Made by a program: the position numbers and the translations under genes. The notes beneath the pieces are model-generated. The model made no database searches. It had not been told where the DNA came from and saw only the letters and a list, made by a program, of their open reading frames with translations. From contig CM060066.1 of NCBI GenBank assembly GCA_030533445.1, positions 32,953,235 to 33,017,234 on the forward strand: 64,000 nucleotides of DNA, given 5' to 3'. This DNA is from Cyprinodon diabolis. Taxonomy: Eukaryota; Chordata; Actinopteri; Cyprinodontiformes; Cyprinodontidae. This document shows positions 1 to 64,000 of this stretch, one piece after another. Within the stretch, counting starts at the first letter, position 1. Each line of letters opens with the position of its first letter.

Positions 1-728
1 AATGTTTTACGGTGTATTAGAAGCATTAAGTATGAGCTAACTATTTGGATATGAAAGAAGTAAAATTTATAAATTGAATATACTAAACTAAATATTGCCT
101 ATCAAAAAATTTACATAAAACAGTGTTTCTTAAACTAAGGAAGGTGATCATTGGATTGTTGCATCTCTATTCATATGATTTAAAATAAGTTGTTTAACTA
201 GGACATCCAGGAAGGTCTAAACTAAAGATTTACATCATTTAATAAATTTAGCTGTATCGAATCTCTCCCCAAAACTGAAAAGGCATTGATAATTGATAAA
301 CAATATAAAAAGGGTAATACATTATTCAATTAAATATTGTATAAATAGGTTTTCAAAAGAATAAATGGATCAAAGGTAAAAATTGTTGAAATTTTTGGGA
401 TTTAAAACTATGATTGGAATAAAGTAGGTCATTTTTGATATTTAGTGACAAGGTTAGCTATACTCATGTAAAAAAGGCTGATCATTCTTTAAGGTTTTAA
501 AAAAATAGAAAATATGATGATTGAAATTAAATTGGTCTAAATTGGAGATTTACAAATTAACAATTATGGAACTGCTTCTAAAATACAGTTAAGTTTTGGG
601 TTCAACATGATAGGAAACATTTATTTCTCATGTAGGCCTTATATAAAAAGAGGGTCAAAGGATTGATAAAATACACCTCTAAAGTAGCAGATTTATAATA
701 CAAAAGGAAGACAGCAAAGCTGTCATAA
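1..728. other. AT-rich stretch, no gene seen
   Basis: I see no coding region, RNA gene or clear repeat. It lies directly 5' of an ERV integrase fragment, so it may be decayed ERV interior, but no motif supports that. Confidence 0.5.
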
Positions 729-1221
729 AGTGTCGGATCAATCATTAACCAATCAACAGGGTTCTCTCCATATGAGCTCCAGACAGGATGGATGTTTCCT
801 GGACCTGCTACCCGCATTCCAGGATGGAAAGGTGAGCTTGCACATTTATCTCATAAAGATTTCTTCAATGAATTACAGGTGCTGGCAGCGGAATTTACAA
901 AATACCAGACGACACAGGAACGTCCAGGCTCGGGACCAGTTCCGGGAATCGACTGGGTGCGCCCGAAGGTCATCAAAAGAAAATGGTCTGAACCTCGCTT
1001 CACCGGACCATACCGAGTCGTGGAGAGGACATCTCATGCTGTCCGTCTGCAAAGGAAAAGGAGACACCGGGTTCCATTGGAGTCAGTGCACAGCAGCTGA
1101 GGAGCCACAACGCACGCTACAAGGCGTACAGGAGAATCTACAGTCTCAACCTGCGGTCGAGGAGTGTCTGCAGGCACATCCCAACGCGGAGGAGGATCTG
1201 CAGTTCCAGGCAGAAGTGTAG
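729..1221 (+). pseudogene. ERV pol remnant: C-terminal end of integrase
   Basis: This is the tail of a retroviral integrase, the enzyme that joins viral DNA to host DNA. A frame open from about 729 to 1100 holds an STGFSPYEL block, as found at the end of the catalytic core in fish ERV integrases. A C-terminal SH3-like domain follows, with KRKWSEPRFTGPYRV and HAVRL. Near position 1050 the match moves to another frame, where GDTGFHWSQC continues, so a one-base shift is present. The catalytic Asp and Glu residues lie upstream and are missing. The pattern is gamma/epsilon-type. A PPT-like tract and LTR follow about 1 kb downstream. The family assignment is from recognised motifs, not a search. 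Confidence 0.7.
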
Positions 1222-2190
1222 CAGGGATTCCTGCCAAGACCACTTCATTTTCCTGAATTACAAGGCTTAAAAGGCCCGGAGAGGCACAATAATCCTGTTC
1301 CGGTGACCTTCCATTGAGAAAAGGAGATTGCAACCTCTCCTTAAACTCACTGTTATATTGGCAGAATACTCCAATTTTCAGTGAGCAACGGACACTCAGG
1401 TGGTAACCTGAGGTTTACAACCGAGGAGGAACACGTGAAGGATCAGGCTACAAGATCATCATTAACTTATCTTCTCTTTATTGCGTGTTTTCGTTTTTGC
1501 GACCTCTTAAAGAACATTCGTTTCTTTCTGCGCGTATTTTTGGATCGTTTCCTGACGAAGAATTCATATTCATTTTTGGAGGACTATCGAAGGAGCATAG
1601 AGACGAACTCTAAGTTCTTATTATTGAATCATGTGAAAAAAAAAAAAAAAGGTATTTTGTAATTTTTATGTGTTTATGATTTATTTTCTTTTTTTGATGT
1701 TGTTATTGTTTTGTATTGACAAATTGTAATTTTTGTGGTGAGTATTGTCTTTTAAGTTTCCTGGGCATTTTTTAGTAATTTCGAGATATCTTACTCTGGT
1801 TTTCTAATTTTATACTTGGGCTGATATTTCTATTGTTTTTTGTTTTTTTTTCTTCTATTGACATAACTGAGTTTTATGATTTTTCATATTTGATAAGTGA
1901 AATGTATTTTCAGTTTTAGTTTTTACTGGTTAAAATTTTGTGGTTCATCAGGTGAGTATTAAATTGTTGGATAGCGCAAGATACATTTGATAAGTTCAGA
2001 TAATGGAGTTCAGCTTCAGACACATGACCTGGCCGTGGAGCTAGGAGGTTCTGTTTAAAACAGGGGCTGTTATATAATTAGGCTAATGTTTTAGTTTTTT
2101 AACATACTAAATAGTTTTTTGGTTCCTCTATTAGAAGGCTTAACCAATTTATTTGTGAGGTCTGTGTGTCTCAGACCTCAAAAGAGGGAC
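1222..2190 (+). other. ERV interior remnant ending in a polypurine tract
   Basis: This stretch lies between the integrase tail and the LTR, where env would be. I recognise no envelope domain. A 93-codon frame (1381-1662) has a hydrophobic middle segment (around SSLTYLLFIACFRF) but no known motif. The sequence becomes T-rich after 1660. Positions 2179-2190 form a purine run (AAAAGAGGGAC) directly before the LTR, which fits a plus-strand priming polypurine tract. Confidence 0.5.
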
Positions 2191-2882
2191 TGTTAAAGAA
2201 AAATGATTATTTTTAGTTTTTAATACAGTTAATCTTATGGCATGTGTAAAAGGTATGTTGAGCACTCTCATTTTGAACATATTTCTTAATTTTGAACAAG
2301 TTTGTGAAGATAACCTTTCCTTGAACCAAAGGACTGAATTTAAGTTTGTTCCTGAGAATTTATGGCAGGAAAGAGGCCCCCGCATTCCAACAGCTATTCT
2401 GTGAGGTCTTATCTCATGTTTTCTTTAGCCAGATGTCAGGCCGTAAATTAGGGGAAGCTCTAAGTTTTTCTGAGTGTCCAAGATAGCTCCTGGTTGGAGG
2501 AGCAAAAGCCAGCCTTATTTGAATAAATTAAATACAAGAGGATAAAGCTTTCTACATAGAAGTAACGAATCAGATTTGCTCTTGCAACTCTCCAAAGATG
2601 TCTTTGTACGTCTTTGCTTTCTTTCCTTCTCTCCATTTATGTCAGGTAATTGAATGTATGTCTCCGTTGTTCTGCAGTTTCTGGTGTAAGTTTATGCATT
2701 GTCTTATTTCTAAGTTTGTGCATTGTCTTATATTGCATTAAACTCTGTAATTCTGTGACGTCAACACGCATTGCTGGTTTTCCTTGTGGCCACACGCAGA
2801 TCGCCGAGAGGAACCTGGGAAGGAAGAGAGAAGCCAACCTTTTTCCAAAGTTAACTATTTTAGAATATTTTCTTCCTTAACA
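2191..2882 (+). repeat. ERV 3' LTR
   Basis: It begins TGTTAAAG after a purine tract and ends CCTTAACA, so the ends form an 8-base inverted repeat with one mismatch. An ATTAAA poly(A)-type signal lies near 2737. The last bases resemble a splice acceptor (pyrimidine-rich, then AACAG). The right edge touches a hAT transposase frame. No partner LTR or matching target duplication is visible in the window, so the 5' part of the provirus is outside or lost. Confidence 0.6.
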
Positions 2883-4799
2883 GCAGCCAATTGAAAGAGA
2901 AAATCAAATCATTTATCGCATTTTCAATTGCAATAGATGAGAGCACCGATGTCACAGATATTGCTCAGCTGGCCATATTCATTAGAGGTGTTGATGAAAC
3001 TTTGACCATCACCGAAGAGCTGCTTGAATTGGTGCCCATTAATGACAACACAACAGCAGATGACATTTTCAGCGCTCTCGTTGGAGCGCTGGACAAGGTG
3101 GAGGCGGACTGGTTCCGTGCTGTGAGCCTGGCGACCGACGGTGCACCATCAATGGTGGGGAGAAAGGCAGGCGTTGCCACAAAATTCCGTGACAAAGTAC
3201 AGACCGCAAATGGAGGACAGGAGTTTTTGGCATTTCACTGTATTTTGCACCAGGAGGCGTTATGTTGCAAAACACTGCAAATGGACAATGTTATGAGCAT
3301 GGTTGTGAAAACTGTCAATTTCATCAGAGCTCGCGGTTTAAATCACCGCCAGTTTGACTCATTTCTCAGTGATCATGACATTCATGCTGGCCTACCATAT
3401 CACACTGACGTGCGCTGGTTAAGCAGAGGTGCAGTACTCAAGCGCCTCTTTGAGCTACGAGGTGAAATTGGACAGTTTATGGAGAAGAAGGGACGCCCAG
3501 TAAAGGAACTTCAATGCAAGGAATGGGTGCAGGATCTTGCCTTCATGGTTGATATTACGCAACACTTGAATACACTTAACACTACATTGCAGGGCCGTAA
3601 CAGAGTTGTCACTCAATATTACGACAGCATAAGTGCGTTCAAGATGAAACTGTCACTGTGGGAGACGCAGCTATCCAGCGGTGACACCACGCACTTCTCA
3701 TGTCTCAAAGCTGTGCGTCCGAAGGCACCGGATCGTCCCGATTTGGATAAATATAAAGACAACATAACAGATTTGCTGCGAGAGTTTGAGCAGAGGTTTC
3801 AGGTTTTTAGTGAACTTGAGAACAAGTTCGGCTTTTTTTGCTCACCATTTACAGTGAAGCCTTCTGATGTGCCAGCTGACATTCAGCTCGAGCTTATTGA
3901 CTTGCAGTGCGATTCCGCTATGAAGGATAAATTTGGGTCCGTGGGATTGGATACGTTTTATCAGTATCTTGTGCCAGGTTACCCCAAATTAACAGCCATG
4001 GCTGCAAAGGTTCTCTCCATGTTTGGGACTACTTATCTTTGTGAACAGGTGTTCTCCGTGATGAACAATAATAAAACAAAGCAGCGCTCAAGGTTAACAA
4101 ATGAACACTTGAATGACATTGTTAAATGTGCTGCTACTCAGGATTTGACACCTGATATCGACACACTTGTAAAGGCAAAAAAATGCCAAGTTTCAGGAGC
4201 CAGCAGCAGCAAGTAGACTGCAGGAGTGCAGTGAGAGAAAAAAGTGTGATGACACGACATTTGTTTGCACTCATGAATACAGATCATTAAAAGTAAGATT
4301 AATCTGGTTTCTTATTAAAGACAATTAATATTGTGCAGTATATTCTCAGCTTCAGTAGGCCCAGCCTAGTAGTTTCAGCTGATATAGTCTAATCTTATTG
4401 CCCATGCACTGCTAAAACTTTTATTTTGTATTTTTATTTATTATTATTTCAAAGCAGTATGACAGTTAAGGCAAAACATTTTTTTCATAGCTCCCACTTG
4501 AGTTTGTTTAGTGTGGTGAGTTGGTTCAGGTGTAAAACTGCATTCACTCAACTGTTAAAATAAACCAGTTGTTAACACATTCAATGCCAAACATGAAAAT
4601 CATTTTTTTTTTCTCCATTGTTTGTGAATAAATGTGTTGTGCTTAGAAAAGATCCCTTGTCATCCGTGATTATAATATGTAGGGTAGGCTACAAATGTAA
4701 GCTAAATAGTTGGAGTTGACATTCTTTTACTGATCCGGCCCACCTGAGAACAGAAAGTCTGGATCCGGCCCCAGAGCCAAACTGAGTTTGACATGCCTG
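2883..4799 (+). mobile_element. hAT DNA transposon, 3' part (GTF2IRD2-like lineage)
   Basis: The element carries the transposase frame below, followed by about 580 bases of 3' sequence. It ends in a terminal inverted repeat of the hAT type (GAGTTTGACATGCCTG at 4784-4799, the complement of a CAGGCATGTCAAACTC start). The eight bases after it, CTCTAGAA, would be the target duplication. The 5' end is absent: the left part has been replaced by, or lies beyond, the ERV. Confidence 0.6.
2891..4216 (+). pseudogene. hAT transposase, N-terminally truncated, GTF2IRD2/ZBED5-like
   Basis: This frame encodes 441 residues of a hAT-superfamily transposase, which excises and inserts its element. Seen directly: IDESTDVTDIAQLAIF near residue 16 (first catalytic Asp region), SLATDGAPSM near 77, FHCILHQEALC near 118, and the C-terminal dimerisation (hATC) block with LCEQVFSVMNNNKTKQRSRL near residue 390. 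No internal stop interrupts it. The frame opens just inside the ERV LTR without an ATG, and the first Met is about 85 residues in. The BED zinc finger or other N-terminal part expected of the family is therefore missing. Fish genomes hold many copies annotated as general transcription factor II-I repeat domain protein 2-like. Expression from the LTR is possible but unshown. Confidence 0.8.
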
Positions 4800-7700
4800 C
4801 TCTAGAATATCTTCAAACAGCTAAGAGACTCATCCCCAGACCTGGAACCAAGAATCAAAAAAACAGAGGCACTTTGCAGCATCAGTGAAGAAGCTGAATC
4901 TGAGACTAGTGGAAAGAAGTAATTAATTATTTATGGCTCTCTACGTTTATTGATAACCCAGTTGGATCTGAAAAAGGAGGTCAAGGACACCACCAATTAA
5001 CATGTTATCAACGTAGCCCCATTTTTTTCTTTTTCCAGCGGACCACCCAGACAACCAGCAGTTGGTATGAGAACATGCAGCTAACCATTCAATAACTTTT
5101 CAGTATAAGGAGGGGGCCAGAGAAAAGTCCAATTTTTTTTTTTTTTGCAAGCTTGCACTCTTAACACTAAATTTAATGATTCCCCATCAGCATAAAAGGG
5201 CATCAATACTGTCAGTGTACAAATCATTCTATTTTACTTTATCGTAACAGACAGGTTTAGGTACAAATTGGTGTCCCCCATTATGGCCCCTGACAAATGA
5301 CTGTCTATAGTCCCTATGTCCTTATTGCCATGTTTCCAACTATGGGTTTGCCAATTATCAGGGTCACCATCTGTGCAGGAATGTGCTGTTAAGTGGAGAA
5401 AATTGGCTAAAAACAGGGACGGGTCGGAGGTGACCATTGGGCGAGGATGTAGGACTTGGTGGCTCCAAGCTGTTAGCTACTGGGTATGGTCTAAGTCCTT
5501 GATGTTCAACAGCTCAAAGCCATGACACTAACTCTGACACGCCCACCTTGAAAGCTACAATAATACCATGCTTATTACATGACAGAGACAGGAAAGTAGC
5601 AGGAGACACAGATAAGGAAGCCATAGTAGCACTAGTCTAGCACTGATCAAGAGTTTAGTTACAAACAGATTTAAAAACTTTTTGAAGAGGAAAAGTGCAG
5701 CAGAATGTTTTCTAAACATGCTTATGCACAATTAAGTCTGACCACCAAAGAATGTACATTTGCAACAGCCAAAACATGAGATTTACTTTCAGCCTTCAGA
5801 ATAAGAGCACCTAACCACTACCTGAGTACCAAAACAGAGTGTCATAAGTCAGAGGGTTCTCTTTAATATACTATAAGACAGACTGCTAAAGAAGGTCCTT
5901 GGTGCCTAGAACCATCAATATCTGAAACAACTAGTTGAAAAAAACCCTGTGAGTTACAAATACATTTTTCAACATCCCTCCCTGGGCTTCTCCAGTTCCA
6001 GCATAGAATATGTCTAAATGCCATATCAAGTCTTGAAAAAATCTATTTCTAATTGTAGCTCCATATGACTTGTGGATAAAATGTCAGACATAAACAGATT
6101 ACATATAAATAACTACACATCAGTTTTTTTGTTTATCATTTATTTTTATTTATTTATCATTCTACAACTAAAATAAGTCATTCAATTTAGAGTATAGAAG
6201 GTTGCAGCAATTGAAAAGGCAAATATTCCCAGTTTATCAAATACAGGAATGTGGGTTGAAATAGATTAGGTGAGTTAATGCCTCACAACCAATTGCACTC
6301 CCCCTCTGTTTTCGTTAGACAATCTTCAAAAGCTTCCTTGTTTTCCCAGTTGGAAGGTTTAGGTGTATTTGACAACAAACGTTCAGGTGCGGTAAATATT
6401 TCTATTTCACCTGGTTTGTATGCTGTATCTAGAGCCGGTGTGAGAGATAGGCTGACCCACTTTGAAGTGTATAAGGAACTCAGTATGCGTAGGTGAAACT
6501 GTAAATGTGCTTATCCTGTGTCAGTGTTCGTGTGTGTCACTGAGAATTTGTGTGTCTTCTTTGTGGTTGTGTGTGCAGTTCAAATGATAACAGGCTAGCC
6601 TGAAAAGGTTGAGCAAAAATATTTGGTTGTGAAAGAAGACTTATGAGAACAGTGTTCTATAAGAATGTCTATGTATATACAGAAGTAAGTCACTTGTACT
6701 AAAAAGTTTTATACAATTTCATTCTCCAAGCAACAAAGGTGCACAGCAATGTGTGCATTTGAGAAAGAATTAAAAAAAGGTAAGAATATGTGAGGAGAAT
6801 ACTCAGTGCAGAACAGAAGCTTAGTTGAAATGAAATGAAGCCTTTAAGCCTTGCAGAGTATTCAAGTATTCAAGGACAAGCACGAATTAAACACACACAC
6901 ACAAAACAGTTTTATTTTGAGAACTCATTGAAAAAACAATCACCCCATTTTAAATGTGGCCTTTCCACCTTGTTTAGCCCTTCAACCCCATGAAAACCTT
7001 CACGCAAACTGAATTCTAAAGGTAGCAACTAACACATCAAACTTCACTAATGTGATAATCAATGGAAAAGCTTCTTAAACAAGATTTGATCAAGCAGATC
7101 TAGCAGAGGCCTTCTTACCAGAAGGGTAAGAAATGCATAAAATGAAAGAAAACAAAGTGGGTATACTTGTAAGGATGTGAAACAGGGGTGAAAGAAGATC
7201 AGGCGGGGAAAGGCACAAGGCCATATGAGGGGGAGAGAGGATGAAAAAGACCCAGTGGCAAATCTCTCAGGAGAATATGATGTGATTTATGGAGGCTGTT
7301 ACACCGAAGGACAAACAAGTGGGGTTATTAGCAGCATATCAACAAATGTGAACATGCTTGTGCACTCATATGCAGTATATAAAGGCTAAATTGCCAACAT
7401 CAAATAGTGTTTAAAAATTCATATATGATTATGTATGTAGCAAAAAAGAATATTAGAATTCAAAACTGGCTTTCAGCAGATCCGCTCAATATTTCAATAG
7501 AATAACAAATTTTTTTTTAGCTCTTTCTTTCTAGTATTCAATTGCAAAGCATGAGTGAGAAACAAATGGATCTAAATCTGAAAATCCTGCCACAATCAAA
7601 GCTTTGCATGCATTTTCTTCTTCGCACAGAATTCACTTGCAAATGTTTTTCTTAAAATTTCATGCCATTTAGAATAGTATAGGTTATTTTAAAGCCTTAT

Positions 7701-8458
7701 GGTAAAAGTCATTAAATTGCCACAATGTCAAATTTGGAATAAGCATTACTGGACAAATTAGCTCCACAAAGAAAATCTGGCGATGTTTTCCATTGCTTAC
7801 ATAATATTAACATTTGACCCCTTTTAATAGTCTTTTATAAGTCTGGGCTAATTTTCAAATCATGGGTAGTATTTTGATACATATTTACATTACCCAGGTT
7901 CTTTCACTTTCCGAGGGCACCAGTACCTCCACCTAAGCAGGACTTTTAGAAATGATTATGTGTTTTGTTTTGCAGCTTTTGGGGAAGGTGGAGGAGTGTT
8001 TAAATTTTACATACCTTTTATATCTCTTTTAAACGTTTACCTTTTATTTATCATCAAAATACAATTTATTCTGCTATTAGTAAGGGAACATACCTTAAAG
8101 TGTAACCACTGAGTCAGTTTGCAAATATTTAGGGTACTTTTACATCTGTGCCAGAGAGGCACAATTTCATGCCATCAGACAGCTTTGGCTGTCTGCTCAT
8201 CCAGGATCAAGAGTGTGATCTCTGTTATGGTCAAAGTCATACCATCAGCCAGTAAGTCAATATTTTCCCATAAATTGGTTTGTCACCAAAATTATTTTGA
8301 AGCAAAAAAATACACTTAATAATCCAAGCTGTACAATCCATATATAAAGATTACACGCCTACTTCTAAAAATGCTTTTACAGACAAGCAAAGCTCAGTTG
8401 ACAGTTGTCTGGGTGCTAGACTAGCTAACCCGATGGTAGCACTAAGGGCTTTCACTAC
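4800..8458. other. Unannotated AT-rich intergenic or intronic sequence
   Basis: No convincing coding frame, RNA gene or element end was found. Small features are a short (CA)n run near 6890-6903 and several poly(A)/poly(T) runs. The frames of 60-70 codons here have no recognisable motif and are taken as chance. Confidence 0.5.
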
Positions 8459-9039
8459 CCGATCTGTCCTGGAAACACGATCAGTACCATCAGCTCATTT
8501 GCGCATGTGCAACCATATACATCGGGGTTGCCCTTGACTCTATTTTGTAAAAAAGACCTAAAATAAGTTTTTACCATACTTAGGTTATAAGCATACTAAA
8601 ATTGTATGTTTTAAAGGTTAATAATGTTTTTTCCTAAGCAAGTAAATGCCTTAAAATCATTTCTGTTTTATCACTTGTCTGTGCCCGATCTGTACCGGAA
8701 ATGAACTCCTAGGCTACTTTGGGGATTAACTTTTTCGGCTTTGTATTTAAACAAAAATCTAGTCTTTTTGAGTTTTATGTTTTCCTTTTATGTTAACATT
8801 ATGGTATATAGTGTGTAATCTAAAGAAAGAAACAACTAAAATGCAGATATTTTGCTGGACTACTCTGAGCATGTCTGATGATTGCGTCAGAGAAGCAGTT
8901 TAATGGGGAAAATGTAAAAAGCATAAAAATTATCTCAGAGAAAGTCATAAAGCATTTTTATTAAGATGCGTATTAGCATTCTTTAGTGAGCTAAAGATTT
9001 AGCCTCAACTTTATTTCTACCTTGGGATTTACTTCTTCA

Positions 9040-9960
9040 GTAGAATTCTGGTTTCAGTAGATTATAGTATAGTATAAAGGTTTAAAGCAAGATACCTTTA
9101 AAGATAAAAATACAACAGATGATATAAAGAGTGTATATAGTACAAAAAAGTTCTTATGTCCTGGAATATGTTTCTCTTAGATATCAAGTATCTGTGCATT
9201 AGAATTCCTATGGAAAATTTACTTGGGTTATCACACTTGCACATCAGAGTGTACTGACCATATAAATTAGTGAAAATTATACAAACTACACAGTAGTTGA
9301 CTTGGATTATTGCACCTGTACTGCAGAGATGTATTGACCTTATAATTAAGTTAAAAAAAATTACACATGCTACACAGTATTTGGGATGTGTTATTGCACA
9401 GTGAGAGAGTAAAATATTGCACATGTTTGACAATAGGTAACGGTTTGCATAAGATGTCCAAGGAGAGGGGTGCTGACCCTTTTCCCTCTTCCTATCACCT
9501 CCTCGTTCCCCAAGTGAGAAGTTGTAGAGCTTGATGGCTTGGGGACAAAGGAGTTCAGAAGTCTATTGGTCCTAAATTTGGGGAGGAGCAATCTCCCACT
9601 GACCAGGCTCCTCCTGGCATTGTTCATAATGTCTAGCAGTTTGTTAAGTGTCCTTGTCTCTGCCACCATCCCCAGAGGGTCCAGCATCTTGCCAATCACA
9701 GAGCCAGCTTACCTCACCAGTTTGTCCAGCCTGAAGGTGTTCTTCTTGGATTTCTTGCTCACCCAGCACTCCATGGTGTAGAAGAGGACACTGGAAACTA
9801 CAGCTTGATAGAACATCTTTAACATCTTATTGCAGAATTTGAACAACCTCAGTCTCCTCAGGAAGTAGATCCTTCTCTGTGTCCTCCTGTGCAGGTGGTT
9901 GGTGTGTGTTGACCAGTCCAGTTTATTATACAGTCACATCCCAAGGTATTTCTATGATAG
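9040..9960 (-). mobile_element. LINE 3' end (L2/CR1-like reverse transcriptase C-terminus and 3' UTR)
   Basis: On the minus strand, from about 9957 down to 9430, the translation shows the C-terminal end of a non-LTR retrotransposon ORF2: LDWSTHTNHLHRRTQRRIYF, FYQAVVSSVLFYTMECW, then a conserved tail (NKLLDIMNNARRSL, LLPKFRTNRLLNSFVP). One stop interrupts it near 9710. The reverse transcriptase core and endonuclease are absent, so this is a 5'-truncated insertion. The 3' UTR part (about 9222-9420) consists of two and a half imperfect direct repeats of about 80 bases. The clade is judged from motif style only. Confidence 0.65.
9222..9420 (-). repeat. Tandem ~80-bp repeats in LINE 3' UTR
   Basis: Units start near 9222, 9301 and 9384. 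Shared pieces are TTATYGCAC near the start, GTRYTGACC in the middle and CTACACAGTA at the end. The third unit is partial. Confidence 0.5.
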
Positions 9961-10324
9961 AAAGAAGAGAGGTAAAGGATTTAAATATTTGATTTTAGTA
10001 CCATAATTACATATTTATGGAAACCCGGATGTATATCTGTTTGCGCTTGTGCAAATGAGCTGACAGTGTAGATCGTGCTTCCGGGACGGATCAGATTAAA
10101 GCTGCCTCAACTTGTCCTAGCACACTGGGATTTTACGATTGTCTGTTATCTTTTTGTAGCAGCTAAATTGGATATAAAGTATTTCTTACATATATTGTAA
10201 AAACTGCCAACATCATAATATAAAATATAATATTTTTACTACGTAGGCTAATGTAAGTATTGCTGTATGTGAGGCTATGTGCAGGTGCCTGTTTTACTAC
10301 TTTCTCACTGGCCAAAAAACATGT

Positions 10325-11414
10325 TTAACACTAGAACTACCAAGGCCGTCATTTTGATAGCTCTGAGATTTTAAACATAAAGACATTTATTTACATTAAT
10401 CTTATGTTGCTGATGCTAGTTGAGTTTTTCTTTCTCTATTTCGTTCATTTTCACCTAGTTCTTTTGATAACATAAAAATGTAAAAAATATATATGGTTAA
10501 TTTTACCTCGATCTTGCACAGCTGTCATTTTGACACCTCTATTAATTGCATTGTAAATTCTTCCCGTGGTTGATTGACGTTTGGTATTATTGCTTAGGAA
10601 TCAACATTCTACCTAGAAGTCTTTGGCCAATATGGAAAATGGCTTTAAGATGAAATCTGACCTCGAAACAGGCTTTAGAAATGCTTCAAAATATTGATGA
10701 TAGTGATTCATGCAGAGAGGGAGAGACTAATGAGGAGGACTGGGTAGGAAGCGGCTCAGATTCTGACATTGAGTCCGAGGAAGATCGCCCACCTCTGGCA
10801 AAACGCAGACATATCAGTGACCCATCAGACAATAGTGAAACTTTTGTTCAAGTTTTGGATAGCACTGCCTACACCTCAGCCGATAAACTCAGTGGCCCAA
10901 AAGCCAAACCAGAGCCCATGGTCTACTATAAACACACACAGATTGGTGTGGTTATGTTGTATCAGATGATTACGAAGTATTCTGTAAAACCTCTAACGCG
11001 AAGGTGGCTTCTGGCTGTATTTTACAATCTCCTGGACATAGCAGCTATAAACGCGTTGGTTTTGTTCCGGAGCTGTTTGAAGGTCACCCTCTCATGCAGG
11101 GATTTTATCCTTGCACATGCACACCACAGGTTACCAGCCCGTCCGTCGCTAAAGAGCAGCTTTGGCGAGGCAAAGAAAACAATGCCAGGTGCGTCAGAAC
11201 TGCACACAAAAATGACTCAAAAGTCATTAAAAAAAACTCAAAAATGTGAAAAGGTGGTGTGCTGGAAATGTTCGGGGGTAATCACTTTCTGTAAATAAAA
11301 GTGTAATTACGAACTTCGAACCTGTGTGTAAAACAGTCTTTATTTATTTTACTGATTTATTTTTAATATAAATTTAGACCACAAATAATAATAGCATACA
11401 ATACAGCCTTTAAA

Positions 11415-11420
<6 letters not shown>
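10325..11420 (+). mobile_element. piggyBac element, internally deleted, 3' end not found
   Basis: TTAA (10325-10328) is followed by CACTAGAACTACCAAGGCCG, a typical piggyBac-type terminus and target site. The encoded protein has the piggyBac N- and C-terminal parts but no catalytic core. No mirrored terminus with TTAA was found before the (TA)n tract and the Tc1 element, so the right end is lost or obscured. Confidence 0.6.
10681..11298 (+). pseudogene. piggyBac transposase-derived ORF lacking the DDD core
   Basis: The 205-codon frame starts with an acidic region typical of PGBD-type proteins (SGSDSDIESEED near residue 24). At about residue 88 it passes directly into the C-terminal portion: QMITKYSVKPLTRRW, then VFYNLLDIAAINALVLF and CRDFIL. 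In piggyBac transposases some 350 residues with three catalytic Asp residues lie between these parts, so a large in-frame deletion has occurred. The usual terminal cysteine-rich (RING-like) domain is also reduced: only a few Cys remain in the lysine-rich tail. It cannot be an active transposase. A DNA-binding leftover protein is conceivable but unsupported. Confidence 0.7.

Positions 11421-11421
<1 letters not shown>

Positions 11422-11507
<86 letters not shown>
11422..11507. repeat. (TA)n microsatellite
   Basis: Nearly perfect TA run of about 86 bases. It ends at the TA target duplication of the Tc1 element. Confidence 0.95.
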
Positions 11508-11510
<3 letters not shown>

Positions 11511-13111
11511 TGGGGCAAGAAAGTATTTAGTCAGCCACCAACAGTGCAAGTTCTCCCACTTAAAAAGATGAGAGAGGCCGGTAATTTTCATCATAGATAT
11601 ACCTCAACTATGAGAGACGAAATGAGAAAAAAAAATCCAGAAAATCACATTGTCTGAATTTTAAAGAATTTATTTGCAAAATATGGTGGAAAATAAGTAT
11701 TTTGTCAATAACAAAAGTTCATCTCAGTACTTTGTTATATACCCTTTGTTGACAATGACAGAGATCAAACGTTTTCTGTAAGTCTCCACAAGGTTTTCAC
11801 ACACTGTTGCTGGTATTTTGGCCCATTCCTCCATGCAGATCTCCTCTAGAGCAGTGATGTTCTGGGGCTGTCGCTGGGCAACACGGACTTTCAACTCCCT
11901 CCAAAGATTTTCTATGGGGTTGAGATCTGGAGACTGGCTAGGCCACTCCAGGACCTTGAAATGCTTCTTACGAAGCCACTCCTTCGTTACCCGGGCGGTG
12001 TGTTTGGGATCATTGTCATGCTGAAAGACCCAGCCACGTTTCATCTTCAATGCCCTTGCTGAGGGAAGGAGGTTTTCACTCAAAATTTGACGATACATGG
12101 CCCCATTCATTCTTTCCTTCACACGGATCAGTTGTCCTGGTCCCTTAGCAGAAAAACAGCCCCAAAGCATGATGTTTCCACCCCCATGCTTCACTGTAGG
12201 CATGGTGTTCTTTGGATGCAACTCAGCATTCTCTCTCCTCCAAACACGACGAGTAGAGTTTTTACCAAAAAGTTCTATTTTGGTTTCATCTGACCATATG
12301 ATATTCTCCCAGTCATCGTCTGGATCATCCAAATGCTCTCTAGCAGACTTGAGACGGGCCTTGACATGTACTGTCTTAAGCAGGGGGACACGTCTGGCAC
12401 TGCAGGATTTGAATCCCTGGCGGCGTAGTGTGTTACTGATGGTAGCCTTTGTTACTTTGGTCCCAGCTCTCTGCAGGATCATTCACTAGGTCCCCCCGTG
12501 TGGTTCTGGGATTTTTACTCACCGTTCTTGTGATCATTTTGACCCCATGGGTTGAGATCTTGCGTGGAGCCCCAGATCGAGGAAGATTATCAGTGGTCTT
12601 GTATGTTTTCCATTTTCTAATAATTGATCCCACAGTTGATTTCTTCACACCAAGCTGTTTACCTATTGCAGATTCAGACTTCCCAGCCTGGTGCAGGTCT
12701 ATAATTTTGTTTCGGGTGTCCTTTGACAGCTCTCCAGTTTTGGCCATGGTGGAGTTTAGAGTGTGACTGTTGGGGGTTGTGGACTGGTGTCTTTTATACT
12801 GATAACGGGTTCAAACAGGTGCCATTAATGAAGGTAACGAGTGGAGGACAGAGGAGCCTCTTACAGAAGAAGTTACAGGTCCGCGAGAGCCAGGAATCTT
12901 GCTTGTTTGTAACTGACCAAATACTTATTTTCCACTATATTTTGCAAATAAATTCTTTAAAAATCAGACAATGTGATTTTCTGGATTTTTTTTTCATTTT
13001 GTCTCTCATAGTTGAGGTATATCTATGATGGAAATTACCGGCCTCTCTCATCTTTTTGAGTGGGAGAACTTGCACTATTGGTGGCTGACTAAATACTTTT
13101 TTGCCCCACTG
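11508..13111 (-). mobile_element. Tc1-like transposon, near full length
   Basis: The element starts CAGTGGGGCAAGAAAGTATT and ends with its complement (TTTTTGCCCCACTG). TA dinucleotides flank it at 11506-11507 and 13112-13113. Long terminal inverted repeats (about 200 bases) contain two copies of a direct repeat each (AAGTATTTAGTCAGCC outside, AAGTATTTTGTCAATAAC inside), the IR/DR pattern of Tc1 elements. It carries one transposase gene on the minus strand. The arms match closely, so the insertion looks fairly young. Confidence 0.9.
11724..12747 (-). pseudogene. Tc1 transposase (DD34E), one frameshift
   Basis: The transposase cuts and pastes its element at TA sites. Reading starts at the ATG on the minus strand at 12747 ([10 protein letters not shown]). 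The first about 90 codons hold the paired-like helix-turn-helix DNA-binding region ([20 protein letters not shown]). Near 12470-12482 the frame shifts by one base. The second part runs to 11724 with the three catalytic motifs: [20 protein letters not shown] and [10 protein letters not shown], spaced as DD34E. No other break is visible. The shift separates DNA binding from catalysis, so this copy should be inactive unless the shift is a sequencing error. Confidence 0.9.
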
Positions 13112-13113
13112 TA

Positions 13114-16020
13114 TATTAGACTTGTTTTAAGGTCTACATATCCAGAATGAGCTTATGTATATCGCACACTAGAACCATTTCAGTTGATGACCTCATCACT
13201 ACTTTTAGTGGCAGTGGGAACAACTAAATGATGTGTGTCTACCCGCGGCAAACGACTCGGCAAGCAACCTGTGTTAAAATTGCACATCTGATTGGCTTGC
13301 TGTGGGAACACCAGAGCTGGGTTGACCCCCTAAATTACGTGACACCATTGTAAGGACGTCCACACACCGTGCCATTCCTGTCTAATCTAACAAGGCATAG
13401 CATTGGTGTGAGGGAATCGGAGGGATAAATAAGCGAAACAATAAAGCACACTTACTACCACTTGGTTTCGTTACACATTGCTCTCTATTGTTTACTTTCC
13501 TGATATCTGTTGCACTGGTGACAGCATCAATGTCAATGAAGGATGCCACTCAGCTTGCTAACAAGGGGTTAGACATGGCTTTGTTTGCCAGTGAGAAGTG
13601 AGCCAAATGTTCTTCATTAGTGGGTGACCCATGTTTGAAAAACATGCTTCAATGTTGTATTTTCAGTGGGAAAGATGCTTATGTGTTGTCTCTCACCTAT
13701 TCTCCGCTTTTCTTTCTTGAAGCCCAATTGGCCTAAATAAAGGTCAGGAATTTACAAGGAACACATTGTGAGACAAACACTTGAGTAACTTATTTTATTT
13801 TCATACAAACAAAATTAAAAACAGTTAAAAACTTTTCCCTTCTGGACCACATGAAGGTGAACATCTATCTGAGAGCTCCTACATGTGCAGACGTCTTTGA
13901 TACCTTAAACCAGTAGTTTTCAAACCTGTTCTACTAGGTTTGAGAACTTAGTATAACATGCAGTATGCTATACTAGTACCCTCCTTGTTTTAGTATTCTA
14001 TGGCGTCACATTTATTTCAAATGTCATAACCAGAATTACAAAAAAACTCACTTAACTCAGTTATTCTCACAAATAGCTCAAATAATCTGGCACTGATGGT
14101 TGGCAGGTAAACAACATAAATAGCAGGGGGAACCAGGTGGAAACACTCGGCATTGATCAGCCGCCAGGCCAATTAGACAGGTGAGCAGGAGCAAATTAAA
14201 AAGCAAACCATCAGTGCCAAGACCATGACAGCAACAGCAAGTACGTAACATTACCCTTGGGGGTGCCTATCCTTCAACAGCCTTTTGCAGAGTACATCTC
14301 AGTATCAGTATGATGGTACGTTGGTAAACAGTCTCTATCAGTCTCTGATAAAAAGAAAGATTCTGGTTCATCACTGTTGTCACCATTTCCATGATAACCC
14401 TAGAGAAACCGTTATCATGATGTTATCATTGTAAAAGCTGATCTCATAGACAAAGCTAGGAACTCAGCTATTACTGTAATTAAATGTATGTCTTTTTTTC
14501 ATCCTTTTTTAAAAGAAATGTGTCTCATGGCACATCTACTGAACTGTTTCCCTCCTAGACAATGTTGTTTATGGAGCTAGTATACCGTTACCTTTTTAAC
14601 ACGGAAAGTGCTTATGGATCAATGCTTCTAATTTCCTTTTGTGTGCCTCTGACCCCTTGAATCTTAAGTCAGCCACAGCAAATGTCAAATCAAAAGGAGC
14701 CTGGTTCTGCTGGAGGTTTTTTTCCTATTAAAAAGTAGTTTTTTATTGTTGTTGTTGATGCATACTCCATATATGGAGTTGCTGTAGAGTCAACGACACC
14801 AAGCAGGTAAACATCTACTGTTGCCACATGCTCATCAACTAAAAGAAAATTCTACAAAGTGGATTACTTGATGCAATGACCTGGGTTTCATCTGAAACAA
14901 AAGGAAATTTTTACCAATCTGACTATTTGCCTCAGTTAAATTGTCTCTCTAAGATGAGAGATAACATGTTGTGAATTGGTGCCTTATGAATAAACAAAAC
15001 TGATTTAGATTGATAAGGGGGTTAATTAAACACTGCCACTTATCTACATTGTTCTGTCCTTACACTCTTGTTGGAGGTGAGCACTGTGAGGCACTGGACT
15101 TTATATACAAAGGCATTGGTTGAGACGAGCAATGACGCCCATCAATAGTAATTTCTGAACATCCCGCTCGTCCTGTGACCCAGGGGTTTGCTTATTTCTC
15201 AATAATTATAATGCAACAAAGTTGCAAACTTAAAAGAAATATATTTAACACCAAGTTAAGTACTTAAGCATCAAATTATTTCATACAATATAACATGTTA
15301 AGAATTAGCACAGCATTAATAAAATAAATTATGCATTGCTGATATTTGATTAATCAAAAGAACTGATTGACCTACTTTTGATAAATAAAGTCAAGAGAGG
15401 AGTAATGAAAGCCATTTTATTGAAATAGAAAAGCCATCACTTAACAGAAGGATTGCAATTTCATCCCAAGCATATACAGCTCTGTCACAGCAGGCTCATT
15501 ATGATTCAAATGGCCAAAGACAAATCTTATTCAAAACAACTGATTCTCCCAACGACCCAGTAGACTGACGGGTTATTGATTTTCATCTGACTTGGAATGT
15601 GATTAGGAGGATGTGCCACCAGGTGCTGAAACACATCAGCTATTCAACTACAAGCCACTCTCATGCAAGCTGCCAGAATTGATAAATACTTTGGATAGGT
15701 GTCAAAATTGTTGCAGAGAAACTAAGCATAAGCAAGGTTGCATCTGATTTAAGCCTATTTTGTGGCTGCCATGATGCAAATCAGTGTATTTTTTTAACCC
15801 TGGTCCTCGAGGCACACTGCCCTAAAGGTTTACAAAGCCAAATTTAGTTTTTTACAGCTTTCATGACATTTCCATTTTGTTAAAGTGCAGCTGTGATCAA
15901 ATGTACATTGTATATTGTATATGGAAGTTCAGAGCATTAAATAAATGTGGTGCATTTCGCAGTGTTTTGGTTTGATGTTGTTAGTTTGATGCAGAGTCTG
16001 TGATATGATTTAGAGTTTTC
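13114..16020. other. Unannotated sequence, no gene seen
   Basis: I found no coding frame with recognisable motifs, no RNA gene and no element termini. Segments near 13200-13400 and 14090-14240 are less AT-rich than the rest but show no clear exon or repeat structure. Confidence 0.5.
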
Positions 16021-16024
16021 TCTA

Positions 16025-16345
16025 CAGTTCAGCTGTCTGACGGCATTGGGAAACAAGCTGTTTCAGAATCTGCTGGACCTGCATCGAATGCTGCAAAGCC
16101 TCTTCCCAGAGGGCAGCACGGAGAACAGTCCGTGGTGGGGGTGTGAGGAGTCATTGATAATGTTGCAGACTTGGGACACGCAGCTTTGGGATGAAATGTC
16201 TTTTGTGGAGGGAAAAGGAGCTTCTATTACCTTTTTTGCTTTTCTCACCACTCTTCTCACCTTCTTCGAGTCTGCGGAGCTGCAGCCTCCACAACACACA
16301 GTGAGACAGCTGTTCAGAACGCTCTCTATGGTGCTTCCGAGAAGG
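16025..16345 (-). pseudogene. LINE ORF2 C-terminal fragment (L2-like)
   Basis: The minus-strand translation gives the C-terminal tail of a fish non-LTR reverse transcriptase protein: VRRVVRKAKKVIEAPFPSTK, VCNIINDSSHPHHGLFSVLP and the arginine-rich SIRCRSSRF. Two stops or substitutions and the missing upstream RT show a dead 5'-truncated copy. A SINE in the same orientation lies immediately at its upstream side. Confidence 0.65.
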
Positions 16346-16383
16346 TCATGAGGATAGGTGGGGGTACGTGGGCTCTCATCATC

Positions 16384-16556
16384 CTCTGCTAAGAAATTCA
16401 CCTCTGCATTTAACCCATCCCCTTGGGGAGCAGTGGGCTGCCTGGGGAGCATTGTAGGATCAAGGGTCTTGCTCAGGGACCCAGAGTGGCAGTCCGTGGG
16501 AGTGGGGCTTAAACTCAGAACCTCTGGATTCCAAGCACTAGACTGCCACTCTCCCC
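16384..16556 (-). repeat. tRNA-derived SINE, copy 1
   Basis: Reading on the minus strand from 16556, it matches copy 2 at 55876-56098 over about 150 bases. Shared parts include a tRNA-like head (AGTTTAAGCCCCACTCCC, box B region), GGACTGCCACTCTG, then CAGCCCACTGCTCCCCAA and GGGTTAAAT. The head here is more worn than in copy 2. Confidence 0.65.
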
Positions 16557-16559
16557 TTT

Positions 16560-19375
16560 AGAACACAGTTGTTTTTGTACCTGAAGAAGCCTTGCACAAA
16601 ATTAGCCAAAACTATGAAAATACCAAAGGGCTGGTGTATTGGCACCTGTTTCACATACTTTGAATGAATATGTCGAAAATCTTTGACTCCAAACATGTAA
16701 ATGAGTGTGCTACTGTTCACAAAGTGAAAAGCAGTGCTGTTTTGAGTGCAAAGATACATCACTATGGAAAACTGACAGAAACTGACAGTAAGGAGGAAAA
16801 ACAGACAGCGAGAAAGTAAAAGAAAAGAGATGAGGGAGGACAGAACAGAGGCATACATACAAAACAGGAGGAAAGACAGAGGCGGACATACAAAACAAAG
16901 AGAAGGGATGGGGATGGTGAGACAGAAAGAGAAGAAGGAATGCCAGTTTTCAGATGAGAGGCTTGGAAGCCAGAAGGCAATTTGAACAGGCTTGGCTTCC
17001 TCTCAGGCATGACAGACTGCTCATTCCCTATCCTTATTCTCACTGTCTCTCTTCCTCTATCTCTCTTTTTCTCCCACACATGTACACACATTTGACACAC
17101 GCTTATACAAAGTCATCCATGCATGCTGGAATACGAAACTGGTAAGAAAAGTTAAACAACCAGAAACACTCAAAAAGCACAAGTGTGAAGGCAGTTGTCA
17201 GGAAAAGTTTAAAGCATATGTAGATGCATATGCAAAATGCTTGAGCTTTATGTAAGCGTGATCCATATAGTATCACAGATCCCTTCAATCCACTAAACTC
17301 TGCATATGTAACCAAACGTGTGCTCATACTAAAGTGCACACATATTCAGCCCTCGCACAAACAAGACACCAGAACACACATTTGTCATTACTATGTTGCA
17401 GCTTAAGCCTATGCAACAAGTCAATTATCTATTATATGGTTTCAGATATATAGCAAAATCCCCTACAAACCTTAGAGCTGGAATCCAACTCATTCTCTTT
17501 GCAGTTTAGTTAGCTTACAAAACTTGGAGGGCTTTTGATAATGCATGCTGTGTTACAGTAATTCCTGTTTTAAATTTGACCAAGGTGCTGTGGTGCTGCT
17601 AAGGCTCTCTCCCTTTGAAATAAAATATGTTTTCTGTGATATATGCTATTGATTCTAACTGATACAGAAGCACTTTTAAACATATTTTCTACAGCTGCAC
17701 TTCAATTAGAAGTAGTTTGAATAATTGTGTGGCTTTTTTGTTTGTGTATTGCATTTTTTTGTGTGTTTATGTACAGCACATTCAAAAAAAATTTTGTTGT
17801 TTAATGTGCTACATAAATAAAGTGGATTGGATTGAGCCAGTAAGCCACACTTGCTATGGCCTTTATCTACCATGATGAACTAACCGGGTTACTACTAACA
17901 ACAATTATTTAACACAAGCACACAATTAGAATTACTGTAGGTGTCCTGTTAAGAAAATACAGTTTGTGAAGTGCATAGAAGATTATTCATCCAACTTATC
18001 AACACAACTAAGGACAGAAACTAAACTGGATGGCTAAGGTGTTAACCAGCAATCAGGCTAAACATTCTGACACAATATAGTTATTCCCAGCTCTTGCCTT
18101 TAAAGCCTCCAGCTTTTTAAGTCTTCAAGATGTTTCGTCAGTCTATCTAAGTTATTAGATCATATGCAGCACTAATATGAAAATGCCATTATTGCCTTTT
18201 AGAACATAAATTTAGAAAAATATCCACATTTTGGTGTTGAAATGTGTTTAAAACATGTCTGGGGGCTCATATAAACAGGAAAAAAAACCTAACTCTATCT
18301 ATTTCTGGTCCAAATAAAGTCAAGAATTGGTTGACCCTAAATTTTGATCAAAGATATCTGCGGATGAAGGGTTACCTTTAAATATGAATTGCTCATACTA
18401 CCCACCCTATCTTTCATCCCGCTAAAACATGCTAATGTAAAAGATAGCTGCTCATTTTGGTTTGAGCTTGCCCTGCTACAGTAGTCTCTAGACAGGCATT
18501 ATGCAAATTTATGTTTGTGTTGCTTTGTAGTAAAGCACAAAAAGCTTGAATTATAGCCAGATATATGTTGTTGATTTATTTCAAACTACTAAGTTTGGTT
18601 AGAAAATGTATATTTTTCCATTTCCTATTTGTGTTTGTGTTTTAATTTCTGTCACAAATTGAGGCATTTACAGGTCAACCATTTCACATGTGTATGCGCA
18701 GATAAACCTGTCAGTAGGCTTAGATGGTACATAGAATTTCATTTCTGTGTGCATGTGCATCGGCATAAATCTGCAAGTATTGCATATTCACAATGGACAA
18801 GGATCTTCAAGAGTAAGAAAAATGTGCTCCTGATATATGCAGATGGACAGTTTTAAGAAATAATAGTGGATTATAAGTGCTTGACTGGCTGAAAAAACAA
18901 ATATTGAAATAAAAAAAAAAAACAACATGTTAATGGACTCCCTACCTTCTCAGGACATATCTGCTGCCATTCACCCATGTGTCTGAATAACTACATTTGC
19001 ACAGTTCTACTTATCCTTAGATCTTTTCTTCAAACTACCCTACTATTTTTCTCTTTTCAATTACCATTGAATAGGGTTTTTTTCATACCCTGAATCATTT
19101 TCACTTCTACTTTTACTGAACAAACTCTCTAATTTTACTTCAAATATGAAATTAGAAAAGTAAACTCACTCATTAGGTAATTCATTACACAGACAGTGAT
19201 ATATTGTGATAATGACACTCTGGGCAACATTGATGTTGACTCTGGCTCATAGGAGATGAGGGGTCACTTAACAATTTATTTTTGTCTGCAAATTTATATC
19301 ACAACCATGCTATTAATGCCACATGTTCTTTATCTGACCAAGAACTTTTTTCTGCATTTGATACCATTATTTGCA
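16560..19375. other. Unannotated sequence with a LINE-like tail
   Basis: No gene seen. Around 17760-17840 the phrase GTGCTACATAAATAAAGTGG followed by ATTGGATTG resembles the 3' tail of L2-type LINEs. The purine-rich stretch 16780-16930 gives long serine/phenylalanine frames on the minus strand that I regard as composition artefacts. Confidence 0.45.
17877..17965 (+). repeat. Unclassified dispersed repeat, copy 1
   Basis: It resembles 50252-50340. Both contain AACTAACCGGGTT, CAAGCACACAA and ATTACTG, then a TTAAGAAAA block, at similar spacing. The class is unknown. Confidence 0.4.
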
Positions 19376-19380
19376 TTCTG

Positions 19381-20362
19381 TGTTGGGATCCGGAGGCTTG
19401 CCCACCAGAGGGCACTGAGGATCCCTTCTTGAGGGCTTCTGCTGTCTGTTGGGATCCAGAGGCCTGCCCACCAGAGGGCGCCAGGAAACCCTTCCTGAGG
19501 GCTTGTGCTCACCTGCAACACCTGTCTTTCATCTCCTCATCAGCCTTGGGCCTACTTAAGGAGGAGGAGACTAACACTCCAGTGCCAGAGTGTTTGCCAG
19601 TAACGGTTAGCAAAACCTGAGCCAACCTGCCTGTCTGAGTCTTCTGACTTTTAATGACCCAAGCCTGATCCTGTTTCCCCTTTCTGTCTCACAGATAAAT
19701 CCAGCCTGACTACCAGTAACTCTGGAGAGTTATCTCTGCTGTGATCTGCCTGCCTGCTCTCTGTTGAACTCTGGAGGGCCTCTTCTATCAGATGCTGCCT
19801 GCCCGCCCTCAGAGGAAAACTAGGAGAGAGACTCAGTCTGTGATCTGCCTGCAAGCACACAGTAAGCCCTGCACTCTGACCGTCTCAACCCAGCTCTCAA
19901 GAGAGAGAGAGAAAACCAAACCTGGAGTCTGCCAGCCTGCACGCTGACCGTGTCAACCCAGCTCTCAGGAGAGAGAGCAAAACCTGGAACCTGCCCGCTA
20001 GCACTCAGACTGCCTCTTCCCAGCTCTCAGCTCTCCTCCTGCCTACACTGTGTTCCCAACCTGGAACCTGCCCGCCAGTACTCAGACTGCCTCAGCCAAA
20101 GCTCTCAGTTCTCCTCCTGCCTGCACTCAGCTCAACCTCTGCTAGCCCTCAACCCTCGGTCTGCCAACTGCCTCTGGATCCACAAGGTTTCCCCCCTCTC
20201 TGCAGCTCTGCTCATCTCCTGATCAGCGGTGAACCAAATCCAGATCAGTCTCCCTAACCCTGGACCTGTTTTATTATTTACATTTCTTAAATAAACCTTT
20301 GAACTTTTCTCCTGCCTCCGAGTGTTCTGCATATGGGCTAGGTTCCATTACCCATCATGACA
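19381..20362 (+). repeat. Solo LTR of gypsy (Tf1/sushi-like) element
   Basis: It starts TGTTGGGATC and ends CATCATGACA like the LTRs of the full-length elements at 37-48 kb. It is flanked by a perfect 5-base duplication TTCTG (19376-19380 and 20363-20367), so it is a complete solo LTR left by LTR-LTR recombination. The first 66 bases are duplicated in tandem (19381-19446 and 19447-19510). A predicted RNA start region (CCAGTGCCAGAGTGTTTG) lies near 19580, and AATAAA near 20289 is the poly(A) signal. The R-U5 part contains degenerate repeats around CCCAGCTCTC and CTGCC, which helps explain the 982-base length. Confidence 0.85.
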
Positions 20363-20367
20363 TTCTG

Positions 20368-21758
20368 TGCTCAAAATGCATTTTTGTTTATAGTTTTTAT
20401 TTTCATGTAAATGGCAATTTGCTGATTTTTTACCTGCTCTGGGAGTTTTTTGTTGCTTTTTTTTATTTCAGTCATACTTTTTGCACAAAATAATGCTTGT
20501 ATAATTTTTCCCACATTTCTGTAAAACAGCTTCTATTTTCTTTTCTTTTTAACTTCAGCTGTTACATTTAAAAATCTTCTGCCATAAATCTGTATTCTTC
20601 ATCTTCCAAAAACATTAAGCACATTGAACAAACTCAAACCTTTTAATGCAAAGTGGCCACACATCTATCCCTGAAATTGGTGACTGTTAAACATTATATG
20701 AATCTGCGACTTGCTCAGCTGGAGAGGACAGTTATTTGGGACATGACACTTTACTGCACTGCGCATGTCACAGATGTGACATACTTAGACAAGCTGTTGG
20801 TTATCTTGGTACAGTGTCTGCATGAGGATAAACCTTGGAGTCTATTTTATTTTCACAGTCAGTCTTACAGATAATTTCCAGGGATGACTCCCCTGGGATG
20901 ACAAGATCTGTGTGTATGTACTGCTCTCACAGGTTGTATCCCTGCTGATCAGTAAAAATATGTTTAAAAAGTAATTGGGGGTTGATTCATTATTTCTTTT
21001 TACCTACAATGTCAACAGGAGCCCAGTTCTGTAATATTAACAATCTTCTCTGTTTAGATTAAATTAACTCTGCCCGATATGCAATTTAACTCTGCCCGAT
21101 ACACACCAATCCTCTGGTGCCAACCTGGATAACTGGGGGGGATCCCACTCTAGATTACCAACGTCTCAGTAAAATTAAGTGCCTTCTGGTGGCACCTACA
21201 ACCTTCCTCTCACTCTTAGAGAGAGCCTCACGTTCCTATGCGAGGTCTTTTGGTTCACAGGTCGAACAAAACCTGAACTGCCTTTCTGCTCCCCAAAAAG
21301 AAAAGTTATCTTTTATTTTGTATGTATATTCTTTAGTATTATACTAATTTTAGTGCATTAAATGATTAACCTATTAATCTTTAATTTAGTTAGTTTTTGC
21401 TAGATTATTATTTTGATGGAGAAGAAGAGGACTTTGTTTGAACAAATTTCCCAGTATTTGATTTCTAATTATCTTTAAATCTGTAAACAATCTGTTGTTT
21501 TGTAATTTAGTTTTTGAAATTTAATTTAAATTGTGCCGACAAAAGATTCATCTCACCGTCTCAAAAAAAAATGGTTCGTTTTGATCCTCCTGCTGACCTT
21601 CAGGGACCTCGATGCCAGAAGTCCTCACTCCCTTAACCTTCTAACCGGGGTATTGAGGCTGGAAGACTGCTTCCTCCAGGTGGTACCTGACACTTCTGAA
21701 AATCGCTGTCCTCAGAAAAAAATCAGTCAAAGAGAATCCTGCATTGACAACGCAAAAT
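20368..21758. other. Unannotated sequence, possible ERV interior in its right part
   Basis: No gene seen. A 14-base motif AACTCTGCCCGATA occurs twice within 40 bases near 21068-21104. The stretch 21100-21720 is less AT-rich and lies on the interior side of the minus-strand LTR-like segment at 21759, so it might be a degraded leader or gag region. No protein motif confirms this. Confidence 0.35.
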
Positions 21759-22184
21759 TGTCGTGGGAAAAAAGTATTCAACTATTCCTAGTTAAATAAA
21801 CGGAGATCGATGGATTTCACTCAGTCGGCACATTTATTAATAATCTTTGCAAAGAGAGAACAGTTCATCATACAGCCCTCATGGCATAGCATTCTGCTCT
21901 GTTCTGATCTGGGCAGGGTTCGTCCCCCCCTAGTTACAACAATGGAAAGCAGTCAGAGTCATAACAAATTACACACACTTTGCTTAACAGTAACATGTTA
22001 TGAATAAACCTGGAGAAAGAATCTGGATTGTTATGGGAAGAATCTATGTCTGGTCTACAAACAACATTCTGCAGGGAATGGTGTGGCCTTGAGAGAGAAA
22101 CAGACTGAGTGAAAACTTTTATAGTGAGTAAATATGAATATTAATATATAATTAGAGAAATATATAAATTTTCCCACAACACTG
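21759..22184 (-). repeat. LTR-like segment, class uncertain
   Basis: Read on the minus strand it starts TGTTGTGGGAAAATT and ends TTTTTTCCCACGACA, a terminal inverted repeat. It holds a TATA-like ACTATAAAAG (about 22118), and an AATAAA signal (about 21835) about 75 bases before the end. That order fits U3-R-U5 of a retroviral LTR. I see no clear primer-binding site or target duplication, so a non-autonomous DNA element with short inverted repeats is the alternative. Confidence 0.4.
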
Positions 22185-23404
22185 TTAAATCTTAAATACC
22201 GTTTTATTGTCATTTCCTTTATATAGATTTTATCTAAAGTAACCTAAAAACAGTGATTACCTCTATGTAAAGAATTGGGATTGAAAGTTTTGAGATGTAA
22301 CAGCTTTAGATGGGCAGTAGCTTTCCTAAAAATCATTTCTGATTTTTACCTGAATATGCCTTTTTAATAATACACTGTAAAATCCAATATATGTTGAAAC
22401 TTATTATATATGAGTCAACTTTAGCGTAATAATATCTTATTAGGACTTGTATTCGTAAAATAACTGTCCCTTGCATTACAAAAAAACTCAAAAGACAGTT
22501 TTTCAAAAAGTGATATTCACTTTGTTGTCAAGCTAACTTCCAGCAATGAGCCACTCCAACTACACTCAAACAAAGAGTGACAGAAAAGCACACTTTAAAG
22601 TTATTTGAGAAACACCATTAAATCTGATGAAGAAAAAGTCACTTCTGCTACCCATTAGAACAAGAGGGAGTGGGCAACTGTAGATGTGTAGTTCAGTTCA
22701 ATCTCTCTCAGTTTCAACAGTTTTCACCAGTTCACCACACGTGCCTGGACACTGAGGCTATCAGATCTTTGAAATGTCACTCAAATGTGAACTACCAATG
22801 CAGATTAGATGTGAATTTGATGTCTCTTTCCATAATTTTTGTCAGAGGTTTGTGTTGCCCATCAGGAAACATAAACAGCTCGCAAAACAGACAAGCTAGA
22901 ATAGGATTACAACAAAATGTGATCTGAATTAGTATATCAGTAAAACCTTCAGAAAAAGATGTGTATTTACACTCAATGTAAGCATTTAGATGATGTATGT
23001 TTGCCCTTAAATTAAGATAATTAGATGTTTTCCACTTGAAATAAAATAGGGAGTTTTTTTTCAACCTATTTTAGGTGTAAATGATCTTACTCCATTGGTT
23101 GATTTTCCTAATTAGGTGCTCAAAAAAAACAACAAAACACTAAAAATGTAAGTGTTAAATAAAATATATGTTATTAAAGTTTTATTGAAAGACTTATAGG
23201 AACCATTAGACCATGGCAAATAGTTTGCACTGTAACTTTTGTATATTGCCCTACAAACAGAGGATTTGTTATAAAGTTTGGTAAGCATTTGATGATCTGC
23301 CTTTGTTGTGATCTAATACATTGGATGGCATCCAAATGAGCTCTAAAGGCAAATCTCCCATCAGGAGAGTTTAGAGGAGAGGCGCCAACATATACAGTAC
23401 AATT
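22185..23404. other. Unannotated AT-rich sequence
   Basis: No gene, RNA or element end recognised. Confidence 0.5.
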
Positions 23405-23510
23405 AAAAGCGGTCCTTGACATGCCTGTAGTCCATGTAACGTGTTAGTTTAATCCGGATTTATGGACACATATAGCTGAATATTATCAGCATAACAGTGG
23501 AAATTTAATT
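23405..23510 (-). pseudogene. LINE reverse transcriptase fragment with FHCYADD motif
   Basis: The minus-strand translation contains FHCYADDIQLY (consensus in such LINEs is YADDTQLY), followed by an HGLQAC-like block. This is the catalytic Asp-Asp box of the palm domain. Only about 35 codons are recognisable. A second copy of the same segment lies at 34805-34994, also on the minus strand. Confidence 0.6.
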
Positions 23511-23860
23511 CTTATAACTTATTGACTATATTTATTAAATTGAGAAGGTGCTTGAATGGCCTTACACTTTAGATAAGAAAAATAATCCTATTCTTAAGAA
23601 TTTTAACCAAAGTATGCTCTTTAAATTGTAAATTAGTTCAAAATGCATTAAAATATCACACTTTTGATCCTAGAATAAGGTTATTGTTTTTGGTGAAACT
23701 CCACTTTGTTCAGAATTATTGTCTAAGACAAAAAATAAGAAATATATGTCTATAATTTTTTTATCTTAAAAATCTAATTTTGCACTGTAGAAAGCTATTT
23801 GTTTTTTCTTTGTTTTGTTTCATTTAATTCATTCAGTTATTGTCTAGAAGCTGCTACTAT

Positions 23861-23976
23861 ATTGTATATATATTATATTCTAATATTATATATTATATTA
23901 TATTGTATATATATTATACAATTTAGCATACACACACACACACACACACATACACACATATATATATATATATACT
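23861..23976. repeat. AT-rich tract with (CA)n and (TA)n microsatellite
   Basis: A degenerate TATATTATA tract is followed by (CA)n at about 23931-23950 and a short (TA)n to 23973. Confidence 0.85.
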
Positions 23977-24345
23977 CTGGAATTCAGTATGAATACGTGT
24001 GTATTCATAGCGTGTGTAGCATCACTGGCTACTAATCACACAGTGTTAATACCTACGCAGACAGTAAGCACTACTGAAAATAAGCACAAATAAATAAAAG
24101 GGGAAGAGGGGTTTAAGAGTCTCTGAGGAATGTTCAACTTTTAAACCTTATTCGTTGAAAGTGTCCTTTAGAATTGCAACAGATAAATGGGAAAAAACAC
24201 TTGATGCAGAAATGCTGATTGCAGTCAAAACAGTGCAGCTTCATTTGACTTTGTGGTGAAAAATTGTTAATGACTCAGGAATGTGTTAAACTGTAATGAG
24301 GGTGAAAGAGACTGGGTTAGCCTGGGTTAGCTTAGCACCTTCCAG

Positions 24346-24451
24346 ATGGGTCCAGTTGAAACAAAGGAAAGGTTAGAGCAAGAGGTGGAAGATGTGGAGT
24401 CAACAAGTCAGCTCAATGCCTGTAATTTGTTAGGCCCAGCCACTGAACCAG
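24346..24451 (+). other. Candidate coding exon with strong splice donor
   Basis: An ATG at 24346 directly follows CACCTTCCAG, a plausible splice acceptor. The frame is open for 35 codons (starts MGPVETKERLEQEVEDVE, acidic) to a strong donor, CCAG|GTGAGTAAA, at 24451/24452. Base composition is richer than the surroundings. I recognise no protein family. It could be an alternative first coding exon of a host gene whose other exons lie outside the window, or chance. Confidence 0.3.
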
Positions 24452-25183
24452 GTGAGTAAAATTGGCACAATTGAATTCACTGTGCCACTTGAGTTTGTAA
24501 TGCACTTTTAATTTATACAAATATAAGAGAGTTTGTCTCACATTCATTTGGAGAAGATTAAGATTAATCTTCTTTACAGATCAATAGATGGTTGTTTTTG
24601 TTCCGTGCAAACTTGAAATTCTCTTTTGCTTTCTCATGAGTGCAAGGTGGATGCATTTCTGAACAATAGTTCCAGTGTAGGACGGGTGGGTTGGGTGGGA
24701 GTTTAACGGATTGTCTGTCTTTATTGTTGTTTCTGTGTTGTTTGTATTAGAATGATACAAAAACTTTAGGTCAAAATTTAAGGAGAACTCACAGGTATTC
24801 TAAAACACCTCTTTCCAACGGTAAACCTCCCAGCTGCAATTGTTTTGTTCTAAGCATTTCTTTGTGCATTTAAGCAACTGAGAGTGTTTGATAATGTAAG
24901 TGTATGAGAATTTTATCAAATCCAATAAAACTTTGTATAAAGCACTTAAGAAAACAGCTTGACCAAAGTGGTTTACAAATTATAAGCAAAATAAAGCATT
25001 AATGCTTTTTAAAGCTACAATGCTTTGGTATTCCCACACATTGCATTGGCAGGAGTGCGAGGAAGAACCTTCAGCGCTATTACATAAAGCGCTGTCACGC
25101 CATGTCAAGACCAAAACCCTTTCAGGGTGACTCCTTACTTCACCTAAAAGCAGTCCTATGTGCCACTGTTCATTTGCCTGACA
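24452..25183. other. Unannotated sequence
   Basis: No gene seen. The part after 25010 is less AT-rich and leads into the candidate promoter and first exon described next. Confidence 0.45.
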
Positions 25184-25197
25184 GTTGCCATGGTGAC
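25184..25197. promoter_or_regulatory. X-box-like (RFX-type) palindrome
   Basis: GTTGCCATGGTGAC closely resembles the RFX factor X-box (GTNRCC, short spacer, RGYAAC). It lies 134 bases upstream of the candidate first-exon ATG at 25331. Function is inference from motif likeness alone. Confidence 0.3.
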
Positions 25198-25330
25198 AAT
25201 CACTACACCATAAAGACAGCAATGAGAAACTGACTTAGAGGGTGAAGAGAGGAAAGGTGCGCTTAAAGATGAGAGAAAATGATGGAAAGTAGTGCAGAGG
25301 AGGGCTGTTGAAAAGAAAGGGGTGTAGGAA

Positions 25331-25396
25331 ATGGTGAAAGAGATGTTACACAGCCTTTCCAGGAGCAGCTTGAGTGTGAGCGAGGAACTGATGCAG
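25331..25396 (+). other. Candidate first coding exon
   Basis: The ATG at 25331 has a good Kozak context (GGAAATGG). The frame is open for 22 codons (starts MVKEMLHSLSRSSLSVS) and ends at a strong donor, GATGCAG|GTAAGAGG. The upstream sequence is purine-rich and carries an X-box-like motif. No family is recognised and no TATA box is obvious. It could be an alternative promoter and first exon of a gene reaching beyond the window. The short length means chance cannot be excluded. Confidence 0.3.
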
Positions 25397-25399
25397 GTA

Positions 25400-28300
25400 A
25401 GAGGAAGGGTTCCAAAAAGGAACCATAAGTTTGGAGTGAAGCAAAATCAAAGACCTACTGTCAGAGAAAGGGGGTTAGAAAACTTAAAGAGCAGCAAGTG
25501 AAAAGCTTGAATACATATTTAGGTAATGTTTGTTTTCTACAAAGGAAAATTACTCTGAAAGTTTGTCCTTTTCACTGAATCCCAACCTTGCAAACAATTT
25601 CAGAGAAGCCATTATTCATTTAACCAGCCCTCAATTTCAGAAACCAAGTTCTCTCCCACAAGCCAAGCTGAGCAGTGCATCACAAGATGAACTCCAGAGA
25701 AAATATTGCATTAGCTTTATTTACTGTGTCTTCCAGAAGACAATTACAATCTGGGGCAAGAAGGTGGAAGGATGAAGAGGCGTAAGAAATAAGAAAAGAG
25801 AGAAGTGGGGGAGTGGAATGCTGGTTGCTTTGGGACTTATCATTAACCTGTGTTCAGCCCAGGTACATTTTAGGTTCTAAATTTGTTGGAAAAACAACAA
25901 CACAGAAATGCTACATGCTCTAGAATTTGCCCCCCTCAATGCCTGTGGCTCTGTTGAAATGTTTGTTTGTGTCACCGGATGAAAGAGTGAGAAAATTTAT
26001 GTTTTTCTAGCTGTGTGTATGATTGCACCTACATTTGCATCGTCTGTCTTCACACACCACCCACAAATAAACCACAGATGCCAGAGGGTCAAGCATCAAG
26101 GCTCCGTTGTTCCTTATAAAGAGTCCCAGTTGCTTAACAGAATTAGCAATGATAAGAGAGCAGCACCATGCCCTTAGATGAGCTGATCCCGACACTGATA
26201 CCTGTCAAATTTCAAAGCGTTATTCTGCACACCATGGAGAATCAGATTTAGAAATGCATAGAGCAAATGTGTTAGCAAAAATACAAACCTGTCAGCTGCA
26301 TTTCCCAAGCATGCCATGACAACAAGGGATGCAAAGAGAGGGAGGTTGGGGAAGGGCGTCTGTGGAGAACAAAATCAAGTTTTTACCTCATGGTTTCCTT
26401 TAAGATTGGAAACTGTACGAGCAGAGAATAAGTCTGGAGGGCCAATTATTATTTGCTCTGGTAAAAATGTGTAACTACTGATATTAAGACACAAATCTTG
26501 AACTGGTAAGTCATATAGTACTGCTTATGGAGTCTACGTTTGACACATTTGTTAGAAAAAAAGCGAAAAAAACAAGAACTGTTAACTAGTCCTTCTGACA
26601 GTAATGAAAAATATGTTATTCTATGTTGTATATCATTGTATGTTTCCTAAAATATGTGATAGTTTTAGTTTGTTTTATTCACCTAAAACTCAAAAACGTT
26701 TTAGTCAGTTTTATGTTTAAATTCTTAAAACAGCTAACCTTTACACTTTTAAATAACAACCACATTCTTTACCAGACTGACAGCTCTTGCCTACATGCTA
26801 CAATTGCGGGCAATACAATGCTAGAATGCAGATTGTCATTGCTGCTTGGCAGAAAAAATTTCATTTATAGAATTCAAATAAACTTTTATATGAATTAATG
26901 CCCTACTTTATACAAAAGTGTCTCACAAAAGTCTAGTTCACAAAGGTCTAGTTCATTACATCATATTGGTTAAATAGCAGACAGACAAGCTAACAAAATT
27001 TACAATAAAGGAATGGTTTGAGACATACAAGGGTTCTATCCAAAAGCAAACCCTTCCAGATCTACTATGAATTATGCATTACACACAGATCGATCAATCT
27101 TCAGTAATCCAACAAAAGCAAAGAACAAATGCATTCTTCTTTCTACTTTGACAATTTTGGCTTTATTTCTAAGAATTCGCCATTTGGTTTTACCGCTACT
27201 CAGAGGTCAAAATAGAGTTAAATTCATAGGGGTCTGATATAAAAAAGTACACAGAGAATCTACATAATTGCCTTATAATGCCATGGCAATCCGGACCTAA
27301 ATTTCAAATTATGTGAACTAAAATGTTGCAATCTTCAATTAGACAGAGACAAGAACTATGAGAGAGAAATATTCGCAGATCTATGTACCTTTTCATTTGG
27401 GTCTTTATCCAAAATTAAACAGTATACAATGAAATATTTGCTTTGGATATACATTAGGGATTCCTTTTGGTAGAAATAAAAGAAGGTTTAGCATCATCTC
27501 TTTGGAAGAAATAAAATCTTGATAGTTAGACTGGCAGAGCCATACTGCTGAGAGGGACTCCTCAGTGTGGAGCGTATGTGCAGATTCTGAGGTAAGCGTG
27601 TGCAAAGATGCATTTCTGTACAAGTAGAGCTGTAAAAGCAGAGTTTGTCAGAGTTGAGTGTGCAGTACCAGAAAATTTCAAATTACTTTTCGTCTGTAGT
27701 CTTGCAGAATGTGTACCTCTGCACGCCAGGTGGACATGACCTAACAGGGCTCAGCAGCACAGCTGACACTGCTTAGCAGATTACAGCACAATGGAGCATC
27801 TTTGGTCTCGTCCCATCAACGAAAACTTAAACCCATGACTCTTCAAGTTTTCATCATCAAGATCCATGTTTAGCTTGTCAGTTCTCGTAATCATGGAAAA
27901 CAGGAGCTTCAACAAAATAATTTTGCCATCGTCATCATTGACGAAAACAACACTGGTGTATTGGTAAGAATAGTGAAATCCAAAATGTTTACTTTGGATG
28001 TTAAATCTGGAATTATTTTTATAATCATTTCAATATATGCTGATCCACATGAAATGAATTCAAGTTGGAGTCACGTGGAAACCCTTAGATAGAAAATATT
28101 TTAATTAATTTGAGTAATAAATTGAACTTGACTACATTATGTTGTTGGTTTTTAATCTTTTTTTACAATTAGATTGATTAGATTGAGTTTTTTTTTTTTT
28201 GTTCAGGAAGTTTTTTTGTGAATTGGTGAAATACCAAACCTAGATAAATAAACTAAACTTAATTGTTTATACACAAGAAATTTGATGAATTGGTTCTAAA

Positions 28301-31170
28301 AGTGAACACATGATGGACATTCAGGCACATTTGAGAAATATTTGTTTTTATCCCTTGTTTGATGTCTAGCTCTAGGTCAGATTAGGACCACATGCCTCTT
28401 AATTTATTCTTAATATTTGGCATACATATACATATACATATAATTCATTTTCATCTCTGTCCAAGCATGTGACACATTATTACACACTACTACCCTTTTT
28501 TTAAAGACTTCTTTCTTTCTTGAGGAATAGTTTCAACAAGATGCCAGAAACATCTGTTTTTATTAGGATTCAGTATAAGTTGGTAGGCAACAATTGACTA
28601 GCTTTATAGGGAAATAATTGTTGATGTCACTCTAACTATTTATCTTCATCTTGATCTGATTTCTCAAGTATAACTATATCCTTAAACCTCTCACCAGTCA
28701 AATGAAAATGCAGCACACTTGAGGGCAAACCCATTATTTCCATTTATGCTGACATATAGACAAGGCAGTGTAAGAGAAAGTCAGCCAGCAGTTGCTTTCA
28801 GAGCAATGATACATTTACATGACTCTTGCTCTCACAATGACAATTAAATGTGAAGTGGGATTTTCTTAACAATAACATAGGCTGAACATGAACAGGTAAC
28901 ATTAAAACTCCACATAGTGTCAGGGGAAGGTAGAATGACCGAGGTTTTGTGCAGGGTGTCAATTTGACAATGTTGTCATTGCAAAAAAAGAAATAATTTG
29001 ACAGATGGCAAATGCTGGTTTAGACCTTGTGTGTGTTAAGCAAGGAAGTATATGTCATTGACAAGTTGCACTGATGCAACCTGAGGAAATAGAGGATAAA
29101 AAGCACTCTTCCTGTGTGGCCTAATCAGGTTATTGCTTGCCACCAGTGCTACAGACACTGCTCTCTGTAAACCTATTATTCCAGAAACACTGAAAAAAAA
29201 ATCTGACAAAATGAAACACTAAATGGTGATTTAAAGGAAAGGAAACTGTTCTTAGTCTCCAGTCTTTGTCCTTGATACCCAGGAAAGTAAAGATAAATAC
29301 CATTCAATATTCATCCCGCCAAGCTTTTTGTGAAGTAATGATGAAGCAATCAAAGTAAAGTAGGCAATTTTTAGATGCTGAGCTAATGCAGCTGCCCGCT
29401 TTGGGTGATTTGTCAATAGTAAGCAATTCATCCATCTGCTCTGGTACAATGGCCTACAGGTAAACAAGAGAAACAAATGAGGAACGTTCAAGAGCACTCT
29501 TCCTCGCCACCGCACACCCACACACAAACACATACAAACCGTTTTGTTAGCATGTTAATCAGGCTTTGGTACTGCTGTTTCCCTGAGGCGCTGTGTGATA
29601 TAAACACAGAATGTGTAAAAAATCTTTTTCTAGTTCTTTTAAACTTTCTGTTCTTCCTCTCAGATGTCTCTCCAAAGAGGGTTATGATTACGTATTTATG
29701 ATGTTTAGTGTTCTACATTGCCTCTTCCTCTCATATGCATTGACACTAGTCCTTAAAAAGAAAAGAAAGGAGAATGATACTGCAAAACAGTGCTCTGGTG
29801 ACCTTTCTGCAAGGGGCTGGCCATCATAAATGGCTGGCATTTTAGACAAGATCATTATGACTCTCACTATAATTGAAGCCTTTATCCCAGATATAATCAA
29901 GGCTAAACAAACAATAAATATAAGTAAAAACTCAATTAGCTCTTTGGGGAGATATGCATAGCGAGTTGTGATGTGCTGCTTACCCGTTATCACCTGAAAC
30001 TAATACCTGATTAAAAAAAAATATAAAAAAATAATAATACCTCTATCCGCCGTTGTGACTAATTGCCTGTAATTAGTACAAGGCAGGGGTAATTATGATG
30101 GTTGATGTTATTGCTGTAAGAAATTTTGTTGAGTGCAATATTCACATTTCCTACTATGTCGGCTTTATTCTTCTAGAATACTTTTAATTGTGGCTTTAAA
30201 GGGCAGTTCACTTGGGAATATTATGTCCCATTAAGACATACAAGAATACCATTTTCCACCACTAGTGAAATAAAAGATCCAACTATAATTGTTCGGAATG
30301 TACAATCCTCATGCAGTGACATTGAATTCCATGTTTCAAAACTCTGGCTGCTAACAGAACAAAGAAAAAAAAATAAATAAGCAAACAGAAACATAAACAT
30401 AAAACACATACTAATAAAACCATTTTCTAATCAATTAAGTGACAAAGTAAGCTTGTAAATACAATTAATCATATTACACATCAGAATGACAGGCTACACA
30501 CCACTGCTGCCTTATAAGAAATGGGCTGAATACAATCACCCATCTTTAATGAAATCACGTGAATTAATGTATTGGATCTTTCCTTTTATGAATCTGCCTC
30601 CGGTGTCCAATGCACCAGGAAGTCAATGGAAATTATTAAGCTGCTGCTCTGCAGAGCAAAGTCTGAGTGTCAGCACATGCCTTGGAGGAAATGGGAAAGT
30701 AATAGGACAATGAAGGAGGATGCACTTTTTCTTCGATATTACAAGAAAGTGGAAGAATAGGTGTATTAATTACATGTAAATGCTTTCACTTCAACAGTTT
30801 GTATATAAATGAAATAGTAGATATGTATATAACCTCATCTAAAGCTAAATTTTTTTCTTAAACATATCAACCATGGTATATCAAATATGAGGTAAAAAAA
30901 ATTGGCAGTAGGTCTTTGGGAAAACTGACAATAACGTTAAACTTCCAGTGTTTTTTGATCAATAGATGTATTATAGCAACAACTTCTAGTTCTGAAATCA
31001 CTCCAGAACCAAGATGCATTCACTTCAAACCCTGGTCATCACACCAAGGGAGTCCCAGGATTCTGAGTTCCTCACATTTGTAAGGTAAATTTTTTAAGGT
31101 TCTTCATGAAGTGTGCTTCTATTACTCTCCCTTAGTTTGTGGGTCACAGCCCAGAGGGCTGCCATATGTG
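25400..31170. other. Long unique non-coding stretch, possible conserved elements
   Basis: No coding gene or mobile element ends recognised over almost 6 kb. Two parts look less random. 29250-29460 has balanced composition and motifs such as AATCAAAG and GCAGCTGCCCGC. 29800-30130 contains ATGCATA, several TAATTA/TAATTAG cores and GTAATTATGATGG. Such homeodomain and SOX/TCF-like clusters are seen in conserved enhancers, but conservation cannot be judged here. Confidence 0.4.
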
Positions 31171-33193
31171 TATATATATATATATGTATATATATATATG
31201 GACCCACCCAGAATGGTTAACCCAAGGACGGACAATCCTGATCATGAAGGATCCCCAGAAGGGAACAACCCCATCCAACTACCGGCCAATAACTTGCCTA
31301 TGTACAACATGGAAGCTCCTGTCAGGCATCATAGCGGCTAAGATGAATAGGCACATGGCTCAATACATGCACCCTTCCCAGAAGGGAATAGGCAGTAACA
31401 CCAGAGGAGCCAAGCACCAGCTACTAGTGGATAGAGCAGTCACTCGAGACTGTAAGACCAGGTAGACAAATCTGTGCACTGCCTGGATTGACTATAAGAA
31501 AGCCTATGACTCAATGCCACATACATGGATACTGGAATGCTTGGAAATGTACAAGATCAACAGGACTCTAATAGCCTTCATCAAGAACTCAATGAAGCTG
31601 TGGAAAACAACTCTGGAAGCCAATGCAAAGCCAATAGCACAAGTCACCATCAAGTGCGGCATATACCAGGGTGATGCACTATCCCCGCTGCTGTTCTGCA
31701 TAGGCCTGAACCCCCTCAGCCAGATCATCACAAAGACTGGCTACGGATACCAATTCCGAAGCGGAACAATCATCAGTCACCTCCTCTACATGGATGACAT
31801 CAAGCTGTATGCCAGGAGTGAGCGAGACATCGACTCACTGATCCACACTACCAGGATCTACAGCAACGACATAGGGATGTCCTTCGGACTGGACAAGTGC
31901 GGTCGCATGGTCTCAAAGAGAGGGAAGATGATCAGAACCGAGGGGGTTGAACTAACAGAAGGCCACATTACAGATGTGCAGGACAGCTACAAATACCTTG
32001 GGGTGCCACAGGCTAACGGAAACCACGAGGAGATGGCAAGAAAGACTGCCACAGCTAAATACCTACAAAGAGTAAGGCAGGTCCTGAAAAGTCAGCTGAA
32101 TGGGAAAAACAAGATCCAAGCCATCAACACATATGCCCTACCAGTCATCAGATACCCCGCTGGTATAATAAACATGCCAAAGGAGGAGATAGAGGCCATT
32201 GACATCAAGACAAGTAAGCTCCTCACAATGCATGGAGGGTTCCACCCCAAATCCAGCACCCTGAGACTGTATGCCAAGCGTAGTGAGGGAGGCAGACCAC
32301 TGTCCAGGATGAAACAACTAAGACCCAGGAGTACATCAGAAAGATGGCCCCCAAAGACAAATGGCTTGGTGAACACCTCAGGCAGGAGAAAACCGAAAGC
32401 GAGGACAAGAAAGAGGAAGGAGAACCATCATGGAGGGACAAGCCACTGCAAGGCATATACCACAGACAAATAGAAGAAGTGGCTGATATCAAAAAATCCT
32501 ACCAGTGGCTGGAAAAGGCTGGACTGAAGGACAGCACAGAGGCACTAATCATGGCAGCACAAGAACAGGCACTCAGTACAAGATCAATAGAGGCCAGGGT
32601 TTACCACACCAGGCAGGACCCCCAATGCAGACTGTGCAAAGATGCCTCTGAAACAATACAGCACATAACAGCAGGGTGTAAAATGCAGGCAGGAAGTGCA
32701 TACATGGAACGCCACAACCAGGTAGCTGTCATAGTGTACAGGAACATCTGCCATGAGTATGGGCTGGAAGTCCCAAGGTCAAAATGGAAGACACCTCCTA
32801 AGCAGTGTTGGGCACGTTACTTTGAAAAAGTAATTAGTTATAGTTACTAGTTACTTCTCCCAAAAAGTAACTGAGTTACTAACTGAGTTACTCCACAATA
32901 AAAGTAACTAGTTACTAGTAAAAGTAACTATTGCGTTACTTTTGCGTTTCTCGCCCCCATAACCCTCACCACCCGGCCCCCACCTTCTTGCCGTGTGTTT
33001 CCAAAGCCAGCTGAATAGAGTGGACGACAAAGACAAGAACCTGCAGAGAGTTTAGCATTTATTGCAACTCAATGTAAATGACATCAGGGGAATGTGCAGT
33101 TTTTTAACAGGGCATTCAGATCTGGTGAAATTAATAACTAGGGATGTCTAATTCTGAAATCCTGTGTGTTTGAGTTGTTATAGATACTGCAAC

Positions 33194-33195
<2 letters not shown>

Positions 33196-33257
<62 letters not shown>
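33196..33257. repeat. (TATC)n microsatellite
   Basis: About fifteen near-perfect tetranucleotide units inside the hAT element. Confidence 0.95.
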
Positions 33258-33258
<1 letters not shown>

Positions 33259-33360
33259 GATCTATACTGTGTGTGACATAAAATATGGATCTCCATCCCT
33301 GCCACAAGGCCATCAAATAATGTTTAAAATAAAAAATACAGTAGGTTGAGAAGGCAGAGT

Positions 33361-33424
33361 ATCCATCCATCCATCAATCCATCAATCCATCCATCCATCC
33401 ATCCATCCATCCATCCATCCATCC
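33361..33424. repeat. (ATCC)n microsatellite
   Basis: About sixteen tetranucleotide units, with two ATCA variants, inside the hAT element. Confidence 0.95.
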
Positions 33425-34627
33425 AGATTTCTCCCTTTCTCCATATAGGCTATCATTTCTGGTTGTTGTCAGGTTAATCATTTGATCGTTCACGCTCTCC
33501 ATAGTTCTCCTGTGGCGCGAGCACAGGGCGGCTGTTGCGCGCCTTTAGCGAGCATGCGCGTTTCCTGTCGCTTGCGCGGTGAATCTTGCCGCCTGCGCTG
33601 TGCGGAGATGCAGAGGAAACCGTATCTGATAGGGAAACGCAGCTCGACGTAACACCGGTATTTCCATCAGGAAAACGCTGTTTTGCTGCTGGAGTCATCC
33701 TCACTCTCCATCTCTCTGTGTGTGCTGTACGTTAACACCCACCAGCGGAAACACCCACCTACCAACTGACAGACGGAATCTCACTATACATCAGCCATCC
33801 TCCCCTCTCTCATGACAAGGCGCGCACCTCTGGATGACCTAAAAAAATAATCTTTAATATCTCTTAAACAAAAGTAGCACAAACAATATTTTTTTCTGCA
33901 CAAATCTGCACTATCGTTGCACTAACCATTCAGTCTATTTGCAGAGTTTTTTGACGTGGGTGGGTTGTCAGCTTCACGCAGCTGCGCACGAGTCCTATCA
34001 TGAAAAAAGGTTCATTGTGCGACCTGAGTAACGCGCAGTAACGGGGTGTCTGCAATGGTAACTGCGTTATAGTTACAGTCAAAGTAATTAGTTAGATTAC
34101 TCGTTACTAAAACAATGTAACGGCGTTAGTAACGCCGTTACTTTCAATGCCGTTAGTCCCATCACTGCTCCTAAGGTAGTTGAGAATGACCGAGCTAAGA
34201 TCCTATGGGACTTCAAGATCCAGACTGACAAACAGGTGATGGCTAACCAACCAGACATCGTGTTGATCGACAAACAGCAGAAGAAGGCAGTAGTGATAGA
34301 TGTGGCAATCCCAAGCGACAGCAACATCAAGAAGAAAGAACACAAGAAGCTTGAGAAATACCAAGGGCTGAAAGAGGAGCTAGAAAAAATGTGGAAAGTA
34401 AGAGCAGCAGTGGTGCCAGTGGTAATTGGAGCACTGGGGGCTGTGACCCCCAAACTGGGAGAGTGGCTACAGCAGATTCCAGGTAAAACATCAGAGGTCT
34501 CTGTCCAGAAGAGCCCAGTCCTAGGAACAGCTAAGATACTGCGCAGAACCCTCAAACTCCCAGGCCTCTGGTAGAGGACCCGAGCTTGAGGATGACACAT
34601 ACCACCCCACGATGGGTGAGAAAACAG

Positions 34628-34732
<105 letters not shown>

Positions 34733-34804
34733 GCTTTCTCCTTCCTGTTTCCTCAGCTGATAGATCACAGTGGCAGCTACAGAATATTCCTCCCGAACAG
34801 CCCT

Positions 34805-34994
34805 ACATCTGACAGGCATCTTGGCAGGCCCAGCCACTTCTTGATGGATGGGCTGTATGCATTCAGGAGCAGAAAGTTAAGAGTCATCCAGGTTTTTATG
34901 TAATCAAGACATGCCTGTAATCTATGTAATGGGTAAGCTTCATCTGGAATAATAGACAGATATAGCTGAGTATCATCAGCATAACAGTGGAAAC
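34805..34994 (-). pseudogene. LINE reverse transcriptase fragment (L2-like)
   Basis: The minus-strand translation shows FHCYADDTQLYLSIIPDE, then [20 protein letters not shown], part of the palm domain with the YADD catalytic box. The match then degrades. It is homologous to 23405-23510. It abuts a plus-strand LINE endonuclease fragment, so the junction at about 34996 joins two LINE pieces head to head. Confidence 0.65.
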
Positions 34995-34997
34995 GGC

Positions 34998-35260
34998 GCT
35001 AACGCGGAGCCAACCAGAGTACCAGGAGTGCAGTCTGATGTGTTTCACGGAGGCATGGCTGCACAAAGTCATTACGGACCTGATTGTCTCCGTGGATGGC
35101 TTTCATACCGTCCGGGCCGACCGGGACACTAGGAGTGGTAAACAAGTAGGAGGGGGGCTTGCCATTCTAGTAAAGAGTAGATGGTGTTACCCGGTCACAT
35201 CACCAATAAAAAACAGCTCTGTTGCCCAAATTTATTTTACTTAATTGTGCTATACAAAAT
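34998..35260 (+). pseudogene. LINE APE endonuclease fragment
   Basis: The translation shows blocks typical of the apurinic-like endonuclease of L2/CR1-type LINE ORF2: CSLMCFTEAWLHKVITD (catalytic Glu in FTEAWL), VDGFHTVRADRD and GGGLAILVKSRWC. About 75 codons are recognisable, after which the frame loses similarity. The remainder of the ORF is missing. Confidence 0.65.
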
Positions 35261-36084
35261 AATTTGCTTCACCTCGTATCTGCCCCCGCAGCAGCTAAGG
35301 GAGGGGGCCGTTGAATTGTGCTTTCAGAATAAAAGCATGAGGCAAAAATCTCAATCAAGTTTTTTTTTTTTTTCCCACCACAGTTTAGTATTTGAGGGGG
35401 ACAAATGTGCTTGTCTCCAATATTGGGGGGAATCTCCTGGTTCCTTCACTTATAGGTGAGGACCCCTGATAACCAAGATGGTAACAGGCTCTAGGAGACA
35501 GATGAAGACAGGTGCTGAGTTCTAATTCAGCGGCTGCTTCCTCTGAAGGCCAGATTCATTTAGCTGATTACGTCATAGCATGACACCATATCCTGTTCCG
35601 ACTGGAAGACTCCTGCCCGAAAAATACAGCCTTCTTTTTGAACGTTTTGAAGGATTTGTCTGGTGTATCCTCCGTAGCCTTGGGTATTCCATGATTGATT
35701 GCGAGTTCAAGCAAGGCGCCTGCTCTGTGCTCAGAGGACAAAGGGAAATAGCGCCAAGCAGTGGTGAATATTGTTGGTTTATTCATAGATATCTGTCCCT
35801 GTGCAAATGGCTGGGATTTAAGCTCAGATTCAGATTCATCTGTGCAATGTCTGCACTATACATCTAATATCTGGGATGACAGAACTTCTGCTGAAGCTTC
35901 TCGAAAATGTAATTTAGTGTACACAACAACAGCGAGAAGTTCAGTATCTATTATTTGCCTTCTTTGTCAGTAAACTGTCATGGTTGCTAGGCGACAGAGC
36001 GTGTGGGAGAATGCTGTACCTGTTTGAATCTATAGCCAACATTTCTGGCCTCCTTATTTTCAACAGACCTCCAAGGACCCAGTC
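35261..36084. other. Unannotated sequence
   Basis: No gene or clear element recognised. A long T run lies at 35360-35373. Confidence 0.45.
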
Positions 36085-36089
36085 CATGG

Positions 36090-36983
36090 TGTTGGGATCC
36101 TCAGGCTTGCCCACCTGAGGGCGCCGAGGATCCCCTTCTGCTCTTTGTTATTTTCCCTTAGGGCTGGAGTTACTGTTGGGATCTGGAGATTACCCTCTGC
36201 CTCCAGCAGACTGCGCCGTGGGTCTTCTGGAGCTGGAACCTTCCAGCACACCTGGTTTCCATCTACTCATCAGGAGACCTCCACTTTATAAGCTCCTGCC
36301 AGACCTTGCTTCCACGCCGCAGTGTTGATCTTAGTTGGAAACCTGTCTCTTCGTGAAGCTCTGGATGAGCTTAAACCTCCTGTCTCTTCATGAAGCTCTG
36401 GATGAGCTTAACCTCCTGTCTCTTCGTGAACCTCTGGATGAGCTTAACCTTCCTAGCCTGCCCTCATGAGCCAAACTCTGGGAGAGCTGCCTCACTGAAA
36501 CCCTGTCTCTGGCCTGAAGCTCTGGGAGAGCTGCATCACAGGAAACCTGCCTCTAGTCTGAAGCTCTAGGTGAGCTTAACCTGCTATCTGCCCTGGTGAG
36601 CCAACCTGAAGATTCCTATGTGGATTTAACCTGAAGACTTCTATGTGGAGTTTACATGAAGGTTCCTATGTGGATATTCCCTGTTCTCTACAATTAGCTG
36701 GAAGCTCAGCCTGAAGAATCCTATGTGGATATTTCCTGTTGTTCTCTGCAGTGAGCTGGAAGCTCAAATCAAGGTCTGCCATGCTAAGCCTGAAGCTAGG
36801 TGCTTAGCTTCTCATGAACTCTGCTAACCAACAGTCTCCAGTCCCAGTCAAGACTTCAGTGACACATTCTCTGAACTTATTATCCCCTCATGTTTCAGAA
36901 CTTTAATAAACGTTTGAACTTTTGCCCTGCCTCCTCCGTGTGTGTTCTGCATCTTGGGCTTGCCTAGATTACCCATCATGACA
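36090..36983 (+). repeat. Solo LTR of gypsy (Tf1/sushi-like) element
   Basis: TGTTGGGATC start and CATCATGACA end, flanked by the perfect duplication CATGG (36085-36089 and 36984-36988). A second TGTTGGGATC copy at 36173 shows a partial duplication of the U3 start. The predicted RNA start CGCCGCAGTGTTG (about 36316) follows a TTTATAA box. A 40-base unit ending TCTGGATGAGCTTAA is repeated three times near 36341-36450, and a CCTATGTGGATAT unit is repeated several times further on. AATAAA lies near 36905. Confidence 0.85.
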
Positions 36984-36988
36984 CATGG

Positions 36989-37392
36989 TACATGAGGTCC
37001 TTGGAGGACTCAGCCTCTGAAAACGAACACACCCAATATCTGCCAGTGGTTTCTTCTAAATCTGATAGACTGTTGCTTCTATCTCCTGTTCCTAGCTCCT
37101 ATCTCTTCACCTTTTGTGGGGTTAAAAGTTAGGATGCTGTCAAAGTTAGGAAGGAATTTCGGACTGTTGTGTTGAATGTGGACAGTCTTCAACCTTAAGG
37201 TCATAATTACAAGACGAACATATACATAGAGACGCTTGTCAAATTAGAAGTACAATTGGGTAGTGTCCAAAACATTTGACGGTGCAGACAGTTGCATGCG
37301 TTATACAGAGCATATGACATAAATCGTGTATTTCTTATTAAATTGTGAGATGTGCTTATATAACCTGTTATTTAAAGAATTCGGGGTAAATG
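36989..37392. other. Short unannotated stretch between two LTR insertions
   Basis: No gene or repeat recognised. It separates a solo LTR from the nested gypsy element. Confidence 0.5.
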
Positions 37393-37397
37393 CATAG

Positions 37398-38119
37398 TGT
37401 TGGGATCTGCAGATTCACCACCCTTCTCCAGCAGAGTGCGCTGTGGATCTCCTGGGCTGGAGCCCTCCAGCACAGCTGACGTTCATCAGCCCATCAGGAG
37501 ACCTGCCTTTATAACCAGCAGCCAGACCTTCCTTCAACGCCGCAGTGTTGACCAAGTTTGGTTAGCGAACCTGAGCCTCTGTAACTACTAGAATCTTTGT
37601 CTCTAAGGAGAAACCCTATTCTAACCAGTCTCTGTCTTCTCGCTCACAGGAAACTTGTCTCTTGTCTGAGCTCTGGATGAGCTTAGCCTGTTACCTGCCT
37701 GCCTTCCCTAGAGAGCCAAACCTGAAGATATCACTCTGGAATCCACCTGCTGCTCTTAGGAAAAAAGCTAATCACTCCAACCAAGGTCTGTCACTGGAAA
37801 GTGAGAAGCTAGACGCTGCTGCTGCTGAGCACTCTGCTGAACCAACAGTCTCTGGACCCAACCGGTTCCCCCTCTTAGAAAGGAAAGCCTGGACCTCTTC
37901 AAGGTATTCTCAGAAACATCTGAAAAGCAACGATTCATCTGTTAACCTGGCTAATCAAACTATCCGTCTCTGCAGACGCCTGAGAATCCCGCCCGGACCA
38001 GTTTACCTGAATCCAGTTCTTGTTATCTTTGTGCAACCTTTAATAAACTCTGTTGAACTTTTTATCAGTCTCCAAGTGGTGTTCTGCATGTGGGTTTGAT
38101 TCCTAAACCAACCATGACA
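37398..38119 (+). repeat. 5' LTR of outer gypsy element
   Basis: It begins TGTTGGGATC and ends ACCATGACA. TATA box TTTATAA at 37508-37514, predicted RNA start near 37539, poly(A) signal AATAAA at about 38042. The terminal ATGACA contains the gag start codon. Confidence 0.93.
37539..37549 (+). promoter_or_regulatory. Predicted RNA 5' end, self-priming partner
   Basis: GCCGCAGTGTT begins 31 bases after the start of the TATA box, where transcription should start. It is complementary at 10 of 11 positions to AACAGTGCGGC at 38121-38131, one base after the LTR. The inserted relative has a perfect 11/11 match at the equivalent sites. This fits self-priming as known for fission yeast Tf1. Confidence 0.65.
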
Positions 38120-39184
38120 GAACAGTGCGGCCAAACACAAAGCCCAGCAGATCACCTCCGGAGGAGGCTTGAGGAGCAGGACGCTCAAATCCTTGGACAT
38201 GCCCACAACATCCGTGACTTACACAACAAACTTGAATATCAGAACCAAGTCTTGCAGAATTACGCTGGCTACATGGGAAATGCTAATGCTACGCCTGCAG
38301 TCCGTTCTGTTCCGGAACCACTTCCGCCTCTAAGGTCACCGTCCGTGATGTCATTTCCTGAGTTCTGTCAGAGTCCTTCTGAAAGATTTTCAGGTAACCA
38401 AAAGGAGTGTAAAGGATTTTTGTTTCAATGTCGTTTGCTTTTTGAACACTCTCCTGGCAGTTTTCCAAATGATAGGAAAAAGATTTCCTTCATTCTCTCT
38501 CAGCTTACTGGTCGAGCCCTTGAATGGGCGGAGGCAAGGTTCTCTTCTGAGTCCAGTTTTTCATGTGCTTTTTCTGAATTCATATCTGAGTTTTCTCAAG
38601 TTTTCAACCATGACTCAGATAAAACTATTGATTCCCGAGCCCTGCTAAATTTAAAACAGGGAGATTCCACAGTAGCTGAGTTCTCCATTGACTTCCGGGT
38701 TAAAGCCGCAGCCTCAGGATGGAACGAGTGTGCACTTAAGAGTGCTTACTTTAAGGCTTTGAATGACAACATTAAAGATGAACTCGCCACAATAGACGAA
38801 CCTGCTAGTTTGGAGGATTTAATCTGTTTGACCATCAGGTTGGATAATAGACTTCGGACTAGAAATCACTCAAGGCAAAGAAACCTGAATTTTTCTGTTT
38901 CATCTCCTTCAATTAATAATGCTTCTGTTTTTTCTGGTTCCTCAGAACCCAGTGCCAAGCCAAGGTCTAAGAATCAGACTCTTCCAGCGCCTGTCCAAAT
39001 CTCTCATTTCTCTTCTTCAGAAGGAACGGAGGTCGAACCAATGCAAGTTGGACACACTAGGCTATCCCCTGAAGAGAGGCAACAGAGATTTAAGGCTAAA
39101 CTGTGTCTGTATTGTGGTGAGACTGGCCATTTTATCGCTTCATGCCCGGCTAAATCAAAAGCCAGGGCCCGTCAGAGGATGTGA
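38114..39184 (+). CDS. gag: gag polyprotein of outer gypsy element
   Basis: Gag forms the particle that packages the element RNA. The ATG at 38114 lies inside the last six bases of the 5' LTR, and the frame runs 356 codons without a break. Seen: an N-terminal helical, charged region (LRRRLEEQDAQILGHAHNI, coiled-coil-like), then a capsid-like retrotransposon gag domain (FLFQCRLLFEHSPGSFPND and WAEARFSSES, about residues 95-250), a Ser/Asn-rich linker, and a CCHC zinc knuckle near the end (CLYCGETGHFIASC). It ends at TGA 39182-39184. Pol lies in the -1 frame, open from 39154, so the frames overlap by about 31 bases. I see no canonical slippery heptamer there. The copy at 43726-44787 is a close relative. 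Confidence 0.9.
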   Translation: MTEQCGQTQSPADHLRRRLEEQDAQILGHAHNIRDLHNKLEYQNQVLQNYAGYMGNANATPAVRSVPEPLPPLRSPSVMSFPEFCQSPSERFSGNQKECKGFLFQCRLLFEHSPGSFPNDRKKISFILSQLTGRALEWAEARFSSESSFSCAFSEFISEFSQVFNHDSDKTIDSRALLNLKQGDSTVAEFSIDFRVKAAASGWNECALKSAYFKALNDNIKDELATIDEPASLEDLICLTIRLDNRLRTRNHSRQRNLNFSVSSPSINNASVFSGSSEPSAKPRSKNQTLPAPVQISHFSSSEGTEVEPMQVGHTRLSPEERQQRFKAKLCLYCGETGHFIASCPAKSKARARQRM

Positions 39185-39680
39185 GGAGTCTGACGGGCCA
39201 CCTAAAATCTGAGAAAACTCCTCATTTGTTGTTGCCTGCAACTCTGTTCTTTTCTAACCAGAATCTCACCTTATCCGCATTCATCGACTCTGGCTGTGAA
39301 AGAAACCTGATTTATTCAGACCTGGTCCAGCAGTTAAAAATTGAGACTGTTCCTTTAACTAAGCCTGTCAGAGTATCTGCTATCGATGGAAAGAAGCTTC
39401 ATCAATCCACTCATCAGACACAACCCTTAGAACTGCTTATCTCTGGTAACCACCGGGAGATGATAACGTTTTTTGTTTTTCCTTCAGCTTGCTCTCCCCT
39501 GGTGCTTGGATTCGAGTGGTTGGAACGTCATAACCCCCATATCAACTGGGCTGAACGCCACATTGAATCCTGGTCCACCTCCTGTCACGAATCCTGTCTT
39601 CGTTCCGCGGCTCATACTATTTAGTCCCCTAGAGGTAGGGGGGAGATGGACTCTCTTGACCTTACTTCTGTTCCTCCCGA
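39154..39680 (+). pseudogene. pol: Outer gypsy pol, 5' part (protease)
   Basis: This part lies in the -1 frame relative to gag. It holds an aspartic protease region with the active-site triad in AFIDSGCERNLIYSD (about 39285) and the flap/LGFEWLERHNP region typical of sushi-type elements. A nonsense codon TAG interrupts it at 39622-39624; the related inserted copy has a Gln codon at that place. The frame is then cut by the insertion at 39681-39685, and the coding sequence resumes at 45500. Confidence 0.85.
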
Positions 39681-39685
39681 GTATC

Positions 39686-40396
39686 TGTCATGATGGGTTT
39701 TAGTTGCTTAGCCCACATGCAGAACGCAATGGAGGCTGGGTAAAATGTTTAACAGTTTATTGAATGTGCAATAATACAAGTTTAGTACAGGATCTTGAAA
39801 TGGTCCGGGCTGGTTCACTGAAGTCTGCAGAGATGATAGTTTGATTAGAAAGGCAGGCAGATGAGCATGAGTCCTTAGATAATTCAGAATTCTACCTTGA
39901 CTGAATCCGGGCTTCTCTTTGAGAGAGGAGGAACCGTTGGGTCCAAAGACTGTTTGTTCAGCAGAGTACACGAGCAGCTGCAGCGTCTAGCTTCTCACTT
40001 TGAATGGCAGACCTTGATTAGAGTTTCAGCTCTTCACTAAGAGCAGCAGGAGAATCCACATAGGAATCTTCAGGTTTGGCTCACCAGGGCAGATTGGCAG
40101 GTTAAGCTCATCTAGAGCTTCAGGCTAGAGACAGGTTTCCTTAGAGACAAAAACAGAAGAGAGTTAGAATCAGATCTCTCTCTACAGACAACTAAGATTC
40201 TTATCAGTTTCGAAGGCTCAGGTCGCTAACCAAAATAAGGTCAACACTGCGGCGTCGAAGAAAGGTCTGGCAGCTGGTTATAAAGGGCAGGTCTCCTGAT
40301 GAGTAGATGTGTCTCAGGTGTGCTGGAAGACTCCAGCTCCAGGAGACCCACGACGCACTCTGCTGGAGGAAGGTGGTACAGCTCCAGATCCCAGCA
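39686..40396 (-). repeat. 3' LTR of inner gypsy element
   Basis: On the minus strand it begins TGCTGGGATC (the first bases TGTT of the other copy changed to TGCT) after GAGAGGGGGGTAC and ends CATCATGACA. 711 bases. Confidence 0.93.
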
Positions 40397-40407
40397 GTAC
40401 CCCCCTC

Positions 40408-43400
40408 TCAACGACCGCCTCTTGGCGGTCCAGAAGATGTCGACGGGAGGGAGCTCTCATATTCCTCGATCCGGGACGGATCGAGGATATAAGAGCCAGG
40501 AACGCATGTGCGGTCCTCCGGACCATAGCCCTCCCAATCGACGAGGTACTGCCAACCGCGACCCTTTCCGACGGGAGTCCACGATCCGGCGGACGGTGAA
40601 AGCAGGATGTCCATCAATGTCCCGGGCGGGTGGAGGGGAGTCGGATGGAGGGCACAGGGGGCTAGAAACAACAGGTTTTATCTGGGACACATGGAACGTG
40701 GGATGGATGCGGAGACTCGGAGGAAGGTGTAAACGTACAGCAGAGGGGTTGATGATCTGGGCAACCTTGTAAGGACCAATGAACCGGGGGGACAGCTTTC
40801 GAGACATACCCTTGAGGGGAATGTCTCGTGTAGAGAGCCATACCTCTTGGCCAATGGAGTAGTCAGGGGCCGGGCGTCTCTTGGAGTCAGCGAAGCATTT
40901 AGTTGTGACAGAAGAACGGTTGAGGGTGGCGATGGTGTCCTTCCAGACTCTCTGACAACGACGGATGTGCTGATGGACTGAACAGACCGAAATCTCTCTC
41001 TCGTCTGCAAGGAAAAGTGGAGGCTGATAACCGAGAGATACCTGAAACGGGGATAAACCCAGTGGAAGCTGACTTGAGTGAGTTGTGGGCGTATTCGATC
41101 CAGGTCAGGTACTGACTCCAGTCGGTGGGGTTTTTTGAGGTCAGGCAGCGGAGAGTGGACTCAAGTTGCTGATTCATTCTCTCCGTCTGCCCGTTAGACT
41201 GTGGATGATAACCAGAGGTTAGAGAGGACTTACAGTTTAAAGCTGAACAGAAGGCTTTCCAGACTTGAGAAATGAACTGTGGGCCGCGGTCAGAGAGAAT
41301 TTCCTGTGGGATGCCATGGAGCCGGAAAACATGCTTCACCAGAAGCTGTGCCGTCTGGAAAGCCGTGGGAAGTTTTCTGAGGGGAATTAAATGACAAGAC
41401 TTGGAGAAACGGTCGACTATGGTTAAAATGGTGGACATACCTCTGAAAATCGGGAGACCAGTGACAAAATCTACGGCAATATGAGACCAGGGACGGGTAG
41501 GGACAGGTAGAGGATGCAGCAGGCCAGAAGGTGGTTGGTGAGAGGTTTTGTTTCTGGCGCAGATGGGACATGCCAAAACATCCTCTTTTACGTCCTTGTG
41601 TAAGGATGGCCACCAGAAACGTCTTGTAATCAGGGCTATTGTTCTGCTCACTCCAGGATGGGCAGAAAATTTAGCTGCATGCATCCACTGGATCAGGCGG
41701 GATCTGACAGAAGAAGGAACATAGGTTTTATTTGGAGGGCCCTTACCTGGGTCAGGTTCAGAGGCAAGGGCAGAGTTCATGAGATCAGTGATCTCCCAGG
41801 AAACCACTTCTACAGTACAGGAGGCAGGAAGAACAGGCTCGGGTGTCTCAGGTTGATCAGCAGAGTAAAGACGAGAGAGAGAATTGGGCTTGACGTTCTT
41901 GGAACCAGTTCTGTAAGAGATTATGAGATTGAATCGGGAGAAGAACAATGACCATCTAGAATGACGTGGGTAGGCTTGTTTGGCGGATTGGAGATAGGCC
42001 AGGTTTTTATGGTCTGTCCAGACCAAAACTGGATGTTCGGCCCCCTCGAGCCAGTGTCTCCACTCCTCCAAGGCGAGTTTGATGGCTAGAAGTTCACGAT
42101 CTCCGACATCATAGTTTTGCTCCGCTGGTGAGAGTCTACGAGAAAAAAAGGCACAGGGGTGAATCTTTTGGTCTGATTCAAGTTGCTGAGATAAAACAGC
42201 TCCAACACCGGAGTCTGAGGCATCCACCTCTAAGATAAATTGTTTAGAGGGATCTGGCTGGATCAGAATGGGAGCTCTAGAAAACAGGGTTTTTAATTTT
42301 TCAAAAGCTTTTTGAGCTTCAGGTGTCCATTGAAAAGTCTTCTTTACCGAAGTCAGGGTTGTGAGAGGTAGAGCTGTTTGACTGTAATTCCTTATGAAGC
42401 GTCTGTAAAAGTTTGCAAAACCAAGGAACCTCTGAAGCTGTTTGCGGTTTTCAGGTGTCGGCCAGTCAAGAACTGCCTTTATCTTGTCTTCGGATGGCTT
42501 AACCTGCCCGCCCTTGAGCACAAACCCTAAAAAAGTGACAGATGGTTGGTAAAATTCACATTTTTCTGCCTTCACAAAGAGCTTGTTTTCCAAAAGTCTC
42601 TGAAGGACCAGACGGACATGTTTCTTGTGCTCAGATAGGTTCTTGGAGTAGATCAAAATGTCGTCAATGTACACAAACACGAATATATTCAAAAAATCTC
42701 TGAGGACATCATTGACTAGAGCTTGAAAACAGGCTGGAGCGTTTGTGAGACCAAAAGGCATGACCAAGTACTCAAATTGGCCTAAGGGGGTCTTAAAGGC
42801 TGTCTTCCATTCGTCTCCTTCTCTTATCCTAAGAAGGGTGATAAGCATTTCTCAAATCGAGCTTGGTGAAGACTGTTGCACCCTGAACAGGTTCAAATGC
42901 TGATGCCAGTAATGGTAGTGGGTACTTATTTTTGACGGTTATCTGGTTAAGACCTCTGTAATCTATACAGGGTCGTAGGGAACCATCCTTTTTGCCCACA
43001 AAAAAGAAACCAGCACCAAGAGGAGAGGAAGATGGGCAGATTATCCCAGCAGCCAGAGACTCATTAATATATTTCTCCATGGTCTCACGTTCAGGCTTAG
43101 AGATGTTATAAAGTCTGCTGCTGGGCAAAGGAGCTCCTGGTAATAATTCAATGGCACAATCATATGGTCTGTGAGGTGGAAGAGACGTAGCACTGACCTT
43201 ACTGAAGACTGGTGCCAGATCATGATATTCGGAAGGAACAGAAGTAAGGTCAGGAGAGTCCATCTCCCCCCTACCTCTAGGAAACTGAACAGCGGGAGCT
43301 GCAGAACGAAGACATGTCTCGTGACAGGAGGTGGACCAAGACTCAATGTGGCGTTCAGCCCAGTTGACATGGGGATTATGCCGTTCCAGCAACTCGAATC

Positions 43401-43753
43401 CAAGCACCAAGGGGGAGCATGCAGAAGGAAAAGCAAAAAAAGGTTAATGTCTCACGATGATTTCCGGAGATCAAAAGTTCTAGAGGTTGTGTTTGATGAG
43501 TGACTTGATGGAGTTTCTTTCCATCAATAGCGGATACTCTGAGAGGCTTGGATAACGGAACAGTTTCAATCTGTAATTGCTGGACCAGGTTAGAATCAAT
43601 GAGGTTACTCTCACATCCGGAGTCAATGAAAGCAGACAGGGTGAGATTCTGGTTAGAAAAAAAAAGTGTAGCTGGTAACATCAGATGAGGACTTTTTTCA
43701 GTTTTCAAATGGCCCGTCAGACTCCTCAGTTCCTCTGACGGGCCCTGGCTTTT
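40408..43753 (-). pseudogene. pol: Inner gypsy pol: protease, RT, RNase H, integrase, chromodomain
   Basis: Pol turns the element RNA into DNA and integrates it. Domains in order on the minus strand: protease (FIDSGCESNLID, about 43620), RT ([16 protein letters not shown], catalytic YIDD at 42660-42671), RNase H ([18 protein letters not shown]), integrase zinc finger (HPGVSRT to CPICARN) and core with all three acidic residues ([33 protein letters not shown]), then the integrase C-terminal region and a chromodomain ([17 protein letters not shown]). The longest uninterrupted piece is 649 codons (40899-42848). One-base shifts occur near 43436, 42838, 41058 and 40563, all beside short homopolymers. 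Without them the protein would be of normal family length. Confidence 0.92.
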
Positions 43754-44787
43754 GACTTAGCCGGGCAAGAAGCAATGAAATGGCCAGTCTCACCACAGTA
43801 TAGACACAGATTTCCCCTGAATCGTCGTTGTCTTTCCTCAGGGGTTAGCCTTGTGTGTCCAATCTGCATGGGTTCAACTTCTGCTCCATCTGAGTGAGAG
43901 ACTTGGACTGGAACAGAAAGAGTCTGGTTTTTAACCTTTGGCTTGGAAACGGGTTCTGTGGATCCAATAAAAACAGAAGCATTATTTAATGCAGGGGTTG
44001 ACACAGAAAAATTCAGAGTTCTTTGTCTAGTGTTGTTTCTAGTTCGGAGCCTGTTATCCAATCTGATGGTTAAACGAATTAAATCCTCCAAACTATTTGG
44101 TTCGTCGATCGTGGCTAGTTCATCCTTGATGTTATCATTTAAGGCCTTAAAATAGGCACTCTTAAGTGCACATTTGTTCCATCCAGAGGCTGCGACCTTG
44201 ACCCGGAAGTCGATGGAAAACTCAGCCACTGTGGAATTTCCCTGTCTTAAATTCAGCAGGGCTCGGGAGTCAATAGTTTTATCAGAGTCGTGGTTAAAAA
44301 CTTGGGAAAACTCTGAAATAAACTCGGAAAAAGTACAAGTGAAACTGGATTCAGAGGAGAAACTTGCCTCCGCCCATTCAAGGGCTCGTCCAGTGAGTTG
44401 AGAAAGAATGAATGATATTTTCTTTCTATCATTCGGAAAACTGCCAGGAGAATGTTCAAAAAGTAATCGACATTGGAACAAAAATCCCTTACAATCTTTT
44501 GGGTTACCTGAGAATCTTTCAGGCAGGCTGGGACGGAACTCAGGAAATTACGTCACTGCCGGTGACCTTGGAGGCGGAAGTGGATCCGGAACTGGACCTA
44601 CCGCTGGCTTGGCGTTAGCATTACCCATGTAACTGGCATATGTTTGTAGCATCTGATTTTGGTGTTCAATTTTAGTATGCAACTCACGGAGGGTATGCGC
44701 ATGTCCAAGGATTTGAGCATCCTGTTCCTCAAGCCACCTACGGAGGTGATATGCTGGGCTTTGTGTTTGGCCGCAGTGTTCTGTCAT
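43726..44787 (-). pseudogene. gag: gag of inner gypsy element, one nonsense codon
   Basis: 353 codons from an ATG inside the LTR end (44785-44787) to the stop at 43726. It has the same layout as the outer gag: charged N-terminus (LEEQDAQILGHAH), capsid-like domain (CRLLFEHSPGSFPNDRKKIS) and CCHC knuckle (CLYCGETGHFIASC). A TAA at 44548-44550 interrupts it about 80 codons in, where the outer copy has Ser. Pol follows in the -1 frame. Confidence 0.88.
44770..44780 (-). promoter_or_regulatory. Self-priming binding site of inner element
   Basis: On the minus strand AACACTGCGGC starts one base after the 5' LTR. It is the exact 11-base complement of GCCGCAGTGTT in the LTR (45341-45351), which itself begins 31 bases after the start of the TATA box (45376-45382). 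It lies within gag codons 3-7. Confidence 0.7.
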
Positions 44788-45494
44788 GATGGCTTTTAGT
44801 TGCTTATCCCACATGCAGAACACAACGGAGGCTGGGTAAAAGGTTTAACAGAGTTTATTGAATGTGCAATAATACAAGTTTAGTACAGGATCTTGAACTG
44901 GTCCGGGCTGGTTCACTGAAGTCTGCAGAGATGATAGTTTGATTAGAAAGGCAGGCAGATGAGCATGAGTCCTTAGATAATTCAGAAATCTACCTTGACT
45001 GAATCCGGGCTTCTCTTTGAGAGAGGAGGAACCGTTGGGTCCAAAGACTGTTTGTTCAGCAGAGTACACGAGCAGCTGCAGCGTCTAGCTTCTCACTTTG
45101 AATGGCAGACCTTGATTAGAGTTTCAGCTCTTCACTAAGAGCAGCAGGAGAATCCACATAGGAATCTTCAGGTTTGGCTCACCAGGGCAGATTGGCAGGT
45201 TAAGCTCATCCAGAGCTTCAGGCTAGAGACAGGTTTCCTTAGAGACAAAAACAGAAGAGAGTTAGAATCAGATCTCTCTCTAGAGACAACTAAGATTCTT
45301 ATCAGTTTCGAAGGCTCAGGTCGCTAACCAAACTAAGGTCAACACTGCGGCGTCGAAGCAAGGTCTGGCAGCTGGTTATAAAGGGCAGGTCTCCTGATGA
45401 GTAGATGCGTCTCAGGTTTGCTGGAAGACTCCAGCTCCAGGAGATCCAAGGCGCACTCTGCTGGAGGAAGGTGGTACAGCTCCAGATCCCAACA
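44782..45494 (-). repeat. 5' LTR of inner gypsy element
   Basis: On the minus strand it starts TGTTGGGATC at 45494 and ends CATCATGACA at 44782. TATA box TTTATAA at 45376-45382. 713 bases. Confidence 0.93.
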
Positions 45495-45499
45495 GTATC

Positions 45500-47583
45500 A
45501 TGATCTGGCACCAGTCTTCAGCAAGGTCAGTGCGACGTCTCTTCCACCTCACAGACCATATGACTGCGCCATAGATTTACTACCAGGAGCCCCTCTTCCC
45601 AGCAGTAGATTGTATAACATTTCCAAACCAGAGCGTGAAACCATGGAAAAATACATCAATGAATCTCTAGCTGCTGGAATAATTCGCCCATCTTCATCTC
45701 CTCTCGGTGCTGGTTTTTTGTTTGTGGGTAAAAAGGATGGTTCCCTGCGCCCCTACAGGGGTTTGAATCAGATTACCGTCAAAAATAAATATCCCCTACC
45801 ATTACTGGCATCAACTTTTGAACCTGTACAAGGTGCTACAGTGTTCACCAAGCTCGATCTAAGAAACGCCTACCACCTCCTTAGAATAAGAGAAGGGGAT
45901 GAATGGAAAACAGCCTTTAAGACCCCCTTAGGGCAATTTGGGTACCTGGTCATGCCTTTTGGACTCACGAACGCTCCTGCCTGTTTCCAAGCTCTTGTCA
46001 ATGACGTCCTAAGAGATTTTTTGAATGTTTTTGTTTTTGTCTACATCGATGATATTTTGATCTACTCCAAAAACCTCTCAGACCACAGGAAACATGTTCG
46101 TTTAGTCCTTCAGAGGCTACTAGAAAATAAACTTTTTGTGAAAGCTGAAAAATGTGAATTTCATCAACAATCTGTCACTTTTCTAGGGTTTTTGCTCGAG
46201 GGCGGGCAGGTGTAGCTATCAGAGGACAAGATAAAGGCAGTTCTGAAGTGGCCTACACCTGAAAACCGCAAGCAACTTCAGAGATTTCTTGGGTTTGCAA
46301 GCTTTTACAGGAGGTTCATAAGGAACTATAGCCAGACAGCTCTACCCCTCACAGCTCTTACTTCTGTCAAGAAAACTTTTCAATGGACCCCAGAAGCCGA
46401 AGATGCCTTTAATAAATTAAAAAAACTCTTTTCCAGTGCCCCCATCTTGGTCCAGCCTGATCCTACGAAACAGTTCATCCTTGAGGTTGATGCATCTGAT
46501 TCCAGCGTAGGAGCTGTGTTATCTCAGCAGTCAGATTCTGACCAGAAAACTCACCCATGTGCATTCTTTTCACGCAGACTCTCCCCAGCCGAGCAAAATT
46601 ATGATGTTGGAGACCGAGAACTTATGGCTATTAAGCTCGCCCTGGAGGAATGGAGACACTGGCTCGAGGGGGCTGAGCATCCAGTACTGGTTTGGACTGA
46701 CCACAAGAACCTGGCTTATATCCAATCGGTACAGAGATTCAACCCACGGCATTCAAGGTGGTCCTTGTTCTTCTAACGTTTCAATCTCATCATTTCCTAC
46801 AGACCCGGTTCCAAGAACGTCAAGACCGACTCTCTCTCTCGTCTGTATTCCACCGATCAACCTGAGACACCCGAACCTGTTATCCCTGCCTCATGTACAG
46901 TTGGAGCCGTTTCCTGGGAGATCACTGATCTGATCAACTCTGCCCTGGCCTCTGAACCTGACCCAGGTAGTGGTCCTCCTAATAAAATGTATGTCCCGTC
47001 TTCCGTCAGATCCCGCCTCATCCAGTGGATGCACGCAGCGAAATTCTCGGCCCATCCTGGAGTGAGCAGAACCATCGCCCTCATAAACAGACGATTTTGG
47101 TGGCCGTCTCTGCATAAAGACGTTAAAGAGTACGTTCTGGCTTGTCCCATCTGCGCCCGAAACGAGACATTCCCCTTAAGGCCATGTCAAAAAAACTTTC
47201 AACCAGGTTCATCGGTCCGTACAAGATCGATCAGATAATTCATCCCTCTGCTGTCTGCCTGCACCTGCCACCTTCTCTGCGCATCCATCCTACATTCCAT
47301 GTCTCTCAGATAAAGCCTGTCATCACGAGTTCTTTGTGCCCGCCTTCCGACTCCCCTCCACCCGCCCTGGACATTGACGGTAATCCGGCTTACACGGTTC
47401 GTCGGATCGTGGACTCCCGTCGGCGAGGTCGCGGTTGGCAGTACCTCGTCGACTGGGAGGGCTACGGTCCGGAGGACCGCACCTGGGTCCCTGGCTCATT
47501 TATCCTCGATCCATCCCTGATTGAGGATTATGAGAGTTCCCTCCGGTCCACATCCTTGGGACCGCCAAGAGGCGGTCGTTGAG
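45500..47583 (+). pseudogene. pol: Outer gypsy pol, 3' part (RT, RNase H, partial integrase, chromodomain)
   Basis: It resumes the frame broken by the insertion. RT: YIDD at 46042-46053, with [15 protein letters not shown] before it. A 9-base deletion removes three residues near 45752. Nonsense codons lie at 46213-46215 (TAG) and 46774-46776 (TAA). RNase H ([17 protein letters not shown]) and the integrase zinc region (to CPICARN, about 47160) are present. At about 47165 a deletion of roughly 725 bases, judged against the inner copy, removes the whole D,D,E integrase core and changes frame. The integrase C-terminal part and chromodomain ([20 protein letters not shown]) run to 47582. It cannot integrate on its own. 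Confidence 0.9.
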
Positions 47584-47593
47584 AGGGGGGTAC

Positions 47594-48319
47594 TGTTGGG
47601 ATCTGCAGATTCACCACCCTTCTCCAGCAGAGTGTGCTGTGGATCTCCTGGGCTGGAGCCCTCCAGCACAGCTGACGTTCATCAGCCCATCAGGAGACCT
47701 GCCTTTATAACCAGCAGCCAGACCTTCCTTCAACGCCGCAGTGTTGACCAAGTTTGGTTAGCGAACCTGAGCCTCTGTAACTACTAGAATCTTTGTCTCT
47801 AAGGAGAAACCCTATTCTAACCAGTCTCTGTCTTCTCGCTCACAGGAAACTTGTATCTTGTCTGAAGCTCTGGATGAGCTTAGCCTGTTACCTGCCTGCT
47901 TGCCCTAGAGAGCCAAACCTGAAGATCTCACTCTGGAATCCACCTGCTGCTCTTAGGAAGGAAAAAGCTAATCACTCCAACCAAGGTCTGTCACTGGAAA
48001 GTCAGAAGCTAGACGCTGCTGCTGCTGAGCACTCTGCTGAACCAACAGTCTCTGGACCCAACCGGTTCCCCCTCTCAGAAAGGAAAGCCTGGACCTCTTC
48101 AAGGTATTCTCAGAAACATCTGAAAAGCAACGATTCATCTGTTAACCTGGCTAATCAAACTATCCGTCTCTGCAGACGCCTGAGAATCCCGCCCGGACCA
48201 GTTTTCCTGAATCCAGTTCTTGTTATCTTTGTGCAACCTTTAATAAACTCTGTTGAACTTTTTATCAGTTTCCAAGTGGTGTTCTGCATGTGGGTTTTAT
48301 TCCTAAACCAACCATGACA
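47594..48319 (+). repeat. 3' LTR of outer gypsy element
   Basis: It follows the purine tract GAGAGGGGGG and TAC, starts TGTTGGGATC and ends ACCATGACA. 726 bases, about 98.5 percent identical to the 5' LTR by eye. Confidence 0.93.
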
Positions 48320-48324
48320 CATAG

Positions 48325-49130
48325 CTCCTATGGGGTGCATACAAATGTTTGGATGTATTTTGCTAACTGAACTATCAATAAGAAGCATCCTGCTTTCTTA
48401 TCCTAACTCTTTTCAATGTTGTCAGCCAAATATGGAGAGCAGTTATGATTTGATTACGCTTTGGCTCAAGTGTCATTACCGAATAACCCAAGTCACATGT
48501 AGCCCAACTGATGCAGGCTGACAGGTAACAGGCATGAAAATGCAGATGAAAACAGAATCCACTGTTATCAGCCTGACCTGACTGAATGCTGAGCAGAAAA
48601 GATAGAGTGGAGGCAGGGTTTGCTGAGCAGACTGGAGTAAGGTGGAAACAATCCAAAACATGATCAGAATCTGAAGGCAATGGAAATCCATTGAGGACAG
48701 ACCAAGCACTAAAAAAACACAAGAACTCAGAAGGGCTGTCACTTGGTGCAATCTTACAGTGGATAACCAACCAGGGTATCTAATGTATTTGTATTTTAGT
48801 TAATTTATTTTTTTATCCTAGTCCACAAGCATCCTCATTCACATGTTCATTGAACTTTGACGTTATGTTATATGTTCACATTATTAATGGCCTGCATCTA
48901 AAATATATTTTCAATTCAATCAAAGATACAAAATAATATAGTTTAACATATGACTTAAACCATATTGTTGTACTGGGTCATCAAATCAAAGGGAGTTCCA
49001 GTAGGTGTGAGTACTGAGTGACAAGTATCAATGCAATATCAATACAGTTTGGCAATTTGTTGTTGCACATCTTGATGCCTCATCAACTCATCACTAGTGC
49101 ACACTAACACCGGAATTAGTCTCATTCTGA
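48325..49130. other. Unannotated sequence
   Basis: No gene or element recognised. Confidence 0.5.
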
Positions 49131-49135
49131 CTAGG

Positions 49136-49476
49136 GCTGTGTCCAAACGTCAGCTGGAAGCCGCACATCCCTCAAACACTTTTGCTCTCCGCTGGTCACG
49201 TAAATCCACCTCCTCGCGCGTTGCCTGCTCCATTTTTGTTATTTGTCACCACTACAACAAATCCCATGATGCTTTGCAAGAAGAGCTCTTGCAAATCAAT
49301 CTGGGAAACATCTGCTCCTCTAGTGACGATTGATGGTCACTACTTTTCAAAGTGCATTGTGGAAATTTTCGAGTCCACTTGTTTTTCATCCACTAGATGT
49401 TCAGTACCTCATCTAATATGGCGTAACCACTATATAGTGCCGTATATAGCAAAGAAAGCAGATGTTTGGACACAGC
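49136..49476. mobile_element. MITE-like element with GCTGTGTCCAAAC ends
   Basis: The left end GCTGTGTCCAAACGTC and the right end (complement GCTGTGTCCAAACATC) form an inverted repeat of about 16 bases with one mismatch, 341 bases apart. No coding capacity and no clear target duplication. The superfamily is not determined. Confidence 0.55.
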
Positions 49477-49806
49477 TTGGTAGGAGATATTCTGGTGGGG
49501 GAAATGGCATGTACAAAACAGCATGATAACAACTGTGTTGATTGACGGTAAATGGAAGAGTGGCAGGTTTATCTGCTCCCTTCAATTAGCAGAGGAGAGA
49601 GGGGAGCAAAAGGCAAGAAGGGAAAACAATTAAGCAGTTCTGTTTTGTATGTGAATTTTGGCAATTATGACTTTGATCTCTGTGAGTAGTTTATTAAAAA
49701 AAGTATCTGAACTCTTCTGTTTATTTTAATGGCCCCATCTTATACTAAATTTGAAAATAAATATATTACAATGAGTCCTCTAGAGTGTGTTTTGTGTTTT
49801 TTGCAG

Positions 49807-49959
49807 AAAAATTCCTCTCAGATTAGACAGACAGCATGTACCAGAAGCATCCTCATTCAGCCCTCTTCTAGACAAGCTGTTTTGGCATTCCACGCTCGGA
49901 CTTCTGTGAAACTGCACCTCCACAACCCCCAACTGCAACAACCATTCAGTAGCACCAAG
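49807..49959 (+). other. Candidate 153-bp internal exon
   Basis: A pyrimidine-rich tract ending GTTTTTTGCAG (acceptor at 49806) precedes it, and AAG|GTATTA (donor at 49959/49960) ends it. The 153 bases are exactly 51 open codons in frame 0 (starts KNSSQIRQTACTRSILIQ), and the segment is richer in G+C than its flanks. I do not recognise the protein. It may be one exon of a host gene with very large introns, or an open stretch by chance. Confidence 0.3.
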
Positions 49960-51010
49960 GTATTATATTGAAGAAAAAAGGTCCCACCTTAACCAATGGG
50001 CTGCTACCAATTTCTCTGACCAGTTTATAAGTTAAAAAAACATATTTTAACAGGACCAGATAACTTAACACAAATACAGAAAAATCTCACTAATTACCTC
50101 TATACAGAGCACGGAGCATTTTCTTCTAAACACATTTTATTTTTTCAAGGGATGGCTGAAAACCCTAGACTGTAGATAATATTTCAATAAACAAACCAAC
50201 AAGCACACCAACACCTGACATTTCGCCTCACATGCTACACAGTGTGTTGGGATTAACTAACCGGGTTGCTAGTAAGAAAGGAATAAAACCCAAGCACACA
50301 ACCTGTATTACTGCATATATGTTTTTAAGAAAAGTATTTTCTTATGAACACTAGAGCTGCAACTCAAGAAAACAATATGTCGCCCACAGTTCCTTAGCTG
50401 TTTGAATTGCTTCGCTATATTGAAATGTTGCAATATGTTTGTTCCTACTTTCATTTTGCTTTGTTGTTTTTGTTTTTTTATTTTCTCTCACTTGTTGGCA
50501 GTCTTTCCACACCTTTCTTAGCAAAGAAAAGGAAAGGAGGGAGGAGGGGAAAAAAGGGAAGAGGGACAAAAATGCCTCAAAGGAAGAAAGAGGAGAGTGT
50601 GAAAACAAAGAGAGGGGTTGAAAAGAAGGGGGGGAGGGGGGGAGGCTAAGTACAGATGAAGGGAGAGAGGCGTGAAAGGAGATGGAAAGAAAAAGTGGAG
50701 AAAAAGAGAAATAAAAGAAATACAGGACATTGGATGTTTAACAATCTTATGAAAAGTTGTAAAGTTTAGACTGTCATAACACTTATATTATGAGTGTTTC
50801 CTAAATAAAAACTTTGATAAAAAAAACAACTCACTTTAGCCTCCCCCCCATTTCAGATGCTTTCAAAACCAATGCTCCTGCATCATCGCAATAAAACTTC
50901 ATACAGAGTACCCTTGAAAACATTTTTAGATAAAGTACTTGTCGTTTTTGAAGAGCGTGGTAGAACTGAATGGAACTATTTCTTCACCAAGGTTAGGTTA
51001 AAGTGTTAAC
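49960..51010. other. Unannotated sequence with purine-rich tract
   Basis: No gene seen. 50252-50340 is copy 2 of the unclassified repeat at 17877-17965. The G/A-rich tract 50515-50720 produces long Lys/Gly or Ser/Pro frames that are compositional. Confidence 0.45.
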
Positions 51011-51019
51011 TGTATTGTT

Positions 51020-51300
51020 GAATTTATTTTAAGGTAAATGGCCTGTACTTTTATATCGCTTTATCAATCAGATGACTTGACTGAAATGCTTTACACTACA
51101 TTCACTTATTCACCCACTCACACACTGATGGTGGCAAGCTACATTGTAGCCACATCTGGCCTTGGGTTTACTTACAGAAGTAAGGCTGCCATTCAGTAGG
51201 CAATTAGGGTGAGATGTCTTGCCCAAGGACACAACAACACTGACAGCCAGAGCCGGGGGGCCTTAACTGATAAGCCTCCGGTTATAGGGTATTATTTTTC
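51020..51300 (+). repeat. Common teleost interspersed repeat, class uncertain
   Basis: It contains GTAAATGGCCTGTACTT, ATATCGCTTTATC, a CACTGATGGTGGCAAGC block and CTTGCCCAAGGACACAAC. I recognise this arrangement from a repeat abundant in many fish genomes. Its exact class is not certain. Confidence 0.5.
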
Positions 51301-51330
51301 ATCCAACGCCATTGTTGCCCCATGGTGTAT

Positions 51331-51475
51331 GTGTCGCCAGTCCTACAATGGACTGGCGACCTGTCCAGGGTGTACCCCGCCTCTCGCCCATTGACTGCTG
51401 GAGATAGGCACCAGCACCCCTCGCAACCCCATTCGGGACAAGCGTGTAAAGAAAATGGATGGATGGATGGGTGTA
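51331..51475 (+). repeat. LINE 3'-end-like sequence with (GATG)n tail
   Basis: It contains GGACTGGCGACCTGTCCAGG, GTACCCCGCCTCTCGCCC and a final AATGGATGGATGGATGG. GATG-type tails are known for Rex3/RTE-like LINEs of fish. Assignment by recognition only. Confidence 0.5.
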
Positions 51476-51489
51476 TGTGAATGTGATTA

Positions 51490-51754
51490 AACAACATCTT
51501 TTAAGTTATTACAAGAAAGAAAAATTTAAAATGGTGCTGTTAACCTAATTAATATGTTTATTAAGTCAAAACATTATAAAATATAATTTAATTACTTATA
51601 GATATTTGAAGCATATAACACTTGTTCTTTAAAGATTAATTGGTTTGCATGATTTTAGAAAGTCATATTTCTGTTCAAGCAAAGTTAATGAAGAAATGCC
51701 AAGTCAGCCTCAGTATTTATATACGTATGTTTACTAAAGACATACCATACCATG

Positions 51755-51796
<42 letters not shown>

Positions 51797-53127
51797 TGCT
51801 TGATGATTTTTGTTGCTTAATCTCTTGTGGAAGTGTACTACACATAGAAAGCATTAGTTAGTACAAGAAAAATATCTACTTCTCTGAATTATTTTGTAAA
51901 ACAGATTTGCATAACTTAAATAAAGTTATGATTAGTAATTGGATTTTGCCTTGCCAACCCCAGTTCATACTGGATATTTGACATTGTTATTCATTGCAAA
52001 AGTACCTGAGGGGCCAGTCAATGTGGGATTGTTTTTTGTAGTGAGAGATTAAGAATGACTGTGTGTGATAATGATAAAAACCAAAAATGTCAGCAGCTCA
52101 TCAGACAAAACAGCAACATGACTTGCAATCGACTCACCTAGAACCCCACAGGAAATACGTTACTATGCTCTTTGTTAGCTAAATGTCAGTGCTCCATCTG
52201 GCTCATATTGTGCAATGTCTGATATCCCCAGGCAGGACTCAGCGATACTATAGAGGGTCAAACTCACTTTGAGTGAGGTTAAAGTCAGAAACAGTGTTGT
52301 GACTCTCTTTGGAAAGGGGACAGCGGTTCAGCAGAAGTACTTCATTAGGCCTACCAGAGAGTTGTATAAGCAACCAGATAAGATAGTTTCCCATAGTGTT
52401 GACAGAGTCGAGGTTTTCCAGGCCAAACATCTGTTAAAAAAACACCACATCACACAACAACCCACCCAATTAATAAATTGTTATATTTACTGTGTTAACA
52501 TAAACACACTTCAGTACAACTTAATTCAACACTACACATCAAAACAAAATGCTACAATCCAACAAAAGCTGGATTGTAAGCTGAACACTGAAATTTAACT
52601 CCGGTGAACTATGATACAATCCATTGCTATTTTTGATCAGTACATAGTTGAATTAAATTTCCCCAATAACTGTAGGGGAGGACGGAATGTTGCTGACGTC
52701 CATCCATGTTATTTCAGTTCGCACATCCATCAAACTTGACTGGATCCGCAGGCCCATGCAATTTCTGGACTCGCCTTTAAGCAGACCGACTTTTGAAAAA
52801 GCTCTTTCTAATGCCGTATTTGATATAGGTAGGGTGAGGAGTTTAATTACACCAAGTGCTAATCCCGATAGCAGCGGTTTCCTCCAGCAACTTTAAAAGA
52901 TTCTCCCTTCAACAAGGATGTATCGATCGTCAGTGCTAGGTTTAACACACCAGATCCACCTGCTGCTAAAACCAGCATAATTTGTGGTGCCACTACACTA
53001 GTTCTCTGTTGTAAACACCCTGGCAGATGACATTAGCTAATCAGTGATGGAGAAAAGTTATGGAGGCTTTGTTATGAACCAGTAAGGATGAATGATTGGT
53101 TGACATGTGCTTTAAAATGTTAACACA
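51490..53127. other. Unannotated sequence
   Basis: No gene seen. A (TA)n run lies at 51758-51786. The frame at 52687-52896 has a protein-like stretch (PTFEKALSNAVFDIGRVRS) but no family I can name. Confidence 0.4.
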
Positions 53128-53135
53128 AAAACCAC

Positions 53136-53802
53136 CAGTTGTGTCAAAAGTACATACATTTGGTAAAAGTTGAAGTATCAACTTGACCTCTTTACTCAAG
53201 TGAAAGTGAAAAAGTATGTGCTCCAAAAACTACTTAAAGTATAAAAGTATAAAGTATTGTTTAAAAAAAAAGCCAGATGCCACTATATGAATTGAAAGCT
53301 CAATTTTTCGACTATTTTGAAATTTTTTTTGAGATAAGGCCATCTCCCGTTACGCTCTCGCCTGTGTACGACCTTTCAGATATTTCAACATCTTTTTCTG
53401 AATCCAAGATTGCAGCATGGCATAGACAATTCACGTTTGCAGTTGAAAGAACACCTGCTTGCATCTGATTATTTCCTTTAGCTAACCAATGAGTGTTTGT
53501 GTGATATGACTCATCCAATCACACTAGTTTTCACTAGATGTGGATGACGCCAATGATCTGCACTAGATGTCATGACATCACATGATGTGAAATAAACATT
53601 GATAAACATTACACGGAAGCCAAGAGTAACAAGTAACGTTTGTTTTAAAATTGTAAGGAATAGAAAGTACACATACTTGGGTGAAAATGTAATGAGTAGA
53701 AGTCAGAAGTAGGAAGAAAAGTAAGTAATGGAGTATAGATACCTAAAAAGTGTACTTAAGTACAGTAATGAAGTATTTGTAATTCGTTACTTGACACCTC
53801 TG
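53136..53802. mobile_element. Non-autonomous hAT (Tol2-like ends)
   Basis: The left end CAGTTGTGTCAAAAGTAC and the right end (complement CAGAGGTGTCAAGTAACG) resemble Tol2-group hAT termini. The 8-base flanks AAAACCAC (53128-53135) and AAAACCGC (53803-53810) match at 7 of 8 positions. Subterminal AAGTA/TACTT repeats are present at both sides. No transposase. Confidence 0.75.
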
Positions 53803-53810
53803 AAAACCGC

Positions 53811-54758
53811 TGATCTGACTCCTAAATTTTTACCCTCAAAATCCGTCCAATCAGGCAACACTGTTTTCTTGTCCAATTTCCCCTTCTCGCTAAATACAAA
53901 CAGAAAACAAAGGTAAGCACAGGGGAATGTTGTCAATTTTTTTTTTTTTTACTTTTATCATATCAGAGATGTATGTTGTAAAAAAAAAGCACAAAAAGCT
54001 ATTTCTAATAAGCAAGAGAAACGCTTAATTTAAAAAAAAATATTCAATCTTTACTTTAGTCTAGTTGAGCTGTAAAATGTCTAAATCCTTTTTCAGTCAA
54101 TAAAGATAACAGCCATTTTATAACTGCAGTGGTTACTCCTGAGCCTGAATTCTAACGGCACAAATTTTAGTGCTTTAATGAAATAACAGCCACTAAAAAT
54201 ACGCAATAGTCATGGTCGAGATTGCTGAGTGGTCTCCCCTCAGCAAAACATTGGTAGCCTACGTTGCATTGGAGGTATGAGAGTGGGTTGTAGAGGAATG
54301 CTTTTTTCCAAAAGACAAACATCTAAATGGTTAATATAAGTTAGAAAATGATCTCACATGTCCCAAAAATAATTTATTTCAGTCAGTATCAACTGGTGTG
54401 CCTGCTGTGGAGTGCACATTGTAAAACAATGTAAGAGTACTGTTTATCACAGATAGCAAGCAATATTAAAGGGTCTATTTGGTAACTAAGTGTGTAGATC
54501 TGCTCATCCAGTAGATGTAAAAAGCTGTATTTGATTGAATGAAGAAGCTATCCTAAGAAGCTGAAGAGAACTTGGTGAATATCTGTAACATTGCAAGGTA
54601 GGTATTGTATTAGTTATTGGAATGGTGATTAATTTAATATTCAGCTTGTTTTTAGTGAGCTTTGTTGCTTTCATGAGCGGATGTACGTTTACAAAGCATA
54701 AGAAGCCAAAGTTGGCATGTGATATCAGCCTCCATTTCGGAAAACAAGGAAGATAAAC
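53811..54758. other. Unannotated sequence
   Basis: No gene or element recognised. Long A and T runs occur near 53938-54036. Confidence 0.5.
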
Positions 54759-54764
54759 CAGCTC

Positions 54765-55553
54765 AATCCGTGTATCATTCGTTCTTTCTATTTTCAATTG
54801 CCAATCAAAAAACAAAAAATAAAAAATTGACTGGTAATTTTGTTTTTTTGTTTTTTATGGTTAAACCAAAAACGAAAAAAGGATTGGGTTTTTCATATAT
54901 CAATTCTAAGCTCCGATCAAGAATACGAAATGGAAAAACGGACAGCAACGCAGAATTTGATTTTAATATTTAATCGGTACAGTTTACGTGACCCGGAAAT
55001 AGCTCTTTGCGCAGCAGTTGGGGTAATGAAGTGGCTACCATGGCGACACTAGAACCACACACTATGTTGATCGAGAAGCTGTTTGTTGTTGCTAGTTAAA
55101 AGTACAGTGCACAGAAAAGTTTCAAGAAAAAAGTTATACCTGGAAAATCCTGCTGATTTTCTCCGTTGTCATGTCCTCCTCCTTAAGAGTCACACGCTTG
55201 GATCCTCCAAATAACATGTAACTGTCCATGGCTGATAGGTCCGACTGCCTTATCTGGTGCAGCTTGATCGAACGTGGTGGGGGTAAGCCAATTGTTTTTT
55301 TAGCTAACGCTCCACCAAACTTCCGGGTCACGTAAATTGTACCAATTAAATATTAAAATCAAATTCTGCGTTGCTGTCCGTTTTTCCATTTCGTATTCTT
55401 GATCAGAGCTTAGAATTGATATATGAAAAACCCAATCCTTTTTTCGTTTTTGGTTTAACCATAAAAAACAAAAAACAAAATAACCAGTCAATTTTTTATT
55501 TTTTGTTTTTTGATTGGCAATTGAAAATAGAAAGAACGAATGATACACGGATT
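54765..55553. mobile_element. Long-TIR DNA element of unknown superfamily
   Basis: Two arms of about 234 bases (54765-54998 and 55321-55553) are near-perfect reverse complements, beginning AATCCGTGTATCATTCG and mirrored at the other end. The 6-base duplication CAGCTC flanks the whole exactly (54759-54764 and 55554-55559). The 320-base centre has an open frame on the minus strand (next entry). The target duplication length does not fit hAT (8), Tc1 (2), piggyBac (4) or Harbinger (3). Confidence 0.75.
55134..55331 (-). other. Open frame in centre of the long-TIR element, possible captured exon
   Basis: 65 codons from an ATG whose first bases lie in the right arm (starts MTRKFGGALAKKTIGLP). The sequence looks protein-like (RQSDLSAMDSYMLFGG, KRVTLKEEDMTTEKIS). 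At FQ|V the bases CCAG|GTATAAC could be a splice donor near 55140. I do not recognise the family. It may be the first exon of the autonomous element's transposase or a host exon captured by the element. Confidence 0.35.
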
Positions 55554-55875
55554 CAGCTCCTCTGTTTATTATATGGTAATCTATATTTGCTCTATTACCT
55601 CCCTTACTTCTTACGCTCTTTTAGGGCCTAATGTATTAGAAGAAAATTGTAGTAATAATCTTTCAACTCATAAGCTAATATGAGGCAACAACCTGATACC
55701 AACTTTAGCTCTGTCTGTTTGTTTTGACTAATGTGTTTTCATGTAAACTGTATGTTTCTCTACAACTATTATCCAAACATTATTATTCTATTTTTCATAG
55801 GACAGTGGACCATCAATAGATCATTCATGTGAGGAAAGTTGTCAGAAATCCGGAGAGGACCTTTACAAGGATTTT

Positions 55876-56098
55876 GCCGGCCTAGTGGTTAGACCATTGT
55901 GCTAGGAATCCTGAGGTTCTGAGTTCAAGCCCCACTCCCATGGACTGCCACTCTGAGTCCCTGAGCAACAACCTTAACACCCACACATTGCTCCACAGGC
56001 GCCACACAATGGCAGCCCACTGCTCCCCAATGGGCTGGGTTAAATACAGAGAGTTAATTTCGTTGCTCTGTACTTATGAAGGTGTGATAACAATAAAA
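55876..56098 (+). repeat. tRNA-derived SINE, copy 2
   Basis: The tRNA-like head GCCGGCCTAGTGGTTAGACC holds a box A (TAGTGGTTAG) and, about 35 bases later, a box B-like GAGTTCAAGCC, the internal RNA polymerase III promoter of SINEs. The body matches copy 1 at 16384-16556 (opposite strand) and ends in an AACAATAAAAT-type tail. It does not fold as a functional tRNA by eye. Confidence 0.75.
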
Positions 56099-56099
56099 T

Positions 56100-57190
56100 G
56101 CTGGGAAAAAAAAAGAAAGTTCATATATGGAAAGCTGGAGAGCCGAGGAAAGCAGGTGTGTAATGTGCAAATTATTAAAGATCAGTCATCGTAACTCAGT
56201 GTGATATAGCACAAAAAATCTACTTTGTTTCTTTAGAGAAACTGAAGAATGACATACCATGTTACAGTAGTTTACTTCAGAGAAACAGACCAAGAACCTG
56301 AGAAGGATGATAAAATTATTACTGTGTTCAAACATGACTAGCTCTGTAATAAAGTGCTTTTAATAGTTTCCTTTATAGTTTCTATGATTTTACAACCGCT
56401 TGCATGGTTTGGAAAATGCATGTGGTATAATATATTAAGAATAAAAAAATTAAAGGCAGATGCTGTCTCTCCACAGGTAGAAGACATCGAGTATAAAACA
56501 TTTGTCTTATTTTTTTTTTTTTGTGCTAGTAATCAGACCAGTCATTCGTATGATGTGTGTTTGCCACTATCCTCTCAATTTGAGCATTTCTGTCTCTAAG
56601 TTCTATTGTATACTAATATCTAAAGAGCCTTAGCTGAGTCGGAGGGTCGGCAAAAGGAAAATTACATCTCAAGGGCTGCAAAAGACAAAAAGGTATGAAT
56701 TAGGGCTTGAATGTGATCTTCTTTGATCAGGTTAATTAAACAGGGTCCCGCAAACAAAAATAGAAGCTTATAAATGATCCTATTGATTTTTTTTTTTTCA
56801 ATATCTACATAAAACACTTTTTATTTTTTGCAGGAAACTGCTTTTAGCATCCATAATTCTTAAATGTATTGTTGAAACATGCTGATTCTAAAAAAGGTCT
56901 TGTTCTTTTGTTAACTTAGGTAATACCTTTCTCACTAATACAAATTAATATCCTGATTGAAGTACTTAGAGCCAGTTTCAAATCAAACTTGTTCTAAATA
57001 CTTAAACTTAAAAAAACAAAAAAACAATGGACAGTATAATTAAACCTTTAAAAGTCTATGTAAAGCCCTAAGGCTAAATGTTTTACTGAAAGGCACTCTT
57101 AAGTCTATTTAGCCCTAAACTTAATTGTAGATCCAGCAGGTAAGAGTTTCAGACTGGTAATACATTGTCAACTACAAGTGTTCTTTGTGG
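56100..57190. other. Unannotated AT-rich sequence
   Basis: No gene seen; poly(T) runs near 56510-56521 and 56788-56799. Confidence 0.5.
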
Positions 57191-57198
57191 AAGGCGTC

Positions 57199-57840
57199 TG
57201 TTGGGATCTGGAGGTCTGTCCCCCTTCCTCCAGCAGTGGGTGCCCCTTGGTCTCCTGGAGCTGAGCTGAGGACCACACCTGAGATCCATCAGTCATCAGG
57301 AGACCAGCTTTATAAGCAGAGGCTGAGCTTCCCTTCAGTGCCAGAGTGTTGAATAAGTCATGGTAGCCAACCTGAGCCAACCAGTCTGTCTGACTCTCTG
57401 ACTCCCCTGAAACCTTGAACCAGATCCTGATTAGTTTTTGTCCTCTCTGTTCTTCTAGGAAGATCCTGACTGAAACCTGGAGCTCTGGTTGAGCTCATGT
57501 TTGGGAAACCTGCCTGCCTGCTCTGAGAAGCCAAACCTGAAGAACCTCAGCCTGCATCTCCCTGCTAGTTCTCTGGAGAGAACTTGGAGACCCACTCAAG
57601 GTCTGAACCTCACAACTCTGAAGCCAGTTCCTGCCGCCGATCCTCAGTCTCTGGACCCAACCGGTACTCTCCCTCTGACGCTCAGCCTGAAGCTCTGGAC
57701 AGATAATCCTGTGTTACCAGCCCCGAACCTGTTTCCAACACCTGTCTGAACCTCGTGTTTTTTCAATAAACAGTCTAACTTTCCTCCTGACTCCGTGTGT
57801 GTTCTGCATATGGGTTAGGAACCTAAAACCCATCATGACA
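57199..57840 (+). repeat. Solo LTR of gypsy (Tf1/sushi-like) element
   Basis: It starts TGTTGGGATCTGGAGG and ends CATCATGACA. The flanks GCGTC (57194-57198) and GAGTC (57841-57845) match at 4 of 5 positions. TTTATAA near 57310 is followed about 31 bases later by GTGCCAGAGTGTTG, the variant RNA start also seen in the 19.4-kb LTR. AATAAA near 57766. The shortest of the LTRs here (642 bases). Confidence 0.82.
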
Positions 57841-57845
57841 GAGTC

Positions 57846-59970
57846 AAAGAAAACAGAAGTGAAAATGTTCTGTGAGCCTTTGCCATGAAAGCTATTTTCT
57901 TTACACCTTCAAGCTTTCTTTACCCAACCCCTCCCTGAGAAGCAATCAGTTAGCACAGACAAACTTTAAATAACACTTTCAAATCTATGTATAATAAAAT
58001 GACTATAAAACATGATTGCAGGTTTAACAGAATTTAATCTTTCTCAGACCAGAGAAATGACTCGGATCACATATGGTAGGCATACTGGGCTCGGATTGTC
58101 AAAAAGAGCCCAGAAAAAAATGTAAAAGAACACACATCCTTCCATCATAAACATATTGTTTGTAGACATCACTGGCTCAAGAGTAGTTGAGATACAGAAC
58201 GGTCTCAGTTCAAGGACCATCCACTCCACACTGGGTAGTTTTCTACTTGTCACATTCAGCTCAGGCAACCTGCAGATTATATAAGATGTATATAATACAT
58301 TTATATAATACTTGACAACTTACAGACCCCCCTTCCAGGGAAATCCTTGATTTTATAGAGGCTGTCTTATATATAGTATATATAGTATTTTTTTTTTTTT
58401 TGTTTCCTGGATTTTATAGAGGCTGTCTGTTATATAGTATATATAGTATTTCTTTTTTTTTTTTTTGTTTCCTCTATGTCAAAACTTTGGCAGTTAGTGA
58501 AAGAGAGGGACAAAAACAGTCATTCAGGCATGTCATCTATGTTCTTTCATGCTTTGTAAGATGAGTGCTGCCTTTTTTTTTAACATCCATGAAATAGAGA
58601 TTTAGGAGGAAGCTACTGTGAAGTTGCAGCCTGACTGAATAACTTATTGAAATACTTGCTAGAAATATGAGGAAGCTTCATGCTCCTAGTCTCTTTCCCT
58701 CTAATTTCTGCCCATTTTCAATATCTCCTGGTTGTTCTTGCATATTTTCTATTTAATTGTTTCATTCTCACACATGCAAAACCTCAGCAATACAGAGAAA
58801 TATGAGAGTATTAAAAATAACCTTAGGGTTAAGGACAACAAAGAACAAAACCCACAAAGGGTGACAGCTTGGAAGATAAGGCATTTGAGATTAAACAAAT
58901 GGAGAATAAAGGTAACGAGGCGAAAAGAAAGGGAGTAACTAAAATGAGTGATTAAAAGTTGAAGAGCTTTTTCTACTTCTTTTAGGAATTCAAACGATTG
59001 GCCTTCAGTAATTTCAACATGTATTTTTTTTTTGCTGCATTGAGTACAAGTCAATGTGAAAGAGTACGTTTTGGTGTCATAAAAAGATTTCTAATTTTCT
59101 AATATTTTAAATCATTAATACTATTGAGAAAAGTAAGGCCTATATTGTTTTGCTGGGTGTTTTTGTATTACCCATCTAATCAAAGGACATTAATAGTTTA
59201 AAAGAAATCATGTTGGTAGGTGTGTTTTTGATCTACTACAATTTTTTGTGCAATTGATAATAGTTAAAAAATTGCTTCAGCTACTGAATGAATGTTTTGT
59301 GTTGCTATCATCATAGTTTGGAAAAGCAGATTTAATTTATTTTGTGAACCACAAAGCCCCAAAACTTGGAAACACACTGTGCACAGAAGAAATGTTCTGT
59401 AGGACTGTGACCATCTCTGTTTGCATGACATCAAAAAACAAATCCACCTATGACCCTAAACCAAAAACAGCAATGAAATAGTCTCTGGCCTCTGGAACAT
59501 TCCAGTGGTCACAAGAATTCAAAATCATTCTTCCTTTTTCACAAAGGAAATGTCACTCATGTATGTTACATCTTCTTTTTATATACCACAGATGCACAAA
59601 ATATGAAATAAGAGTTTTGAGGCTTTTTATTTATTTATTAGATGCAAAATGACAGTGTTTATTATATAAAAAAAGAGAAAAAAATGCGAGCATAAATTCC
59701 CTGAAAAGAAAAAAAAGACAAAATAAAAGCAAAAAAAAGTTCATAACAAACATAATGAATGAATGAAAAGAAAACAAATCTATTTTTCTTCTGTTTTTCA
59801 GGACCAGAACTCTGTTAACAGCAGCCACAAGGCAGCATCATAAAAAGAAAAGCAATACAGTTCATTTGAAATATCCACTTTATAAATGACTAGATATTAT
59901 AAATGTTCAGTCTGTTTAAAAATATTTTTTCAAGTTACCTTTGCAACTACATTTCCACTTCATCACTTGA
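57846..59970. other. Unannotated sequence with a short tandem duplication
   Basis: No gene seen. 58348-58408 and 58411-58472 are two copies of a unit of about 62 bases (ATTTTATAGAGGCTGTCT, then TATAGTATATATAGTATTT, poly(T) and GTTTCCT). Confidence 0.5.
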
Positions 59971-59975
59971 TTAAA

Positions 59976-60150
59976 TTCAAAAATACTTTATTATTCCTAA
60001 AGGGGTATTACTCATCAACTGTACTTAAACGAGTTGTTGTAGATGTTGATAGCTGTAGGCAGGGAGTATCTTCTTTAGTTGTCTGTCTAGCACTGGATCT
60101 AGAGAAACCTTTGACTGAGGGCACTCCTGCTCTTTAACACTCTTCAGAGT
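59976..60150 (-). repeat. LINE 3' UTR-like fragment
   Basis: AATTCAAAAATACTTTATTA at the plus-strand left edge and CGAGTTGTTGTAGATGTTGA, then AGAAACCTTTGACTGAGGGC, resemble the antisense 3' end of a fish LINE. No coding part is left. Assigned by recognition only. Confidence 0.4.
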
Positions 60151-60239
60151 AGGAGGCCTTCTGTTGTTAATTCTTTGTGAAATTATCGGTAAAGGTTAAC
60201 AGCCACCTCATTTTGGGAAATTCTAGCCTATTTTGCATA

Positions 60240-60600
60240 ACCAAATGGAAAAGCAAAGAAGTCAAAGTCAAAAGTCAAAAAAGTCAAAAAGCCTTTATTC
60301 TCATTATATTCTGCAACGGATACAATGAGATTTTGGGACTTCCATATCAGGTACCGTAAAATAAGTAAAAATAAAAAATAATAATATAAAAAAAAAAAAA
60401 TAATATATAAATATATTATTAGGAAAAGGAAATGTAAACAGTGGAAAAGGAAATGTAAACAGTACTGGCACAGATTGTGGGGGGGGGTGGGGGGGGTGGG
60501 GGGGGGGATAATGCAAACCAGGTGAAAAGTGTCCGTCAGTGCAGGTCGGAGTTGAGGGCGGCAATGGCTTGGGGGAAGAAACTGGCTTACTGTTAACCTA
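60240..60600 (-). pseudogene. LINE 3' end (L2-like) with G-rich tract
   Basis: Read on the minus strand, the end of ORF2 (FFPQAIAALNSDLH-like, near 60540-60580) is followed by a short 3' UTR and an AT-rich, TTTGACTTT-type tail at 60245-60290. The plus strand carries a run of 7, 6 and 9 guanines separated by single T at 60478-60508. Confidence 0.55.
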
Positions 60601-62070
60601 ATAACAGTTAACCTTACAGTTAACCTAAGAAACTGGCTTACAGTTAACCTAATAACTTAGGAACTGTAAGCCCAAATTACATGTGCAATACATTATTTGA
60701 AAGCGAACACCTTCAAGTTTCTGAATATATACATTAAAATTGTGTGAGTAGAATACAGACCAAGGTGCAGCAGTTTAAATATTCTGGAAAATGATAGGTC
60801 TTTTTTGAACAACAGTAAGAAAGACATGCTTGAGAAAAGACAGGTCTCATTGCATTACATTCGTCCTACATCATATCAACCACAAATGCAGAAAATATCA
60901 GACCTCTAGCTGCTGCAATAGTTCCAGAGCTTTGGGGCTTTAAACTTTTGGTGTCACAAGCACCTTCTAATCTCTCCAAATGGGCCAAATTGTGCCAAAT
61001 GCTTTTACTAAGCTTTGCTTTACTATTTGACCCACTGAATAGCAATGAAGCATTTTGATGGCCACAGAACTTTTATGAAGTATTTTCCGCTTTTTTTCAG
61101 AATCAGTGTATATAACAAAATGTAACATTATTACAGCTACAATAACATAAAAATCTATAAAAGATAGTGAAACTGCTGCTTTTCAAGCTGAAATAAGCAC
61201 CCCTTTTCTGAGCTGTATTTTTTTTTCAGCCTTAGGCATTGTAATAAAACAAAATCAGCGTCCAAACTAAAAAAAATTGGACCATTGTTATTACTTAGCT
61301 TGGAGCTGCGCTCATTGATCCAGCCGCAGCTGCGTCTTTCAGTCTTATGCAAGCCGGTCTGCATTTTATAACCTTGCCATGTGTAGCCTTGTTTGAAACC
61401 CTATTTCATTGGTTATAAAGCTCAACAGCCCACGTGGTCTTAACCAATAACAGCAGGACTCTATGAGGCGTAATATCGCCCCACTCAGTGCGTCACTGGC
61501 TGACAGGAAGTGACCAGATGATATTTCAGGGACTGTATCTGGCTCAAATCACATCATAAAAAGATGTGGACACTTTTGTCTTGTAGGTAAGAAGACGACG
61601 TAAAGAACCATATCAAACATTGCAACTAAAAACAGAGGAAGTAGGTATCAGTAAGCAAATATTAGAAAGATGCTGAGCATTAGCTATGACCAGCTAACAT
61701 TTCTGATGTCAACAACAGTAGTTTTGAGCGATTTTTTTTATCATGGAATATTTTCATTACGAATATGCTGGATTACTTTTAATCTGTGGACCCTTATGGA
61801 CGAATGGAGTATAAACAATTGAAGATTGGATTTATAAAACGGCTTCTGGATGCTTTCAAAGGTATGTAGTTTTGGCAACTTTGCCATCCGAACATGCTGC
61901 TATATCTGTGTTAATTGTGCTTTGATGTTTGCTATGTCCATAAAATGAACTTTGGCAGTTGAATTATGGAGAATCTAAGCTTTCCAACGATGTCTAACAT
62001 TTCTATATTGGTAAAAACTTTACAGGCAGAATTTCCATGCATTCTGAGTTATTAGTTGTAAACGTGTCGC
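60601..62070. other. Unannotated sequence
   Basis: 60585-60660 contains several copies of CAGTTAACCTAA-like units, a short local duplication. Otherwise no gene or element recognised. Confidence 0.45.
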
Positions 62071-62071
62071 A

Positions 62072-63610
62072 CCCTAAAAAAAATCTTTAGTTTAAACAAC
62101 AAAGAACCCAAATGCAAAAAAAGAGAAAAATCCAACCTTTTATTTAAGTACACTACTTTTGTGGTAAAAATACATTTACACATATAGACAATAAAAAAAC
62201 ATGAAATCATATGTTCCACAATTATTGGCACCCCTGATGTTAATACTTTATACAGCCCCTTTTGACAACAAGACAGCACTTAATCTCCTCCGATAACATT
62301 TCACCAGATTGGAGAACACAGAGAGGGATCTTTGACGATTCTTCTTTGCACATTCTTTCTAGATCATCCAGTGTCCTGGGTCCTCTCTTGTGCACTCTCC
62401 TCTTTAGCTCGACCCACAGGTTTTCTAATGGGTTGGGGCCTGGGGACCGAGATGGCCATGGGAGGACCTTGATTTTGTGGATGCTGAACCATTTTTGTGT
62501 AGATTTTGCCACAGGTTTCGGATCATCATCCTGCTGAAAGACTCAGTGACGACCCATCTTCAGCTTTTTGGCAGAGGCCATCAGGTTTTCATTTAAGATA
62601 TCCTGGTATTTCAAAGCTTTCATGATGCAATGCACCCTAAAAAGGTTCCCAGGGCCTTTTTAAAAGAGTTGCAGGCCCACAGCATTACAGATCCTCCATC
62701 AAACCTCACCGTGGGTATTAGGTCCTTTTCGGCATACTCATCTTTTGTCTTAGCCAGACCCACTTAGAGTGTTTGTTGCCAAAAAGCTCAATCTTAGTCT
62801 CATCTGACCAAAGCACACAATCCCAGTAGAAGTCCCAGTGCCACTTAGCAAACTCCAGACGTTTATGTTTGTAAGTGTTGGTGAGAAAAGGCTTTTTCCT
62901 TACATGGCTTCCAAACAGCTTGTTGGCATGGAGACTTTGTGACCCAAAGATTCCACTCTTTGTTGTAATTCTGTGACAGTAAGCGTAGGACATTTTTAAC
63001 TTCTCTTACTATCCTCCTCACTGGGCGTTGTGGCAAGATAAACTTAGGACGTCTTCCAGCCTTATTTGTCACTGTTCTAGTTGTTTTAAACTTCTTTAAG
63101 ATTCCTATGACTGTAGATACAGGCAAGTTAAGGCGAGTGGCTATTTTCTTGTAACCATTGCCTGAATTATGAAGGTTGACGCACATCTGCCTTACTTGAA
63201 TTGTGTGTTCTCTTGTCTTTGCCATGCTGACTAATTGGTAAGAGAATTAGGCCTCTGCATCACGTCATATTTATACCCCAGGGAAACAGGAAGTCATGAA
63301 TCACTAATTAAAAGTTCCTAGAAACCCTTACCAACTTTAGCAACTACAGAAAAATACATGTAATGGAAATCAATTACATTTTTTAACGGAATTGTTAGGG
63401 GTGCTGATAATTGTGGCACACATGATTTCATGTTATTTATTTTCTAAATGTGTGATTTTATTTTTACCACCAAAGTAATGTACTTAAAAAAAAGGCTGGA
63501 TTTTTCTTTTTTCTATTTGGGTTCTTTGTTGTTTAAAAGAAAAGGAGATTTTTTTTTTAAGTCCTCAACCACATCTGAAACAGGGGTGCCAATAATTGCG
63601 GAGGTCACTG
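62072..63610 (-). mobile_element. Tc1-like transposon, second family, left end lost
   Basis: The right end is complete: IR/DR-type inverted repeat ending AGGTCACTG followed by TA. It contains an outer direct repeat (complement CAATTATTGGCACCCCTGTT) and an inner one near 63400. The left arm (62072-62235) matches the inner part, with TTTAAACAACAAAGAACCCAA and GGTGCC/GGCACCCC. It lacks the outermost about 60 bases, so the element is terminally truncated there. The arms are more diverged than those of the 11.5-kb element. Confidence 0.8.
62240..63225 (-). pseudogene. Tc1 transposase, decayed
   Basis: The minus-strand start at 63225 (MAKTREHTIQVRQMCVNLHN) leads into the helix-turn-helix region (KKIATRLNLPVSTVIGILKK). 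The frame breaks near 62990. The next frame carries [20 protein letters not shown] (first catalytic Asp, about 62790). A stop follows near 62720, and the last piece (62240-62512) has [15 protein letters not shown] with the catalytic Glu. The second Asp region (DDDPK near 62530) is also recognisable. At least three breaks make it inactive. Confidence 0.85.

Positions 63611-63688
<78 letters not shown>
63611..63688. repeat. (TA)n microsatellite
   Basis: TA run of about 78 bases that starts at the TA target of the Tc1 right end. Confidence 0.95.
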
Positions 63689-63689
<1 letters not shown>

Positions 63690-63692
<3 letters not shown>

Positions 63693-64000
63693 GATTTAAC
63701 AGTATAAAACTTAAACTGTTAAATGGGTTATTATTAGTTGTGTTTGTGATCCACCTGTTTTGTTTGCCTTACATCCTGCATCTTGATTTGCTTTTACTCC
63801 ACTTTTATTTTTCTTATATTTTATTATTTAATTCATGTAAAGTGCTTTCATTTTTTTTTCATGTACTGAATATAGCTATACAAATAAACTCTCCTCGCCT
63901 TGCTCTGTGGTACACTGCAACAGCAAACACTTCTATAAATTGCCACATGTACGTATATGCATTTGTGACTGTTGTATAAGCTTTAGCAGCATTTATTAAA
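63690..64000. other. Unannotated sequence with LINE-like tail
   Basis: No gene seen. TGTAAAGTGCTTTC at about 63836 and AGCTATACAAATAAACTC at about 63873 resemble the 3' tail of L2-type LINEs. Confidence 0.4.

Follow-up and report, generated by a model that had tools for sequence, protein, structure and literature searches.

A Tf1/sushi-type retrotransposon family of Cyprinodon diabolis was probably primed by the first 11 nucleotides of its own RNA

Self-priming of reverse transcription has been described for the Tf1/sushi group of LTR retrotransposons, Butler et al. 2001 being cited for the vertebrate elements in passages of two later papers (PMC10085805, PMC6317226), and a passage of a third implicates self-priming from fungi to vertebrates (PMC4600332); the mechanism itself is therefore already known. 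In Tf1, Tf2, Tj1 and sushi-ichi, the primer occupies the predicted 5′ end of the RNA, with its complement just past the 5′ LTR, and the fish elements analyzed here share this layout. They also resemble the group in having a chromodomain (outer copy) and an LTR ending in CA, and resemble Tj1, as described in a passage of PMC4600332, in their 5-bp TSD. The end motif CNTNACA of a sushi LTR model accommodates the fish LTR end CATGACA, and the passages on that model deal with LTR models and place no PBS in gag (PMC3601003). Unlike in the Tf1/sushi group, the docking site for the primer (PBS) of the fish elements lies in gag codons, with the gag AUG in the LTR. The yeast element Ty1 is a copia element. 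As in the fish, its PBS is placed within the GAG coding region (5′ UTR of 53 nt, PBS at 95-104) in the part of PMC5454406 concerned, but, unlike the fish element, Ty1 is primed there by initiator tRNA-Met.

The window, by which we mean the whole 64,000-nucleotide stretch of C. diabolis DNA analyzed, carries an outer element on the plus strand that is split by a nested inner element on the minus strand (Table 1). Their gag and pol pieces matched the Ty3_capsid, RVT_1, RNase H, integrase and SH3_Tf2-1 domains. The outer pol piece has the chromodomain of the Tf1/sushi group (Chromo, E 9.9e-12; SH3_Tf2-1, E 2.7e-15), and the domain search of the inner pol piece returned SH3_Tf2-1 only and no Chromo. 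The inner gag frame is broken by an internal stop, the outer pol is spread over several frames, and both copies are degenerate. Outside fission yeast, members of the Tf1/sushi group connect Gag to Pol through a -1 frameshift. Outer frames 38057-39184 and 39154-39624 stand in a -1 relation; a slippery heptamer was not found at 39101-39200 of the outer copy, and the inner copy has such runs only beyond the gag stop. GAGAGGGGGGTAC directly precedes both 3′ LTRs. Among the matches listed, most of them unnamed, the named Gag relatives were from fish, the closest from Cyprinodon, Xiphophorus, Poecilia and Kryptolebias, and a pol relative came from Takifugu (P0192, 63%). We estimate at roughly 90% the probability that these elements, now degenerate, are chromoviral LTR retrotransposons of the Tf1/sushi type and formerly used the initial 11 nt of their own RNA as primer. 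Elsewhere, the window holds an inverted repeat at 54760-55558 (160-base arms, 97% complementary, 322 bases apart), and arrays of short-period repeats, all of one family and lying on both strands, at 11358-11549, 34577-34768 and 63555-63720.

Table 1. Features of the nested elements and of related LTRs, in window positions
Feature	Position	Strand	Details
Probable solo LTR, relative with other primer type	19381..20362	+	GCCAGAGTGTT at 19584-19594; TTCTG both sides
Diverged solo LTR	36174..36983	+	Same 11-mer GCCGCAGTGTT at 36316-36326
Outer 5′ LTR	37398..38119	+	722 nt; 5-bp TSD CATAG
TATA box TTTATAA, outer 5′ LTR	37508..37514	+	
Predicted RNA 5′ end and putative self-primer GCCGCAGTGTT, outer	37539..37549	+	Start predicted from TATA spacing
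Outer gag frame	38114..39184	+	ATG at 38114, within LTR end CATGACA
Outer PBS AACAGTGCGGC	38121..38131	+	10/11
Inner 3′ LTR	39686..40396	-	11-mer at 40243-40253
Inner pol frame: RT (part), RNase H, H2C2, integrase core	40899..42851	-	
Inner PBS AACACTGCGGC	44770..44780	-	11/11
Inner 5′ LTR	44782..45494	-	713 nt; 5-bp TSD GTATC
Inner gag ATG in LTR end	44785..44787	-	
Predicted RNA 5′ end and putative self-primer GCCGCAGTGTT, inner	45341..45351	-	
Outer pol C-terminal piece: SH3_Tf2-1 and Chromo domains	47127..47582	+	
Outer 3′ LTR	47594..48319	+	11-mer at 47735-47745
Probable solo LTR, relative with other primer type	57199..57840	+	GCCAGAGTGTT at 57340-57350

An earlier note had claimed that an 11-mer 31 bases after the start of the TATA box is complementary to the bases beginning one base past the LTR, perfectly in the inner copy and with one mismatch in the outer. 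Both the positions and the degree of match were borne out in the two 5′ LTRs, TTTATAA starting at LTR base 113 in the inner one, so that the fish elements have the complement between about TATA+31 and the post-LTR bases that characterizes the Tf1/sushi group. The spacer between LTR and PBS is a single G in both window copies. When the inner LTR was dinucleotide-shuffled 20,000 times, an exact match of at least 11 bases anywhere in the LTR arose 5 times. The test accepted a match from any one of the initial five post-LTR positions and did not require the TATA+31 position. When 215,431 background bases, including the window, were scanned for the layout (TATA, 24-50 nt, primer, then a PBS 0-3 nt past an LTR-like end), ten matches of 8 bases, five of 9 and one of 11 were found, the last of which we take to be the inner copy itself. 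With at most one mismatch, the 11-mer occurs seven times in the window, in the five LTRs and two PBSs of the family, and none of 100 shuffles reached seven. The five window LTRs are 55-99% alike, those of different lineages 55-75%; the solo LTR shares 62% identity with the inner LTRs and 55-56% with the outer ones.

Across these five LTRs, the longest invariant run, ACGCCGCAGTGTTGA, spans 15 columns and exceeds the 11-mer by two bases on each side, and the outer copy has A's 2-3 bases upstream of it. Both features would suit a variant of self-priming in which transcription begins a few bases ahead of the 11-mer, with a short unpaired tail or a trimmed primer. However, the pairing starts exactly at TATA+31 and the bases on either side of the 11-base duplex, including the one just upstream of the primer, are unpaired in both window copies, which makes such a start rather unlikely.

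Self-priming from TATA+31 was further supported by comparison with other copies, a covariation check that the earlier note had proposed. Primer and PBS were found to change together among 41 fish copies, comprising the two window copies, 11 sister copies, eight from the neighbouring 200 kb and 20 from a Gag search. Pairing was 11/11 in 29 copies and off by one mismatch (five) or one G.U (four) in nine more; one copy had two mismatches, one had four, and no pairing was found in L101. Primer bases 4-5 are GC facing PBS GC in 18 copies and AG facing CT in 17, and neither crossed type (primer GC with PBS CT, or primer AG with PBS GC) occurred among the 41. A third primer type, present in one copy, differs at three bases, all three of which are matched in the PBS. 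When PBSs were reshuffled among the primers of the 14 distinct rows, the observed pairing was reached 2 times in 10,000, and 3 times in 10,000 for 13 rows with the four-mismatch copy left out; the fish copies are related, so these figures overstate independence and are not true probabilities. Compensated changes were seen at primer bases 3, 4, 5, 7 and 8, those at bases 3, 7 and 8 on one copy each, and the independent ones are few. In the four-mismatch copy (LTR 32782427), an LTR and a gag of different types are joined.

The copies near the window were found in the 200 kb upstream plus the window itself, where GCCGCAGTGTT, GCCGGAGTGTT, GCCAGAGTGTT and GCCGGATCGTT were among the 11-mers. Eight LTRs outside the window in these 264 kb precede a gag start, and their PBS mostly shifts with the primer. 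A match at the primer position was present for 8 of 29 LTR matches, including the two window copies; three more had off-position matches only (1-2 mismatches), and a U3 control gave two. The PBS pattern used there was built from known copies and allowed up to 4 mismatches, which biases it to similar sites. For the Gag search, the His-Ser type Gag P0020 gave 173 genome matches, from which 20 were chosen by hand for spread; 15 of these paired at 11/11, four were off by one base (one a G.U) and one had nothing. The region is a dense element cluster (C5:32753235-33017234; L064-L083 and the window), with 29 LTR-start matches in 264 kb, two of them 66 bases apart, and several loci also carrying gag or pol. 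A second LTR start lies at 19447, inside the first probable solo LTR of Table 1.

The single mismatch of the outer copy was traced with the outer LTR as genome query, which gave 40 matches, two of them in the window; the other 38 were examined. The 11-mer was intact in 36 of them, and 11 were sister 5′ LTRs followed by gag. The PBS of these sisters was AACACTGCGGC in nine and AACACTGTGGC in L030, and L062 had the standard PBS beside a changed spacer and primer; none of the 11 had the G found at 38125 in the outer PBS. This G turns Gag residue 4 into Gln, where His was commonest among the matches listed (17 of 23 relatives). Because the G is absent from the sisters and His prevails at this residue, the outer mismatch most likely arose afterwards, as a change private to this copy.

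Priming by a tRNA is the usual mode of LTR elements, and the 3′ end or an internal part of a tRNA could be the primer here, with the LTR match being incidental. Nevertheless, in both copies the 45 bases past the LTR lack the TGG that a CCA-ended tRNA needs (the first is at +75 in the outer and +46 in the inner), and the matching of PBS changes by LTR changes in other families is not predicted by tRNA priming, leaving it very unlikely. No tRNA genes were found in the window or the 200 kb beside it. Still less probable is that the 11-mer is a core-promoter element with a coincidental post-LTR complement: it is highly conserved at the expected initiator place, but such a match arose anywhere in only the 5 of 20,000 shuffled LTRs noted above, and the complement tracks the primer across families.

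The earlier note held that there is no space for a tRNA primer site outside gag. This understated the arrangement: gag starts within the LTR, and so the PBS itself lies inside gag, where it is read as codons 3-6. With the start codon in the LTR end CATGACA, the LTR end, spacer and PBS read M-T-E-H-C-G, and a PBS in the gag frame means that the primer dictates Gag residues 4-5. Primers with GCC-GC pair with His-Cys codons, those with GCC-AG with His-Ser, and the lone GCCGGATCGTT copy with Arg-Ser. The outer copy has no in-frame ATG before the LTR-end ATG in the frame open from 38057, and the inner copy has a second one nine codons upstream, at 44814 in U5. Among the matches listed, 23 of 120 Gag relatives have MTE in their first 60 residues, followed by HC in seven, HS in ten and other residues in six; an MW start is present in 11 of the 23, with P0032 as a twelfth containing such a start. 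The next in-frame Met lies downstream of residues conserved among the Gag relatives, and for this reason Gag likely starts at or before the LTR end. That the PBS bases are kept for the Gag N-terminus and not for priming would fit their frame and the conservation of Gag residues 1-7 among relatives, but is highly improbable, as a constraint on Gag does not account for the accompanying changes at the untranslated start of the LTR. No report of a self-priming PBS within gag was found in the open-licence literature searched, although Butler et al. 2001 may show one.

Self-priming was also compared outside fish. A pol alignment gave 17 loci in prokaryote assemblies that resemble contaminating eukaryote chromoviruses; "fungal-type" is our working label for them. 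Seven lie in CAKZGI contigs (L001-L004, L008, L010, L016), eukaryote-type chromoviruses in a record labelled as a cyanobacterium (Trichormus), which are likely assembly contamination; in L002 and L010 the first and last 55 bases overlap, and the contig looks circular with one collapsed LTR. The viral contigs scanned held no relatives, and a Gag search of genome contigs returned none. Five of the 17 loci (L002, L004, L008, L009, L010) share the layout, with a match of 11-12 bases, a primer 31-33 nt after TATA and a PBS 2 nt after TGACA; L004 and L010 differ from L008 by one compensated pair. L013, which has a complete LTR pair, matched over 9 bases at TATA+44, a length near background. No layout match was found in 11 of the 17, where a 5′ LTR is not necessarily present. 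Complementary pairs of 10-13 bases without the layout also occurred at other fungal-type loci.

In the five loci, the gag ATG follows the PBS by 10-178 nt, and primer and PBS are 123-164 nt apart. The fish elements differ from them in a mostly longer distance (334-632 nt in 19 copies; 150 in one other) and in the flanking helix: a helix of post-primer bases with the LTR end, beside the primer duplex, was present at four of the five loci (≤0.05 in both shuffles), whereas a search of 24 fish LTRs, five from the window, detected no U5-side flanking helix, which does not prove its absence. Nor was the "pretzel" RNA of the Tf1/sushi group, three duplexes with helices flanking primer:PBS, detected in the fish copies. 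Right after the primer, many fish copies (L084-L103) have CCAGTTAYGGTTAGC or CCAGTAATGG, resembling CACCAGTTACGG of fungal-type elements, and some have CCAGTTAYGG, which is also like CACCAGTTACGG.

An extended pairing of the leader with post-PBS sequence was not supported: shuffles were as good in 20 and 42 of 1000 for the outer copy and 400 and 568 of 1000 for the inner, and other LTR segments pair more strongly with the post-PBS sequence. In a tighter window, the pairing of the outer copy was matched by none of 363 other partners and by 11 of 152 other leads; for the inner copy, the counts were 121 of 359 and 42 of 149, respectively. A candidate 12-bp stem in the leader, some 165 nt upstream of the PBS, had stem-length p values of 0.08-0.13 in both outer LTRs and the inner 5′ LTR and was not the longest stem in the inner 3′ or solo LTR; its fold probability was 0.9-0.97 in the inner copy and 0.01 in the outer. 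Stems of at least 8 bp at 161-168 nt were present in 5 of 19 fish copies (L095, L096, L097, L098, L102).

Self-priming by the RNA 5′ end, as the earlier note had read this locus, is thus supported by match, position and covariation as the best reading. Transcription would start at TATA+31 in the LTR, giving an RNA that begins GCCGCAGUGUU, and this end would fold back over 570-580 nt to pair with its complement, which is present one base past the 5′ LTR. By analogy with Tf1, RNase H would cut after base 11 and reverse transcriptase would extend the 11-mer through the LTR end. Full-leader folds speak against this pairing: the primer:PBS helix had a probability of 0.0 in the outer copy and 0.04-0.14 in the inner, although under a model that excludes pseudoknots, and minimum-energy folds of the full leader lacked this helix in the outer copy.

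The mechanism is ordinary for the Tf1/sushi group and is well supported here by comparative evidence that is new; the arrangement is unusual. More tentatively, one short stretch may combine four roles, forming the end used by integrase, starting gag, docking the primer and encoding the Gag N-terminus. Since the LTR primer can overwrite the docking site at each copying round, changes in the RNA primer might be written into Gag; since pairing with codons 3-6 would cover the start codon region, priming might block translation of gag; and the clade may prime without a flanking helix. The fish copies, many from a single genome, supply comparative, compensatory evidence in favour of self-priming by a family of vertebrate elements, and their docking site is placed within gag. 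Protein databases could thereby record primer evolution, with the LTR 11-mer predictable from Gag starts such as MTEHCG and MTEHSG, and the choice between translation and reverse transcription offers a testable switch.
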